The notes under the pieces: model-generated
What the model saw: only the letters and a program-made list of their open reading frames with translations
What the model was told of the DNA's origin: nothing
Databases searched by the model: none
Translations under genes and position numbers: made by a program
Part shown: positions 1 to 37,718 of the stretch, piece by piece
Layout of the letters: every line of letters starts with the position of its first letter
Numbering within the stretch: position 1 is the stretch's first letter
Origin: an uncultured Bacillota bacterium
GTDB lineage: Bacteria; Bacillota; Clostridia; Peptostreptococcales; Anaerovoracaceae
Reading direction: 5' to 3'
Assembly: GCA_949295785.1 (NCBI GenBank)
Contig: CASFMJ010000065.1
Span: forward strand, 1 to 37,718
DNA length: 37,718 nucleotides

Positions 1-10
1 CCATAATAAT

Positions 11-135
11 AGGCCTCCTATGATTTAGATTTTATCATAGAAGACCTATACTTAGTAGCTATTTACAGAAAAAGTTTCACACAGTCACCGGCCTCCCAAT
101 CGTTATATTTTAAGTCCAATCTTTTGGAGGCCGGT
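11..135. repeat. Two inverted repeats downstream of the thioesterase gene
   Basis: Two hairpin-forming inverted repeats fill the left edge. The first pairs 11-24 with 33-46: 12 of 14 positions match as DNA, and the two mismatches become G-U pairs in minus-strand RNA. The second pairs 87-96 with 126-135, a perfect GC-rich 10-bp stem (ACCGGCCTCC) with a 29-nt loop. Both lie 3' of the minus-strand thioesterase gene. Neither is followed at once by a clean U-run, so I do not call them canonical terminators. They could be mRNA 3'-end structures or part of a regulatory region for something left of the window. Confidence 0.4.
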
Positions 136-151
136 TCAAAGATTCCGTTTT

Positions 152-886
152 TTAAATATCTGTAAGAATTATCTCCGCCGCTATATTAAATTCGCCATCA
201 TCTTTTACGGTTTTAAACAGGTATTGTTTCTCTCCCGTTTGCTGCATCATCACAGAAATCACATCGCCTAAAGAAGCTTCCCTGTTATAATGTACTCTGA
301 ATGTTTTTACTCTATATTTACCTGTCTCCATTTCCGGTATTAAATCGCACAAAATATCAGCATAATATGTGTTATTCATATGTCCGTTATAGTCAAGATT
401 CGAATACGTTACCCTGTGTTTCCCTACTTTCTTAAGCTGAGCGTCTTTGGGTATTCTTAATTTCATCTTATAAAGTTCATTATATTCTCCCATTGTATAT
501 TTGGAAAAATCCACTTCATCAGCTTTAAGAACTTTTCTTGACGCCATGTCCACCAGTGCCCACTGACTTGCCACTTCAGCCATTTTTTTTCCTCTGCATT
601 CTATGGCATAACCTCTGGGCCATGTAGCTCTTATGCTTTCACATGGCCATGAATAAACTGTAAGAGGTTCATCAAAATATATGGTATCATATATCTCAAG
701 ATCAAGCCTGCTAAGCATCAATGCCTTACCCTCAGCCTGCAATTCATCATATGAAGGTTTCTGCAAAGCCATCTGCCTTCTTCCTGCTTCCTGTGTGAGC
801 TGCAATATGCCTGACAGCTTTGCAACTCTGCTGCGATCACAATTATATGTTCCGATTCGGTTTTCTTCTCTATATATTTTATCCAT
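152..886 (-). CDS. Acyl-ACP thioesterase (FatA/FatB-like, double hotdog)
   Basis: This 244-residue protein has the layout of the bacterial acyl-ACP thioesterase family, which hydrolyses acyl-acyl carrier protein to free fatty acid and ACP in the cytoplasm. The N-terminal hotdog half (about 1-125) contains the stretch LSRLDLEIYDTIYFDEPLTV. The C-terminal half carries the diagnostic DYNGHMNNTYYADIL segment near residues 165-180, matching the family's NxHxNN active-site region. The ATG start is preceded by AAAGGAG at a good distance. It lies 27 nt downstream of the radical SAM gene on the same strand, so the two are probably co-transcribed. Substrate chain length cannot be read from the sequence. 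Confidence 0.88.
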   Translation of the reverse strand: MDKIYREENRIGTYNCDRSRVAKLSGILQLTQEAGRRQMALQKPSYDELQAEGKALMLSRLDLEIYDTIYFDEPLTVYSWPCESIRATWPRGYAIECRGKKMAEVASQWALVDMASRKVLKADEVDFSKYTMGEYNELYKMKLRIPKDAQLKKVGKHRVTYSNLDYNGHMNNTYYADILCDLIPEMETGKYRVKTFRVHYNREASLGDVISVMMQQTGEKQYLFKTVKDDGEFNIAAEIILTDI

Positions 887-913
887 GTTTCTCCTTTTAT
901 GTATAAAATTTAA

Positions 914-1528
914 TCATCTTATGCGGAACTTCACATCCATACTCTCCGCAATATGTCTGCATTTTTCTATATCTTCTCCGGCAATGGAGCTTTCCACAAC
1001 CGACATTGTCACATCAGGTACGTACCTTTTAACATCCCGGGTAAAATCCAGTATGGCGCCAAAAGCCCTGTCTCCGAAAACAGGGTGACAGATATCCGAA
1101 TATTTTTCAGCATCAGGAGCATTCAGGCTGACAGATATCGCATCCAGCCTTCCCTCAAAATCCCCGGCTGTGCTGCGGCCGTTTATCAGATCTGAAAGAC
1201 CGTTAGTATTTAATCTGATTTTTATTTCTGACTTAATTTCTTTTTTTAAACAATCACATATGGCAAGCATACAGTCCAGTCTTTCGGTAGGTTCACCATA
1301 TCCGCAGAAGACTATCTCATCATAGTTTTCTATGGGGTATGTTCTCAGAAGTTCTTTGAGTTCTTCAACATCAGGCTCTCTTTTCAGCCATAAACTGTCC
1401 GCCTCTCCCAATGAATCTGTCATATATCTTATACAGAAATCACATCTGCACGGACATCTGTTTGTCATATTTATATAGAGTCCTCCTGCATAATCGTAAA
1501 GTACATCTCCTATATGTTCCAAATTCAC
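914..1528 (-). CDS. Radical SAM protein, TatD-associated type
   Basis: This 204-residue protein is a short radical SAM enzyme. The CxxxCxxC motif (Cys25, Cys29, Cys32 in NRCPCRCDFCIRYMTDSLG) binds the [4Fe-4S] cluster that cleaves S-adenosylmethionine. It is followed by FCGYGEPTERLD, the GGE-like SAM-binding segment, and by RLNTNGLSDLI. Length and motif spacing match the family often annotated as 'TatD family-associated radical SAM protein'; that assignment is from memory of the family. No tatD gene is next to it here. The start is GTG with a purine-rich AAAAGAGGCG just upstream. A thioesterase gene follows 27 nt downstream. Its reaction is unknown. Confidence 0.82.
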   Translation of the reverse strand: MNLEHIGDVLYDYAGGLYINMTNRCPCRCDFCIRYMTDSLGEADSLWLKREPDVEELKELLRTYPIENYDEIVFCGYGEPTERLDCMLAICDCLKKEIKSEIKIRLNTNGLSDLINGRSTAGDFEGRLDAISVSLNAPDAEKYSDICHPVFGDRAFGAILDFTRDVKRYVPDVTMSVVESSIAGEDIEKCRHIAESMDVKFRIR

Positions 1529-1594
1529 CGCCTCTTTTCATTTTAAATATAACAGATATTTTAGCACAAATGAAAAAAACAGGCAAGCTGCTGC

Positions 1595-1634
1595 AAAAGC
1601 CTCCGCAGCCTGTATAAAGGCTGCGGAAGCTTTT
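1595..1634 (-). terminator. Strong intrinsic terminator after rubrerythrin
   Basis: A near-perfect inverted repeat pairs 1595-1611 with 1618-1634 (core TCCGCAGCC / GGCTGCGGA, short TTATAC-like loop). A-runs and T-runs flank the stem. It lies just 3' of the minus-strand rubrerythrin stop and before the radical SAM gene, so it should isolate the two units. Confidence 0.85.
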
Positions 1635-1652
1635 CTTAAATCTATATTCAGA

Positions 1653-2186
1653 TCAGTAATTTTCCGGTTTTATCTGAAAATAAGACTGCATATGACCACA
1701 TACAGGACATACCTGAGGGGCTTTTTCACCACTATATTCATGACCGCAATTTCTGCACTGCCACAAAACGGGTTCGGGCTTTGAAAATGTCTCCTCATTG
1801 CGTATATTGTCAAGCAGCTTCCTGTAACGTTCTTCATGAGTTTTCTCTATAGCCGCAACCATTCTGAACTTGGCCGCTATTTGGGTAAATCCTTCTTCCT
1901 GTGCTTTTTCTGCAAATTCATCATACATGACAGTCCATTCATAATTTTCTCCTGCTGCCGCTGCCAGCAGATTTTCTGTCGTATCGCCTATGCCACCGAG
2001 AAGTTTGAACCATATTTCAGCATGTTCTTTTTCATTATCTGCCGTTTCTTTAAATATGGCGGCAATCTGCTCATAGCCCTCTCTCTTCGCTACAGAAGCA
2101 TAATAGGTGTATTTGTTTCTTGCCTGAGATTCTCCTGCAAATGCAGCCATAAGATTTGCCTCAGTTTTTGAGTTGTTTAGTTCCAT
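1653..2186 (-). CDS. Rubrerythrin
   Basis: This 177-residue protein is a classical rubrerythrin, a cytoplasmic non-haem diiron peroxidase that removes hydrogen peroxide in anaerobes using electrons passed through a rubredoxin domain. Residues 1-135 form the ferritin-like four-helix diiron domain, with the glutamate/histidine motifs [22 protein letters not shown] and IEKTHEERY. Residues 138-177 form the C-terminal rubredoxin-like domain with two Cys pairs, [12 protein letters not shown] and [12 protein letters not shown]. The order is as in Clostridium and Desulfovibrio rubrerythrins. The ATG start is preceded by AAGGAGTGAGCAG. A TTGACA -35 hexamer lies at 2237-2242, but I see no convincing -10. 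It appears monocistronic, followed by a strong terminator. Confidence 0.96.
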
Positions 2187-2301
2187 CTGCTCACTCCTTG
2201 CACTTTATTTGTTTTAAGATATTTTTTCCTCTATCCTGTCAAACTATTCATGAAGGAGATTAATGCCACATAACTTTTTAAAGCATATGGAGTTATTGTA
2301 A

Positions 2302-3084
2302 TCAGTCATTTATAACAGCATCTATGGCTCTTATGAATGCTGCTCTTATACCGGATTCTTCCAGAGAAGAGACACCCTTAATAGTTGTTCCTCCCGGAGA
2401 GCACACATTGTCTTTAAGAACACCCGGATGCATACCCGTACACGAAGCGAGTGCTGCGCTTCCTTCCATTGTAGCGCATACCATCTCATATGCTGTCGCT
2501 CTTGGTATACCGTTTTTGACGGCACCATCAGCAAGAGCTTCAATCACCATATCCATAAATGCAGGTCCACAGCCGGAAACAGCCATCCCGGAAGTCATAA
2601 GCCTGTTTGGCAGTTCTATGACTTTTCCAATGGCCGACAATACATCAACGAGTTTTTTACGCTCAGCTATATCCCAGTCATTTTCTTCCTCCATCAGTAT
2701 CACACCTCTTGATACTGCAACAGGCGTGTTGGGCATTATACACTGCACTTGCGCTGTATCCGGTAATAATCTCCTGTATGCCTGATAGTCCCATCCTGCT
2801 GCTACAGACACAATTCTTTTTCCGCTGAGTATTTCACCAAGATCAGCTATGACAGCTTCTACCTGATAAGGCTTGCATGCAATAAATACCGTGTCACAAT
2901 CCGCAACAGCCTCTATGGCGGTTGCCGCCGGATTCACGCCAAGTACCTGAGCGTTTTTTTTCAGTTTATCCTGATGTGGTGCGTATGCATATATATCCTG
3001 TCCTTTAATCATTTCTGAAGCTGTAAATCCTGCCACCATGGCCTGCGCCATATTTCCCAATCCTATGAATCCTATCTTTTTCAT
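2302..3084 (-). CDS. proC: Pyrroline-5-carboxylate reductase
   Basis: This 260-residue protein catalyses the last step of proline synthesis, NAD(P)H-dependent reduction of 1-pyrroline-5-carboxylate, in the cytoplasm. The N-terminal Rossmann fold starts with MKKIGFIGLGNMAQAM, with the GxGxxA dinucleotide-binding loop at residues 7-13. The C-terminal dimerisation domain has the family signature spread over about 205-245, including GCGPAFMD, HPGVLKDNV, SPGGTT and IKGVSSLEE. Length is normal. The ATG is preceded by AGGAGCAAAA. It lies 30 nt downstream of the exonuclease III gene, so it probably shares a transcript with it and the HxlR regulator. Confidence 0.97.
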   Translation of the reverse strand: MKKIGFIGLGNMAQAMVAGFTASEMIKGQDIYAYAPHQDKLKKNAQVLGVNPAATAIEAVADCDTVFIACKPYQVEAVIADLGEILSGKRIVSVAAGWDYQAYRRLLPDTAQVQCIMPNTPVAVSRGVILMEEENDWDIAERKKLVDVLSAIGKVIELPNRLMTSGMAVSGCGPAFMDMVIEALADGAVKNGIPRATAYEMVCATMEGSAALASCTGMHPGVLKDNVCSPGGTTIKGVSSLEESGIRAAFIRAIDAVIND

Positions 3085-3114
3085 TTTTGCTCCTATAAAA
3101 ACATATAAATTATT

Positions 3115-3870
3115 CTATAAATCAATATCCAGTTCTACAGGGCAATGATCTGAGCCCGTCACCTCTGTATGTATCACAGCGTCCCTAAGTTTATTTTCCA
3201 GAGCTGATGATGCCATAAAATAATCTATTCTCCATCCTGCGTTACGCTCTCTGGCCTTGAATCTGTATGACCACCAGGAGTATACACCCTGAACATCAGG
3301 ATAAAAATATCTGAAAGTATCTATAAATCCATTTTCTATTATTGTTGCGATTTTTTCTCTTTCTTCATCTGTAAATCCTGCATTCCTTCTGTTAGGGCCC
3401 GGATTCTTTATATCTATTTCCAATCTGGCAACGTTTAGGTCTCCTGCAAATATGACCGGTTTTCTTTCTTCCAGTTTTTTAAGATACACAAGAAAATCAT
3501 CCTCCCATTTCATACGGTAATCAAGACGTTTCAGACCTTCCTGAGAATTGGGAGTATAAACCGTGATAAAATAGAAGTCATCAAATTCTAAAGTGATCAT
3601 CCTCCCTTCGTGGTCATGCTCATCTTTACCCATACCATAAATCACATTCAAGGGTTCTTTTCTGGTAAAAACCGCTGTTCCGGAATATCCTTTCTTTTCG
3701 GCATAATTCCAGTACTGATTGTATCCCGGCAGCGAAAGTTCAACCTGACCTTCCTGAAGCTTAGTCTCCTGCACGCAGAATATATCAGCCCCCTGTTTTG
3801 TGAAAAAATCCATAAATCCTTTGTTCAAAGCTGCTCTAAGGCCGTTTACATTCCATGATATCAATTTCAC
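3115..3870 (-). CDS. xth: Exodeoxyribonuclease III (AP endonuclease)
   Basis: This 251-residue protein belongs to the exonuclease III/APE1 family, which cleaves DNA at abasic sites and has 3'-5' exonuclease activity in base-excision repair. Landmarks in order: [13 protein letters not shown] at the N terminus, [14 protein letters not shown] with the metal-binding glutamate, [19 protein letters not shown] with the catalytic Asp/Asn, and [11 protein letters not shown] with the C-terminal Asp-His pair. All catalytic residues appear intact. The start is GTG with AGAGGTGAT just upstream. The first 35 nt overlap the 3' end of the HxlR gene in another frame, suggesting translational coupling. Confidence 0.97.
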
Positions 3871-4216
3871 TTACATCACCTCTTTCTTTCATTACAGCTT
3901 CTCCCCACTCACTCAGTTCTTCAAGTATGGGCATCAGGCTGTCACACATAGTGGTAGAAGAATATTCCACTCTTACCGGCACTTCAAGATATTCTTCCCT
4001 TTTGACCAGACCTTTTTCTTCCAGTTCCCGCAATGATGCCGCCAGAACAGTATTTGAAATTCCGTCCAGTTTTTTTCTCAGTTCGTTGTATCTGAGTTTT
4101 CCTTTATTATTAAGTGCACATATTATCTGCATCTTCCATTTCCCGCCTATTATTGACATAGCATAGTTCAGCGGGCATTTTTCCAGACAGGGGCAATCGT
4201 AATGTGTTTCTATCAC
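3836..4216 (-). CDS. HxlR-family transcriptional regulator
   Basis: This 126-residue winged-helix protein matches the HxlR family. Typical features are [19 protein letters not shown] near the N terminus, [19 protein letters not shown] for the recognition region, and [12 protein letters not shown] leading into the wing. The N terminus carries Cys8 and Cys10 plus Cys15 ([10 protein letters not shown]); such cysteines sense thiol or oxidative stress in some HxlR proteins, but that is inference here. The start is GTG with AAGGAGGAA eight nt upstream. It is divergent from a LysE-type exporter, the usual arrangement for a regulator of an efflux gene, and its 3' end overlaps the exonuclease III gene by 35 nt. 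Confidence 0.93.
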
Positions 4217-4255
4217 GGTCAGTTCCTCCTTACTTGGTAATGATTTTTTGCGTTA

Positions 4256-4284
4256 TTGAAAAATAATATAAACGGTACTATAAT
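4256..4284 (+). promoter_or_regulatory. Promoter of the LysE-type exporter gene
   Basis: A -35 TTGAAA at 4256-4261 and a perfect -10 TATAAT at 4279-4284 are separated by 17 nt, on the plus strand. The -10 lies inside the 12-bp palindrome at 4278-4289. The exporter start codon lies 52 nt beyond the -10, preceded by AAGGGAGGA. Confidence 0.8.
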
Positions 4285-4289
4285 TATAG
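4278..4289. promoter_or_regulatory. Palindrome CTATAATTATAG, candidate HxlR operator
   Basis: This perfect 12-bp palindrome contains the TATAAT -10 hexamers of two divergent promoters, one on each strand. A dimeric repressor bound here would block both transcripts. That the neighbouring HxlR protein is the ligand is inferred from position only. Confidence 0.5.
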
Positions 4290-4311
4290 CAGGTAATAAA
4301 AAAAGAGTAAA
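4283..4311 (-). promoter_or_regulatory. Promoter of the HxlR-xth-proC unit
   Basis: On the minus strand, TTTACT (4306-4311) and TATAAT (4283-4288) are 17 nt apart, and TGC just before the -10 adds an extended -10 element. The -10 shares the palindrome with the plus-strand promoter. Transcription would start about 55 nt before the HxlR GTG codon. Confidence 0.6.
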
Positions 4312-4335
4312 TACATTTTAAGGGAGGATAAACCG

Positions 4336-4953
4336 ATGGAGATCTATCTTCAGGGTCTGACCATGGGGCTTGCCTATGTGGCTCCTATTGGTCTGCAGAA
4401 TCTTTTTGTAATAAACACAGCTCTGACGCAACCGCGCAAAAGAGTATACGCAACAGCACTTATAGTCATATTTTTTGATGTTACTCTCGGCCTTGCATGT
4501 TTTTTCGGCATAGGTGCTCTGATGCAGGCATCCATATGGTTGGAAATGATCGTGCTTCTTGTGGGAAGTCTTATCGTAATATGGATAGGTATCGGTCTTA
4601 TACGTTCTAAGGATGATACTCTGGATACCGATAAAGATGTAAATATCCCCATAATCAAAGTTATAACAACAGCTTGTGTCGTAACCTGGTTTAATCCCCA
4701 GGCTCTTATAGACGGCAGCATGATGCTTGGAGCATTTAAAGCAACTCTCCCTGCAGGCACAGACTTTTTCTTTGTGGGAGGATTTGCTTCGGCATCTGTA
4801 CTGTGGTTTCTTTCAATCTCTACTGTAATTTCACTTTTCAGTGCCAAGTTTACCGATAAAACGCTGCGTATAATAAATATCGTATGCGGCGCTGTAATAA
4901 TATTCTACGGATGCAAACTGCTGCTGAATTTCATACAGCTGGCTATAGGCTGA
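4336..4953 (+). CDS. LysE/ArgO-family amino-acid exporter
   Basis: This 205-residue, highly hydrophobic protein has about six predicted membrane helices and matches the LysE/ArgO superfamily, which exports basic amino acids or analogues across the cytoplasmic membrane. Evidence: the first helix reads GLTMGLAYVAPIGLQNLFV with the family's PIGxQN motif, and TWFNPQALIDGSMMLG in the middle corresponds to the conserved NP-helix. A charged loop (RSKDDTLDTDKDVN) lies between helices 3 and 4. ATG is preceded by AGGGAGGA eight nt upstream. It is divergently paired with the HxlR regulator and is followed by a bidirectional terminator. The substrate (lysine, arginine or other) cannot be decided from sequence. 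Confidence 0.9.
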   Translation: MEIYLQGLTMGLAYVAPIGLQNLFVINTALTQPRKRVYATALIVIFFDVTLGLACFFGIGALMQASIWLEMIVLLVGSLIVIWIGIGLIRSKDDTLDTDKDVNIPIIKVITTACVVTWFNPQALIDGSMMLGAFKATLPAGTDFFFVGGFASASVLWFLSISTVISLFSAKFTDKTLRIINIVCGAVIIFYGCKLLLNFIQLAIG

Positions 4954-5004
4954 TAATTTAAGTCTGCTAAACCCGCAGATAATAATATAATTTTTTACAC
5001 CAGT

Positions 5005-5047
5005 AAAAAAACCATACCCGCAGCTTTGCTACGGTTATGGTTTTTTT
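5005..5047. terminator. Bidirectional terminator between exporter and cob operon
   Basis: A long A-tract/stem/T-tract hairpin pairs 5005-5024 with 5028-5047 around a 3-nt loop, with two mismatches. T-runs follow on both strands, so it can end the plus-strand exporter transcript and the minus-strand cobalamin operon. Confidence 0.87.
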
Positions 5048-5157
5048 ATAAATTATTATAATAGCTGTCCTATCTCATAAACTGCTGTTCAAACACAGTC
5101 AGGTCTATGAATTTTTAAACTGCCTTCCGGGATTTCTTACAGGCTGCTGCTTTAATA

Positions 5158-5799
5158 TCATCTTCCACGGCTTTTGTCTATCTCATAAAGCAAGGCATTT
5201 ATTATACAGGCCGCCACATTACTTCCGCCTTTTCTGCCTCTTGCCACTATACATGGACATCCCGACTGTATTATCAGTTCCTTTGCAGGCACCACATTTA
5301 CAAAGCCCACGGGAACCCCGACTATCAGCCGGGGAGCAATCTTACCTTCGTCTATAAGCTCTCTGAGCCTTATGAGGGCCGTAGGAGCATTACCTACCAC
5401 ATATATCATATCTTTGCACATGCCGGCAGCTTTATCCACTGATTCGGAAGAGCGGGTGGTGCCTTTTTCTGCTGCCGATTCTGCCACATCTTTATCTCCG
5501 ATAAAGCATTCCACCGTGCATCCCAGCTTTTCGGCAGTCCTTTTGTTTATACCGGCCATGGCCATCTTGGTATCGGTAAATATGCGAGCCCCCGACTTTA
5601 AAGCTTCTTTGGCTTTTTCTATGACATCAGGGGAAAAATAAAGATTTTCGGCATATTCAAAATCTGCTGTTGTATGAATAACTCTCTTTACTATGGGAGC
5701 CAGTTCAGGCAAAGGCTGGTTTTCACCAAGCTCCTCGGTTATTATCTCAAAACTTTTCTTTTCGATATCAGCAGGGGAAATCTTCAATATCTCTTTCAT
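5158..5799 (-). CDS. cbiC: Cobalt-precorrin-8 methylmutase
   Basis: This 213-residue CbiC/CobH enzyme shifts the methyl group from C11 to C12 of the macrocycle, giving cobyrinic acid. The motif [15 protein letters not shown] near residue 40 contains the family's catalytic histidine. It is followed by [15 protein letters not shown] and, near the C terminus, VGVPVGFVN and [12 protein letters not shown], all hallmarks of the family. It is the last gene of the operon. Its ATG overlaps the cbiP stop by 4 nt (ATGA), and its ribosome binding site GGAGGTGGGAG lies within the end of cbiP, so translation is probably coupled. A bidirectional terminator follows about 110 nt downstream. Confidence 0.96.
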
Positions 5800-7310
5800 A
5801 CTCCCACCTCCAGTATTTCATATATTTTCTTCATGTCCAGATTTTCTCTAAGCATACCGGCCAGCTTGTCATACTGCATTTCCTTATATTCCTCTGTGGA
5901 AAGACCGCTAACGGCCTCCATATCCAGGCCCTTTGCTTTGGCAAGACTTCTGACGATGGCAGCGGCAATTTCCGGTGTATCGAATATGCCGTGAACATAT
6001 GTGCCGAAAACGTTGTCCGTATGATACCCGTCTTCTGCCGCTTCTTCTCCGAAAGCGCTTATACTGCACAATCTGTCTGCAGATTTTCCGCCGTGAGCAG
6101 AGGTTTCTCCCATATGTATCTCGTATCCTTCTATCTTATTTCCTGCCAGTTCATCAAATATCCCGCCTGAAAAAGATTCGCTGATATGGCCTGTTACTCT
6201 TGTCCGGTGTTTTTCTTCTCTGAAAACAGTAGTTACCGGAAGAAGTCCCATACCTCTTATACTGCCGCCTTCTTCCACACCTTCCGGGTCCTCCAGCATT
6301 TCTCCCAGCATCTGATAGCCACCGCATATACCGAAAACAGGTTTCCCTTTTGCTGCATGTTTCAGGACAGCTGCTTCAAGGCCGCTCTCCCTCATCCATT
6401 TCAGGTCTCCCATGGTATTTTTTGTTCCCGGGATTATTATCAGATCAGGCTCTCTGAGTTTCTCTTTTCTTGATACATACCTTACAGACACACCTTCGAA
6501 TCTCTCAAACACATTAAAATCAGTAAAATTGGACAGTCTTGGAAGCCTTAATACTGCAATATCTATGGCCTTTGCAGTATCATTTGTAAGACGCTGGCTC
6601 AGACTGTCCTCATCATCTATATCAAGATCTCCGTAAGGAGCAACGCCCACCACCGGAATTTTCATAAGATCCTCTATTTTTTTTATTCCCGGATCCAGTA
6701 TGGTCTTGTCACCTCTGAATTTGTTTATTATCATTCCCTTTACCATTGAACGCTCGTCACTGTCCAGCAGGCTTACTGTACCGTAAAGCTGGGCAAAAAC
6801 GCCGCCTCTGTCAACATCTCCCACTAAAAGCACCGGAGCTTTGGCCATTTTTGCCATACCCATATTTACGATGTCATCATCTTTAAGGTTGATTTCCGCA
6901 GGACTGCCGGCACCTTCTATGACGATTATGTCATGCTCTTGTGCAAGCTTATTATAAGCGTCCATTATCATAGGCTTTAGGTTTTTCTTATAGGTAAAAT
7001 ATTCTCTGGCACTCATATTTCCATGTACTTCTCCCATTACAATTATCTGTGAGCCTGTGTCATCGGTAGGTTTTAGCAGTATGGGGTTCATAAGCATTGA
7101 AGGCTTTATGCCTGCAGCCTCAGCCTGCATCACCTGAGCTCTGCCCATCTCAAGGCCCTCATCGGTTATAAACGAATTCAGCGCCATATTCTGTGATTTG
7201 AATGGAGCCACTTTGTATCCATCCTGGGCGAATATCCTGCATAAGCCCCCCGCTATAAGGCTCTTTCCTGCATTGGACATAGTACCTTGTATCATTATCG
7301 CTTTTGCCAT
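5796..7310 (-). CDS. cbiP: Cobyric acid synthase
   Basis: This 504-residue enzyme amidates four side chains (b, d, e, g) of adenosylcobyrinic a,c-diamide, using glutamine and ATP. The N-terminal dethiobiotin-synthetase-like domain begins [20 protein letters not shown] with the P-loop at residues 9-17. The C-terminal glutaminase domain has [13 protein letters not shown] with the nucleophilic Cys, and [10 protein letters not shown] with the catalytic His. I choose the ATG at 7310 over an in-frame codon 33 nt upstream. It has GGGAGGAAAG at the right distance, and the family starts here. It begins 1 nt after the cbiA stop and overlaps cbiC by 4 nt. Confidence 0.96.
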
Positions 7311-7311
7311 A

Positions 7312-8682
7312 TTATCTTTCCTCCCGATGCTCTCTGTACTCAAGAGCGGCTTTCAGAAACCGGCCCGGTACATCTGTATTGGAATAGTAATATAGGTGTG
7401 GAAATCCTGCCATGACATTCCTCTTGACATTCATGCACTGCCATGTGACTCCTGTAACCGGTTTAGCTGCGGTAAGAGCATCACCGCAGTTTTCACTGTC
7501 GAAGTAGTGGAATTCGTGTCCCCGTATCCCCTCTCCTTTTTTAATAAAGGGTGTGTCAGTACAGGCGTATGCCGTGATGTAACCGAATCTTGACAGGCTC
7601 TTTGTTCTGTATGATTTTCCTTCTATAAATCCGACTCCGGAATGCATCCTTCCTTCCATATCTTCCATGGCAGTGTTAAGATACATGAATCCGCCGCATT
7701 CGGCAAGACACGGCATTCCGTTTTCCAGGGCCTGTCGTATTGAAGATCTCATGGAAATATTCTCTTCAAGCTGTCTGCAATGCAGTTCAGGATAGCCCCC
7801 TCCCAGTATCAGCGCGTCTGAGCCATCTGGCAGTTTTTCATCTGTCAGCGGGGAAAACTCAACAATCTCTGCACCCATCTTTTTAAGAAGTTCTATGTTA
7901 TCTTTGTAGTAAAAACAGAAGGCCCGGTCTCTGGCCACCGCTACCTTTGGATGCCCTTTTAGCTTATTAAACCGGGGTGCGCTTACAGGCGGCATATTAC
8001 GGCGTTCTGCAATTTTAAGAATCATTTCTATGTCTACAGTCTCTTTTAGCAGTGCCGCCAGTTTATCCAGTTTCTGTTCCAGGGAATCAACTTCCTCAGG
8101 TATAACAAGACCCAGATGTCTGCTTTCTATATCAAGCCCTTTTGTTCTTGGAAGATATCCAATGGGCTCAACACCGGTTTCTTCTTTCACCTTTTCTTTT
8201 ATGGAACTATACACCTTTTCAGACATATTGTTGAAGATCACTCCTGCGATTCTGCTGTCATTTTTAAATGATACCATTCCTTTAAGTACTGCAAGAGAAG
8301 TAAGGCTTTGCCCCTTCGCGTTTACCACCATTATTACAGGAAGATCCAGTGCTGATGCAACATGATAAGATGAAGCCCGATCTGATGCTGCGCTCATTCC
8401 ATCATAATATCCCATTACACCTTCTACTACAGATATGTCATATGGTGCAGAATTTTCTGAAAACAGCCAAGCTGCCAGTTTTTCATCAGCAAAAAACAGA
8501 TCCATATTAGAAGATTCCACACCCAGTACCGTTCTGTGAAACATCGGATCTATATAATCCGGTCCGCATTTAAAGGAAGCCGGATTTAGCTTTCTGTTTT
8601 TCAGAAGTCTGAGAAGCCCGCATGTTATAAGGGTCTTACCGCTTCCGCTGGCGGCAGCTGCAATCATAAATGCCTTGCTCAT
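7312..8682 (-). CDS. cbiA: Cobyrinic acid a,c-diamide synthase
   Basis: This 456-residue enzyme amidates the a and c carboxylates of cobyrinic acid with glutamine and ATP, the first amidations of the anaerobic route. The N-terminal ATPase domain starts [19 protein letters not shown], with the P-loop at about 11-17. [13 protein letters not shown] and [11 protein letters not shown] follow, as in CbiA. The C-terminal class I glutaminase-like domain has [13 protein letters not shown] and [13 protein letters not shown] with the nucleophilic Cys, and GHEFHYFD with the His. The ATG overlaps the preceding fusion gene by 4 nt (ATGA), with GGAGGTG within that gene's last codons. The CbiA/CbiP distinction is clear from the P-loop context and the PELH motif. 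Confidence 0.96.
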
Positions 8683-10673
8683 TGTTCACCTCCGCAGGAA
8701 ATGACACATACGGGATTACCGGCTGTCATAAGATTATAACGGCCTGCCCTTCTGTTCTTTGCAATATTTATCTGCACAACTTCAGGAATCTTACCCATAA
8801 TCTCTTCAAGAAGCAAAGCTGCCTCTGCTTGTGTTTCTAAAGTCACCGCATCTACAACAACTCTGATATCCGGATTCATATCATACAGCTTTTGTATTAT
8901 CTCTCTCAGATTTCCTCCACTTCCACCGATAAATGCATGGGACGGTGCAGGAAGACCCTCAAGTCCCTCAGGCGCATCAGCCCTTATTACGGTCATATTC
9001 ATTATGCCGAAAGCTTTTCTGTTTTCTTCTATAAGGGAACATCCTTCCTCTTTACGCTCTATGGCAAAAATGTGTCCTTTATATGCCTGCAGTGCGCATT
9101 CAACAGATACAGAACCTGTTCCGGCACCTATATCAAATACAACAGAATCTTCTGCCAGCCTGAGTTTGGACAGTGCAACAGCTCTTACCTCTTCCTTGGT
9201 CATAGGCACCTTACCGCGTATAAATCTATCATCAGCTATACCCGGTGTAACAGGAATACCCTTTGCCTTTTGGTTGAATACATATATGGCTGACAGCGGA
9301 TCAAAGCTTACATTCAAAAGCTCATCTGCTGTACCTTTGGTGATTTTTTCCTCTTCATATGACAGGTTCTCACCAACTGCAACTTTTACATAACCAAGCC
9401 CGCTTTCTGAAAGGGTTCTGAGAAAGGTTTCAGCCGTAGTGTCTCCTCCCAGCAGGAAAAAAGACTTTTCATTTCTCCTTATTATCTGAGTGTAATTGCA
9501 CTTTCTGCCATGAGCACTGTTTATAGCCGCATCCTGCCACGAAATTTTAAGTTTTCCCGCCAGATAGCAGACAGATGATATCCCGCAAAGGATTGTCACA
9601 TCCATATTCTTCTCATCTTCAAGCAGTTTAACAAGTCCTGAAGTACCGCTGTAAAATCCTGTATCACCTGACATTATAACCGCTATGTTTTTCCAATGAC
9701 GGTTTTCTTTTATCAGTTCAGTTATCCTTTGGGGGTTTATCTCAGGAAATGATTTTTTGCCTTTTACAAGATCTGATCTTAAAAGTCTCCTTGCTCCTAT
9801 CACCACATCTGACATAGCAATAGATTTTTTCACTTCCTCTGTTACATTATCATCGTATCCCATACCCATGCCGCAAATAAAAATATGCTGCCTGTGTTTC
9901 GGACAATACTTTTCGTCGATATATCTTACACACTGCTTCACAGAAAATCCTGTCTCATCGGCAGGTCTTCCTATTATTACCACTTCTGTGCCTGTTTTAG
10001 CCGCTGCTTCAAGTTTCTGCGGAAGGCCTCCTCCCGATCCTGTGTCCTTTGTAACCAGATATTTTATGTCGAGCATCCTTATTAAGGCCTCGTTCATATC
10101 TTCCGTAAAAGGTCCCTGCATACATATAACATGCTTGCCTCTATAACCAAGCTCCTCAGCTTTGGCAAGACCGTCAGCCATAGGCAGTATTCTGACAAAA
10201 ACTCTCTTTTCCCTGTCTTTTATACCACAATATGAAGCCAGCTCTTTGCTTCCGGTAGTCAGAAGTATATTTCCTTCTGTCTGATCAAGATATGATACAG
10301 CTTCTTCTGTGCTTCCAAAGTATCTGCTGTCGCAATCTGAAGTGATGCTGCTGTCCCTGACTACACGTATATATTCAACAGGTTCAGAAACGTCGGCAAT
10401 ATACTCGCAGGCTGCTTTTATATTTGCAGTTACCTCAGAAGCATAAGGATGGGTGGCATCTATGACGGCTGCGGGTCTTATGTGCTCTATAAGTGATATA
10501 ATTTCACTCTTATCCAGTCTGCCGCATTTGACTGTTATGTTTTCTCCGCCTCCTGCCAGTTCACGGCCATATTCTGTTGCCACACATACTGTTACATTTA
10601 TTTTTCTGTTTTTAAAATATTCTGTAAGCCTTCTGCCTTCGGATGTGCCTCCGAAAATGATCAAATCATTCAT
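8679..10673 (-). CDS. cbiJET: Trifunctional CbiJ-CbiE-CbiT corrin enzyme fusion
   Basis: This 664-residue protein joins three cobalamin enzymes. Residues 1-255 are cobalt-precorrin-6A reductase (CbiJ/CobK): IIFGGTSEGRRL at the N terminus, AAVIDATHPYASEV near 69-81, and LVTKDTGSGGGLPQKLEAA near 206-224. Residues 263-468 are the C5-methyltransferase CbiE, with HIFICGMGMGYDD, VVIGARRLL and MSGDTGFYSGTSGL. Residues 474-664 are the C15-methyltransferase/decarboxylase CbiT, with GIADDRFIRGKVPMTKEEVR, the SAM-binding VFDIGAGTGSVSVE at 512-525, and FIGGSGGNL. All motifs look intact, so all three activities are expected. CbiE-CbiT fusions are well known; the added N-terminal CbiJ is less common. The gene overlaps cbiH by 8 nt and cbiA by 4 nt. 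Confidence 0.95.
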   Translation of the reverse strand: MNDLIIFGGTSEGRRLTEYFKNRKINVTVCVATEYGRELAGGGENITVKCGRLDKSEIISLIEHIRPAAVIDATHPYASEVTANIKAACEYIADVSEPVEYIRVVRDSSITSDCDSRYFGSTEEAVSYLDQTEGNILLTTGSKELASYCGIKDREKRVFVRILPMADGLAKAEELGYRGKHVICMQGPFTEDMNEALIRMLDIKYLVTKDTGSGGGLPQKLEAAAKTGTEVVIIGRPADETGFSVKQCVRYIDEKYCPKHRQHIFICGMGMGYDDNVTEEVKKSIAMSDVVIGARRLLRSDLVKGKKSFPEINPQRITELIKENRHWKNIAVIMSGDTGFYSGTSGLVKLLEDEKNMDVTILCGISSVCYLAGKLKISWQDAAINSAHGRKCNYTQIIRRNEKSFFLLGGDTTAETFLRTLSESGLGYVKVAVGENLSYEEEKITKGTADELLNVSFDPLSAIYVFNQKAKGIPVTPGIADDRFIRGKVPMTKEEVRAVALSKLRLAEDSVVFDIGAGTGSVSVECALQAYKGHIFAIERKEEGCSLIEENRKAFGIMNMTVIRADAPEGLEGLPAPSHAFIGGSGGNLREIIQKLYDMNPDIRVVVDAVTLETQAEAALLLEEIMGKIPEVVQINIAKNRRAGRYNLMTAGNPVCVISCGGEQ

Positions 10674-11397
10674 ATCTGTAGCCTCTCGGTGTCACCATCT
10701 TGCCATCTATAGCCATGGTCTGACTGTTTCCTATGAATACGGTGGAGAACATGTCCACCTGGTTTTTTTCCAGTTCCTCAAGAGAAAGTATGCAGCTGGA
10801 CTGACCTTCTCTCCCTATATTGCGGGTGATACCGCATATTGTCTCAGGCGACTTATAGGTTCTCATTATCCTGCATGCTTTTTCAAGATAATCCTTTCTC
10901 TTCATGCTTGAAGGGTTGTATAAGCAGATGACCATATCAGCCTCAGATGCTGCCAGCAGTCTTTTTTCTATCTTTTCCCAAGGTGTCAGAAGATCGCTCA
11001 GGCTTATGACTGCAAAGTCATGTATAAGAGGAGCCCCCAATATAGCAGCGCCGCTTATTACTGCCGATACTCCGCATACCGGTTCTATATCAACGCCGGG
11101 ATAAGAGCCTGAAAGCTCATATATCAGGCCTGTCATGCCATATACCCCCGCATCTCCGCTGCATATCATGGCGACATTCTTTCCTTTTGCGGCTTCCTCA
11201 AGAGCCATTCTGCATCTTTTTTCTTCCTGCCTCATTGGTGTGGTAAGAAATTCTTTTCCCGGGAAATGCTCCTTCACAAGATCCACATACACACCGTATC
11301 CTGCTATGACATCACAGCTTTCAAGCACTTTCGCCGCTTTCAGTGTCATCTGTTCATATTCGCCTGGTCCTATTCCCACAACATATAGCTTATTCAA
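10666..11397 (-). CDS. cbiH: Cobalt-precorrin-3 C17-methyltransferase
   Basis: This 243-residue SAM-dependent methyltransferase methylates C17 and contracts the ring, the key step forming the corrin skeleton. The N terminus KLYVVGIGPGEYEQMTLKAA has the glycine-rich loop of this fold. AMICSGDAGVYGMTGLIYEL carries the GDxGxYGM motif typical of CbiH/CobJ. ICLYNPSSMKRKDYL and GITRNIGREGQ follow in the usual order. The start is TTG: GGAGGTAAGAT precedes it at normal spacing, and the codon overlaps the end of cbiG by 8 nt. No extra C-terminal ferredoxin-like domain is present, so it is the short form. Confidence 0.95.
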   Translation of the reverse strand: MNKLYVVGIGPGEYEQMTLKAAKVLESCDVIAGYGVYVDLVKEHFPGKEFLTTPMRQEEKRCRMALEEAAKGKNVAMICSGDAGVYGMTGLIYELSGSYPGVDIEPVCGVSAVISGAAILGAPLIHDFAVISLSDLLTPWEKIEKRLLAASEADMVICLYNPSSMKRKDYLEKACRIMRTYKSPETICGITRNIGREGQSSCILSLEELEKNQVDMFSTVFIGNSQTMAIDGKMVTPRGYRYE

Positions 11398-12460
11398 ATC
11401 TTACCTCCAGATTATCTTTATCTATAAGAGCCACAGCTGCCGTAACTCCGTCTTTACTGTATTTTCTGAAAACAAGGCTTCCGCCCTGTGATGCTGATGC
11501 TGCCGCCCTCTCACATACATTATCTACTCCAACGGTTTTTTTCACAAAATCCGATGCTGTAAAATCTCCTTCTGCTTCTGCCAGTTTTTCTGAACTGAAG
11601 AATACAGGCTTAAGTCTGTATTTTCTGCACAGCATACGAAATCCCTCTTCATCTTTTTTTATATCTGCAGATGCAAAAATTCCCACATCTTCCATAGATA
11701 TACCTGACTGTGAAACTGCATAAAGAGCCGCTTTTTCTATATCTTCAAAGCTTTTTCCCCTTCTGCATCCCATTCCCAGAACATATGGGCGGGGACGCAG
11801 CAACAGGGTATTTTTCCTGTCATTTTTTTTCCCTATGTGGATAGAAAAAATATGGTCAGATGTTCCTTCTTCTTCAGAGCCTTCATCTTCCGGTTCCAGA
11901 CATTGTGGAATCTTACCTTTTATTCTGACCTCTGATGAAAATCCCACCTTCTCATTTCTCAAAACAGCAGATGAAATCTCCTTGGCCAGTTTCATGTCAG
12001 TTATAAAAAGACCATTTTTATCTGCAAAAGTATCTACAGCAAACTTGCTGTCAAGGTCTGTGGCTGTGGTCACCACGGCTTCACCTCCGGACAATGATGA
12101 TATGCGATGCGCAAGAGCATTTGCCCCACCCAGATGTCCTGAAAGTATCGGTATCACATATCTTCCTCTTTCATCTGCAACTATCACCGCCGGATCTTCA
12201 GTTTTTTTGTTTACATAAGGAGCAATTGCCCTTACAGCTATACCGCTGGCACAGACAAAAATCAGAGCATCTGATTTAAAAAAACTTTCTCTTGTCCATT
12301 GATCCAGGCCAGATACCGGTCTTATATCAATATTATCGGCATATCTTGGCGATGCAAAGCAGATGCATTTAACATCACTGTCTGACTGTCTGAGATCTGA
12401 GGCTATCTTAAGTGCTCGTTCTGATCCTGCAGCAGAAAATGCAATGAGTCTTATATCCAC
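11390..12460 (-). CDS. cbiG: Cobalt-precorrin-5A hydrolase
   Basis: This 356-residue CbiG opens the delta-lactone of cobalt-precorrin-5A and releases acetaldehyde, a step unique to the anaerobic route. The N-terminal domain has ALIFVCASGIAVRAIAPYV and ILSGHLGGANALAHRI, the family's GHxGGAN motif. The C-terminal domain starts near YVLGMGCRRGKSFEDIEKA and ends with AVALIDKDNLEVRFE. The two domains are joined by a variable linker rich in Glu/Ser (about 185-205). The start is GTG; its ribosome binding site AAAGGAGTAA includes the stop codon of cbiF, 3 nt away. The gene is full length and fused to nothing. Confidence 0.95.
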   Translation of the reverse strand: MDIRLIAFSAAGSERALKIASDLRQSDSDVKCICFASPRYADNIDIRPVSGLDQWTRESFFKSDALIFVCASGIAVRAIAPYVNKKTEDPAVIVADERGRYVIPILSGHLGGANALAHRISSLSGGEAVVTTATDLDSKFAVDTFADKNGLFITDMKLAKEISSAVLRNEKVGFSSEVRIKGKIPQCLEPEDEGSEEEGTSDHIFSIHIGKKNDRKNTLLLRPRPYVLGMGCRRGKSFEDIEKAALYAVSQSGISMEDVGIFASADIKKDEEGFRMLCRKYRLKPVFFSSEKLAEAEGDFTASDFVKKTVGVDNVCERAAASASQGGSLVFRKYSKDGVTAAVALIDKDNLEVRFE

Positions 12461-12463
12461 ATT

Positions 12464-13243
12464 TTACTCCTTTTCCGTATATTTGCAGACAGAAGCTTTT
12501 CTGAACTCTGTTTCAAAAGACGGGTTGTACAGATCAGAACGTCTGTATTTTCTGTGTGTTACCGTTTCTCCTACAATTATAAGCGCAGTTTTTGTTATAT
12601 TGTTTTCTTCAGCTGTCTTAGCCAGTGTTCCCACAGTACATACAAATTTTTTCTCATCAGGCCATGTTGCTTTGTATACTATGGCACACGGAGTGTCTTC
12701 TTCATAACCTCCCTTTATGAGTTCACGGGAAAGTTCTTTAAGGAGTCCTGTGCTTAAGAATATGACCATTGTAGCCTTGTGAGCTGCAAATGAACTTATA
12801 CTCTCTCTTTCAGGCACGGGTGTCCTGCCGGCCATCCTTGTTATTATTACGCTCTGTGATACATCAGGAAGGGTATATTCCAGATCGAGAGCTGCCGCAG
12901 CGCCGCAGAATGAACTGACTCCGGGGCAGTACTCATATGGTATGCCCTCTTTATCAAGTATATCCATCTGCTCTCTTATTGCTCCGTATACACACGGATC
13001 GCCGGTGTGAAGTCTTACCAGATTTTTTCCGTCTTTATGGCCCTTTATCATAACATCCATTACTTCCTCAAGGGTCATGACAGCGCTGTTATAAACCACG
13101 CATTCATCCTTTTTATACTCCAGAAGCTGCGGATTCACCAGTGAACCGGCATAAATTATTATATCGGCTTTTTCAATGAGGTTCTTGCCTCTTAATGTTA
13201 TAAGATCAGCTGCACCGCTTCCTGCTCCTACAAAATCTATCAT
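12464..13243 (-). CDS. cbiF: Cobalt-precorrin-4 C11-methyltransferase
   Basis: This 259-residue enzyme transfers a methyl group from SAM to C11 of cobalt-precorrin-4. It begins IDFVGAGSGAADLITLRG, the CbiF/CobM glycine-rich loop, followed by AGSLVNPQLL. The central LVRLHTGDPCVYGAIREQMD matches the family's HTGDPxxYGAxxEQ motif, and PGVSSFCGAAAALDLEYTLP matches the substrate loop. ATWPDEKKF and LIIVGETV lie near the C terminus. The C-terminal tail (KYTEKE) doubles at the DNA level as the ribosome binding site of cbiG. The ATG is preceded by AAAGGAGAAAAAAT. Confidence 0.96.
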   Translation of the reverse strand: MIDFVGAGSGAADLITLRGKNLIEKADIIIYAGSLVNPQLLEYKKDECVVYNSAVMTLEEVMDVMIKGHKDGKNLVRLHTGDPCVYGAIREQMDILDKEGIPYEYCPGVSSFCGAAAALDLEYTLPDVSQSVIITRMAGRTPVPERESISSFAAHKATMVIFLSTGLLKELSRELIKGGYEEDTPCAIVYKATWPDEKKFVCTVGTLAKTAEENNITKTALIIVGETVTHRKYRRSDLYNPSFETEFRKASVCKYTEKE

Positions 13244-13255
13244 ATTTTTTCTCCT

Positions 13256-14395
13256 TTATCTGTACTCTTCTATCAGTTCTTTTGCTGCATCGTTTATATC
13301 AAGGATGCCATGTCTGTTGGAAAATATAATAATGCCTGTCTTAAACTGTCCATAGGACCTGTTATTTATATAAAACTCTATTTTTCTCCCTGCCAGCTCC
13401 ATGGTCTTATTCAGAAGTCCTGCATCCTTCAGTATCTGTATACCGTCATCTGTATTTATACATGAAAGAATGTCGAGAGCTTTTTTTCTTTCAAGACCTG
13501 CCTGCAGAGCCAATGATGAGAGTATCTCCATTCTGCTGTCAGCTTCCCTTGAATGAGTGTTCATGATGCCTCCGGCAACCTTTATAAATTTGCCTATATG
13601 AGCTATAAACAGCACTCTTTCAAATTTCAGCCGGCAAAGCATATCGATGGTGAGTCCCACGTAATTGCTGCATTTTACAATTTCCTCATCCTTTATGTCT
13701 ATGAGGCCTTTCACAAAATCTGCGCCGTAATTACCGGGTGTTATAATCACATCTGTCTTGCCCTGACTCCTTTTCTGTTTAAGCTCAAGCCTGATGCTTT
13801 CTATTATGGCGTCCTCACTCATAGGCTCAACTATGCCGCTGGTACCAAGTATGGACAGGCCTCCCTCTATCCCCAGCCTGGGATTGAATGTACGTCGGGC
13901 AAGCTCTTTTCCCATAGGCAGGATTATTTCAGCATCAAAGCCTTTTTCTATGCCAAAGCTGTCTTTTACCTGATTGAGAGCCTCAAGTATCATCTTCTTT
14001 GGTACCGGATTTATGGCTGCTTCACCGATTTTCTGCGAAAGACCAGGTTTTGTCACTCTTCCTACGCCTTCTCCGCCATCTACATGAATCAGGCCGTCTG
14101 ATGAAAACTTAACCATAGCACATACAGGCATACCGTCTGTCACATCCGGGTCATCACCGCTGAATTTTATAACTGTGCATGTAACCTGATCTTTTTCTTT
14201 TTTTCCGCTTACTTCAAGATCCAGCTGTATTCCCTTTGGAGTATCTATCTTTACAGATGACGGTATACTCCCGGTTACAAGAGCCATGGCCGCGCCCTTT
14301 GCCGCAGCGGCGGCACATGTACCTGTTGTGTATCCGAACCTGAGGGTCTTATTGTTTTTGTTTATGCAATATTTTTCTATACCTGTTCTGTGCAT
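13256..14395 (-). CDS. cbiD: Cobalt-precorrin-5B C1-methyltransferase
   Basis: This 379-residue CbiD methylates C1 in the anaerobic corrin pathway. It has its own fold, unlike the other methyltransferases. The diagnostic LRFGYTTGTCAAAAAKGA lies at residues 18-35. Other family features are GDDPDVTDGM, GVGRVTKPGL, GISGI-like text in ILGTSGIVEPMSEDAI, and VLFIAHIGKFIKVAGGIMNT. The start codon ATG lies within the last 19 nt of the preceding cobD gene, with AAGAGGAATCGTT upstream. The gene ends 12 nt before the start of cbiF. Confidence 0.96.
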   Translation of the reverse strand: MHRTGIEKYCINKNNKTLRFGYTTGTCAAAAAKGAAMALVTGSIPSSVKIDTPKGIQLDLEVSGKKEKDQVTCTVIKFSGDDPDVTDGMPVCAMVKFSSDGLIHVDGGEGVGRVTKPGLSQKIGEAAINPVPKKMILEALNQVKDSFGIEKGFDAEIILPMGKELARRTFNPRLGIEGGLSILGTSGIVEPMSEDAIIESIRLELKQKRSQGKTDVIITPGNYGADFVKGLIDIKDEEIVKCSNYVGLTIDMLCRLKFERVLFIAHIGKFIKVAGGIMNTHSREADSRMEILSSLALQAGLERKKALDILSCINTDDGIQILKDAGLLNKTMELAGRKIEFYINNRSYGQFKTGIIIFSNRHGILDINDAAKELIEEYR

Positions 14396-15459
14396 AACGA
14401 TTCCTCTTTTTTCAGCTTTTCAAGTGCTTTTACGAGCCGGACGTTTTCCTCATGTTTTTTTACCGCAATCCTGAAATATCGGCTGTCAAGGCCTGTAAAA
14501 TTATCACAGGATCTTATGAGTATTCTTTCTTTCGCAAGTCTGCTTTTTAAATTTTTGCTTGCTTCTATAAGCATAAAATTTGTCCTGCTCTCAATGACTT
14601 TTATGCCCAGGGACATAAGCTTTCCTGTAAGATACTCTCTCTCCTTTCTCAGAATATCAAGAGTTTCTTTAAGATATGCATCATCAAGAAGAAGTGCCGC
14701 TGACGCTGCCTTCTGCGCTATAACAGACAGGTTCCAGCACTGGATCTTTGAGCACATATTGTCAAGCAGCCGTTCATCAGAGCATATACCATATCCGGCC
14801 CTTATGCCAGGGATGGCGTATGTTTTTGTGAGGGATTTAAGCACAAAAATGTGTTTTGACTTTAAAGTAAGATCGACTGCAGAAAATTCATCATATCCTT
14901 CGGTCAGTTCTCCAAAGCTTTCATCTACAACCAGAAGAGCTTGCAGGCGAGTGCAGGCATCAAGAAGTTTTTCAATGCTTTTTCTTCCGGTCACCTTACC
15001 TGTAGGATTGTTGGGATTGCAGACAAAAACCATATCAGTCCCTTTTTCTATCCGGCGGCTTATCTCATCTGCCATTATGTCAAAATCAAAATCTTTACCC
15101 AGCATAAATGTCTCTGCCACTCCCCCTGCTGCTTCCACTGCCTGTCTGTATTCGCAGAATGTGGGTTCAATTATAAGCGCCTTCCCGGGCTTTATTGCCT
15201 CTGTCAGCTGAAATATAAGCTCAGCTCCTCCGTTTCCGCATATTATATTTTTTTCCGGCACACCTTCCTTTTTTGCTGCCGCCTGTCGCAGTTCACTGCA
15301 TGAAGCGTCAGGATACATATAAGAAAGATCCACTGCCTTTCTGGCGGCTTCAAGTACAAAACTGTGGGCGCCGCAGGGATTTATATTAACGGAAAAGTCC
15401 AGATCTATATCATGCCCGTAGACCTGACCTCCGTGAGGATTTTTTTCGTTTATAAGCAT
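14377..15459 (-). CDS. cobD: L-threonine-O-3-phosphate decarboxylase
   Basis: This 360-residue PLP enzyme of the aspartate aminotransferase fold resembles histidinol-phosphate aminotransferase. Inside a cobalamin operon it is best read as CobD, which makes (R)-1-amino-2-propanol phosphate for the nucleotide-loop linker. The N-terminal HGGQVYGHDIDLDFSVNINP is typical of CobD. FVCNPNNPTGKVTGR contains the PLP-ring contact, and LKSLTKTYAIPGIRAGYG contains the Schiff-base lysine. Length is right for CobD, and no extra C-terminal zinc domain is present. The ATG is preceded by AAGGAGTACT. It lies 62 nt after cbiB and overlaps cbiD by 19 nt. A histidinol-phosphate aminotransferase is the alternative, less likely from context. 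Confidence 0.93.
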   Translation of the reverse strand: MLINEKNPHGGQVYGHDIDLDFSVNINPCGAHSFVLEAARKAVDLSYMYPDASCSELRQAAAKKEGVPEKNIICGNGGAELIFQLTEAIKPGKALIIEPTFCEYRQAVEAAGGVAETFMLGKDFDFDIMADEISRRIEKGTDMVFVCNPNNPTGKVTGRKSIEKLLDACTRLQALLVVDESFGELTEGYDEFSAVDLTLKSKHIFVLKSLTKTYAIPGIRAGYGICSDERLLDNMCSKIQCWNLSVIAQKAASAALLLDDAYLKETLDILRKEREYLTGKLMSLGIKVIESRTNFMLIEASKNLKSRLAKERILIRSCDNFTGLDSRYFRIAVKKHEENVRLVKALEKLKKEESLCTEQV

Positions 15460-15521
15460 AGTACTCCTTATTTACCGTTTCTGTACTGAAATAATATTGC
15501 TGACTTTTGAAACTTACACAT

Positions 15522-16496
15522 TTATAATAATATCACTGTCCATATTACGGTCAGTATGACAACACCTATGATGGTAGTACCGTACATAAGTCTGTGACTT
15601 TTTAATATATCCTCTGGCTCTATTTCTCTGAGAGGGTCCCCTATGTAATCCTTTTTGTAAATCTTGCCGAAATACTTTGCGTCTCCGGCAAATCTTGTGC
15701 CAAGCGCACCGGCACATACTGACTCGGTCTGGGCAGAGTTGGGGCTGGCATGTTTATGTCTGTCTCTTCTGAAAATTCTGATGGCGTTTTTTCCATCAAA
15801 GCCGAGCAGAAACGATGCGGCTATCATGAAAGCTGCAGATAGCCTTGCCGGTATGAAATTCGCGGCATCATCCAGTTTAGCTGCAGCAGTACCGAAATAT
15901 ATATACTTTTCGTTTTTATACCCTATTATGGAATCCATCGTGTTTATGGCCTTATACAGATAGCCTGCCGGTGCTCCTCCTAAAAATATGAAAAGCATCG
16001 GGGCTATAACTCCGTCTGAAGTGTTCTCTGCCACAGTCTCCACACAAGCCTTTATAACTCCTTCTTCTGTGAGCTGGGCGGTATCCCTTCCCACTATCAT
16101 TGCAACTGACTTTCTTCCACTCTCAAGTCCCTCGTTTTTCAATGCAGAATATACTTTTCCACTTTCCTTTGCAAGAGATCTGGCCGCTATAATCTGCCAT
16201 ATCATCACCGACTGAACGGCAAGGCACAGCCATCTGCTGATGCTGTATGCGGCAGCAAGTATACCGAAAGGTATCATAAAAGAAAGAGTGCACATTATGA
16301 GTACTAATATGACACCTCCTTTTCTTTCAGAAGCTTTATCATCGGACAGATGTCCTCGTATTATTTTTTCCAGTTTCCTTATACTGTTGCCTATGAGATT
16401 TATGGAATGCGGAAATCCGTAAGGGTCTCCCAATATACAATCCAGTACAAAACCTATATAAAAAGCGGCCGCAATCTGTAACACGTATTCAGTCAT
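15522..16496 (-). CDS. cbiB: Adenosylcobinamide-phosphate synthase (membrane)
   Basis: This 324-residue integral membrane protein joins adenosylcobyric acid to aminopropanol phosphate. Typical features: DCILGDPYGFPHSINLIGN near residues 19-37, several hydrophobic helices (about 60-90, 195-225 and the C-terminal tail), RDTAQLTEEGVIKACVETVA, AENTSDGVIAPMLF, and SPNSAQTESVCAGALG. It is the first gene of the operon, and its cobD neighbour makes the second substrate. The start ATG lies directly after the seven-T run that ends a small hairpin of the riboswitch region, and its Shine-Dalgarno AAGGTG lies in the right arm of that hairpin. It should therefore be controlled by cobalamin. Confidence 0.96.
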   Translation of the reverse strand: MTEYVLQIAAAFYIGFVLDCILGDPYGFPHSINLIGNSIRKLEKIIRGHLSDDKASERKGGVILVLIMCTLSFMIPFGILAAAYSISRWLCLAVQSVMIWQIIAARSLAKESGKVYSALKNEGLESGRKSVAMIVGRDTAQLTEEGVIKACVETVAENTSDGVIAPMLFIFLGGAPAGYLYKAINTMDSIIGYKNEKYIYFGTAAAKLDDAANFIPARLSAAFMIAASFLLGFDGKNAIRIFRRDRHKHASPNSAQTESVCAGALGTRFAGDAKYFGKIYKKDYIGDPLREIEPEDILKSHRLMYGTTIIGVVILTVIWTVILL

Positions 16497-16503
16497 AAAA
16501 AAA

Positions 16504-16750
16504 GCACCTTCACAGAGGTGTCAGGATTCAAAAGTAAATACATCAGCCCGCATCCCACCTCAGAAGATCCGGTCATATCATGTGACAGGTCTACCGGCTC
16601 GATCCTTAAAACCTAATTGAAATACCTTGCCGGATACTAATCCAGTGGCTTGCGACTAAACGCAGATTTCTTTCGTAGATCTTACGGTTGCTGAGATACA
16701 GCGCCGGTCTCTCACCGGCTTCCGAGATGTCACATGAGGATATCTACCAG
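16504..16750 (-). promoter_or_regulatory. Cobalamin riboswitch upstream of cbiB
   Basis: Read on the minus strand, the leader has the ordered landmarks of an adenosylcobalamin riboswitch. GGAAGCCGGTG and ACCGGCGCTG come first, then a CAGCAACCGTAAG segment matching the conserved GCAACTGTAAG. Next come AAGCCACTGG and CCGGCAAGG. Last is the B12 box GAGCCGGTAGACCTGTC at 16584-16600, which matches the AGCCAGGAGACCTGCC-type consensus closely. The expression platform is a short hairpin (16505-16509 with 16516-16520) followed by seven T residues, and the cbiB ribosome binding site lies in its 3' arm. Binding of adenosylcobalamin is expected to lower expression of the whole operon. Confidence 0.93.
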
Positions 16751-16755
16751 TATCT

Positions 16756-16784
16756 ATATTATCCGATTATCCTTAAAAAGTCAA
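16756..16784 (-). promoter_or_regulatory. Promoter of the cobalamin operon
   Basis: TTGACT (16779-16784) and TATAAT-like TAATAT (16756-16761) are separated by 17 nt on the minus strand. They lie just upstream of the riboswitch and downstream of the nfnB terminator, so the operon is independently transcribed. Confidence 0.82.
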
Positions 16785-16851
16785 GGCCGCTGACCCTTTT
16801 CAGCCGGTGCGCATCAGGGATTATATCTTTCATTAATATGAAGTTAACGTA

Positions 16852-16884
16852 TTAAAAGAGCCGCCTCGTAAGGGAAGCGGCCCT
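16852..16884 (-). terminator. Terminator after nfnB
   Basis: An 8-bp GC-rich stem (16860-16867 with 16874-16881, one G-U pair) is followed on the minus strand by TCTTTT. It lies 17 nt beyond the nfnB stop codon and before the cobalamin promoter. Confidence 0.82.
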
Positions 16885-16898
16885 TCCTTATTTTATAT

Positions 16899-18287
16899 TT
16901 ATTTGCTCAGATATTCATCAATTCCGGCAGCAGCCACTTTGCCTGCTCCCATGGCTTTGATGACTGTAGCAGCTCCTGTTACGGCGTCACCGCCTGCGAA
17001 GATTCCTTCGCGGTTTGTAGCGGCTCCTTCATCTGTGCCTATGCCGCCTTTACTGTTGGCAGCAAGATTTTCTGTTGTGTCAAGAATCAGCGTGTTCAGC
17101 TTGGTTCCGATGGCCATTATAACGCAGTCTACATCAAGAACAAAATTTGAATCCTTTATCTCTACAGGTCTTCTTCTGCCTGATGCATCCGGCTCGCCCA
17201 GTTCCATCTTCACACATTCGATTCCGCAGACATGGCCGTCCTCAGTACCTTTTATAGCTACCGGGTTGGTCAGGTAGCGGAAATCTATACCCTCTTCAAC
17301 GGCATGGTGGATTTCTTCAGCTCTTGCCGGTATTTCAGCAGCTGAACGACGATATATGATATATACGTTCTCTGCTCCCATGCGCTTGGCGCATCTGGCC
17401 GCATCCATAGCCACGTTACCGCCTCCTACAACAGCGATATTCTTTGCATACTGTATAGGTGTGTCGTATTCCGGAAGATATGCCTTCATCAGGTTGATAC
17501 GTGTAAGATACTCGTTGGCTGAACATACGCCCAGCAGATTCTCTCCGGGGATGTTCATAAATGCCGGAAGTCCTGCGCCTGTACCGATAAATACCGATTC
17601 AAAGCCTTCTTCTTTCATCAGTTCGTCTACAGTCATAGCTCTTCCGATTATGGCATCTGTAACGAATTTTACACCTTTTGCCTCAAGGCCTGCAACTTCC
17701 TTGGCAACAATCTCCTTGGGCAGACGGAACTGAGGAATTCCGTATACCAGTACTCCGCCTGTTTTGTGCAGGCTCTCGAATACCGTTACATCATATCCCT
17801 TGTTTATCAGATCTCCTGCACACGCCAGACCTGCAGGACCTGCACCTATTATTGCAACTTTATGTCCGTTGCTTTTGGCAGGCTTTATCTCCTCATCGCC
17901 ATAGTTGGCTGCATGCCAGTCCGCAACAAATCTTTCGAGACGTCCTATGGCTACAGGCTCGCCTTTCTTTCCATGTACGCATTTTCCCTCGCACTGAGTC
18001 TCCTGTGGACATACACGGCCGCATATGGCAGGCAGTGAACTGGTTTCGCTTATGATCTGATAAGCTTCTTCAAATTCACCTTCTGCAACCTTTGCGATAA
18101 AATCAGGTATCTTGACCATTACAGGACATCCTGACATACATGGCTTCTTACGGCATTTGAGGCATCTCATTGCCTCGTTTACAGCCATTTCTTCAGTATA
18201 GCCGCATGCAACTTCAAGGAAATTCTTGTTTCTCACTTCAGGAGCCTGTTCCGGCATGGGATTCTTTTTTCTTACTAAATTAATCAT
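16899..18287 (-). CDS. nfnB: NfnB / GltA-type NADPH:ferredoxin oxidoreductase subunit
   Basis: This 462-residue flavoprotein resembles the glutamate synthase small subunit (GltA). The N-terminal part binds two [4Fe-4S] clusters: MRCLKCRKKPCMSGCPVMV and CGRVCPQETQCEGKCVHG. The FAD-binding HKVAIIGAGPAGLACAGDL comes next, and the NAD(P)-binding NIAVVGGGNVAMDAARCAKR lies in the middle. The C-terminal EGIFAGGDAVTGAATVIKAM closes the FAD domain. No large glutamate synthase subunit is present. An NfnA-like gene lies directly upstream, so electron-bifurcating NADH-dependent ferredoxin:NADP+ oxidoreductase is the best reading. I prefer ATG 18287 (GGGAGGTG nine nt upstream) over an in-frame GTG that overlaps that site. 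It overlaps nfnA by 8 nt. Confidence 0.9.
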   Translation of the reverse strand: MINLVRKKNPMPEQAPEVRNKNFLEVACGYTEEMAVNEAMRCLKCRKKPCMSGCPVMVKIPDFIAKVAEGEFEEAYQIISETSSLPAICGRVCPQETQCEGKCVHGKKGEPVAIGRLERFVADWHAANYGDEEIKPAKSNGHKVAIIGAGPAGLACAGDLINKGYDVTVFESLHKTGGVLVYGIPQFRLPKEIVAKEVAGLEAKGVKFVTDAIIGRAMTVDELMKEEGFESVFIGTGAGLPAFMNIPGENLLGVCSANEYLTRINLMKAYLPEYDTPIQYAKNIAVVGGGNVAMDAARCAKRMGAENVYIIYRRSAAEIPARAEEIHHAVEEGIDFRYLTNPVAIKGTEDGHVCGIECVKMELGEPDASGRRRPVEIKDSNFVLDVDCVIMAIGTKLNTLILDTTENLAANSKGGIGTDEGAATNREGIFAGGDAVTGAATVIKAMGAGKVAAAGIDEYLSK

Positions 18288-19143
18288 GGTAACGAACACC
18301 TCCCGTCAAACGGCAGACATGAGCTCTGTCCTCCGCCTCCTGATCTTTATAGTAATTGCTTCTCTTAATCAGTTCGTCCCAGTCAACGAGGGAACCGTCG
18401 AATTCAGGTCCGTCCACGCATACGAATTTATCTTCACCGCCTATATTGCAGCGGCATCCTCCGCACATTCCTGTTCCATCGATCATATATGCTGTCAGTG
18501 AAGCAATACATTTTATATTATGTTCCTGAGCTATCTGGCATACAAATTTCATCATCATAGGAGGACCTACGGCAACGATCTCGTCATATACATTACCTGC
18601 TTCAATGAGCTGTTTCAGCTTGTCGGTGGTAAATGCCTTTTCACCGTATGAACCGTCATCGGTAACAACATAAAGATTATCCACTCCTGCTCTGAATTCG
18701 TCTTCCAGAATGACCAGTTCCTTGGTCTTGAAGCCTTCTATCATGTCGACCTCAATACCGTGTTTTTTCATGCCGGTGGCAAGAGGATATGCAAGAGCGT
18801 TACCTGTTCCTCCGCCTACCACGCAGACTTTTTTAAGGCCTTCCATATGGGTGGGTTTGCCAAGAGGTCCAACTATATCTGCAAAGCAGTCTCCCACTTC
18901 AAGCTGATCCATCAGCATGGTAGTTCTGCCTACAGCCGCATATATCAGATCGATCGTTCCCTCCTCCGAATCATGACCGGCCATGGTGAGAGGTATTCTC
19001 TCACCGTATTCGTCGGTACGAAGGATTATGAACTGTCCCGGTTTGGCATGTTTTGCAACGAGAGGTGCATATATCTTGAGCCAGACCATATTTGAATTCA
19101 GTCTTCTTTTGTATGTAACTTCAAATCTTTTCACTGCACTCAT
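18280..19143 (-). CDS. nfnA: NfnA-type FAD/[2Fe-2S] oxidoreductase subunit
   Basis: This 287-residue protein is of the dihydroorotate dehydrogenase electron-transfer / sulfide dehydrogenase beta family and corresponds to NfnA. The N-terminal FAD barrel has ERIPLTMAGHDSEEGTIDLI. The NAD-binding domain has KVCVVGGGTGNALAYPLATG. The C-terminal DGTGMCGGCRCNIGG and FVCVDGPEFDG carry the [2Fe-2S] cysteines. In NfnAB this subunit oxidises NADH and holds one of the two key flavins. The ATG at 19143 directly abuts GGGAGG; an in-frame GTG nine nt later (19134) has better spacing and may be the true start. It follows PFOR by 9 nt. Confidence 0.9.
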   Translation of the reverse strand: MSAVKRFEVTYKRRLNSNMVWLKIYAPLVAKHAKPGQFIILRTDEYGERIPLTMAGHDSEEGTIDLIYAAVGRTTMLMDQLEVGDCFADIVGPLGKPTHMEGLKKVCVVGGGTGNALAYPLATGMKKHGIEVDMIEGFKTKELVILEDEFRAGVDNLYVVTDDGSYGEKAFTTDKLKQLIEAGNVYDEIVAVGPPMMMKFVCQIAQEHNIKCIASLTAYMIDGTGMCGGCRCNIGGEDKFVCVDGPEFDGSLVDWDELIKRSNYYKDQEAEDRAHVCRLTGGVRYHD

Positions 19144-19152
19144 CCTCCCTTC

Positions 19153-22100
19153 CTAATTGTCCATGCTCTTCTTGCGGTTGAGCAGCGTCTCATATCTTTC
19201 CTTAGCCATCTCTTCAGCCTCTTCAAAGAGTTTTTCGGCTCTTTCAGGGAATTTGAGCTTCAGTGAATTGTATCTTACTTCGCCCATGATGAAGTCTCTG
19301 TAGTTTTCAGTGGCTTCTCCGCTGTCAAGTGAAAGCGGATTCTTGCCTTCTTTAGCAAGATCAGGATTATATCTTAAGAGATTCCAGTATCCTGAAAGTA
19401 CAGCGTGCTTCATCTCGGCCATTGCCTTGTTCATTCCGGCTTTTACACCGTGGTTGATACAAGGCGCATAAGCTATTATAAGCGATGGTCCGTCATAGCT
19501 TTCGGCTTCTCTTATGGCCTTGAGAGTCTGGGCCGGGTTAGCACCCATGGCTATCTGGGCAACATATACATATCCGTAGGCCATGGCTATCTGTGCCAGA
19601 TCTTTTTTCTTTACGGCTTTTCCTGATGCGGCAAACTTGGCTACAGCTCCTATAGGAGTTGCCTTTGATGACTGTCCGCCCGTGTTGGAATATACTTCTG
19701 TATCAAATACCATAACATTGACATTCTCTCCGGAAGCAAGTACATGGTCCAGTCCTCCGTATCCTATATCATAAGCCCAGCCGTCTCCTCCGAATATCCA
19801 CATGGACGGTTTAACCAGCATATCCTTGTTCTCAACAACATATCTTGCATCTTCGTTCTTATCTTTCAGTTCTTCACATGCTTTGGCAAGGGCATCACCG
19901 GTTCTTCCTGAAACCTTTGCATCATCCATTGTAGCAAGCCATGCTTTGGCAGGCACGCCCACTACATCCACCAGTCTTTCAACTGCAGATTTCAGTTCTT
20001 TTCTTCTGGCCTGTACAGATATGGTCATTCCAAGGCCGAATTCCGCATTGTCCTCGAAGAGGGAATTGGCCCATGCAGGTCCCTTTCCTTCCTTGTTTAC
20101 CGTGTAAGGCGTGCTTGGAGCCGAACATCCCCAGATAGATGAACATCCGGTAGCATTGGCGATAAACATCCTGTCTCCAAACAGCTGTGTAACCAGTTTG
20201 GCATAAGGTGACTCTCCGCATCCCGGGCATGCGCCTGAGAATTCCATGAGAGGCTGCCTGAACTGAGAGCCTTTGACAGTATCGTCTTTAAACTGAGTTT
20301 CTTTTTCTGTGACATCATCAAACAGATAATTGAATCTCTCCTGCTGAGCGGCAACGTATTCGTCTTCGGCAGGCTGCATCTCAAGAGCCTTCTTTCTTGC
20401 CGGACATACGTCTACGCATGAGCCGCATCCTGTACAGTCAAGAGCAGAAATACCGATGGTGAAGTATTTACCTTTTTCACCCTTCATGGCAAGAGCCGTA
20501 TCCTTGACAGGTTCTGCCTCTTTTTCATCCATGACGAATGGCCTTATTACTCCGTGAGGACAAACATATGAACACCAGTTGCACTGCATGCAGTTTGCCA
20601 TATTCCACTTTGGAACATCTGCCGCAATACCTCTCTTTTCATAAGCTGCTGTTCCTGCCGGAACCATTCCGTTGGCAGTATCCAGGAATGTTGAAACAGG
20701 TACGCTGTCGCCTGTCATTGTATTGGTAGGAATGAGCACCTTGTTGAGGTATTCGGTGTGAATCTTATCGCGGCCCACCATTTCCTGCGGTTTTCTGTCA
20801 TCAGTGGCTGTTTTCCAGCTTTCGGGAACTTCTACCTTATGTACATGGGTTATTCCGGCATCGACGGCAGCCAGGTTCATGTTTACGATCTTTTCACCTT
20901 TCTTGCCGTAAGTCTTCTTGATGGCGTCTTTCATATAAGTTACAGCATCATCAATAGGAATTATATCTGCCAGCTTGAAGAATGCAGCCTGCAGAACAGA
21001 GTTTGTTCTTCTTGCTCCAAGGCCTATCTCTTTTGCTATGTTAACAGCATCACAAGTATAGAACTGTACGTTGTTATTAGCTATATATCTCTTTATCTTC
21101 GCAGGAAGATGTTCTTCCAGCTCCTCATCGTTCCATACACAGTTGAGCAGGAAGAATCCGCCCGGTTTAACGTCTTCTACCATTTCATATTTGTAGATAT
21201 ATGCAGAATTATGGCATGCTACAAAGTCAGCCTGCTTTACATAATAAGTGGATTTTATCGGCTCATCACCAAAGCGCAGATGAGAAATGGTTATGCCTCC
21301 TGACTTTTTGGAATCGTACTGGAAATATGCCTGTACCTTCTTGTCTGTATGGTCTCCGATAATCTTTACACTGTTCTTATTGGCTCCTACAGTTCCGTCA
21401 GCACCAAGGCCCCAGAACTTGCAGGCTTTGGTACCCTTAGGAGAAACGTCCGGATTCTCTGAAGGTGTAAGTGAAAGATTGGTCACATCGTCTGTTATGG
21501 AGATAGTGAACTCTTTCTTCGGTGTATCGCTCCAGAGGTTCTCATATACGGCCAGTATGTCTCCCGGCTGAGTATCCTTTGATCCCAGACCGTAACGTCC
21601 GCCTGTGATAAGGGCGCTGTCAAACTTTGTTCCTCTGAGAGCTGAAATCACATCAAGATACAGAGGCTCTCCGACTCCGCCCGGTTCCTTTGTCCTGTCA
21701 AGTACAGCAATCTTATTGACTGTGGCAGGTATAACATCAAGTAGATATTTCTGTGAGAAAGGTCTGTAAAGGTGAACCTCAACGATTCCAACTTTCTTGC
21801 CTTTTGCTCTCAGGTAATCTATAACTTCTTCTGCCGCATCGCATACAGAACCCATGGCCACTATGATCTCTGTAGCTTCCGGATCTCCGTAATAGTTAAA
21901 CGGCTTATAGTCTGTTCCGATCTTTTTGTTTACTTTATCCATGTATTCAGCAACAATGTCTGCCGTCTCCAGATATGCTGTATTGCAAGCTTCTCTGTGC
22001 TGGAAGAATGTCTCAGGCTGCTCGGCAGAACCCATGCTGTGAGGATGATTCGGGTTAAGTGATCTGTCCTTGAATGCTCTTACTGCATTCCAGTCCACCA

Positions 22101-22677
22101 TTTCTTTCAGTTCATCATAGTCCCATACTTCAATCTTCTGGTTCTCGTGAGAGGTTCTGAATCCGTCAAAGAAGTGAAGCATAGGCAGTCTTCCTGCTAT
22201 GGTTGCAAGATGAGCCACAGCTGCCAGATCCATTACCTGCTGAACGCTGTTTGAAGCCAGCATGGCAAAACCTGTCTGGCGGCATCCCATGACGTCTGAA
22301 TGGTCTCCGAATATGGAGAGGGCATGAGTAGCCAGTGCTCTTGCCGCAACGTGGAATACGGTAGGAGTCTGTTCTCCTGCCAGTTTATACATGTTGGGGA
22401 TCATAAGAAGAAGTCCCTGAGAAGCAGTAAACGTTGAAGTATATGAACCTGCCGTAATGGCTCCGTGAACCGCACCGGCAGCACCTCCTTCTGACTGCAT
22501 CTCAACGATTCTCACTTTTTCTCCGAATATATTTGTTCTGTCCTGGGAAACCCATTCGTCCATGCTCTCTGCCATAGGTGAAGACGGGGTGATCGGATAG
22601 ATCGCCGCAACTTCAGAGAAGGCATATGCTACGTGAGCGGCCGCTGTGTTTCCGTCCATTGTCTTTAATTTTCTCAC
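19153..22677 (-). CDS. nifJ: Pyruvate:ferredoxin (flavodoxin) oxidoreductase
   Basis: This 1174-residue single-chain PFOR oxidises pyruvate and CoA to acetyl-CoA, CO2 and reduced ferredoxin. The N-terminal domain reads KTMDGNTAAAHVAYAFSEVA and AIYPITPSSPMAE, then the CoA and swivel domains. Two [4Fe-4S] clusters lie near residues 690-760, in MQCNWCSYVCPHGVI and DCTGCGSCVDVCP. The thiamine pyrophosphate domain has GACPGCGESPYAK, NATGCSSIWG, GDGWAYDIGYGGLDH and the diphosphate-binding VYSNTGGQSSKATP. Length matches the family. I choose the GTG at 22677, which has AAGGAGAG at normal spacing and the usual family N terminus; a GTG nine nt upstream overlaps the preceding stop but has no room for a ribosome binding site. 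Confidence 0.97.
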   Translation of the reverse strand: MRKLKTMDGNTAAAHVAYAFSEVAAIYPITPSSPMAESMDEWVSQDRTNIFGEKVRIVEMQSEGGAAGAVHGAITAGSYTSTFTASQGLLLMIPNMYKLAGEQTPTVFHVAARALATHALSIFGDHSDVMGCRQTGFAMLASNSVQQVMDLAAVAHLATIAGRLPMLHFFDGFRTSHENQKIEVWDYDELKEMVDWNAVRAFKDRSLNPNHPHSMGSAEQPETFFQHREACNTAYLETADIVAEYMDKVNKKIGTDYKPFNYYGDPEATEIIVAMGSVCDAAEEVIDYLRAKGKKVGIVEVHLYRPFSQKYLLDVIPATVNKIAVLDRTKEPGGVGEPLYLDVISALRGTKFDSALITGGRYGLGSKDTQPGDILAVYENLWSDTPKKEFTISITDDVTNLSLTPSENPDVSPKGTKACKFWGLGADGTVGANKNSVKIIGDHTDKKVQAYFQYDSKKSGGITISHLRFGDEPIKSTYYVKQADFVACHNSAYIYKYEMVEDVKPGGFFLLNCVWNDEELEEHLPAKIKRYIANNNVQFYTCDAVNIAKEIGLGARRTNSVLQAAFFKLADIIPIDDAVTYMKDAIKKTYGKKGEKIVNMNLAAVDAGITHVHKVEVPESWKTATDDRKPQEMVGRDKIHTEYLNKVLIPTNTMTGDSVPVSTFLDTANGMVPAGTAAYEKRGIAADVPKWNMANCMQCNWCSYVCPHGVIRPFVMDEKEAEPVKDTALAMKGEKGKYFTIGISALDCTGCGSCVDVCPARKKALEMQPAEDEYVAAQQERFNYLFDDVTEKETQFKDDTVKGSQFRQPLMEFSGACPGCGESPYAKLVTQLFGDRMFIANATGCSSIWGCSAPSTPYTVNKEGKGPAWANSLFEDNAEFGLGMTISVQARRKELKSAVERLVDVVGVPAKAWLATMDDAKVSGRTGDALAKACEELKDKNEDARYVVENKDMLVKPSMWIFGGDGWAYDIGYGGLDHVLASGENVNVMVFDTEVYSNTGGQSSKATPIGAVAKFAASGKAVKKKDLAQIAMAYGYVYVAQIAMGANPAQTLKAIREAESYDGPSLIIAYAPCINHGVKAGMNKAMAEMKHAVLSGYWNLLRYNPDLAKEGKNPLSLDSGEATENYRDFIMGEVRYNSLKLKFPERAEKLFEEAEEMAKERYETLLNRKKSMDN

Positions 22678-22682
22678 AGTAA

Positions 22683-23981
22683 TCACTCTCCTTCCCTTAT
22701 GCCAAGAGCTTCTCTCTGCAGGTAGTTATATTCGGGAACTGACTGTTCCTTTATAACACGTCTTGCGCAAACATACTGGCATACATTACAGTTTTCACAC
22801 AGTTCAGGATCTACCACAGCATGCTTATCTTCCATATATATAGCGCTGTTAGGGCAGTTATCGACACAATCTCCGCATGCTATGCAGCCTGACCAGCATA
22901 CCTTAGCCTTATCTTCATAATCATCTGTGGAACTGCACGGAACCTGCTTCTGTCCCTTATACGGAACCATTACGATCAGGTGCTTAGGACATGCATATGT
23001 ACAATCCTTACAGCCTACGCACTTGTCGGGATCCACAACAGCAGTGCCGTTTACCACATGTATGGCATCATATCTGCATACTTTTGTACAGCTTCCCTGC
23101 CCGCAGCATCCTGTGGTGCACAGTTCATATTCCTTCGGATCTACCTTTTCAATGGCTTCTTCGCATGAAGTTATGCCAAGCTTCTTATATACTTCAGAGG
23201 CCTTGTATCCGCCGCTGCATTTTACAAAAGCAACTTTTTCCTTTATCTTGGTCAGATCGTGGAGAGTGTCCACTATTATCTTCTTTCTGCATTTAACTGT
23301 ACATGCCACACATCCGACACACTTGTCATAATCTATTACGGCATGATTATCTATGATAGATACCGCTCCTTCAGGACATGCTCTTTCGCACTCACCACAG
23401 GAAATACAGCCGTATCCGCAGATTTTTCTTGTAACTTCGTCGTCTTCTTCTGTGGACGAACACGGGATAAAGTTGGTTGCGTCTCTCGGCACCATATGTA
23501 TTATGTTCTGTGGGCATGCCGTTTTATTGGCGCAGGCTCCACAGCCGGTGCATTTTTCTCTGTCTATGATAATCTTGCCGTCTTCGGCTTTCATAGCGCC
23601 GAACTCACATACATCAACACATGAACCGACTCCCACACATCCGTCTTTGCACTCGCCTCTCTTGAAGCCTTTTTCCACCGCTTCGGCACAGGTTTTATAC
23701 ATTCCGGCTCTTTCTTTTCCGGCAGCGCTTCCGCTGCAGAATACGAATGCAACCTGATCTTTTGCCTTTTCGGTGTCCCTTCCCATAGCCTCTGCTATAG
23801 CATCAACCTTTTTCTGGTCGCATGCCGGGCACAGGGCTACGCTGGCGCCTTCTGCTATGGCTTCGGCGCACTCAAGACATGTTTTTCTGCCGCAGCCGCC
23901 AAGGCCTTTGCAGTCAACACCCGGCAGAAGCGAAAGTATTTTCTTTACCACTTCTGCGGTTGTTCCTGGTTTTGAACTCAT
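22683..23981 (-). CDS. Soluble polyferredoxin with duplicated RnfB-like modules
   Basis: This 432-residue protein holds about 47 cysteines and has no membrane helix or signal peptide. Residues 24-54 form an RnfB-type [4Fe-4S] domain (CKGLGGCGRKTCLECAEA, then ALCPAC). Two homologous modules follow, at about 77-236 and 250-411. Each opens with AFVxCSG, then GCxGxGSCxxVC, a CxxCxxC ferredoxin pattern, a VPCSST linker and a second CxxCxxC pair. This is the order seen in the cluster-rich part of RnfB, here present twice. It is the first gene of the PFOR-NfnA-NfnB operon, 5 nt before PFOR. It could carry electrons from PFOR, or recruit ferredoxin. ATG 23981 is preceded by AAGGAGGTATTACT; longer in-frame starts lack such a site. 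Confidence 0.88.
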   Translation of the reverse strand: MSSKPGTTAEVVKKILSLLPGVDCKGLGGCGRKTCLECAEAIAEGASVALCPACDQKKVDAIAEAMGRDTEKAKDQVAFVFCSGSAAGKERAGMYKTCAEAVEKGFKRGECKDGCVGVGSCVDVCEFGAMKAEDGKIIIDREKCTGCGACANKTACPQNIIHMVPRDATNFIPCSSTEEDDEVTRKICGYGCISCGECERACPEGAVSIIDNHAVIDYDKCVGCVACTVKCRKKIIVDTLHDLTKIKEKVAFVKCSGGYKASEVYKKLGITSCEEAIEKVDPKEYELCTTGCCGQGSCTKVCRYDAIHVVNGTAVVDPDKCVGCKDCTYACPKHLIVMVPYKGQKQVPCSSTDDYEDKAKVCWSGCIACGDCVDNCPNSAIYMEDKHAVVDPELCENCNVCQYVCARRVIKEQSVPEYNYLQREALGIREGE

Positions 23982-24048
23982 AGTAATACCTCCTTCGCCA
24001 TGTCGTATAACCTGGTATTTCATGGTGCAAATCATGAATTTATACACG

Positions 24049-24077
24049 AAAAAAGCCGCAGCAAATACCGCTGCGGC
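24049..24077 (-). terminator. Intrinsic terminator inside the PFOR operon leader
   Basis: A perfect 8-bp GCCGCAGC/GCTGCGGC stem (24055-24062 with 24070-24077) is followed by six T residues on the minus strand. It lies between the operon promoter and the first gene, so it is either an attenuator or the end of a small RNA. Confidence 0.88.
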
Positions 24078-24184
24078 ATATAAGCGACATAAAGCGTCTG
24101 GTCATCCTCATGTCTTCTACTTTGTACACCTCAAGCGGAACTCTATTTAACTTTTTCCGCTGAATGTTTACGACACTTGGCCTT
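24055..24184 (-). ncRNA. Structured leader RNA (attenuator or small RNA), unassigned
   Basis: About 130 nt separate the predicted transcription start from a strong terminator, with no gene between. A perfect hairpin pairs AGCGGAA with TTCCGCT around a 14-nt loop. A GACAT/ATGTC stem follows, then the terminator. CAGCGG occurs both in the first hairpin and in the left arm of the terminator, so CCGCT from the first hairpin could pair with the terminator and prevent it. I compared it by eye with known riboswitch cores (TPP, SAM, lysine, glycine, c-di-GMP, THF, FMN, purine, fluoride, T-box) and recognised none. It may be a new riboswitch, a protein-binding attenuator or a small RNA. Confidence 0.55.
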
Positions 24185-24190
24185 ACTTTA

Positions 24191-24218
24191 ATTATATTTA
24201 CCTTATTCAAATTGTCAA
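24191..24218 (-). promoter_or_regulatory. Near-consensus promoter of the polyferredoxin-PFOR-Nfn operon
   Basis: TTGACA (24213-24218) and TATAAT (24191-24196) match consensus exactly on the minus strand, with 16 nt between. The -35 overlaps the stop codon of the upstream Nudix gene. It should be a strong promoter. Confidence 0.85.
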
Positions 24219-24829
24219 GTAATAATTTGTTCTGTAAACCATTTTACTATTCTTGCAGTAATGCCCCATATTATCTTTCCGTCATATCTGTAAAGGGGCA
24301 GAAGATTTTTACCTCGCCGCCATTTATAGTCAGGTGAGATTCCTGTCTTATCATAAGGAAAATCCGACACATCAGAAACCACATCCACATCATAGATTTC
24401 GGCTTTATTTTCATAGAAAAATGACAGCGGAACTGTAAAAACTTCTGCAACTTCATCTTTATTCAATCTGATACTCTTGTATGCCTCAGAAGGTATCTGA
24501 GCCACGAAGGTATACAATGTATGACCCGAAAACTCATGGAGAGTGTCAAACTGCCCTATAACATTTACAGCTTCTGCCTTAACGCCTATTTCTTCTTCCA
24601 TTTCTCTCAAACCACATTCCAGTGGAGTCTCTCCTTCTTCGATTCTTCCTCCCGGAAAGCATATGTCTCCCGGCTGAGTCTTCAGCCTGGAAGAACGGAC
24701 TTCAAAAAGCATCGAAATTCCATCTTCTGTTTCAACCAGAGGTATAGTTACCGCAAAAAACTTATACCAGTCAATGGTGCCCACGGGTCTTCCTGTCAGT
24801 TTATCTTTTATCTGATCTAATGTGATCAA
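24215..24829 (-). CDS. Nudix hydrolase, CoA pyrophosphatase (NudL) type
   Basis: This 204-residue protein carries the full Nudix box, GGRIEEGETPLECGLREMEE followed by EIGV (the GX5EX7REUXEEXGU pattern), near residues 62-85. The segment just before it, RSSRLKTQPGDICFPGG, matches the extra motif that marks the coenzyme A pyrophosphatase group (NudL/PCD1), which cleaves CoA to phosphopantetheine and 3',5'-ADP. The start is TTG with AAAGGAGG eight nt upstream. Its stop codon is embedded in the -35 hexamer of the PFOR operon promoter. Substrate is inferred from motif, not proven. Confidence 0.9.
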   Translation of the reverse strand: MITLDQIKDKLTGRPVGTIDWYKFFAVTIPLVETEDGISMLFEVRSSRLKTQPGDICFPGGRIEEGETPLECGLREMEEEIGVKAEAVNVIGQFDTLHEFSGHTLYTFVAQIPSEAYKSIRLNKDEVAEVFTVPLSFFYENKAEIYDVDVVSDVSDFPYDKTGISPDYKWRRGKNLLPLYRYDGKIIWGITARIVKWFTEQIIT

Positions 24830-24888
24830 GCCATCGTCCTCCTTTTAAATATTATCGTATTCTTTCAGTCCTTTTGTCTCTGTCTCAG

Positions 24889-24919
24889 TAAACAAAAAAA
24901 GCAGCATAACTGCAGTTTT
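24889..24919 (-). terminator. Weak A-tract/T-tract hairpin between P-loop gene and Nudix gene
   Basis: GCAG and CTGC arms flanked by A and T runs form a short hairpin, followed on the minus strand by seven T residues. It may end the upstream P-loop gene transcript. The stem core is only 4 bp, extended by A-T pairs. Confidence 0.4.
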
Positions 24920-25005
24920 TCAGATAATCCCTGTATATAAGGATCCTTTGATTCTGATTACCGGTTTATACAATATCAAACCGTCCGGCATGCTACATAA
25001 AGACA

Positions 25006-25029
25006 GAGGCGACGGTAATCCATCGCCTC
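25006..25029 (-). terminator. Hairpin after the P-loop gene
   Basis: A perfect GAGGCGA/TCGCCTC 7-bp stem (25006-25012 with 25023-25029) lies 21 nt beyond the stop of the minus-strand P-loop gene. The following TGTCTTTAT is a poor U-run, so it may be a weak terminator or a 3'-end stabiliser. Confidence 0.5.
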
Positions 25030-25050
25030 ATGTTATCATCAAGTCCTGTT

Positions 25051-25473
25051 TCAGTTAAGTATCTCGCAGCCCTCAAAATCCACACCGATCATCTCTTCTT
25101 TTTCAGCGCTGAGACTTACGACAAAGTCCATTCCATAGTTCTTTGAAATCTTTTTGAGTCTGTCTATAAATTCAGGCAGATCGCCCAGTGAAAAGTCTGC
25201 ATGTTTTAAAATACTGTCTATGTAAACAGTCTCTATATCATGATCCAGGCTGATGATACCGTAGAGAAATCCGATATATTCGTCACAGTTGGTTATATGC
25301 TCGAAATCCTCCATGCAGATGACTCTGATTCTGTATTTAAGGTCATACATCAGTCTGTGATTTTTATTTATAAATATAACGCTTCCTTTGCTGTTTTCTA
25401 TCTGATCATTGGCAAGGTCTATCATCTGCTTTGTCTTGCCGCTGCCCTTATGTCCCACTAATAATTTAACCAT
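25051..25473 (-). CDS. Small P-loop protein of unknown function
   Basis: This 140-residue protein has a clear Walker A motif, LLVGHKGSGKTKQMIDLAN (GHKGSGKT at 7-14). A Walker B-like hydrophobic strand ending in acidic/polar residues, TVYIDSILKHAD, lies near residue 80, and VVSLSAEKEEM near the C terminus resembles a sensor strand. It has no membrane helix. Similar short proteins in Clostridia are often labelled 'ATP-binding protein' or, misleadingly, 'PilT'; no pilus gene is near. ATG is preceded by AGGAGGCGG eight nt upstream. It has its own promoter at 25526-25554. I do not know its role. Confidence 0.75.
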   Translation of the reverse strand: MVKLLVGHKGSGKTKQMIDLANDQIENSKGSVIFINKNHRLMYDLKYRIRVICMEDFEHITNCDEYIGFLYGIISLDHDIETVYIDSILKHADFSLGDLPEFIDRLKKISKNYGMDFVVSLSAEKEEMIGVDFEGCEILN

Positions 25474-25525
25474 GGTAACCGCCTCCTAAAAGTATTCTGC
25501 ACTTTTGCAGTCTGTTATTTTTTTC

Positions 25526-25554
25526 ATTATACAATAACAAATTCACATTTTCAA
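25526..25554 (-). promoter_or_regulatory. Promoter of the small P-loop gene
   Basis: TTGAAA (25549-25554) and TATAAT (25526-25531) lie 17 nt apart on the minus strand, about 50 nt before the start codon. Confidence 0.8.
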
Positions 25555-25621
25555 GAGGTAAATAAGGCTATAATATGCTTATAAAAAAATAATCATCTAC
25601 CCATGAGAAAAATTTAATAAG

Positions 25622-26023
25622 TCATCCTGTCACTGCACCGTCATTACCTTCTATAATGGCTTTTTCCGGCCGTTTTTCGTCATATCTCACCTTGATTTCA
25701 TCACCTGCTTTTACATCTCCCATTACGAAAGTCTTTTTCTGACCGATGGGAATAATGCCCGCTTTCAACGTCTCAGTTTTCAGTTTAACAGTCTCTTTGA
25801 CCATGTAGTCCTGACCGTTCACATTATATGAAACAGTTATCACCCATGGATGATCCAGACCCTTTAGCTTTATATCTTCTACAGTACCCCATGTAATCCC
25901 GCTATAGTATTTCTTTTTCTTTTCCCTTTTTATTTTAGCAATACCTATTACAGAAAATACCACGATAACAGGTATGATTATTATAGCTGCAAATATTATT
26001 ATAATCATCGCTCCATCGGACAT
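25622..26023 (-). CDS. Membrane-anchored DUF3592-like protein
   Basis: This 133-residue protein has one N-terminal hydrophobic helix (about residues 5-28, IIIIFAAIIIIPVIVVFSVI), then a basic patch KIKREKKKK and a soluble beta-rich domain. The domain has the pattern WGTVEDIKLKG, VSYNVNGQDYMV and IKVRYDEKRPEKAII, which resembles the DUF3592 fold seen in many bacterial membrane proteins. That assignment is by eye. The start has GCAGGAGG upstream. It follows rlmN by 26 nt and is the last gene of the ABC transporter cluster. Function is unknown. Confidence 0.7.
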   Translation of the reverse strand: MSDGAMIIIIFAAIIIIPVIVVFSVIGIAKIKREKKKKYYSGITWGTVEDIKLKGLDHPWVITVSYNVNGQDYMVKETVKLKTETLKAGIIPIGQKKTFVMGDVKAGDEIKVRYDEKRPEKAIIEGNDGAVTG

Positions 26024-26049
26024 GTAAAACCTCCTGCATCAATGCATTC

Positions 26050-27081
26050 TCACTGCCCGGCCTTTACTTTCAGTCTCAACTGTCCGCATGCGCCGTCTAT
26101 ATCATCACCCAGTTCTCTCCTGATTGTGGCATTTATACCTTTTGATTCCAGAAGTTCACAAAATCTTTCGGCTCTCTGCCTCGGTGATGTATCCAGACCT
26201 GTTTCTTCCACCTTATTGAGAGGAATGAGATTTACATGGCAGAGCATGCCATGAAGAAGGCCTGCCAGTGTCTGTGCGTTTTTATCGCTGTCATTTACAT
26301 CCTTTACCAGTGTATATTCAAAGGTCACCCTTCTTGATGTTTCTTCTGTATACTTTCTGCAAGCCTGTATAAGCTGCTTCAGAGGATATTTTCTGTTGAC
26401 GGGCATGATTTCACTTCGTTCTTTGTCTGTGGCCGCATGAAGGGAAATGGCCAGATTCACCTGTGGAAAATCATGTGAAAACCGCTCTATATACGGAATA
26501 ATGCCACAAGTTGATACTGTTATATTTCTCATTCCTATTCCAAGACCTTTAGGATTGTTTATTATATTTATAAACGCTGCAACGTTGTCATAATTGTCGA
26601 AAGGCTCACCACTGCCCATTATCACTACGTGATTGACTTTTTCTTCTGTATCCCTCTCAGCTGCCAGTATCTGCTCATACATTTCACCGGGTGTAAGGTT
26701 GCGGCATAGGCCTGAAAGCGTTGATGCACAGAATCTGCATCCCATCCTGCAGCCTGCCTGTGAAGAAACACAGACTGTATTTCCGTATTTATATTTCATG
26801 AACACACTTTCTACAGCGTTGCCGTCATAAAGTTCAAAAAGATATTTTCGTGTTCCGTCTGTATGTGATATCTGAACTTTTAACGGATCAAAAGCCCCGG
26901 TGTTAAACTCCTCCGACAGGGCTCTTACAAGTCCTGCCGGAACGTTTTTCATTTCATCAAAAGAGATGATTCCTCTGGCCAGCCAGCCGAATATCTGATC
27001 TGCCCTGTAAGCAGGCTGACCCATACTTTGTACCAGTTCTTTAAGTTTTTTATGGTCAAGATCTTTTATATTCTTCTTCAT
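26050..27081 (-). CDS. rlmN: 23S rRNA (adenine-2503-C2)-methyltransferase RlmN
   Basis: This radical SAM enzyme methylates A2503 of 23S rRNA (and A37 of some tRNAs), affecting translation fidelity. The 343-residue product has the [4Fe-4S] motif CRMGCRFCAS, the upstream KYLFELYDGNAVESVFMKY, the SAM segment VVIMGSGEPFDNYDNV, and NLAISLHAATDKERSEIMPV. The C-terminal DDIDGACGQLRLK contains the conserved methyl-carrying cysteine. The ATG at 27081 lies 3 nt after the ABC protein stop; an in-frame TTG at 27087 would overlap that stop. No strong ribosome binding site is seen, so translational coupling is likely. It could be mistaken for Cfr, but length and motifs fit RlmN, the housekeeping enzyme. 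Confidence 0.96.
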   Translation of the reverse strand: MKKNIKDLDHKKLKELVQSMGQPAYRADQIFGWLARGIISFDEMKNVPAGLVRALSEEFNTGAFDPLKVQISHTDGTRKYLFELYDGNAVESVFMKYKYGNTVCVSSQAGCRMGCRFCASTLSGLCRNLTPGEMYEQILAAERDTEEKVNHVVIMGSGEPFDNYDNVAAFINIINNPKGLGIGMRNITVSTCGIIPYIERFSHDFPQVNLAISLHAATDKERSEIMPVNRKYPLKQLIQACRKYTEETSRRVTFEYTLVKDVNDSDKNAQTLAGLLHGMLCHVNLIPLNKVEETGLDTSPRQRAERFCELLESKGINATIRRELGDDIDGACGQLRLKVKAGQ

Positions 27082-27083
27082 AC

Positions 27084-29516
27084 TCAATCCACATCATGCC
27101 TTGCCAGTATTGCCGCAGGAGTCTTTCTCATGGTGGCAAATACCGGAATCAGGCCAACTAAAGAATTAAACAGATAAACTATGATTACCGAACCTAAAAC
27201 TACCACAGGATTTAAAGCGAGCATAGTTGTAAGGTAACTTATCTTGCACAGTCTGTAAAGCATATAGGACATGATTCCTATTCCAACAAGGCTGCTCACT
27301 GTGGTTATGGCAAATATCTCACCGAGGAACATCTTATATATATCAGTCTTCTTTACTCCGATGGCACGATAGATACCTATCTCTTTTATTCTCGAAAGGA
27401 AAGAGGAGCGTGTCATAAGAAGTATCTCTATCAGAGAAATGGCCAGTATTATTATTGCCATAGCCACTGCACCCTTTACAGACTGACTTCTCTGGTCGGT
27501 ATATTTTTCTCTTTCGGCTTCATAGGCGCTTTTAACATTGACATTATCTGAGTGAAGAGCTTCCAGCACCTGATCTTTCTCAGACGGATCTATGCTGAAA
27601 CTCTTGGCTTTGCTTATCATATCATACTTTATTGTATTCTCATTTGCAAGCAGCACCTGCATATTTTCCGGGCTCTGATAATATCCTGTCACTTTCAGCT
27701 TATGACCGTTTACTTTCGTATCTGTTTCCTTTCCCATAGGCATCTGATAGGCCATGGAGTAAGGTACTATGACTTCATAGTCATTTTCAGGCATACGGCC
27801 TTTTTTCAGACTGTACTGGCCGTCATAAGTCTTGTAATCATATACTGTCTTTGGCTCTGATGCTGAGATGTCACTGTCTGATTCATCAGTAGAAACGCTG
27901 TTATATATCATGCTTGTAAACAGCTTGGAATCAGCATATATAAGAGGCTGTTCAATGTCTGTGAGACCCGTCAGCACAAATGGTTTCATAGAATCCAGGC
28001 AGAAGGTTTTGCCGATCAGATCTTCCGGCTGTGCAATCCCTACCTGCTTTGTCATACCGGCTTTGATCAGTCTTTCCACAGTGAGCCTGTCTGCTGCTAT
28101 CTCATATGGCTTGTCAGGCATTTCTCCTGTCTTTATATCATCTTCTTTTAAAGTTGCCACATCGGTCAGAGACCCTGTCATTACTGCTTCAGAACCTGCT
28201 GACTGGTAGTAAAATCCGGTATCCAGCTTCATACCGATTATAGATGAGCCGGCAAACATATGGGATACAGAATCCATGTCTTCATATTCCAGATACTTTT
28301 CAACACTTATCTTAGGTATTTCCACATCAAGATAATTTTTATTGCTCTGTATGAAATCTTTGTCTTTCACATCAAGACTGGCATATATACTGCTTAGAGA
28401 GTATGTTATAAATATACCTGCCAGTAAAAAACCTATAAAAAGCAGTTTCTTTATAAGAGGGTATCTTGCTATTTTTTTGAATCCTCTTGCCATGGATGGC
28501 ACAAATCCTATTATAGAACTGTATTTTTCCTTTATAGACGTGTCTGCAACCTTGTCAAAATCGAATTTATAATCTTCGTACAGGCTCTTGTCCATCTCCC
28601 GGTAGTGATCATCCACCAGCTCAATGGCTGAATTTGAATCAATAACTTCCACCCGCCTGTCATCTCGGGTTCTTATATATATATTGCCGTTTTTTACAAC
28701 TATGTCCATATCCAGGTCATCAGATACGGCACCATAAAAATTGATCTTTGCCGAGTCTGCGGCAAGTACTTCGTGCTTTTCAAAGTCTTTAAGATAAAAT
28801 TTATTATCCAGCCGGTAATCCAGATTATCATCTGTATCATTACCGTAGTCGGCAGTTATAACGCCATCTTTCAGTTCTATTATTCTTGATGCATAGAACC
28901 TGGCCAGTTCAACCTCGTGAGTCACAAGCACCACAAGACGGTCCCTGGATATGGCTTTGATTATATTCATTATCTCTATGGTGTTGGCACTGTCCAGGTT
29001 TCCGGTAGGCTCATCGGCTATTATTATCTTCGGATTCTTAGCTATTGCCCTTGCTATACCGACCCGCTGTCTTTCTCCACCCGACAGCATGTCTGCCATC
29101 CTGTTTCTGTATCGGTATATCCCGAGAGTTTCCAGGACATAATCTGTTCTTTTCTTGATTTCCTTTTCGTCTTTTATACCTATCATCCTGAGGACCATGG
29201 CCACATTCTCATATACGGTCATGCTGTCCACCAGCTTATAGTCCTGGAATATATATCCAATATTGATGTTTCTTATTTCATCTGTCTTGGATGTGCTTTT
29301 TCCTGTTATCTTTTCTCCGTTTACGAATATATCCCCTTTGTTGACTTTGTCAAGGCCTCCCATGGCATTAAGAAGTGTGGTCTTGCCGGATCCCGAAGGT
29401 CCCAGAAGAGCTACAAGTCCTTTTGTACCCAGATCTAAAGAGGTATCATTTATCACGTGTATCTGATTTTTCTTTCCTTTATTAAAATATTTATTTACAC
29501 CCCTGAGTTTTATCAT
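27084..29516 (-). CDS. ABC transporter ATPase-permease fusion (MacB/FtsX type)
   Basis: This 810-residue protein fuses an N-terminal ATPase to an FtsX-type permease. The ATPase (1-220) has Walker A LLGPSGSGKTTLL, the Q-loop FQDYKL, the signature LSGGERQRVGIA (144-155) and Walker B IIIADEP, closest to the LolD/MacB ATPases. A linker with beta-rich text (about 225-345) is followed by one membrane helix near 355, a large extracellular domain, and three C-terminal helices, with IGIYRAIGVKKTDIYKMFLG as the typical FtsX segment. Such pumps handle peptides, lipoproteins or antibiotics and work as mechanotransmitters; the substrate here is unknown. It starts 3 nt after the other fusion and ends just before rlmN. 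AGGAGGTATAAAGG precedes its ATG. Confidence 0.9.
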   Translation of the reverse strand: MIKLRGVNKYFNKGKKNQIHVINDTSLDLGTKGLVALLGPSGSGKTTLLNAMGGLDKVNKGDIFVNGEKITGKSTSKTDEIRNINIGYIFQDYKLVDSMTVYENVAMVLRMIGIKDEKEIKKRTDYVLETLGIYRYRNRMADMLSGGERQRVGIARAIAKNPKIIIADEPTGNLDSANTIEIMNIIKAISRDRLVVLVTHEVELARFYASRIIELKDGVITADYGNDTDDNLDYRLDNKFYLKDFEKHEVLAADSAKINFYGAVSDDLDMDIVVKNGNIYIRTRDDRRVEVIDSNSAIELVDDHYREMDKSLYEDYKFDFDKVADTSIKEKYSSIIGFVPSMARGFKKIARYPLIKKLLFIGFLLAGIFITYSLSSIYASLDVKDKDFIQSNKNYLDVEIPKISVEKYLEYEDMDSVSHMFAGSSIIGMKLDTGFYYQSAGSEAVMTGSLTDVATLKEDDIKTGEMPDKPYEIAADRLTVERLIKAGMTKQVGIAQPEDLIGKTFCLDSMKPFVLTGLTDIEQPLIYADSKLFTSMIYNSVSTDESDSDISASEPKTVYDYKTYDGQYSLKKGRMPENDYEVIVPYSMAYQMPMGKETDTKVNGHKLKVTGYYQSPENMQVLLANENTIKYDMISKAKSFSIDPSEKDQVLEALHSDNVNVKSAYEAEREKYTDQRSQSVKGAVAMAIIILAISLIEILLMTRSSFLSRIKEIGIYRAIGVKKTDIYKMFLGEIFAITTVSSLVGIGIMSYMLYRLCKISYLTTMLALNPVVVLGSVIIVYLFNSLVGLIPVFATMRKTPAAILARHDVD

Positions 29517-29519
29517 CCT

Positions 29520-31754
29520 TTATACCTCCTCTCTGTAAGTATTCATGACAGAATCCTTAAACAATTTCCTGGCAAATCTGTGAGAGATCAGATATGACAT
29601 GGCTATGATGATCATATATATCAGCACATAATCTCCTGCTGAAAGGTAGTCAGCCATTTCTGTCAGAGCAGACAGATTCAGAATGCCGGCGTTTATCATA
29701 ATTATGAGCGCCGTAAACACAACGAAAGACAAGGTTGCTGTTACGAAAAGCTCTATATCAAGCAGCTGCTTTGATACTCTTCTTGATGCCCCCAGAGTAC
29801 GCAGAGTTGTATAATAAGCATTTCTGGATTTCAGCACGACTTTTATTATAAAATAAGATATAAAGAACAGTGCAACTATAAGTACTGTCAGCATGAACGT
29901 CTTCATAAGCGCAATGATCTGTATAAGATCCTGTCCGTCACTGGTAAGGGCATCCCTCATGGCCAATGTCTCAAAACCCATTTCTTTCAGGCTTTCAAGA
30001 ACATTGTCCAGTTCCTCTGTATCACTTACATATACAGAGCTCTGAAAAATGCCTTTATTGACAAGGTCATTGAATTCTTCCTCATTTACATATATTGCCC
30101 CTTCTTTGTCTTCTGTATATTTAACGCCTGTAAGCTCTTCCAGATTACCCTTATTGTATACAGCAGTCACAGTGACTTTCATCTCCCCTTCGCTGTATAT
30201 GCTTTCAGCATTTATGACAATTTCCTTTCCCTTGCTTGTACCGCTTTGGGACATCTCGCCGAGGCTTCCGCCTGCATACGCCTGCCCCTTGGGGACATCA
30301 GAATCAGGCACTATAGAAAAGCCGCCTTCTCCCGATGATACATCATAGTACTGTCCTTCAAACATGAATTTCAGATTATTGTTGGAAACAGCTGCTTCTT
30401 GTCTCAGATGTTCCAGAATTTCTTCACCTGCATAGAATCTGTTGTTATCGCCGTTTCGCATCTCATCGTTAAGAAATACACCTGTGACTTTAAATGGTTT
30501 ACTTTCTTTTCTCTCTCCATTTTCATCATATTCATCCAGATACAGCAGGGTCCCTATAACGCTTGCCGGATCCTGGCTGAGATAATAGTCGTCTGCAGAT
30601 CCTTCCAGTATGATATCATAGGGTTCCTCGGGCATACTTCCTGCAGTAAGCTCACCGTCAAAATATTTTATATCCGTAAAATTGCCGTAAAAATAGTACC
30701 AGTACTCAGAATCGGACAGCGACATGGAATAATCTATCAGTGTATCATCTCTGATAACTTTGCCCACATTTTCCAAAGATTCTATTTCAGTGAATTCCTC
30801 ATCGGTTATGGGAGTCTTATCCTCTTTATTTATGACTATACGCTTGTCTGATGTGTCTGAGAAAAACTGATTATAACCATAACGGCTGTCATCATATTCC
30901 ATCTTCTGAAATCCGGAGTAAGTTCCTGCCACCGCCATAGACACGAAAAGAAAAACTGCAAATATCAGTATGAATTTTGCAGGTATATTAAAAGCATTCC
31001 TTATTCCCAGTCTTATCCTGTCTTTAGCCGTTATATCTTTATAGTCGGCCGTTTCATATCCTGCTTTGGTCTGGGGCAGATTCACTTTTTTATCTTCCAG
31101 TATCTTACCGTCATGCATCTTTATAAGTCTTGTGGCGTATCTTTCCACCTGCTCGATATTGTGTGTGACGATTATCACCAGCTTTTCTTCGGATATCTCA
31201 TGAAGAAGTTTTATTACTTCCGCAGCAGAACTGCTGTCCAGGTTACCTGTAGGCTCATCGGCCACAATTATGGGTGTATCCTTTGCCAGCGCTCTTGCGA
31301 TGGCCACCCTCTGCTTCTGGCCTCCTGAAAGTTTGGAACACTTTGTGTTCATGTATTCCGCAAGTCCCACTCTGTTGATTATTGATTTTACCTTATCTTT
31401 TACCGCAGATGATTTTTCTCCGTTCAGCATAAGAGCAAGTTCTACGTTCTGATATACGGTATAGCTGTTGACAAGATTAAAATTCTGAAATATATTGCCA
31501 ACATATTTCCTGCGATACTCCTCAAAATCCGCTTCGCTGTAATGACTTGTCTCCTGACCGTTGATATACATTTCACCTTCTTCATAAGTGTCAAGGCCCG
31601 AAAGCACGTTGAGCAAGGTGGATTTCCCGCTGCCGGATTCTCCTGTTATTACCACAAACTCACCCATGTCAAGTTCAAGGTTTACTCTCGAAAATCCGCT
31701 GGTGATCACGCCGTTGCTGTAATAGAATTTTGAAACGTTTTTCAGCTTTAGCAT
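29520..31754 (-). CDS. ABC transporter ATPase-permease fusion, partner protein
   Basis: This 744-residue protein is a second ATPase-FtsX fusion. Walker A is [14 protein letters not shown] (38-46), the signature [15 protein letters not shown] starts at 142, and Walker B is IIVADEP. A membrane helix near 260-285 ([16 protein letters not shown]) is followed by an acidic, tyrosine-rich external domain (about 290-610). Three C-terminal helices complete it, with [20 protein letters not shown] as the FtsX region. The downstream gene encodes a similar but not identical fusion, so the two may act as a heterodimer. ATG is preceded by AAGGGGTTAG. It is the first gene of the cluster and follows a terminator-like palindrome. 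Confidence 0.9.
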
Positions 31755-31787
31755 AACTAACCCCTTTTCTTTTTACATTTATAGTAT

Positions 31788-31818
31788 AAAAAAAGTGTAC
31801 TATATATCTTAGTACACT
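31788..31818 (-). terminator. Perfect 9-bp palindromic hairpin with T7: CarD terminator or ABC operator
   Basis: AGTGTACTA (31794-31802) pairs with TAGTACACT (31810-31818) around a 7-nt loop, followed on the minus strand by seven T residues. It lies 55 nt beyond the CarD stop and 34 nt before the ABC start. As RNA it is a plausible terminator. As DNA the palindrome resembles operators of GntR/YtrA- or PadR-like repressors that control ABC pumps. A TTGACA hexamer overlaps its edge (31818-31823), but no -10 is at the right distance. Confidence 0.65.
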
Positions 31819-31872
31819 GTCAATGATTCTGTCTTATCTTTAATTATTATTTAAGAAATTTGAAATAATTGG

Positions 31873-32400
31873 CTATTTTTCTTTCCTTCTTTTATTTTCA
31901 GCCACGGCGCTGAGTATATAATCAGGTACTTTTTCCGCAGGCATGTCCAGAGCATATGCGATTTCTTCGAACACTATATTTTCTGCGTCTTTGAATATCC
32001 TCTCATCTGCGGCATAAAGCTTCCTGCCCTTTGCCTCCTGTTCCTTCCTCCTGATGTAAAGATCACTCACCAGCTTTATTATATCCTCGTTGGCACCGTA
32101 AAGAATGATTTCTTTAAAAGCCTGCCTGCGCTCTCTGTCATTGTCTATCCATGGGGATTTTTCAAGTGGCATAAGTTCTATCATTTCTCTCACTTCATCG
32201 GCAGTAAGAGCAGGTCTCATCTTGCTTACACTTTTTTCATTATCTACAGGCACATAGCTTACAGAATCGTTTCTGCATATCTGCCTGAGCACATAGTACC
32301 TGATCTTTTCTTTACCGAATTTTCTCTCGGTTATATCCTCTATCCTGCATAATCCTTCAGCCCCGTATACCACCACATCACCTGTGCGATAAATATTCAT
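31873..32400 (-). CDS. CarD-family transcriptional regulator
   Basis: This 175-residue protein has the CarD/CdnL domain, which binds RNA polymerase beta and stabilises open promoter complexes. The N-terminal Tudor-like RNA polymerase-interacting region reads IYRTGDVVVYGAEGLCRIED and includes YYVLRQI and SYVPVDNEK. The C-terminal helical domain starts near LTADEVREMIELM and ends with a basic tail (AENKRRKEK). I prefer ATG 32400 over an in-frame GTG at 32409, because the family starts close to this point. The extended -10 at 32500-32508 may drive it. It is monocistronic, followed by the hairpin at 31788-31818. Confidence 0.93.
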   Translation of the reverse strand: MNIYRTGDVVVYGAEGLCRIEDITERKFGKEKIRYYVLRQICRNDSVSYVPVDNEKSVSKMRPALTADEVREMIELMPLEKSPWIDNDRERRQAFKEIILYGANEDIIKLVSDLYIRRKEQEAKGRKLYAADERIFKDAENIVFEEIAYALDMPAEKVPDYILSAVAENKRRKEK

Positions 32401-32499
32401 TCTTTTCACTCTTTCTATATAATAAACTATAACTGTATATGATGATTGCTTTATGTCCCGTCTGCCCTAAAACCCGGCGTTTACAGTCCGGACATATAT

Positions 32500-32508
32500 A
32501 TTATAGCA
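32500..32508 (-). promoter_or_regulatory. Extended -10 element, likely CarD promoter
   Basis: TGCTATAAT on the minus strand is a full extended -10 element, about 100 nt upstream of the CarD start. No good -35 is present. This is the only promoter-like signal I see in the 323-nt gap 32401-32723, which otherwise holds the terminator at 32565-32604. Confidence 0.5.
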
Positions 32509-32564
32509 TATTTTAACGCAAAAATCATGGGTCTGTCCGGGAAAACATGATATAAAATATGAGT

Positions 32565-32604
32565 GAAAAAAATCAAGAGACGGCACTGCAAACTGTGCCG
32601 CCTC
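32565..32604 (-). terminator. Terminator downstream of duplicated gene copy A
   Basis: GAGGCGGCAC and GTGCCGTCTC (minus strand; 32577-32586 with 32595-32604) form a 10-bp stem including one G-U pair, followed by TTGATTTTTTT. Its 5' flank shares a 24-nt sequence with the flank of the terminator at 35064-35108. Confidence 0.82.
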
Positions 32605-32686
32605 TGCAAAATCGAAGGCTGTCTTAACCGGCCATATATCTTAAGGTGCTGTCTTTATCCTGAAAATGGTAATACCCATAGTTTAC

Positions 32687-33266
32687 AAAACTTTTATCAC
32701 CGTCTTCAGCTTCCAAATACATCTTACTGACTTTTATCCCACAGGTCACCGGCTCTGTCGTATGCGGATGACTGCGGGTAGGCGCCGTAATTCATCTTGC
32801 CGCTGAAGTCAAAAGCGTATTCAGCGCTGTAAACTGCATTATCATCTTTGACTTTATTTATCCTGATTATGGGAGCCATGATATAAGCCGATGTTATATA
32901 CCGGTCGTTTTGCGCTTCTTTATCCATATCATCCACAGTAGACTGCAGTTCTGAACGGAGCATATCATAGCCGCGGAAATCAATCAGTCCCGTTCCGATC
33001 TGTCCTGTTTCTTTCTCAATTACGGTCATCCCTACACCTTGAATGAAAACATCATTTCTGGCTTGAAATTCCTTGAGTTCGTCCAAAGTAAGCATGTGGT
33101 CAAAATCCACTGTGCATTTCATATCGATGACGCAAAGCGCCAGCACAGCGATGACAACAAGGACCACTGCAAGAATCACTGCTTTTTTTACTATACTTTT
33201 CTTCATTGTGCACCACTTTCCCAATCACCATCTGTGACTGTTTTAAAAAAATATAACTTATAAACT
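32687..33266. repeat. 580-bp direct repeat, copy A
   Basis: This block is repeated in the same orientation at 36038-36615. I count 18 substitutions and two 1-nt indels, about 97% identity. It spans the whole 160-residue gene, its 3' flank and about 60 nt 5' of it, but not the promoter region. The ends carry no obvious terminal inverted repeats, transposase gene or target-site duplication, so it looks like a segmental duplication. Confidence 0.92.
32724..33206 (-). CDS. Single-pass membrane protein of unknown family, copy A
   Basis: This 160-residue product begins KKSIVKKAVILAVVLVV with one N-terminal hydrophobic helix (about 8-27), after a lysine-rich start typical of membrane anchors. The rest is probably extracytoplasmic: TVDFDHMLTLDELKEFQA, then VIEKETGQIGTGLIDF, ending in a tail with YDRAGDLWDKSQ. 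I recognise no family. I choose the ATG at 33206; a longer in-frame TTG start at 33224 lacks a ribosome binding site. Codons 6-8 include a run of seven A residues (minus strand), the site where copy B lost one base. No signal-peptidase II lipobox is visible. A terminator follows. Confidence 0.72.
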   Translation of the reverse strand: MKKSIVKKAVILAVVLVVIAVLALCVIDMKCTVDFDHMLTLDELKEFQARNDVFIQGVGMTVIEKETGQIGTGLIDFRGYDMLRSELQSTVDDMDKEAQNDRYITSAYIMAPIIRINKVKDDNAVYSAEYAFDFSGKMNYGAYPQSSAYDRAGDLWDKSQ

Positions 33267-33409
33267 ACCCCTTCTGCGGGTGGTGTCAACAGATTGTTTA
33301 TTATATAATTTTACTGTGCCTAAGTTTTCGTGTCCACTTGGCCAAACTGACAGAATGATATTTTTTAATATTTATCCAAGCAGCCAAAGCCGCCATGCCG
33401 GTTATTGAT

Positions 33410-33613
33410 CTAACTGTACATGCTTACATCTGCAACAAACAGCAAATGTATTATCGCACCTGCCGAAAAAAGTAATCCAAACAGTACATACGCAATATTA
33501 CTCACAATCTTTTCTTTTTTCAGAATACCTGTGCCTCCCAAATATATAAAAAAGATGCCAAATGTATAAGGAATTAATATTCTGGTTAAAATTCTTATTC
33601 CAAATGCACTCAT
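33410..33613 (-). CDS. Small two-helix membrane protein, paralogue 1
   Basis: This 67-residue protein begins MSAFGIRILTRILIPYTFG and ends HLLFVADVSMYS. Two hydrophobic helices (about 10-30 and 40-60) are joined by a basic loop GILKKEKIV. A paralogue of identical length lies at 34573-34776, and about half the residues are the same. The ATG at 33613 is preceded by AAGGGGGAG; a longer in-frame start upstream is less likely because the paralogue starts at the same residue. I recognise no family. Two-helix proteins of this size include immunity proteins, holin-like and stress proteins, but nothing here decides between them. Confidence 0.7.
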   Translation of the reverse strand: MSAFGIRILTRILIPYTFGIFFIYLGGTGILKKEKIVSNIAYVLFGLLFSAGAIIHLLFVADVSMYS

Positions 33614-33709
33614 TTGCTCCCCCTTGATCAATTTATCCCCTTAAAATACAATTTGTCGTTTGTCTTATACGGCCTATGCATTAATTGAATCTATCCCGTT
33701 ATTGTTCTG

Positions 33710-34324
33710 TTATAACTGAAAATCTTCGGATTGACTGCCGCTTTCTACAGACAGCAATGCCTGCTGCCGGCATTCTTCTTCCAGATTTTCACTGAATGTT
33801 TCTTCATTTGCGCAAAGATCTTCATAAACCGAAGCCGGAAATTTCTCTTTCATATCAGAATCAAAAAGGTTGCCCGACCTCGGCTCCCAGTATTCTTCCA
33901 GTTTATACTCTCCATTGTCTGCCATCGAGAAAGTCAGTGCGGCAGGCGTTGCTCCGCCGCTTACTGTTTTTATATCAGAATCAGCTGCAACATATTCGTG
34001 ATAGATGAAAAATATATAAACAACAACCGTATCGCTGTTTCTTTCATCGTAAGCTGACCTATGTTCTGCGGCAAGAACAACATGGCTTTCCCCTTTTATA
34101 TCACCTTTAAAATATTTATCTCTGTTATTTTCCATTATGGCAGTATGTATAGCATTCTCTGAAACTTCTGATTGTATTTTTATATTCTCGGTACCATCGG
34201 GGTTTGCTGATTCACCTGTTATATTGTCGTAAGTCCTGTTATTCATCAGAAAAAATATTGCGCCAACTAATACCAGTAAAACAACTGTACAAATCCACAA
34301 TAAATATTTTTTTGAACTTTCCAT
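33710..34324 (-). CDS. Membrane-anchored protein with BlaR1-C-terminus-like domain
   Basis: This 204-residue protein starts MESSKKYLLWICTVVLLVLV, with one N-terminal helix (about 7-27), and continues into an extracytoplasmic region. The segment TPAALTFSMADNGEYKLEEY and the following WEPRSGNLFDSDMKEKFPAS resemble, from memory, the C-terminal sensor tail found in some clostridial M56/BlaR1-type proteins. No peptidase domain is present, so it would be a stand-alone tail-like protein. That link is tentative. I take the ATG at 34324 (GTGAGGT upstream) rather than a codon 66 nt further up. It lies between the two 67-residue paralogues. Confidence 0.65.
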   Translation of the reverse strand: MESSKKYLLWICTVVLLVLVGAIFFLMNNRTYDNITGESANPDGTENIKIQSEVSENAIHTAIMENNRDKYFKGDIKGESHVVLAAEHRSAYDERNSDTVVVYIFFIYHEYVAADSDIKTVSGGATPAALTFSMADNGEYKLEEYWEPRSGNLFDSDMKEKFPASVYEDLCANEETFSENLEEECRQQALLSVESGSQSEDFQL

Positions 34325-34572
34325 ATTACTGTACCTCACTATGACACATGCAAGTATATAACAGCTTTTTAGCAGAAATACTCTTATCAATTATAGCCTG
34401 CAATTTTTATTGGATTTTTCTGCTTACACATCGATTTCTGATATTTCAGTGATTATAATAATTTCAATAAGATTTTGCTGTGGCGAGGATTTAGTGTTCA
34501 CTCCTCTATACTGATGTTACGTTTTTTTCTGATATTCACCTCAACAGAAACAACCAACTGCTGATTGCTGTT

Positions 34573-34776
34573 TTAAATGTACATGCTGACATCTGCATTA
34601 AACAGTAAATGTTTTATCAGCAATACTAATACAAGCAAACCCACAAAAGTATATATTGTACCTTGCAGCAGGTTTTCCTTTTTGATAAGATACGAACCTC
34701 CCAGGCAAACGTAAAAGGTCCCGAATATAAACGGAAATATTACCTTGGTTAAAATATTTATTCCGAATGCACTCAT
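34573..34776 (-). CDS. Small two-helix membrane protein, paralogue 2
   Basis: This 67-residue protein begins MSAFGINILTKVIFPFIFG and ends HLLFNADVSMYI. It matches the protein at 33410-33613 across its whole length: same helices, basic loop LIKKENLLQ and ADVSMY tail. The ATG at 34776 is preceded by AAAAAAGGGGGAG. An upstream extension of the frame (34 residues) is unlikely, because the shorter start agrees with the paralogue and has the ribosome binding site. It has its own promoter at 34863-34891. Function unknown. Confidence 0.7.
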   Translation of the reverse strand: MSAFGINILTKVIFPFIFGTFYVCLGGSYLIKKENLLQGTIYTFVGLLVLVLLIKHLLFNADVSMYI

Positions 34777-34862
34777 ATGCTCCCCCTTTTTTAAGAAAAT
34801 CTCCCCTTTTGTAAAGAATGTACCGTCTGAATATGAATCCATATACATATGCATTTTTGATA

Positions 34863-34891
34863 AAATTACCACAAACATATATATATGTCAA
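34863..34891 (-). promoter_or_regulatory. Promoter of small membrane protein paralogue 2
   Basis: TTGACA (34886-34891) and TAATTT (34863-34868) are 17 nt apart on the minus strand, with an alternating AT spacer. This promoter and the terminator at 35064-35108 are the signals I see in the 390-nt gap 34777-35166; the rest is AT-rich with no recognisable gene. Confidence 0.68.
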
Positions 34892-35063
34892 GAAAATGTT
34901 AATATTTATTTAAAAGAGTTATGTAATTTGCGTATATTTATAATAAAAATATATTTACAACGAGTATCTTATTCTTTTTGCAGAACCAAATGATTCTTCA
35001 TCTAAACATGCCACAAGAAAATTAACTGCATTATTTAAAGAACATCGTCCCTCATAGTCTCAT

Positions 35064-35108
35064 AAAAAAATGCAGAGGAGACAAATAAAAAATACTGTAC
35101 TCCTCTGC
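35064..35108 (-). terminator. Terminator after lipoprotein gene
   Basis: A perfect 9-bp stem, GCAGAGGAG with CTCCTCTGC (35072-35080 and 35100-35108), is followed by seven T residues on the minus strand. The loop is 19 nt long. Confidence 0.83.
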
Positions 35109-35166
35109 AAAATCAAAGGCTTTCTCAAACGCTATATTTTTTAATCCGGTGTTTTTATCCTTTCTG

Positions 35167-35712
35167 TTATTCTACAGATTTCATTTCAAGAGCTTTTTCT
35201 TTGATATGGTCAAAATTCATGTCCGACTCCTTATCGCTGAGTCTGACGACACCGTTGTTGGCACTTATGATACTCATATCGCCTGAGGCTGTTCCATCAG
35301 ATAAGAATATTATATATTCCTCCCCCTTTTGCAAAGTCTCATAATCATCCATATGATAATAAGTATTCTCCACTATAGCAGCAGGCTCTATAAACATAAG
35401 ATCGTCAGAAAATTCTCCGGTTGAATCTTTGTAATATTCAATCACACTTGCCGTACGTTCTCCATAAAATCCACCCATAGATCCGGTTTCAGGATCATTG
35501 AGGGTATGGCTTTTTTCTGCAGTCAGGGTATCTGTCATTTCCACTTTTGCTATTATCTTCGCATGCTCTGCAAGTTCATCAAAATCATACTCTACAAATG
35601 ATCCGGATACGGGAATATCTTTGACTGCATCTTTACCGTCAGAGCATCCCGCAAATAAAAGTGACATCATTAGTAACAGGCTCATAATGAGCACATTGCT
35701 TTTCTTTTTCAT
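35167..35712 (-). CDS. Putative lipoprotein of unknown function
   Basis: This 181-residue protein has a lipoprotein signal peptide: KKKSN, then a hydrophobic core, then the lipobox LLFAGC with Cys22 as the expected lipidated residue. It is therefore anchored outside the cytoplasmic membrane. The mature part is acidic. It has a segment EHAKIIAKVEMTDTLTAEKS and, further on, YETLQKGEEYIIFLSDG, similar to the 'YxxGEEYxLFL' pattern of secreted proteins in Firmicutes, though I cannot name a family. ATG is preceded by AGGAGGGGAATGTA. It lies in a stretch of other small exported proteins and is followed by its own terminator. Confidence 0.78.
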   Translation of the reverse strand: MKKKSNVLIMSLLLMMSLLFAGCSDGKDAVKDIPVSGSFVEYDFDELAEHAKIIAKVEMTDTLTAEKSHTLNDPETGSMGGFYGERTASVIEYYKDSTGEFSDDLMFIEPAAIVENTYYHMDDYETLQKGEEYIIFLSDGTASGDMSIISANNGVVRLSDKESDMNFDHIKEKALEMKSVE

Positions 35713-36037
35713 TACATTCCCCTCCTATTACTCATATACCGTTTTTATGCATTTTCTCAGCTACACCCTTTTCTTTCCCTTCAAAATACGATATGATATA
35801 AATTTTCTCAGAATACTTCTCCATAGGCATCATCTGCCTTTCTGCTATAACAATGAAAGAAAACAATTAATGTATTCATTATCATTTGCACAACCTTTAT
35901 ATGTAAATACCACTGCAATTTCATAATGCGCTTATATAAAAACCATTATTCAGCGGACACATTTAAAATTAAAATTTCTTCTATCAGACAGGCCGGCATA
36001 AATGTGTGATTTTGAAAGACACGGTTCTTGATTTCAT
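35713..36037. other. 325-nt AT-rich gap with one inverted repeat
   Basis: No gene is recognisable here. ACACATTTA (35957-35965) and TAAATGTGT (35999-36007) form a 9-bp inverted repeat with a 33-nt spacer. Unlike copy A, repeat copy B has no clear terminator downstream in this gap. A weak -10-like sequence for the lipoprotein gene may lie around 35790-35800. Confidence 0.4.
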
Positions 36038-36615
36038 AAAACTTTTATCACCGTCTTCAGCTTCTAAATACATCTTACTGACTTTTATCCCACAGGTCGC
36101 CGGCTCTGTCGTATGATGATGACTGCGGGTAGGCGCCGTAATTCATCTTGCCGCTGAAGTCAAAAGCGTATTCAGCGCTGTAAACTGCATTATTATCTTT
36201 GACTTTATTTATCCTGATTATGGGAGCCATGATATAAGCCGATGTTATATACCGGTCGTTTTGCGCTTCTTTACCCATATCATCCACAGTAGACTGCAGT
36301 TCTGAGCGGAGCATATCATAGCCGCCGAAATCAATCAGTCCCGTTACGATCCGTCCTGTTTCTTTCTCAATCACGGTCATCCCTACACCTTGAATGAAAA
36401 CATCATTTCCGGCTTGAAATTCCTTGAGTTCGTCTAAAGTAAGCATGTGGTCAAAATCCACTGTGCATTTCATATTGATGACGCAAAGCCCCAGCACAGC
36501 GATGACAACAAGGACTACTGCTAGAATCACTGCTTTTTTACTATACTTTTCTTCATTGTGCACCACTTTCCCAATCGCCATCTGTGACTGTTTTAAAAAA
36601 TATAACTTATAAACT
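36038..36615. repeat. 578-bp direct repeat, copy B
   Basis: Second copy of the block at 32687-33266. The two 1-nt deletions relative to copy A are in the T-run near 36533-36540 (plus strand; six T instead of seven) and in the A-run just upstream of the gene. Copy A gained or copy B lost these bases; direction is unknown. Confidence 0.92.
36075..36581 (-). CDS. Copy B of the duplicated membrane protein, start region frameshifted
   Basis: The open frame gives 168 residues whose sequence from KKAVILAVVLVV onward matches copy A with few changes (for example GNDVF for RNDVF). At the start, copy B has six A residues where copy A has seven. The ATG equivalent to that of copy A (36556) therefore meets a stop after nine codons. 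The frame can be entered only from an upstream ATG at 36581, which has no ribosome binding site and gives a new N terminus (MAIGKVVHNEEKYSKK). It may be a recent pseudogene, poorly translated, or rescued by slippage. A good promoter lies upstream at 36635-36663. Confidence 0.6.
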   Translation of the reverse strand: MAIGKVVHNEEKYSKKAVILAVVLVVIAVLGLCVINMKCTVDFDHMLTLDELKEFQAGNDVFIQGVGMTVIEKETGRIVTGLIDFGGYDMLRSELQSTVDDMGKEAQNDRYITSAYIMAPIIRINKVKDNNAVYSAEYAFDFSGKMNYGAYPQSSSYDRAGDLWDKSQ

Positions 36616-36634
36616 GCTTCTCACTTTCAAGTTG

Positions 36635-36663
36635 ATTCTATCATGCCTGAATATATATGTCAA
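36635..36663 (-). promoter_or_regulatory. Promoter of repeat copy B
   Basis: TTGACA (36658-36663) and TAGAAT (36635-36640) are 17 nt apart on the minus strand, just outside the duplicated block. The corresponding region of copy A differs and has TTGACA (33279-33284 region) without a good -10. Confidence 0.75.
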
Positions 36664-36779
36664 TAATATATATATATTTATTTTTTATTTGCGAAATTGT
36701 TATATATAATATTGATTTTAAACCTGCCACTATGATATGATTATATAAAGTTTAAAATTAAGCAGCAGAGTGGTGTAAA

Positions 36780-37142
36780 ATGAGTGAAACAAAGCGGCGA
36801 GATATATTAGACAATTTTGAAGCACAATTCAAAAAGTCTACTCTTCCTCTTATGGTGCTCAAACTGCTTTCGGAAAAAGAGATGTACGCCTACGAAATTG
36901 TCCAGACAGCTCTGAAAAGAAGCGGCGGCAAATACAAAATGCCTCTGCTGTATAATACTATCAGCAAATTACAGGAGCAAGGCTTTGTCGAGGTGAGCAG
37001 AAAAACCATTTCCGACGATAACAGGGTGAGAATATATTACACCATAACGGAGGAAGGGCTTTCATATCTGGAAAAATTAAAAGAGACATACAAAAATTTA
37101 GCAGAGATAGTAAGCAATATAGTCTATTCCGACAGACCGTGA
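36780..37142 (+). CDS. PadR-family transcriptional regulator
   Basis: This 120-residue protein is a winged-helix regulator of the PadR family. LPLMVLKLLSEKEMYAYEIV near residues 23-42 is the typical start of the domain; PLLYNTISKLQEQGFVEVSR holds the recognition helix, and RIYYTITEEGLSYLEKLKET forms the wing and C-terminal dimerisation helix. The ATG has only a weak ribosome binding site (AGAGTGGTG). It lies 12 nt before a DUF1700-type gene; PadR plus DUF1700 pairs are common in Firmicutes and usually control a membrane-stress or transporter locus. AT-rich DNA upstream (36664-36779) should hold its promoter, but I see no clear match. Confidence 0.92.
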   Translation: MSETKRRDILDNFEAQFKKSTLPLMVLKLLSEKEMYAYEIVQTALKRSGGKYKMPLLYNTISKLQEQGFVEVSRKTISDDNRVRIYYTITEEGLSYLEKLKETYKNLAEIVSNIVYSDRP

Positions 37143-37154
37143 CAGGGGGGTAAA

Positions 37155-37517
37155 ATGGGTAAAGAGGCAATAATAGAAAAATATTTAAAATGTGTGGAAA
37201 AAGAAATCTGCAATATGGCGCCGTCCGCCGATTTCATAGAGTCTTTAAGAAACGACCTGTATGATTATATGGAAGCTTGCAGCGAATGTACATTTGAAGA
37301 TCTGGAAAAAGAATTCGGTACGCCTGAAGAAATCGCCCGGGATTTTATTTCTGAAAACAGCGCAATCGTTCCCAGGAAAATAAGACGGAGCAAGCTTATC
37401 CGCAACATAGTTATTGCTGTTTTGGCTATAGTGGTGATAGTTTCTGTATGCCTTATGGTAGATATGTATAATCATACTGCCGGAATGATTGTGCAAAAGC
37501 TATACATATATGATTAA
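37155..37517 (+). CDS. DUF1700/HAAS-type membrane protein
   Basis: This 120-residue protein has an N-terminal soluble domain of about 70 residues. It contains FIESLRNDLYDYMEAC and FEDLEKEFGTPEEIARDFI, the typical HAAS/DUF1700 pattern. A basic stretch (RKIRRSK) precedes one membrane helix (IRNIVIAVLAIVVIVSVCLM) and a short outside tail. ATG is preceded by AGGGGGGTAAA. It is probably co-transcribed with the PadR gene upstream and is followed by a terminator. Many family members act with PadR repressors as a membrane-linked signalling pair; the exact role is unknown. Confidence 0.85.
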   Translation: MGKEAIIEKYLKCVEKEICNMAPSADFIESLRNDLYDYMEACSECTFEDLEKEFGTPEEIARDFISENSAIVPRKIRRSKLIRNIVIAVLAIVVIVSVCLMVDMYNHTAGMIVQKLYIYD

Positions 37518-37603
37518 ATAAATGAGATCAATAGTGAACAGCAACTTTACGGCTTTAGTGGTATAAATACTTTTATTATCTGCATCCACTGCCACATGAT
37601 AAA

Positions 37604-37631
37604 AAACCGGTCTTATTTTTAAGACCGGTTT
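37604..37631. terminator. Terminator after the PadR-DUF1700 unit
   Basis: A 12-bp perfect stem (37604-37615 with 37620-37631; core ACCGGTCTTA) with a 4-nt T loop sits 87 nt after the plus-strand gene. A-runs and T-runs flank it, so it could work on both strands. Confidence 0.82.
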
Positions 37632-37644
37632 TCAGACTGTAGAC

Positions 37645-37677
37645 AAAGCCCGGCCTAAAACAGAAGGCTGGGCTTTT
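37645..37677. terminator. Second terminator at the right edge
   Basis: AAGCCCGGCCT pairs with AGGCTGGGCTT (one G-U pair), followed by TTCTAAT on the plus strand and A-rich sequence on the other side. It may back up the first terminator or end a minus-strand gene beyond the window. Confidence 0.75.
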
Positions 37678-37718
37678 CTAATAAAACAAATTTAACAAAA
37701 TCATTGAAATTTCAACAA

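Follow-up and report, generated by a model that had tools for sequence, protein, structure and literature searches.

A candidate transcription attenuator before the polyferredoxin-PFOR-NfnAB operon in one genus of uncultured gut anaerobes

We describe a leader of about 130 nt that precedes an operon for a polyferredoxin, pyruvate:ferredoxin oxidoreductase (PFOR) and an NfnA/NfnB-like pair, and that is probably a cis-acting transcription attenuator of this operon. It occupies the minus strand, with a NUDIX gene on one side and the operon on the other, in a 37,718-nt stretch of DNA (the window) that forms part of a 1.9-Mb draft genome; judged from named relatives, the family, Anaerovoracaceae, includes Emergencia, Aminicella and Hornefia. 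A preliminary description of the region, which gave no strand, had proposed a cis-acting attenuator for a redox operon. This proposal is supported by congeners: wherever the upstream region is assembled, the orthologous operon is preceded by the promoter, helix 1 and the terminator.

The leader and its conservation within the genus

The features are given in the direction of transcription.
24829-24215, minus strand: NUDIX gene, immediately upstream of the leader on the same strand
24191-24218, minus strand: promoter, TTGACA (24218-24213), 16-nt spacer, TATAAT (24196-24191), 12/12 match to consensus
24164-24176, minus strand: GTGTCGTAAACAT element, 13 nt, at about +9, with an identical core at the same place in G001 and G004
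24155-24161, minus strand: strand 1, AGCGGAA, 5' arm of helix 1 and predicted anti-antiterminator (from the fold; AGCGGA invariant in four species)
24128-24140, minus strand: strand 2, UUCCGC plus UUGAGGU, 3' arm of helix 1 with its 3' flank and predicted antiterminator (UUCCGC invariant)
24086-24114, minus strand: middle hairpin GACAU..AUGUC, variable in sequence (from the fold)
24055-24077, minus strand: strands 3 and 4, terminator hairpin GCCGCAGCG-GUAUU-UGCUGCGGC, strand 3 being the 5' arm (from scan and fold)
24049-24054, minus strand: terminator U tract, U6 (read directly from the sequence)
22683-23981, minus strand: polyferredoxin, first gene of the operon, with several 4Fe-4S (Fer4) domains and an RnfB-like N terminus
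19153-22686, minus strand: PFOR (TIGR02176, 1776 bits against a cut-off of 911)
16899-19143, minus strand: NfnA/NfnB-like pair (NF004862, 370 bits; TIGR01316, 568 bits; both above cut-off)

The preliminary description had reported a near-consensus promoter, about 130 nt of leader and a strong terminator, and all three were confirmed. The promoter matches the consensus at every position, and the transcript would begin near 24184. A 5-kb scan found 20 promoter-like sites against 10.7 expected, and the leader promoter was the sole 12/12 match among them. The terminator, a nine-pair hairpin (GCCGCAGCG/UGCUGCGGC) followed by TTTTTT, was among the two strongest in the same scan. When both strands of the whole window were searched for a promoter of at least 10/12 with a terminator of -9 kcal/mol or lower 60-220 nt further on, only 2 places were found, of which the leader (12/12, -17.5) was far the stronger. 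The 136-nt region folds at -41.9 kcal/mol (z = -2.9), as low as only 1 of 200 shuffled sequences, and the z-scores of all four species' leaders range from -2.2 to -2.9. Upstream of the NUDIX gene, the minus strand also carries a strong terminator (25029-25006) and an 11/12 promoter (25554-25526).

The polyferredoxin gene starts with ATG at 23981 behind the ribosome-binding site AGGAGG, and the PFOR gene overlaps it by 4 bases. The NfnA/NfnB-like pair, composed of an NAD-binding subunit (19143-18280) and a GltA-like subunit (18299-16899), is probably the end of the operon. A cobalamin riboswitch (RF00174, 44.2 bits; 16766-16567, minus strand) lies between this pair and a CobD/CbiB gene.

We sampled six species of the genus, four of which have both the polyferredoxin gene and an assembled upstream region. 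A contig end truncates PFOR in the fifth (G003), and in the sixth (G005) no match was found. All four species with an assembled upstream region carry promoter, helix 1 and terminator in the same order before the orthologous operon. Polyferredoxin identity to the window is 83% in G001 (locus L003), 79% in G004 (L004) and 77% in G002 (L005); the orthologous promoters match at 12/12 positions with a 16-nt spacer in G001 and G004, and at 11/12 in G002.

Alignment of the four leaders leaves three conserved blocks, namely AGCGGA, UUCCGC with its GAGG/AAGG flank, and the terminator, and these blocks are the predicted strands of a switch. Over helix 1, the middle hairpin and the terminator, 91.7% of alignment cells are paired, compared with 32-58% in slid controls, a comparison that is biased because the structure was derived from the same four sequences. 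The proposed check for covariation in relatives did find some, albeit weak because only four species were available: three pairs in the whole structure show changes on both sides. Two of them are in the middle hairpin, which is paired in 75% of cells. Helix 1 is paired in 100% of cells and yields no covariation because it is invariant apart from one G-U, and the lower helix of the terminator, also paired in 100% of cells, shows one C-G to U-A change.

Competing pairings and read-through into the operon

As the preliminary description claimed, CCGCT of the first hairpin is complementary to AGCGG in the terminator arm. The alternative pairing is in fact more extensive, as UUCCGC and the GAGGU that follows are able to pair with the whole 5' arm of the terminator in 4/4 species, and the two exclusive folds proposed from one sequence are available in each. 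Among upstream segments, strand 2 (UUCCGC..GGU) was the one that paired best with the 5' arm of the terminator in all four species. Folding of the growing transcript gave the same succession in each of them, with strand 2 first in helix 1, then on the terminator arm, and back in helix 1 once strand 4 was complete. Forcing the antiterminator placed the fold 2.4-10 kcal/mol above the minimum. Compared with shuffled arms, the pairing energy gave fractions of 0.056 in the window and 0.013, 0.008 and 0.024 in the other three species; compared with shuffled upstream regions, the fractions were 0.26 (window), 0.04, 0.10 and 0.12, and because the four sequences are related, these values are not independent and cannot be multiplied. 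In the window alone the energy of the 2:3 pairing is unexceptional, with 26% of upstream shuffles doing as well, and support for the pairing comes from its presence in all four species rather than from this energy. The most informative case is G002, whose terminator stem has changed most yet still has GCGGGAUU opposite AAUUCCGC.

In each of the four species, a promoter and then an intrinsic terminator stand in the leader before the first gene, and the same strands provide an antiterminator that is exclusive with the terminator, though weak in the window alone. From these sequences, a textbook 1:2 / 2:3 / 3:4 attenuator architecture is predicted and well supported. A short RNA with two exclusive folds before the PFOR genes is therefore probably an on/off switch. 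In the mechanism we propose, RNA polymerase would begin at the near-perfect promoter and transcribe the four leader strands one after another. Strand 1 (AGCGGAA) and strand 2 (UUCCGC...GAGGU) would form helix 1, and strand 3 (GCCGCAGCGG) and strand 4 (UGCUGCGGC) the terminator, which would be blocked if strand 2 paired with strand 3 instead. By default helix 1 would form first and the terminator would release most transcripts; if strand 2 were freed, or the 2:3 pairing helped before strand 4 was made, polymerase would read into the operon. We infer that termination occurs, and that the 2:3 pairing forms in the cell and is regulated.

The leader could instead hold a passive, leaky terminator that tunes down an overly strong constitutive promoter, with the 2:3 pairing as a by-product of GC-rich repeats. 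We regard this as the less probable reading, though one to be taken seriously. Helix 1 and the terminator do share AGCGG, the four species have no sensor, aptamer or leader open reading frame (ORF) conserved among them, the window's own 2:3 energy is ordinary, and the leader is single copy in each genome. However, an unregulated terminator would not readily account for the retention of helix 1 and its GAGG/AAGG flank while the surroundings drift, nor for the complement to strand 2 that G002 keeps in its altered terminator.

The distance from the terminator to the polyferredoxin gene had been put at 68 nt, counted from the end point chosen there; from the terminator stem to the ATG it is 73 nt. 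The best candidate promoter within this interval matches at only 8/12 positions in the window, and candidates are similarly poor (8-9/12) in the window and G001, where read-through into the operon is likely. In G004 only 33 nt separate the terminator stem from the ATG, and no promoter fits there because this short interval is partly occupied by the ribosome-binding site; any expression of the operon in G004 therefore requires read-through. A fair second candidate, TTTACA-15-TATAAT, lies 3' of the terminator in G002, so the terminator could be bypassed in this species and read-through is perhaps optional.

These intervals also bear on the suggestion that the leader is a small RNA in its own right, or the 3'-terminal part of a NUDIX transcript, and that the operon is served by its own promoter after the terminator. 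The NUDIX gene does lie just upstream on the same strand, ending at 24215, and G002 has its possible second promoter. Against this, the 12/12 promoter sits between NUDIX and leader, and the post-terminator promoter is poor in the window and missing from G004; we consider the suggestion improbable. A small RNA could arise as a by-product of the leader, but the attenuator reading does not need one.

Possible triggers and relation to known leaders

No Rfam family (4227 families, including riboswitches, T-boxes and protein leaders) matched the leader at its gathering score, which agrees with the earlier statement that no known riboswitch core was recognised. Permissive thresholds added nothing, the best sub-threshold match being a Burkholderia sRNA at half its cut-off, and a viral sequence collection contained nothing relevant. 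We built a covariance model from the four genus leaders and searched about 350 genomes of the family and about 390 of the order. The model scored 89-111 bits on the four orthologues and at most about 35 bits on anything else, and no leader was found outside the genus in these genomes. A wider family was rejected: the next match among the approximately 350 genomes, in G198 (E = 6.7e-4 per genome), has just a terminator and lacks helix 1. Within the genomes searched, the leader is confined to one genus, with one copy per genome, always before the polyferredoxin-PFOR operon; a close relative of the polyferredoxin is present in 90 of 350 family genomes.

The possibility of metabolite sensing, raised in the preliminary description, was not upheld, as no unpaired aptamer core is kept in 4/4 species and the columns that are conserved belong to the switch strands. 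An undescribed class of metabolite riboswitch, responding for example to a redox cofactor and with helix 1 as its aptamer, would suit the position before a central redox operon, the terminator switch, the low folding energy and the missing Rfam match. However, the loop of helix 1 varies from 8 to 16 nt with no motif common to the four species, the middle hairpin is variable, and the sole conserved unpaired stretch (GUCGUAAAC) lies outside the transcript in G002. Most aptamers are not confined to one genus and one operon, as this leader is. With no loop or joining stretch common to the four species, an aptamer is unlikely, and we give the riboswitch reading little credence. Since conservation across all four species is limited to the switching strands, we think a trans-acting RNA-binding protein or an effect on polymerase pausing or elongation more likely than a metabolite aptamer. 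The sequences fit a protein that acts on the leader RNA, an effect on elongation and a passive terminator alike.

Ribosome-mediated attenuation was examined first because the window's frame through the terminator, ORF MRMTRRFMSLICRSGICCGFFRV, spells ICRSGICC. This ORF recalls cysteine leader peptides, with three Cys codons at the terminator base and in its 3' arm, and Cys would suit an iron-sulfur-rich operon; but in G001 a stop codon immediately precedes the frame, which lacks a start, the G002 terminator does not encode this type of peptide, the four species have no ORF with a ribosome-binding site in common, and there was no NCBIfam match, so that a leader peptide is very improbable.

Transcriptional OFF riboswitches share with the attenuator we propose a terminator-based architecture before a metabolic operon, whereas this leader lacks an aptamer core in all four species and occurs in one genus only. 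ANTAR elements need small (hexanucleotide) loops with a fixed A and G. In ANTAR (EutV-type) two-hairpin antitermination elements, hairpins decide on the leader terminator (PMC3369931), as they would here. Unlike those elements, helix 1 has a loop of 8-16 nt without common bases and does not qualify as an ANTAR hairpin. Among protein-controlled terminator/antiterminator leaders of Bacillota, the closest parallels are the trp leader with TRAP (PMC3913778) and the rplJL leader with L10(L12)4 (PMC4538822). Like these, the leader serves a single operon and has competing 2:3 and 3:4 pairings with an upstream structure that would decide between them; unlike them, we saw neither TRAP repeats nor a ribosomal-protein mimic, and it has no Rfam match. 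The attenuator type is familiar, and this leader is an orphan member of it rather than evidence for a new riboswitch class. A brief search of the open-access literature found no description of transcription attenuation for an operon of the PFOR-polyferredoxin-NfnAB type, nor any paper linking PFOR with terminator control.

Operator-like elements and control in other genera

The GTGTCGTAAACAT element is common to three species; in G002 its core, GTCGTAAAC, lies at the -35 element, upstream of the transcript, so that each of the four congeners has GTCGTAAAC close to its promoter. After the terminator, partial inverted copies are present in the window (TACGACA, 24007-24001) and in G001 (ATGTTACGAC). 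Because the core precedes the transcript in G002 and because of these inverted copies, GTGTCGTAAACAT probably acts as a DNA operator and not as a component of the RNA switch. The six genus genomes contain no further exact copies of GTGTCGTAAACAT, and a GTGTCGTAAACAT regulon was rejected, there being no excess over the reversed pattern. The GTCGTAAAC element looks like a transcription-factor site without a wider regulon.

In other genera the operon mostly lacks a leader terminator and has TGTATACA just after the promoter, often followed by (A/G)AATA. This palindrome is present in 22 of 37 parsed upstream regions, at about -43 to -164 (L006, L032-L035, L039, L043, L044, L046, L050 and L057; L063, L066, L071, L072, L077, L078, L082, L083 and L087-L089), compared with 0 for each of 11 composition-matched palindromes. 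TGTATACA is probably the site of a dimeric repressor, which we would guess to be a GntR-type protein. The leader genus lacks TGTATACA, except for TGTATACT in G001.

Three species of a third genus (L008, L042 and L048) have a separate and unrelated leader, in which a AGTGTATTTCAT..ATGAAA hairpin is conserved and a terminator again precedes the polyferredoxin gene at the leader's end; a parallel origin of attenuation is possible there. Given operator-like sites in other genera and an unrelated leader in this one, the operon would have switched its mode of control more than once, perhaps with two separate origins of an attenuator.

Carbon and electron flow in these uncultured gut anaerobes centres on PFOR, together with polyferredoxin and NfnAB. 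On a speculative view that we would not favour at present, an RNA-binding regulator of an undescribed kind would act on the leader, or the leader would itself be a minimal aptamer; either would report redox or ferredoxin status and set the PFOR level by antitermination, replacing the operator-type control of the rest of the family. If the attenuator were confirmed, one genus would have moved its PFOR operon from operator-type to RNA-based control, and the leader would be a compact attenuator open to experiment, with a trigger that might reflect the redox state.
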